9,539 nucleotides of DNA, taken from positions 1 through 9,539 of the forward strand of contig CAINUH010000435.1 in the NCBI GenBank assembly GCA_903853735.1, in the 5' to 3' direction. A program made the translations under genes and the position numbers. The stretch's first letter is position 1. Each line of letters begins with the position of its first letter. The stretch comes from an uncultured Desulfomonile sp. (lineage in GTDB: Bacteria > Desulfobacterota > Desulfomonilia > Desulfomonilales > Desulfomonilaceae). This document shows, piece after piece, positions 1-9,539 of the stretch. Below the pieces are notes generated by a model. That model worked only from the letters and a program-made list of their open reading frames with translations, searched no databases and was not told where the DNA came from.

Positions 1-537
1 CATTTGGTTGTGGATATAAGAATCGGGGGAGAGACGCTGAATCGCCGTTACCCAATAGACGGAAAAGTGTTTCATTCCAGCGCAATTTCCCTGATGCCTG
101 CTCTTAAAGGACTGAAAGAGGGGGAATCTTATTCTTTTGTGGTATTCAATGCCGAAAAACAAAAAATGGACACAGTCGAACAGCAGGTATTTCTGGTAAA
201 GGGAACGCCGGGTCCTAAGGGAGCCGTATGGAAGGTCAAAAATAAATATGGACCATCCGTGGTCTACTCCTGGCTTGATGGTAAAGGGCTGACGGTGATT
301 GAGAAAGCTATGGCCGGTTCTCTCATTACTTTGCTCGAGGACGCGGCCGCGGCCAAGGATTTCCTGGAGCGGAAGGGCGCTCCAAGAGCAGGCGCCACTG
401 AAACGGGATATGTGCTTTCGGGAGCGTCGAGACGAGTTGGATGCGCTCCAAATCGCGAACCCGGTGAAGTAGTCTCAAGTCGTGATCAGGTATTGAAATG
501 TAAACTGTGTGCTCTTATAATCGTGATGAGGGCTTGA
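1..537 (+). CDS. C-terminal part of a protein of unknown function (5' end outside window; tail possibly frameshifted)
   Basis: The frame is open to the left edge, so this is the end of a longer protein, and the TTG at position 4 need not be a start. The readable part is soluble and beta-rich, with an apparent beta-sandwich followed by a segment around residues 85-120 containing SWLDGKGLTVIEKAM and a short helix rich in alanine. This loosely resembles the domain that accompanies transglutaminase-like proteins in Deltaproteobacteria. That is recollection of a family pattern, not a search result. After about position 365 the frame gives a Cys/Gly/Arg-rich tail that does not look like a natural C-terminus. 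The neighbouring frame (starting 362) reads ALQEQAPLKRDMCF and further charged helical sequence, ending at TAG 470-472. A one-base indel near 365-385 may therefore have moved the true stop from about 472 to 537. A good promoter lies at 493-521, inside the suspicious tail, which also favours the earlier stop. Confidence 0.6.
   Translation, partial: HLVVDIRIGGETLNRRYPIDGKVFHSSAISLMPALKGLKEGESYSFVVFNAEKQKMDTVEQQVFLVKGTPGPKGAVWKVKNKYGPSVVYSWLDGKGLTVIEKAMAGSLITLLEDAAAAKDFLERKGAPRAGATETGYVLSGASRRVGCAPNREPGEVVSSRDQVLKCKLCALIIVMRA
493..521 (+). promoter_or_regulatory. sigma70-type promoter upstream of the selenoprotein gene
   Basis: The -35 box TTGAAA (493-498) and the -10 box TATAAT (516-521) are separated by exactly 17 bases. 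This is one mismatch from the sigma70 consensus over 12 positions. Transcription would start near 526-529 and give a leader of about 45 bases before the GTG at 572, so the SelW-like gene probably has its own promoter. The site sits inside the last 45 bases of the upstream reading frame. Confidence 0.6.
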
Positions 538-571
538 GCCGTATTAGTCTGAGGGGAGGTATCGTATCGCC

Positions 572-799
572 GTGGACATCTGTAAAATCACCTATTGTGG
601 AGCTTGAAACTACAAACCCAGGGCCGCCGGACTGGCGGAAGATTTAAGAACAGAACTGGGAGTTCAATCAGAACTTGTTGAATCCAGTGGAGGAGTCTTT
701 GAGATTGAATATGGAGGCAAGCTCATTTTCTCAAAGAAAAAAGTGGGCCGCTTCCCGGAACACAGCGAGGTGGTGAACCTTATCAAGAAAGCTGAGTAA
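572..799 (+). CDS. SelW-like selenoprotein, Rdx (SelT/SelW/SelH) family, Sec encoded by in-frame TGA
   Basis: From GTG 572 the frame reads MDICKITYCGA, then TGA at 605-607 (codon 12), then NYKPRAAGLAEDL and onward to TAA 797-799, for 75 residues. C9-G10-A11-U12 is the CxxU redox motif of SelW. The surrounding YCGAU.YK, the later GGVFEIEYGGKL and SKKK (54-57) followed by GRFPE (59-63) are hallmarks of the bacterial Rdx family and of animal SelW (YCGAUGYK, GKLIHSKKK). The length is normal, so both sides of the TGA belong to one protein. The family adopts a thioredoxin-like fold and acts in cytosolic thiol/selenol redox chemistry; its exact substrate is not established. A stop (545-547) lies upstream in frame, and GTG is the only usual start before the TGA. 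GGAGG (555-559) is the ribosome site, with a rather long 12-base spacer. No standard start codon follows the TGA in a useful place, so ordinary gene calling would miss it. Confidence 0.93.
605..638 (+). promoter_or_regulatory. bacterial SECIS-like element: recoded TGA and downstream hairpin
   Basis: After the TGA (605-607) the mRNA can form a perfect five-pair GC stem, CCGCC (624-628) with GGCGG (634-638). The apical loop is GGACU (629-633). The loop begins 21 bases after the TGA and starts with GG. This agrees with the published description of bacterial SECIS elements: small apical loop, G in the first two loop positions, loop roughly 16-37 bases from the UGA. SelB with Sec-tRNA would bind here. 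An alternative weaker pairing, CCAG (618-621) with CTGG (632-635), exists. The folding was judged by eye. Confidence 0.75.
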
Positions 800-824
800 A
801 TCTCACAACAGTTTTCAGCCCGGT

Positions 825-860
825 TTGAGGTTTAACTCGGTCTCTGTATGATTGAGACCG
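825..860 (+). promoter_or_regulatory. promoter with overlapping inverted-repeat operator candidate
   Basis: TTGAGG (825-830) and TATGAT (847-852) are 16 bases apart and fit a sigma70 promoter for the zinc-ribbon/dGTPase gene pair. A perfect 7-base inverted repeat, CGGTCTC (838-844) and GAGACCG (854-860), with a 9-base centre, spans the spacer and the -10 box. A dyad at that place is where a repressor would block RNA polymerase. The same dyad could instead be a hairpin ending the selenoprotein transcript, but no T-run follows it. Confidence 0.4.
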
Positions 861-880
861 CCCATCTGATCAACACAACG

Positions 881-912
881 TGACCCGTTCCCTATGGGAC
901 AATCTCGGGTCA
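881..912 (+). promoter_or_regulatory. nested stem-loop in the leader of the zinc-ribbon gene
   Basis: TGACCCG (881-887) and CGGGTCA (906-912) are perfect inverted copies. Inside them TCCC (889-892) pairs with GGGA (896-899) around a 3-base loop. The structure ends 9 bases before the GAGG ribosome site at 922-925. It could shape translation of the next gene or be a protein-binding site. No known riboswitch class was recognised. Confidence 0.35.
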
Positions 913-929
913 ACATGAAATGAGGTGAA

Positions 930-1415
930 ATGGTGGTCGAATGCTCCCAGTGCAAAGGAATTGCCCGGGTTGATGAGAGCATACTTTACTCATCCGCGCG
1001 GGTGAAAATTCGTTGCCCCCATTGCGCGGGCACAGGGTTTGTGCTGTTCTCTCCCGCAATGGACCATGAGATTGATGAGTTTAGGGGGGACCGGCAAATA
1101 GGGCGGTCAGCCGAATCATCGGTCGTTGCTGACCGGTTCAAAGCTGGAAAGTCTCCATTAGACCCGTCGATCAAGGAAGTCGATCCGACACTACCTGCTG
1201 ATGCTTTCGAGGATTTTCGTGCCCGATCCGGCAAAGAGATGTCGACCCTCGAAACAAAGTACATCTTATCCAGGTCAAAGCTCCTCTTGTTGGCAGCACT
1301 ATCACTGGCGGTAGTGGCCTTTTTTGCCCTGGTGGTCAATCTGATCCTTCCAGGGCCGTCAGGGGAAGGGTTCATGAGAGGCGTCAGCTATCAAGAGCCC
1401 ACCCGAAAGCCTTGA
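930..1415 (+). CDS. zinc-ribbon protein with one C-terminal membrane segment
   Basis: This 161-residue protein opens with two CxxC pairs, C5/C8 in ECSQCKG and C29/C32 in RCPHCAG, separated by 20 residues. That is the zinc-ribbon arrangement seen at the N-terminus of MJ0042-type finger proteins, common in Deltaproteobacteria. Residues 40-110 are polar and probably disordered. Residues 117-140 (KLLLLAALSLAVVAFFALVV and following) form a single membrane helix, leaving a tail of about 20 residues. The zinc ribbon most likely faces the cytoplasm. GAGG (922-925) lies four bases before ATG 930, and GTG 933 is an equally plausible start. The dGTPase-like gene follows after 30 bases in the same direction, so the two are probably co-transcribed. 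No specific function is recognised; a sensory or scaffold role is only a guess. Confidence 0.8.
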   Translation: MVVECSQCKGIARVDESILYSSARVKIRCPHCAGTGFVLFSPAMDHEIDEFRGDRQIGRSAESSVVADRFKAGKSPLDPSIKEVDPTLPADAFEDFRARSGKEMSTLETKYILSRSKLLLLAALSLAVVAFFALVVNLILPGPSGEGFMRGVSYQEPTRKP

Positions 1416-1445
1416 CTCCGTAAAGCAGAATTTGGGATTCGCGCA

Positions 1446-2612
1446 GTGATCATTAGACGTTCAGTTCAGGAACAGAGGGAGAGATCCTTCTTAGCCCCTT
1501 ATGCAATTCTCTCGGAGAATACCAAGGGCAGGGTTTATCCGGAAAACGAGTGCCCTTTTCGGACAGCCTTCCAGAGGGATAGGGACAGAATCATACATTC
1601 TAAAGCCTTCCGACGACTTGAGTACAAAACGCAAGTTTTCGCATACTACGAAGGGGACCACTATAGAACCAGGCTCACCCACACTCTGGAAGCCGCGCAG
1701 ATAGCTCGCAGTGTGGCCCAGTACCTGGGAGCGAACGATGATTTGACCCATGCGGTGGCACTGGCTCATGACCTGGGGCATACACCGTTCGGCCATGCCG
1801 GGGAACATGCTCTTCACGACCTGATGGAGGACCATGGAGGGTTCGAACATAACTGTCAGTCACTCAGAGTGGTGGATATTCTTGAAGCAAGGTATCCGGA
1901 CTTTCCAGGACTGAACCTTACCTATGAGACTCGTTGCGGAATCATCCGCCACGCTACTGTCTACGACACACCTTCACCTGACGCCGCCATTGAATTCATG
2001 TCCGAACCTCAACCCTCTCTGGAAGCTCAAATCGTGAATGTGGCGGATGAGATAGCCTATAACTGCCACGATATCGAAGATGGGCTCAGCTCTGGTTTCT
2101 TCGACGAACAAGACCTTTCCGAACTTTATCTTTGGACCGAGGTGACCCGTATCATCAGAGATCGCCACCCGGACCTGGACAGGGACACTTTTCGCTACCA
2201 GTGTATTCGAGCACTTATAGATACGTTTATACGCGATCTGGTCGCTCAAACGGACAACGCCATGTCTGTAGGAAACTTCCTGAAGCCCTCGGCTATAGCT
2301 GAGGCTGAACTGCCGGTGGTGAATTTTTCTCAGAAGATGAATACGTGGAAGGAAGATCTGAACAAGTTTCTCCACACCAGATTCTACACGCACCACAAGA
2401 TTCTCAGGATGCAGTACAAAGCGTATCGTTTGCTGAGAGACCTTTTTGAAGAATACATTGAGCGGCCCCCGCAACTTCCGCCTGGTGTTCAAAAGAGGAT
2501 TAAGGAAGGGCGGGAAAGCTTGCCAAGGATAGTCACCGATTACATTGCGGGCATGACCGACCGGTTCGCTCTCGATGAACACAGGAAATTGTTTCTACCA
2601 TACGAGTACTGA
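1446..2612 (+). CDS. dgt: deoxyguanosinetriphosphate triphosphohydrolase-like protein (HD domain)
   Basis: The 388-residue product has the typical dGTPase-family layout. The N-terminal part has KGR (27-29), RTAFQRDRDRIIHSKAFRRL (39-58) and KTQVF (61-65). The metal-binding HD residues are H79 in RLTHT, H108-D109 in ALAHDLGHTPFGH, and D201 in VADEIAYNCHDIED; FEHN (133-136) is also conserved. These enzymes cleave dNTPs to the deoxynucleoside and tripolyphosphate in the cytosol and so tune dNTP pools; some also limit phage. The length is normal for the shorter (type 2) branch rather than the longer E. coli Dgt. GTG 1446 is chosen because the N-terminus then matches the family; the ribosome site is weak (GGGA, 1434-1437). 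The preceding in-frame stop is the TGA that ends the zinc-ribbon gene, so start sites further left are excluded. Confidence 0.93.
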   Translation: MIIRRSVQEQRERSFLAPYAILSENTKGRVYPENECPFRTAFQRDRDRIIHSKAFRRLEYKTQVFAYYEGDHYRTRLTHTLEAAQIARSVAQYLGANDDLTHAVALAHDLGHTPFGHAGEHALHDLMEDHGGFEHNCQSLRVVDILEARYPDFPGLNLTYETRCGIIRHATVYDTPSPDAAIEFMSEPQPSLEAQIVNVADEIAYNCHDIEDGLSSGFFDEQDLSELYLWTEVTRIIRDRHPDLDRDTFRYQCIRALIDTFIRDLVAQTDNAMSVGNFLKPSAIAEAELPVVNFSQKMNTWKEDLNKFLHTRFYTHHKILRMQYKAYRLLRDLFEEYIERPPQLPPGVQKRIKEGRESLPRIVTDYIAGMTDRFALDEHRKLFLPYEY

Positions 2613-2677
2613 CAGGTTCGTTTGAATAAGCTCAGTCCGGTGCGATTTAACCCAATCCATCGTCTCGCCCCCATCTT

Positions 2678-2719
2678 ATGGCATAACTTATTGTTGCCAT
2701 TTGAATCACCGTCATTCAA
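2678..2719. repeat. two adjacent perfect inverted repeats between convergent genes
   Basis: ATGGCA (2678-2683) pairs with TGCCAT (2695-2700) around an 11-base loop. TTGAAT (2701-2706) pairs with ATTCAA (2714-2719) around 7 bases. They abut each other and lie just left of a third hairpin at 2723-2750. All are in the junction between dgt and mobA, which point towards each other. Their likely role is in 3'-end formation or mRNA protection. Confidence 0.4.
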
Positions 2720-2722
2720 TTC

Positions 2723-2754
2723 GTGTCACGCGCCTAACTGTGCGCGTCACTTTT
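2723..2754 (+). terminator. probable terminator of the dgt transcript
   Basis: An 11-base arm (2723-2733) pairs with 2740-2750 with two mismatches and one G-T pair around a 6-base loop, and is followed by TTTT (2751-2754). The hairpin overlaps the last codons and stop of mobA on the other strand. On the minus strand no T-run follows, so intrinsic termination is expected mainly for the plus-strand transcript. Confidence 0.45.
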
Positions 2755-3427
2755 CACTTGCTGATGATTCTTCCATTCTCCTGGCTGTTTCCAGGTCTTC
2801 AGGTGTGTTGATATTCATTACGAAACGAAATTCTGGGTCGAAGACGGCTAAATCCTTCTGGGGAACTTCCAGCAGTCTGACTTTGCGAAATAAATTTATA
2901 ATCTTAAGGTCTTCTTTTAGTATAAGCTCACGGATGTGAGGCAGGCACCTGCAAGAATAAATGGCGTGAAGCGGTTCCAGCCAGCCGGATATTCGGGGAA
3001 CTACCACATCATAGTCATCGATGAGACTCACCATGTGGCCGATTACTCCCTCGTTCAGGAATGGCATGTCGCATCCCACAAGGAAGCCGTACCTGCCGGC
3101 GCATTCACTCAAGCCCGTGAAAAGCCCACCTATAGATCCGCAACCTGGAATGAGATCGCCAAACAAGGGAAGACCTAAAAATCTAAAATCTTCCGGGGTA
3201 TTGGTTATAATAACGATGTCCGGGATTACGCGGGCTAAAGTGTCTCGTACGCGTTCAACCAAAGGTTGCCCACCGACGTCCAACAGAGCCTTATTCACCC
3301 CGCCCATGCGACGGGACTTGCCCCCTGCCAGCACAATTCCTGAGACCAGCCCAACGGCGTCGGAAATTTCGTTCAGGCAATCGTTAATCATACGAGGATC
3401 GTTTTTTACTTCGGAACCCAGTGGCAT
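2747..3427 (-). CDS. mobA: molybdenum cofactor guanylyltransferase
   Basis: MobA transfers GMP from GTP to molybdopterin to make the guanine dinucleotide cofactor used by DMSO-reductase-family enzymes such as formate dehydrogenase and nitrate reductase. The nucleotidyltransferase signature is clear: LAGGKSRRMGG with K46 following (residues 33-46), GCDMPF with the metal-binding Asp (118-123), PLHAIYS (152-158), and NINTPEDL (205-212) near the C-terminus. The full length is 226 residues. The N-terminus is longer than usual: the fold normally begins about 8 residues before LAGG. The first 24 residues may be an extension, or translation may start at Met13 (3391). Neither start has a good ribosome site. 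The gene lies downstream of the 3600-4394 gene on the same strand with a 172-base gap. No other cofactor gene is in the window. Confidence 0.9.
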   Translation of the reverse strand: MPLGSEVKNDPRMINDCLNEISDAVGLVSGIVLAGGKSRRMGGVNKALLDVGGQPLVERVRDTLARVIPDIVIITNTPEDFRFLGLPLFGDLIPGCGSIGGLFTGLSECAGRYGFLVGCDMPFLNEGVIGHMVSLIDDYDVVVPRISGWLEPLHAIYSCRCLPHIRELILKEDLKIINLFRKVRLLEVPQKDLAVFDPEFRFVMNINTPEDLETARRMEESSASEK

Positions 3428-3463
3428 CAGCGGGGGATTCCGTTGTGGTCATTAAGAGCAAGG

Positions 3464-3490
3464 CGTCGGACAGTCTTTCGCCCGACAGTC
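3464..3490. repeat. small dyad and direct repeat upstream of mobA
   Basis: GTCGG (3464-3468) and CCGAC (3482-3486) are inverted copies. The octamer GACAGTC with flanking C/G also occurs twice in direct orientation, 16 bases apart (about 3468-3474 and 3484-3490). The site lies about 40-60 bases before the mobA start on the minus strand. It could bind a regulator, but the repeats are short and no clear promoter is seen beside them. Confidence 0.2.
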
Positions 3491-3599
3491 CCTCTCAAAA
3501 TCAGGATTCGATATCTTATCAAATCGAGGATGGGAGCAATCTGAGTCTTTGGGTACTTCGAATTGGTCACCGGTTACAGTTGTGCGACAGGCTGCCCCA

Positions 3600-4394
3600 T
3601 CAATATTTCTGCGGTGTTTTTTCAAGTTGGCTGCCGGTATTGCCTCGTGCGGGAGATAGCGCTTCAGTACCAGCCGGCTCTTTGTTCATCCGGTCAACCT
3701 TATTCTGTAACTCGTAGTGTTTTTCAGATAAATCATTTAACTGGCGCAAACTTCCTTTGAGGCATTCCTGATAATCTGCGGACAGATCCCTGCACGTGCC
3801 GGCCTCGGCGAAAGTGCTCAGAGCGCCAAGCAGATCTTGTCTCAACTTTTCCAAAGAATCATATACTTTTAGTTGCTCACGGATATTGGCGTCGAGAGCT
3901 TTGAGTGACTCGAACCTGCTTTCCCCGCACATATTGATCAGTCTGAGACCATACTTGTCATGATTTTCCAGCACCTGTTTAAACTGGAAAATCCTGGTGG
4001 TTATTTCTGCAAGCAGTTCTGCGTGTTCTCTGTACATGGGCATCTCGGTTGCAGGCTTGGAGGGGCCTTTGAAATTTATCTTTTCCACCCATTCCGATTC
4101 TTTGAAGCCAAGATATCCTACTAGATTCCCTTCTCCCTCACGCTCGATCCGGTACAGGTGCCGTTCTGGGTCTTCACGTTTCCCGAGTTCTTTGAGGCGA
4201 CGGTCCATATCCCTGTCCAACATGAGTTCATTTACCGTAATAGTCTTTTGGGGATGACTTTTGACATTGATTTCGAATTGCCCCCCAAGGCTCTTTTCAG
4301 GAAGGCATCTGTCCAGCGACCAAGCAATCCCTGTGGGCGCCACGAGCATCGAGAGGCAAATGAAACACCTGAACAGGCTCTGTCTAGTCCGCAT
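3600..4394 (-). CDS. exported helical protein of unknown function
   Basis: This 264-residue protein was not recognised. Residues 1-27 form a Sec signal peptide (basic RTR, hydrophobic core, then AWS before LDR), so it is exported to the periplasm. A beta-type segment (about 38-110) is followed by long amphipathic helices with coiled-coil character (about 120-235) and a low-complexity tail. Four Cys remain after cleavage (C30, C156, C201, C211), suggesting two disulfides. ATG 4394 is preferred over the TTG at 4397 because GAGGA sits about five bases before it. A promoter (4462-4490) lies upstream, back to back with that of the 4625 gene. Helical periplasmic proteins of this kind may be chaperone-like or envelope-associated, but nothing specific is shown. 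Confidence 0.75.
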   Translation of the reverse strand: MRTRQSLFRCFICLSMLVAPTGIAWSLDRCLPEKSLGGQFEINVKSHPQKTITVNELMLDRDMDRRLKELGKREDPERHLYRIEREGEGNLVGYLGFKESEWVEKINFKGPSKPATEMPMYREHAELLAEITTRIFQFKQVLENHDKYGLRLINMCGESRFESLKALDANIREQLKVYDSLEKLRQDLLGALSTFAEAGTCRDLSADYQECLKGSLRQLNDLSEKHYELQNKVDRMNKEPAGTEALSPARGNTGSQLEKTPQKY

Positions 4395-4461
4395 CAAATC
4401 CTCATGATCAAACCAATAACGGTCTAAATTTAACCACGGACAAAAATAATTGTGGAATATG

Positions 4462-4490
4462 ATTATATTTTACCGAATTTGCACAGTGAA
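4462..4490 (-). promoter_or_regulatory. promoter for the exported helical protein
   Basis: Read on the minus strand, TTCACT (4490-4485) and a perfect TATAAT (4467-4462) are 17 bases apart. Transcription would begin near 4455, giving a leader of about 60 bases. A second -35-like TTGACT lies next to it at 4496-4491 and could pair with TAAAAT at a spacing of 18. Confidence 0.5.
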
Positions 4491-4565
4491 AGTCAAGAAA
4501 GGTATGACGGGGTCTGCGACAATCATGCGTTTCCGTCTCATGTTGGAGTTGTTTTTCAAATAAAG

Positions 4566-4594
4566 TTGCAAAGGGACCTAATGGAATTTACAAT
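4566..4594 (+). promoter_or_regulatory. promoter for the small unknown gene at 4625
   Basis: TTGCAA (4566-4571) and TACAAT (4589-4594) are 17 bases apart, four and five matches respectively to consensus. The predicted start near 4601 leaves about 24 bases of leader and would place the upstream TTG at 4610 almost at the transcript end. This supports TTG 4625 as the start codon. Confidence 0.5.
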
Positions 4595-4624
4595 ATAAGG
4601 GAGCATTATTTGGAGGAGAAGCAC

Positions 4625-4876
4625 TTGGACGATCAGACAATATTGGCCGTATTGGAAAATTTCGGTACAGTGTCTGTGTGTCCGGGCGGAACAGTACATG
4701 TCAATCTGGCTCATTGCAGCCTGAAGTTTCTCCCATCCGACTTTGAGAAGTTTTGCGAGCTGGTTGGTGAGGCGCAGCGCAAGTTCGATCCTCCAAGGCG
4801 AGTTTCCGGTAGACCAGTGCTCCAGGTTGTTACTTCAGAGACGCGTACCGATGTTTCCGAGGACGAGGACAAGTGA
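4625..4876 (+). CDS. small acidic-tailed protein of unknown function
   Basis: This 83-residue protein was not recognised with confidence. TTG 4625 is chosen because GGAGGAG (4612-4618) stands six bases before it. The in-frame TTG at 4610 would need a ribosome site that overlaps the predicted transcript start. The core TVSVCPGGTVHVNLAHCSLK, followed by an FLPSDFEKFCELV helix, looks like a small beta-hairpin plus helix. The pattern G-x-VHVN-x4-SL-x-F resembles short uncharacterised proteins seen in several phyla. The last 25 residues are basic and then strongly acidic (EDEDK), probably disordered. There is no signal peptide or membrane segment, so it should be cytoplasmic. It is divergent from the exported helical protein. 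Confidence 0.65.
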   Translation: MDDQTILAVLENFGTVSVCPGGTVHVNLAHCSLKFLPSDFEKFCELVGEAQRKFDPPRRVSGRPVLQVVTSETRTDVSEDEDK

Positions 4877-4986
4877 TGGCCTTTTTGTAACCCACTTTAA
4901 GTTAAGGTCAAAGAATAGAATGCCCGGTCAAACGTCGCCTTTGCGGAATCCAGCCTTGCCCATCGCTACATAACATAAGCTGTTGC

Positions 4987-5015
4987 TTGCTTTTCTCAGT
5001 GTAGTATCCTATTAT
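4987..5015 (+). promoter_or_regulatory. candidate promoter for the peptidyl-prolyl isomerase gene
   Basis: TTGCTT (4987-4992) and TATTAT (5010-5015) are 17 bases apart. The -10 box is good and the -35 box only half matches. The start near 5022 would give a leader of about 90 bases that contains TAGTCCG twice (5046-5052 and 5062-5068). No other gene is seen in the 236 bases between 4877 and 5112. Confidence 0.35.
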
Positions 5016-5112
5016 TCTGACGTGTTCCAGCCGTTCTGAGACTCTTAGTCCGGCTTTGCCCTAGTCCGACTCTAATCATGTGGCTGTTTTCCAAAAAGGA
5101 GAAGTTACAAAG

Positions 5113-5955
5113 ATGAAATTAATCAAGTTTTTCTTGATTGCCACCGCTCTCATGGCGATGATTTGCACGGCCGGCGCTCAGCCGGTAATCCAGGGCGGGG
5201 ATGTTATTGCCAGGGTCGGTGATCACGAAATTACAAGGGAAATGCTCGACAATATTATAGTCACTATTCCTGAAGAAAATCGCGTGCCATTCTTGACACC
5301 CGACGGCCGCAAGAAAATTCTCGATGAAGTAGTTTCCTTCATCCTCTTTTCAGAGGCAGCCAGGGCCGAAGGTATCGACAAAGAATATGCCGTAAGAGTG
5401 CGTTTGGACTATGTACAGACAGAATATCTGGCAAGGGAGTATTTCAGACGTCGGATTGCCACTGCTCCGCCCGTTTCGGAAGAGGATCTTCAAGCCTTCT
5501 ATAAGGACCACTTGTCTGAGTTCAAGCCGCCCGAGGAGATTAAAGCCGGGCACATTCTGGTCAAGACAGAGGCCCAGGCGAACAAGATTTTGGATCAAAT
5601 AAAATCTGGGAGCGACTTTGCTGAGCTAGCCAAGAAAAACTCCATTGATCCAGCCGCAGAAAAGGGTGGTAAGCTCGAACTGATAGATGGAAGGGAGTGG
5701 CTCCCAAAGGGCTCATTCGAAAAATCTTTCGAGCACGCCCTTTTCAAAATTCCCAAGGGTCAGATTGGTGGACCTGTTAAAACTCAGTTCGGCTGGCACA
5801 TACTGAAGGTGGAAGACCGAAGGGAACCTGAAACGCCGGCATTTGTCCAGGTAAGAAGTGTTATAAAGAGTAGACTTCAGGAACAAAAAAACTCTCAGAT
5901 ACACAACCAGCTTACCGAAGAAGCCAAAAAGAACATTCCCGTGGTGATAAAGTGA
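5113..5955 (+). CDS. exported parvulin-type (PpiC) peptidyl-prolyl cis-trans isomerase
   Basis: The product is a periplasmic folding helper of the SurA/PrsA type that isomerises prolyl bonds in exported proteins. From ATG 5113 it has 280 residues: a signal peptide (1-22, ending TAGA before QPV), an N-terminal chaperone-like helical region (about 30-135, with DVIARVGDHEITREMLDNII typical of SurA-N), and one PpiC domain (about 142-235, from EIKAGHILVKTEAQA to FGWHILKVEDRRE, with FAELAKKNSIDPAAEKGG between). It ends in a helix (243-275). ATG 5113 is preferred over GTG 5080 because it begins the signal peptide directly and follows AAGGAG (5096-5101) by 11 bases. The 11 extra residues of the longer version would spoil the signal. 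It has a single PpiC domain, fewer than E. coli SurA. No beta-barrel assembly gene is beside it. Confidence 0.92.
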   Translation: MKLIKFFLIATALMAMICTAGAQPVIQGGDVIARVGDHEITREMLDNIIVTIPEENRVPFLTPDGRKKILDEVVSFILFSEAARAEGIDKEYAVRVRLDYVQTEYLAREYFRRRIATAPPVSEEDLQAFYKDHLSEFKPPEEIKAGHILVKTEAQANKILDQIKSGSDFAELAKKNSIDPAAEKGGKLELIDGREWLPKGSFEKSFEHALFKIPKGQIGGPVKTQFGWHILKVEDRREPETPAFVQVRSVIKSRLQEQKNSQIHNQLTEEAKKNIPVVIK

Positions 5956-6208
5956 TGGGAACTACTGTCATGGGGCGAGGTTCATGACCTGGAGAAGTTG
6001 GTTGGTCCGGCGAGTTGTTTATCGGTCTCTTTGTTTTCTTATTTGAGCCTTTTGCAAAAATCCCAGGTTTTTCAGGGAGTTCTGGACCTCGGCTTTCTCC
6101 GGGGTGACGGTTTTACCGAGTTTTGCAAGAAGCTAATTTGATTCATGATTTATCCGGTGAGTTGGGGATATGTTTGACTAGCTGACCATTGCGGTCTGGA
6201 GACACTCT
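5956..6208 (+). other. spacer without a convincing gene
   Basis: This stretch separates the isomerase from the FGE-like gene. No good sigma70 promoter or intrinsic terminator was found; small dyads such as CGGT-TTT-ACCG (6109-6119) are weak. Two fragments are open on opposite strands: a plus-strand frame continuing past the isomerase TGA to 6139, and a 37-codon minus-strand frame encoding LLAKLGKTVTPEKAEV and a helical remainder. Neither has a ribosome site and start. The minus-strand fragment could be the remnant of a lost gene. GGAGA (6198-6202) at the right end is the ribosome site of the next gene. Confidence 0.4.
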
Positions 6209-9200
6209 ATGATGTCAAGTACCGGCAGACGGATTCTCATGTGTTTAATAATGATCGTCAGTTTATCCGTAGGTCTGTCTATCTGGGGCCCCCCGGGGGT
6301 TGTTCAGGGATCGGAAGGCATCGCTCCTTCCCAGCTTGTATTGACTCAGGCAGACGGTAAGGATCAGCCGGTCAGCGCTTCAAAACTCTACGAAGCGATC
6401 TCCGGATATCTGGATGGGCTTCACGGCAAAGGCCTACAAGACGCAACTGAATTCTCCGGGACCAAAAAGGGGCAACGACGAGATTTGAGTGCAATGAGAT
6501 TGTTGGAAGGCGGAGATCGTGATACCCGGCAATTGTTGGAAAGAGACAGGGCCCTAGCCCGTTCGAGAATGAAACGCCAGGAGTGGGATTTGGCTCTTCA
6601 AACCCTTGAACGAGCCAAGAGAGAGGCATCAAGGATGGCATCAGCCGAGGACTTGGAAATAGTCCAGGATTTACAAAAGCTTATCAGAACAAAACTAAAG
6701 GAGGTTTCTCAAGACGGCCGTCCTTCAAAGGACGAGATGATTAATTCTATTGGTATGAGGTTGGTGGTCATTCCAGGGGGCACATTCACTATGGGAAGTT
6801 CTTCTGCGGAGATCCGGAGGATTCGAAATGAGTGGAATGTGGAAGAAGAAATTGTCACACGGGAATCTCCTGCTCACCGTGTTCAGGTTAGCAAGCCGTT
6901 TTTGATTGGGAAGTACGACGTAACGGTCGGGCAGTTCAAGACATTCGTGAATGAGACCGGATATCAAAGCGTCGCAGAAACTCAGGATGCGACGTGGGTT
7001 TATGATCATACGAAGAAGCACTGGATAAAAAAACCAGGCGTGTCTTGGAGAAACCCTGGGACCGAGGTTGGGGATGATCATCCTGTAACAATGGTCTGCC
7101 ATATTGACGCTGAGGCGTTCTGCGCCTGGTTGAGCAAACGGGATGGCAGAAAATACGAACTTCCTACAGAGGCCCAGTGGGAGTATGCAGCACGGGGGGG
7201 CAAAGAGGCGCAGCGTTTCCCGTGGGGCGATGAGTATCCTGACGGTAGAAAATTGAATTTAGCGGACCGGCGCTCACCCGTTCCGTGGGCGGACCGGACC
7301 GTTGACGACCATTACTCAGGCCCTTCACCAGTCGGGTGCTTCGATCCCAACGGATTTCGTTTGTACGACATGGCAGGAAATGTTTGGCAACTGTGCGCCG
7401 ACTATTTCGACCCAAAGGCGTACCAGGGCACGGCTTCGGGAGTCGCTATTGATCCCAAGGGCCCGCGCACCGGCAAAAAAAAGAGTGTGAGGGGTGGTAA
7501 CTGGGCTTTTGGAGCAGGCATTGCCAGGAATGCGTTTCGTTTCGGGATCGAACCGAACCTATGCACCGACTTATCAGGATTCAGGGTGGCAGCAGTGGCA
7601 CATCCCGATGATGATACGAATCAACTAAAGGGACAACCATCGTCGTACGGAAAATTGACTGATCTCAGTCAGGCCGAGGCATTGGCTGATCGCGTGAAGA
7701 AGCTTGTTTCGGGCGGACGACGACTGGAGGCACGACGCCTGGTAGACCAGTCGGGGCAAGCGGGTCAGAAAATTGCCGTGGACGATCCGGATGGCTTAGT
7801 AAAGGAAGTTTTGGCAACCCTGATCGATCTGTCGGAAGACTCAAGTGCTCAAACCTTCAACAATTCGTTAGGCATCAAAATGGTTCGCATACCGGCCGGA
7901 GCCTTTGTCATGGGCAGTTCTGAAGCGGATATCGCGTGGGCCATGACCACTTTGGCCCAGAACCAGCCGGTGTCACTAGAAAATGAATTTCCTTTCCACA
8001 AGGTGCGCATTTCCAGACCCTTTTTCATGTCAGCCACCGAGGTCACTGTCGGGCAGTTTCAGGCTTTCGTGGAAGCCACCGGATACATCACCGATGCTGA
8101 AGACGCAGGTGGCGGGCAGGTGTTCAACACGAAGAGCAACCGATGGGAACAAAAAGACGGGAGTTCGTGGAAGAGTCCGGGATGGACCATCACTCCGGAT
8201 CAGCCGGTGACAATAGTTTCCTGCAATGACGCCCAGGCATTTGTGGAATGGATCACTGCAAAGGAGAAGCTGCTGTACAGACTGCCCACGGAGGCGCAAT
8301 GGGAATATGCCGCTCGCGGAGGCTTGTTGATGACACAATTCCCATGGGGCGATGCGGTCCCTGATGGACTAAGGGCAAACTACGCGGACAAGAACACAGA
8401 CTTTGAGTGGAGAGACAGGGATGCAGACGATGGTTACAAACACGTCGCGCCCGTAGGGAGTTTTACTGCAAACGGATATGGCCTGCACGATATGGCCGGC
8501 AACGTAATCGAGTGGGTTAGAGACTATTATGGGGAAGATTATTACAGATTTACCCCAGAAGTCGATCCTGAGGGACCGGGCCACGGAGAAAACAGGGTGA
8601 CCAAGGGTGGAGACTGGTCTTCCGGAGCAGCGAGTCTCCGTTGTGCGTTCAGAGGCTGGTCGCGCCCCGACTTGGCTTTTAGTAATACCGGGTTCAGGGT
8701 TATCGTAGATACGGACAGCCCGCAACGGACGTTCTATTTCGATAATAATTTCCTGACCAAAGAATGGGTGCCCGGACCGGACCAGAGGGCTGTCACAGAG
8801 GCAATCGCTAAGGAGCAAGATCGGCGAATCAAACCTTTGCCTTCTCAGTCAAGTCCCGGAGCCAAGACGTCCGTGAGTGAAGCGCCCGCAATCAAAGGTG
8901 TTCAGGTTTTGGACTTAACGCCTAAATCCGATGCCAAGAAGGTTGGGCTGGCCAAAGGCGACATAGTCGTCGAATACAACGGTTTCCGAAACCTGACATC
9001 AGAGAGATTGCTGACACTTACCGCCCAAACCAAGAACGAAAAGACTAAGCCCATACTAATTTTCATCCGAGACGGATACGAGTACTCCGTCAGGGTAGCG
9101 CCGGGATACCTGGGCATTGCCGTCATGGACACTGCCGTGCGAGCCCCTTTTAAGAAATGGGAACCCCTCCCGGAACCAGTTCCTCGTGACGAAAAGAATA

Positions 9201-9229
9201 AGAAATCTAAATCACCACAGTGGACATAA
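6209..9229 (+). CDS. exported protein with two tandem FGE/SUMF1-fold domains and a C-terminal PDZ-like domain
   Basis: The 1006-residue product has a signal peptide (1-35), helical segments (about 105-170 and 484-545), two formylglycine-generating-enzyme-fold domains (about 179-463 and 549-834) and a PDZ-like domain (about 895-965, AKGDIVVEYNGF). Both FGE copies show the family marks: MGS near the start, VTVGQF, LPTEAQWEYAARGG (318-331, 692-705), PWGD, DMAGNV (387-392, 761-766) and terminal GFRV. Catalytic FGE carries two Cys in the segment after RGGS. Copy 1 has Phe434 and Ala439 there, copy 2 has Ser805 and Leu810, so neither should make formylglycine. The nearby C452 and C812 are not at those positions. 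It is probably a periplasmic binding or scaffold protein, as many non-catalytic FGE-fold proteins are thought to be. GGAGA precedes ATG 6209 by six bases. The ligand is unknown. Confidence 0.92.
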   Translation: MMSSTGRRILMCLIMIVSLSVGLSIWGPPGVVQGSEGIAPSQLVLTQADGKDQPVSASKLYEAISGYLDGLHGKGLQDATEFSGTKKGQRRDLSAMRLLEGGDRDTRQLLERDRALARSRMKRQEWDLALQTLERAKREASRMASAEDLEIVQDLQKLIRTKLKEVSQDGRPSKDEMINSIGMRLVVIPGGTFTMGSSSAEIRRIRNEWNVEEEIVTRESPAHRVQVSKPFLIGKYDVTVGQFKTFVNETGYQSVAETQDATWVYDHTKKHWIKKPGVSWRNPGTEVGDDHPVTMVCHIDAEAFCAWLSKRDGRKYELPTEAQWEYAARGGKEAQRFPWGDEYPDGRKLNLADRRSPVPWADRTVDDHYSGPSPVGCFDPNGFRLYDMAGNVWQLCADYFDPKAYQGTASGVAIDPKGPRTGKKKSVRGGNWAFGAGIARNAFRFGIEPNLCTDLSGFRVAAVAHPDDDTNQLKGQPSSYGKLTDLSQAEALADRVKKLVSGGRRLEARRLVDQSGQAGQKIAVDDPDGLVKEVLATLIDLSEDSSAQTFNNSLGIKMVRIPAGAFVMGSSEADIAWAMTTLAQNQPVSLENEFPFHKVRISRPFFMSATEVTVGQFQAFVEATGYITDAEDAGGGQVFNTKSNRWEQKDGSSWKSPGWTITPDQPVTIVSCNDAQAFVEWITAKEKLLYRLPTEAQWEYAARGGLLMTQFPWGDAVPDGLRANYADKNTDFEWRDRDADDGYKHVAPVGSFTANGYGLHDMAGNVIEWVRDYYGEDYYRFTPEVDPEGPGHGENRVTKGGDWSSGAASLRCAFRGWSRPDLAFSNTGFRVIVDTDSPQRTFYFDNNFLTKEWVPGPDQRAVTEAIAKEQDRRIKPLPSQSSPGAKTSVSEAPAIKGVQVLDLTPKSDAKKVGLAKGDIVVEYNGFRNLTSERLLTLTAQTKNEKTKPILIFIRDGYEYSVRVAPGYLGIAVMDTAVRAPFKKWEPLPEPVPRDEKNKKSKSPQWT

Positions 9230-9292
9230 TCCGTGTCAAGGGGCTCTCTTCTTCAGGGTTCCACGGCACTGTAAGGAAATTTTCCCGATTTC

Positions 9293-9317
9293 AGCCAACA
9301 AAAGACTGGTTTTTTTT
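9293..9317 (+). terminator. weak terminator-like hairpin with T-run
   Basis: AGCCA (9293-9297) can pair with TGGTT (9307-9311), one pair being G-T, around 9 bases, and eight T follow (9310-9317). The stem is weak, so termination after the FGE-like gene may be partial. Confidence 0.3.
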
Positions 9318-9320
9318 AAA

Positions 9321-9329
9321 TGATATGAT
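9321..9329 (+). promoter_or_regulatory. extended -10 promoter candidate for the last gene
   Basis: TG (9321-9322), one base, then TATGAT (9324-9329) makes an extended -10 element. No -35 box stands at the right distance, which extended -10 promoters can tolerate. The start near 9336 lies after ATG 9332, so it favours ATG 9365 as the start codon. Confidence 0.35.
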
Positions 9330-9364
9330 ACATGGAGGCGCAAATCTTTGCCGAGGTGGTTTTC

Positions 9365-9539
9365 ATGGGCAGGACTTTAGGAATTTTTGTGCTGACGGTG
9401 CTGTGGGCGGGTTCTCATTGCATTGCATCGGCACAGACTACGGACAAGAACCTCATTCCGGTGAAACCGATGTACAGCGAAGCATATTACAACCCTCAAG
9501 CCCAACCGGATGCAGCGAATCCAGAGTTCATTCCAACCC
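9365..9539 (+). CDS. N-terminal part of an exported protein (3' end outside window)
   Basis: Fifty-eight residues are visible. GAGGTGG (9353-9359) lies five bases before ATG 9365. Residues 1-23 form a Sec signal peptide with a hydrophobic stretch (GIFVLTVLWAG) and a probable cut after ASA, before QTTDKN. The mature start is Pro/Tyr/Gln/Asn-rich (VKPMYSEAYYNPQAQPD), as in many periplasmic or outer-membrane proteins with a flexible N-terminus. ATG 9332 is in frame and would add 11 residues, but has no ribosome site and lies upstream of the predicted transcript start. The gene follows the FGE-like gene after 135 bases in the same direction. Function cannot be told. Confidence 0.75.
   Translation, partial: MGRTLGIFVLTVLWAGSHCIASAQTTDKNLIPVKPMYSEAYYNPQAQPDAANPEFIPT

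Follow-up and report, generated by a model that had tools for sequence, protein, structure and literature searches.

Does the gap between two neighbouring open reading frames (ORFs) hold a gene whose internal TGA is read as selenocysteine (Sec), or is this TGA an ordinary stop? The gap lies in a stretch of DNA of 9,539 nucleotides, all of which was analysed and which we call the window; one of the flanking ORFs ends at 537 and the other begins at 930. A sequence-only reading had placed a 75-codon gene of the SelW/Rdx family here, and had predicted that annotation would leave 538-929 empty. On the window sequence the coordinates, the frame, the TGA at codon 12 and the motifs YCGA-U-NYK, GGKL, SKKK and GRFPE are all confirmed, and 538-929 contains no ORF of at least 60 aa. 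The features of the locus are collected in Table 1.

Table 1. Features of the selW-like locus, in window positions.
Feature	Position	Strand	Description
Probable selW-like selenoprotein gene	572..799	+	GTG start, TAA stop (797-799), 75 codons, TGA taken as Sec; matches to PF10262 and NF041051
In-frame TGA (UGA)	605..607	+	Codon 12, at the U position of CGAU (CxxU motif); also TGA in the best 80 of 461 related loci
Probable ribosome-binding site	552..559	+	AGGGGAGG, 12 nt before GTG 572; predicted from sequence
Bacterial SECIS hairpin	624..638	+	CCGCC 624-628, loop GGACT 629-633, GGCGG 634-638; 629 and 633 could add a sixth pair (G-U)

With TGA translated as U, the product runs VDICKITYCGA-U-NYKPRAAGLAEDL...GRFPEHSEVVNLIKKAE, and the residues of the CxxU motif are C9-G-A-U12. 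The GTG start is the sole ATG, GTG or TTG between an in-frame TAG (545-547) and the TGA. There is no second in-frame TGA, and the frame stays open up to the TAA. The first in-frame ATG, GTG or TTG 3' of the TGA is the GTG at 743, and gene callers that treat TGA as a stop would therefore probably miss this gene.

The read-through protein scores above the cut-off of three profiles for the family, Pfam Rdx (PF10262, 70 bits against a cut-off of 22.6), TIGR02174 (65.8 against 34.2) and NF041051 (98.6 against 88), which bears out its assignment to SelW/Rdx. Its sequence matches in the PDB include selenoprotein W (2npb, E 2.4e-5), to which it is homologous over residues 5-61 and which we take to be the mouse protein, and also Atu0228 (2fa8), which is of the Cys type. 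An AlphaFold model, built from an alignment of 19 sequences (pLDDT 86.4, pTM 0.69), places the CxxU between a strand (residues 3-9) and a helix (15-29), followed by three strands and two C-terminal helices. Most likely the protein has a thioredoxin-like fold and works as a small thiol/selenol oxidoreductase through its CxxU redox centre, the redox role being the part that we infer.

Is the TGA conserved? A genome scan with the alignment returned 461 stretches that encode a relative, and the best 80, which are the closest matches, were analysed. Because the pattern searched for lies 3' of the TGA, the scan did not select for this codon, and the codon at the site was placed by a motif that accepts any residue there. 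It is TGA in 80 of these 80 loci. A separate family search of 198 genomes, from the phylum of genome G001, found an Rdx gene in 31, with a TGA inside 28 of them and none inside the other 3. The codon at the CxxU site was TGA in all 27 of the TGA genes that were read, G102 being left out of the site reading. The two samples are not fully separate, L113 and L001 being one example of overlap and L110 and L009 another.

The closest loci also share a neighbourhood with the window. The order of upstream gene, selW, a gene for a zinc-ribbon protein, a dGTPase gene and mobA is common to the window and nine loci (L001-L009) from Desulfobacterota metagenome-assembled genomes (MAGs). Some of their contigs end too early, and in the flanks that are present we matched the upstream gene in 8 loci, the zinc-ribbon protein in 8, the dGTPase in 8 (68-79% identity) and mobA in 6. 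The record titles name one Desulfomonilaceae, two Desulfomonile and one Syntrophaceae, the rest being Deltaproteobacteria or Thermodesulfobacteriota. This gene order and these titles place the window near the L001-L009 group. The PpiC-type and FGE-type genes of the window were not found in the examined flanks of L001-L009, and no relative came up when viral contigs were scanned with the neighbouring dGTPase.

In comparison with the same nine loci, most substitutions fall on the third base of a codon, both before and after the TGA, a bias that is missing upstream of the start. For L001, the changes at codon positions 1/2/3 are 1/1/7 over the 9 codons that precede the TGA and 13/7/38 over the 58 that follow it, but 10/7/9 over 13 codons 5' of the start. 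L010 is more distant and lacks this pattern ahead of the TGA, its counts there being 6/5/6 over the 9 codons. A frame disrupted beyond the TGA in close relatives, which the sequence-only reading had named as the case that would count against it, was not seen in L001, L002, L004-L006 or L009, and the tblastn matches of L003, L007 and L008 reach query residue 72-75.

If UGA is read as Sec, a SECIS hairpin is expected in the mRNA. The candidate starts 16 nt 3' of the TGA, the place expected of a bacterial SECIS, and folds as CCGCC-GGACU-GGCGG at -9.5 kcal/mol. Neither the whole window nor 480-940 matched an Rfam family, and the single-sequence fold energy is not unusual (z of -0.99 for 64 nt, -1.44 for 23 nt and -0.56 for 37 nt). 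The case for the SECIS therefore rests on covariation. We aligned the hairpin in the best 80 of the 461 loci and the window, 81 sequences of which 80 are distinct. With the position of the six-pair stem held fixed, 467 of the 480 pair cells are formed in the distinct sequences. Shuffles in which codons were swapped among sequences that share the amino acid at each column form 434 ± 2.8 cells, and none of 2,000 reaches the observed 467, in a set of sequences that are related and hence not independent trials. For 34 of the 81 sequences, 98.5% of the cells pair, against 92.6 ± 0.7 in shuffles; sliding the partner strand gives pairing of at most 57.4%, and changes on both sides of a pair occur in 13 cells and affect three of the six pairs. 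In the phylum sample, all six pairs form in 21 of 27 TGA genes and five form in the other 6. The Cys homologues L097, L123 and L124 have 3, 2 and 3 of the six pairs, so that, unlike in the window, the stem is not formed.

The published bSECIS model, as given in the excerpted text of PMC13188914, allows an apical loop of 3-9 nt, a stem of 4-16 bp, a distance of 16-37 nt from the UGA and a minimum free energy of at most -7.5 kcal/mol. The window hairpin falls within all of these limits, with a loop of 5 nt (or 3), a stem of 5 bp (or 6), a spacing of 21 (or 22) and the energy given above. According to the same excerpts, the model also has a G in the first two loop positions, usually followed by G or U (PMC13188914). 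This G is present in the window loop GGACU, and G stands first in the 3-nt loop of all 80 distinct sequences. The base that follows it is more complicated. Read as a 3-nt loop, the window has G then A, and its GAC stands alone, the other 79 sequences having GTC (42), GTT (26), GGT (10) or GGC (1). Read as the 5-nt loop GGACU that the fold prefers, it has G then G. The SECIS of E. coli fdhF is similar to the window hairpin in that a short GC-rich stem, its apical loop containing G, follows the UGA, but its loop is GGUCU, where the window has GGACU.

What does this odd loop base mean? It is conceivable, but unlikely, that GGACU functions as a loop variant to which SelB has co-adapted. If this were true, the locus would offer a natural experiment on the loop bases that SelB requires, and the base could in any case be used to test SelB recognition. 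Alternatively, the window may hold a former selW in decay, in which a drift of the SECIS loop from U to A has weakened or abolished Sec insertion. Besides the unique loop, the truncation of the adjoining upstream gene relative to its homologues is in keeping with this, as it points to some loss, or to an assembly fault, in this neighbourhood. We nevertheless consider decay very improbable, given a stem that is fully paired, a first loop G that is kept, a frame interrupted by no TGA other than that at 605, and substitutions relative to L001-L009 that fall mostly at third positions.

A chance event, in which a Cys codon of an ordinary Cys-type Rdx gene became TGA by mutation or by sequencing error, has practically no standing. 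The window is a single sequence and Cys-type Rdx proteins do exist (3 of the 31 phylum genomes, and Atu0228, PDB 2fa8), but the idea is already refuted by the presence of TGA at this codon in 80 of 80 loci (the best 80 of 461) from many separate assemblies, and the TGA forms retain the SECIS stem, which the three Cys forms examined do not. Equally negligible is a true stop with a restart of a shorter protein downstream: family proteins in the databases are often truncated at the N-terminus (11 of 18 matches, e.g. P0008, from an NCBI source), but no in-frame ATG, GTG or TTG occurs from the TGA to the GTG at 743, conservation in this frame extends to the residues ahead of the TGA, and the other 7 matches are full-length with W at the Sec site, as translation of TGA as Trp would give, while C occurs there in none of the 18. 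The selW at 572-799 is a genuine gene whose UGA is most likely read as selenocysteine.

The machinery that such a reading needs can be looked for in related genomes. We compared the eight genomes that carry L001 and L003-L009 with 14 control genomes. Matches over the cut-off were found for selB in 8 of 8 relatives and 2 of 14 controls, for selA in 8 (one partial) and 1, and for selD in 8 (one partial) and 2. The family cut-off for tRNA-Sec is lax, with 5 of the 14 controls passing it, and ARAGORN was therefore used as a check. It confirmed the anticodon UCA in all 7 of the relatives with a tRNA-Sec, the eighth, G004, being without a confirmed one. We also examined 18 further genomes, chosen for spread from the best 80 loci, running ARAGORN on the best locus per genome (18 of 20 loci); selB passed the cut-off in 17 and a tRNA-Sec(UCA) was found in 16. 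Among the 31 phylum genomes with an Rdx gene, selB was over the cut-off in 26, that is, 24 of 28 with the TGA form and 2 of 3 with the Cys form. The missing selB or tRNA-Sec in some relatives is likely due to incomplete MAGs. By extension from these relatives, the genome of the window would itself carry the machinery and insert Sec at this codon. As a side observation, selD has an in-frame TGA of its own in seven of the eight related genomes (G001-G006 and G008), as a Sec-containing SelD would.

Support for a Sec codon in the CxxU motif, as proposed from the sequence, comes from the family match, the TGA in 80 of 80 loci (the best 80 of 461), the covarying SECIS and the presence of selA, selB, selC and selD in related genomes; these and the conserved frame are computational results. 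With high confidence, we read the locus as a selenoprotein gene of the selW/Rdx family, from a Desulfobacterota bacterium near the Desulfomonile-type MAGs, with UGA decoded as Sec. On this proposal the ribosome would start at the GTG at 572 and meet the UGA at 605, the mRNA hairpin would recruit SelB with Sec-tRNA(Sec), the UGA would be read as selenocysteine and translation would continue to the TAA, giving a protein of 75 residues whose redox centre is CxxU.

How does the gene compare with what is known? That SelW-like genes are known in some Deltaproteobacteria, as the sequence-only reading had stated, has been in print since 2005-2006, according to excerpts of PMC1088965 and PMC1794560. 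The Sec form of the family has thus been known for about twenty years, and the window gene is an ordinary further member. The excerpts of PMC1088965 name SelW-like, with 48 genes, as the most abundant selenoprotein family in the Sargasso Sea set. They describe CXXU and a bacterial SECIS, suggest a redox function and mention an interaction with glutathione. Those of PMC1794560 list SelW-like selenoproteins in Desulfotalea, Geobacter, Alkaliphilus, Desulfotomaculum and Symbiobacterium, and describe Cys homologues as few or none in Sec-using organisms. Our finding of selB in the genomes of two of the three phylum Cys genes agrees with the 'few' of that partial text. As far as these excerpts go (PMC1794560, PMC1088965), the bacterial family and the window gene have in common the domain, the UGA-coded CxxU, a SECIS directly downstream and the occurrence in Deltaproteobacteria; no difference of substance was found, the SECIS loop of the window having GA where G[G/U] is usual. 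In eukaryotes the SECIS is in the 3'-UTR, according to the excerpted PMC1088965, in contrast to the window, where it lies within the coding region. The Cys-type proteins (Atu0228, 2fa8, and those of L097, L123 and L124) are of the same family but have CxxC where the window has CxxU.

A literature search on SelW/Rdx and Desulfomonile found nothing on point among the records listed. The locus adds a well-supported selenoprotein to a lineage known here mostly from Desulfobacterota MAGs. It also illustrates how databases lose or garble such a gene, with 11 of 18 protein matches N-truncated and 7 carrying W at the Sec site. The hairpin, which lies at a fixed distance, is kept through synonymous sites and occurs in loci titled from many phyla, is a simple mark for finding members of the family.

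Some further loci deserve a comment. Six TGA forms of selW (L011, L018, L021, L028, L062 and L063) come from MAGs titled Cyanobacteria, Obscuribacterales/Obscuribacter, Melainabacteria and, in one case, Proteobacteria. A tRNA-Sec(UCA) is present in all six of these genomes and SelB is over the cut-off in five, the profile match of SelB being broken near position 50 in some of them. A literature search on selenocysteine and Melainabacteria found nothing on point among the records listed. Another locus, L118 (genome G119), has TGA at the Sec site plus an extra in-frame TAG. A pyrrolysine (Pyl) reading of this TAG is not supported; PylS is below the cut-off in G119, and a nonsense change or an assembly error is therefore likelier.

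Finally, the window has some features of its own beside selW. The upstream ORF (1-537, cut by the start of the window) matches a protein of 500-550 aa in the relatives that carries a Transglut_core domain, and the similarity ends near 375-387. The rest of this homologue, including the Transglut_core domain, was not found in the window, and the gene is truncated relative to its homologues by either a deletion or an assembly fault. A sigma-70-like promoter match, TTGAAA-17-TATAAT (11/12), is found just upstream of selW at 493-521, inside the non-conserved tail of this ORF. Further downstream, 6209-9229 encodes a protein of 1,006 aa with two FGE-sulfatase stretches. At residues 894-963 it has a weak match to a DegP model, far below the cut-off, which we take to be perhaps a PDZ-like stretch.
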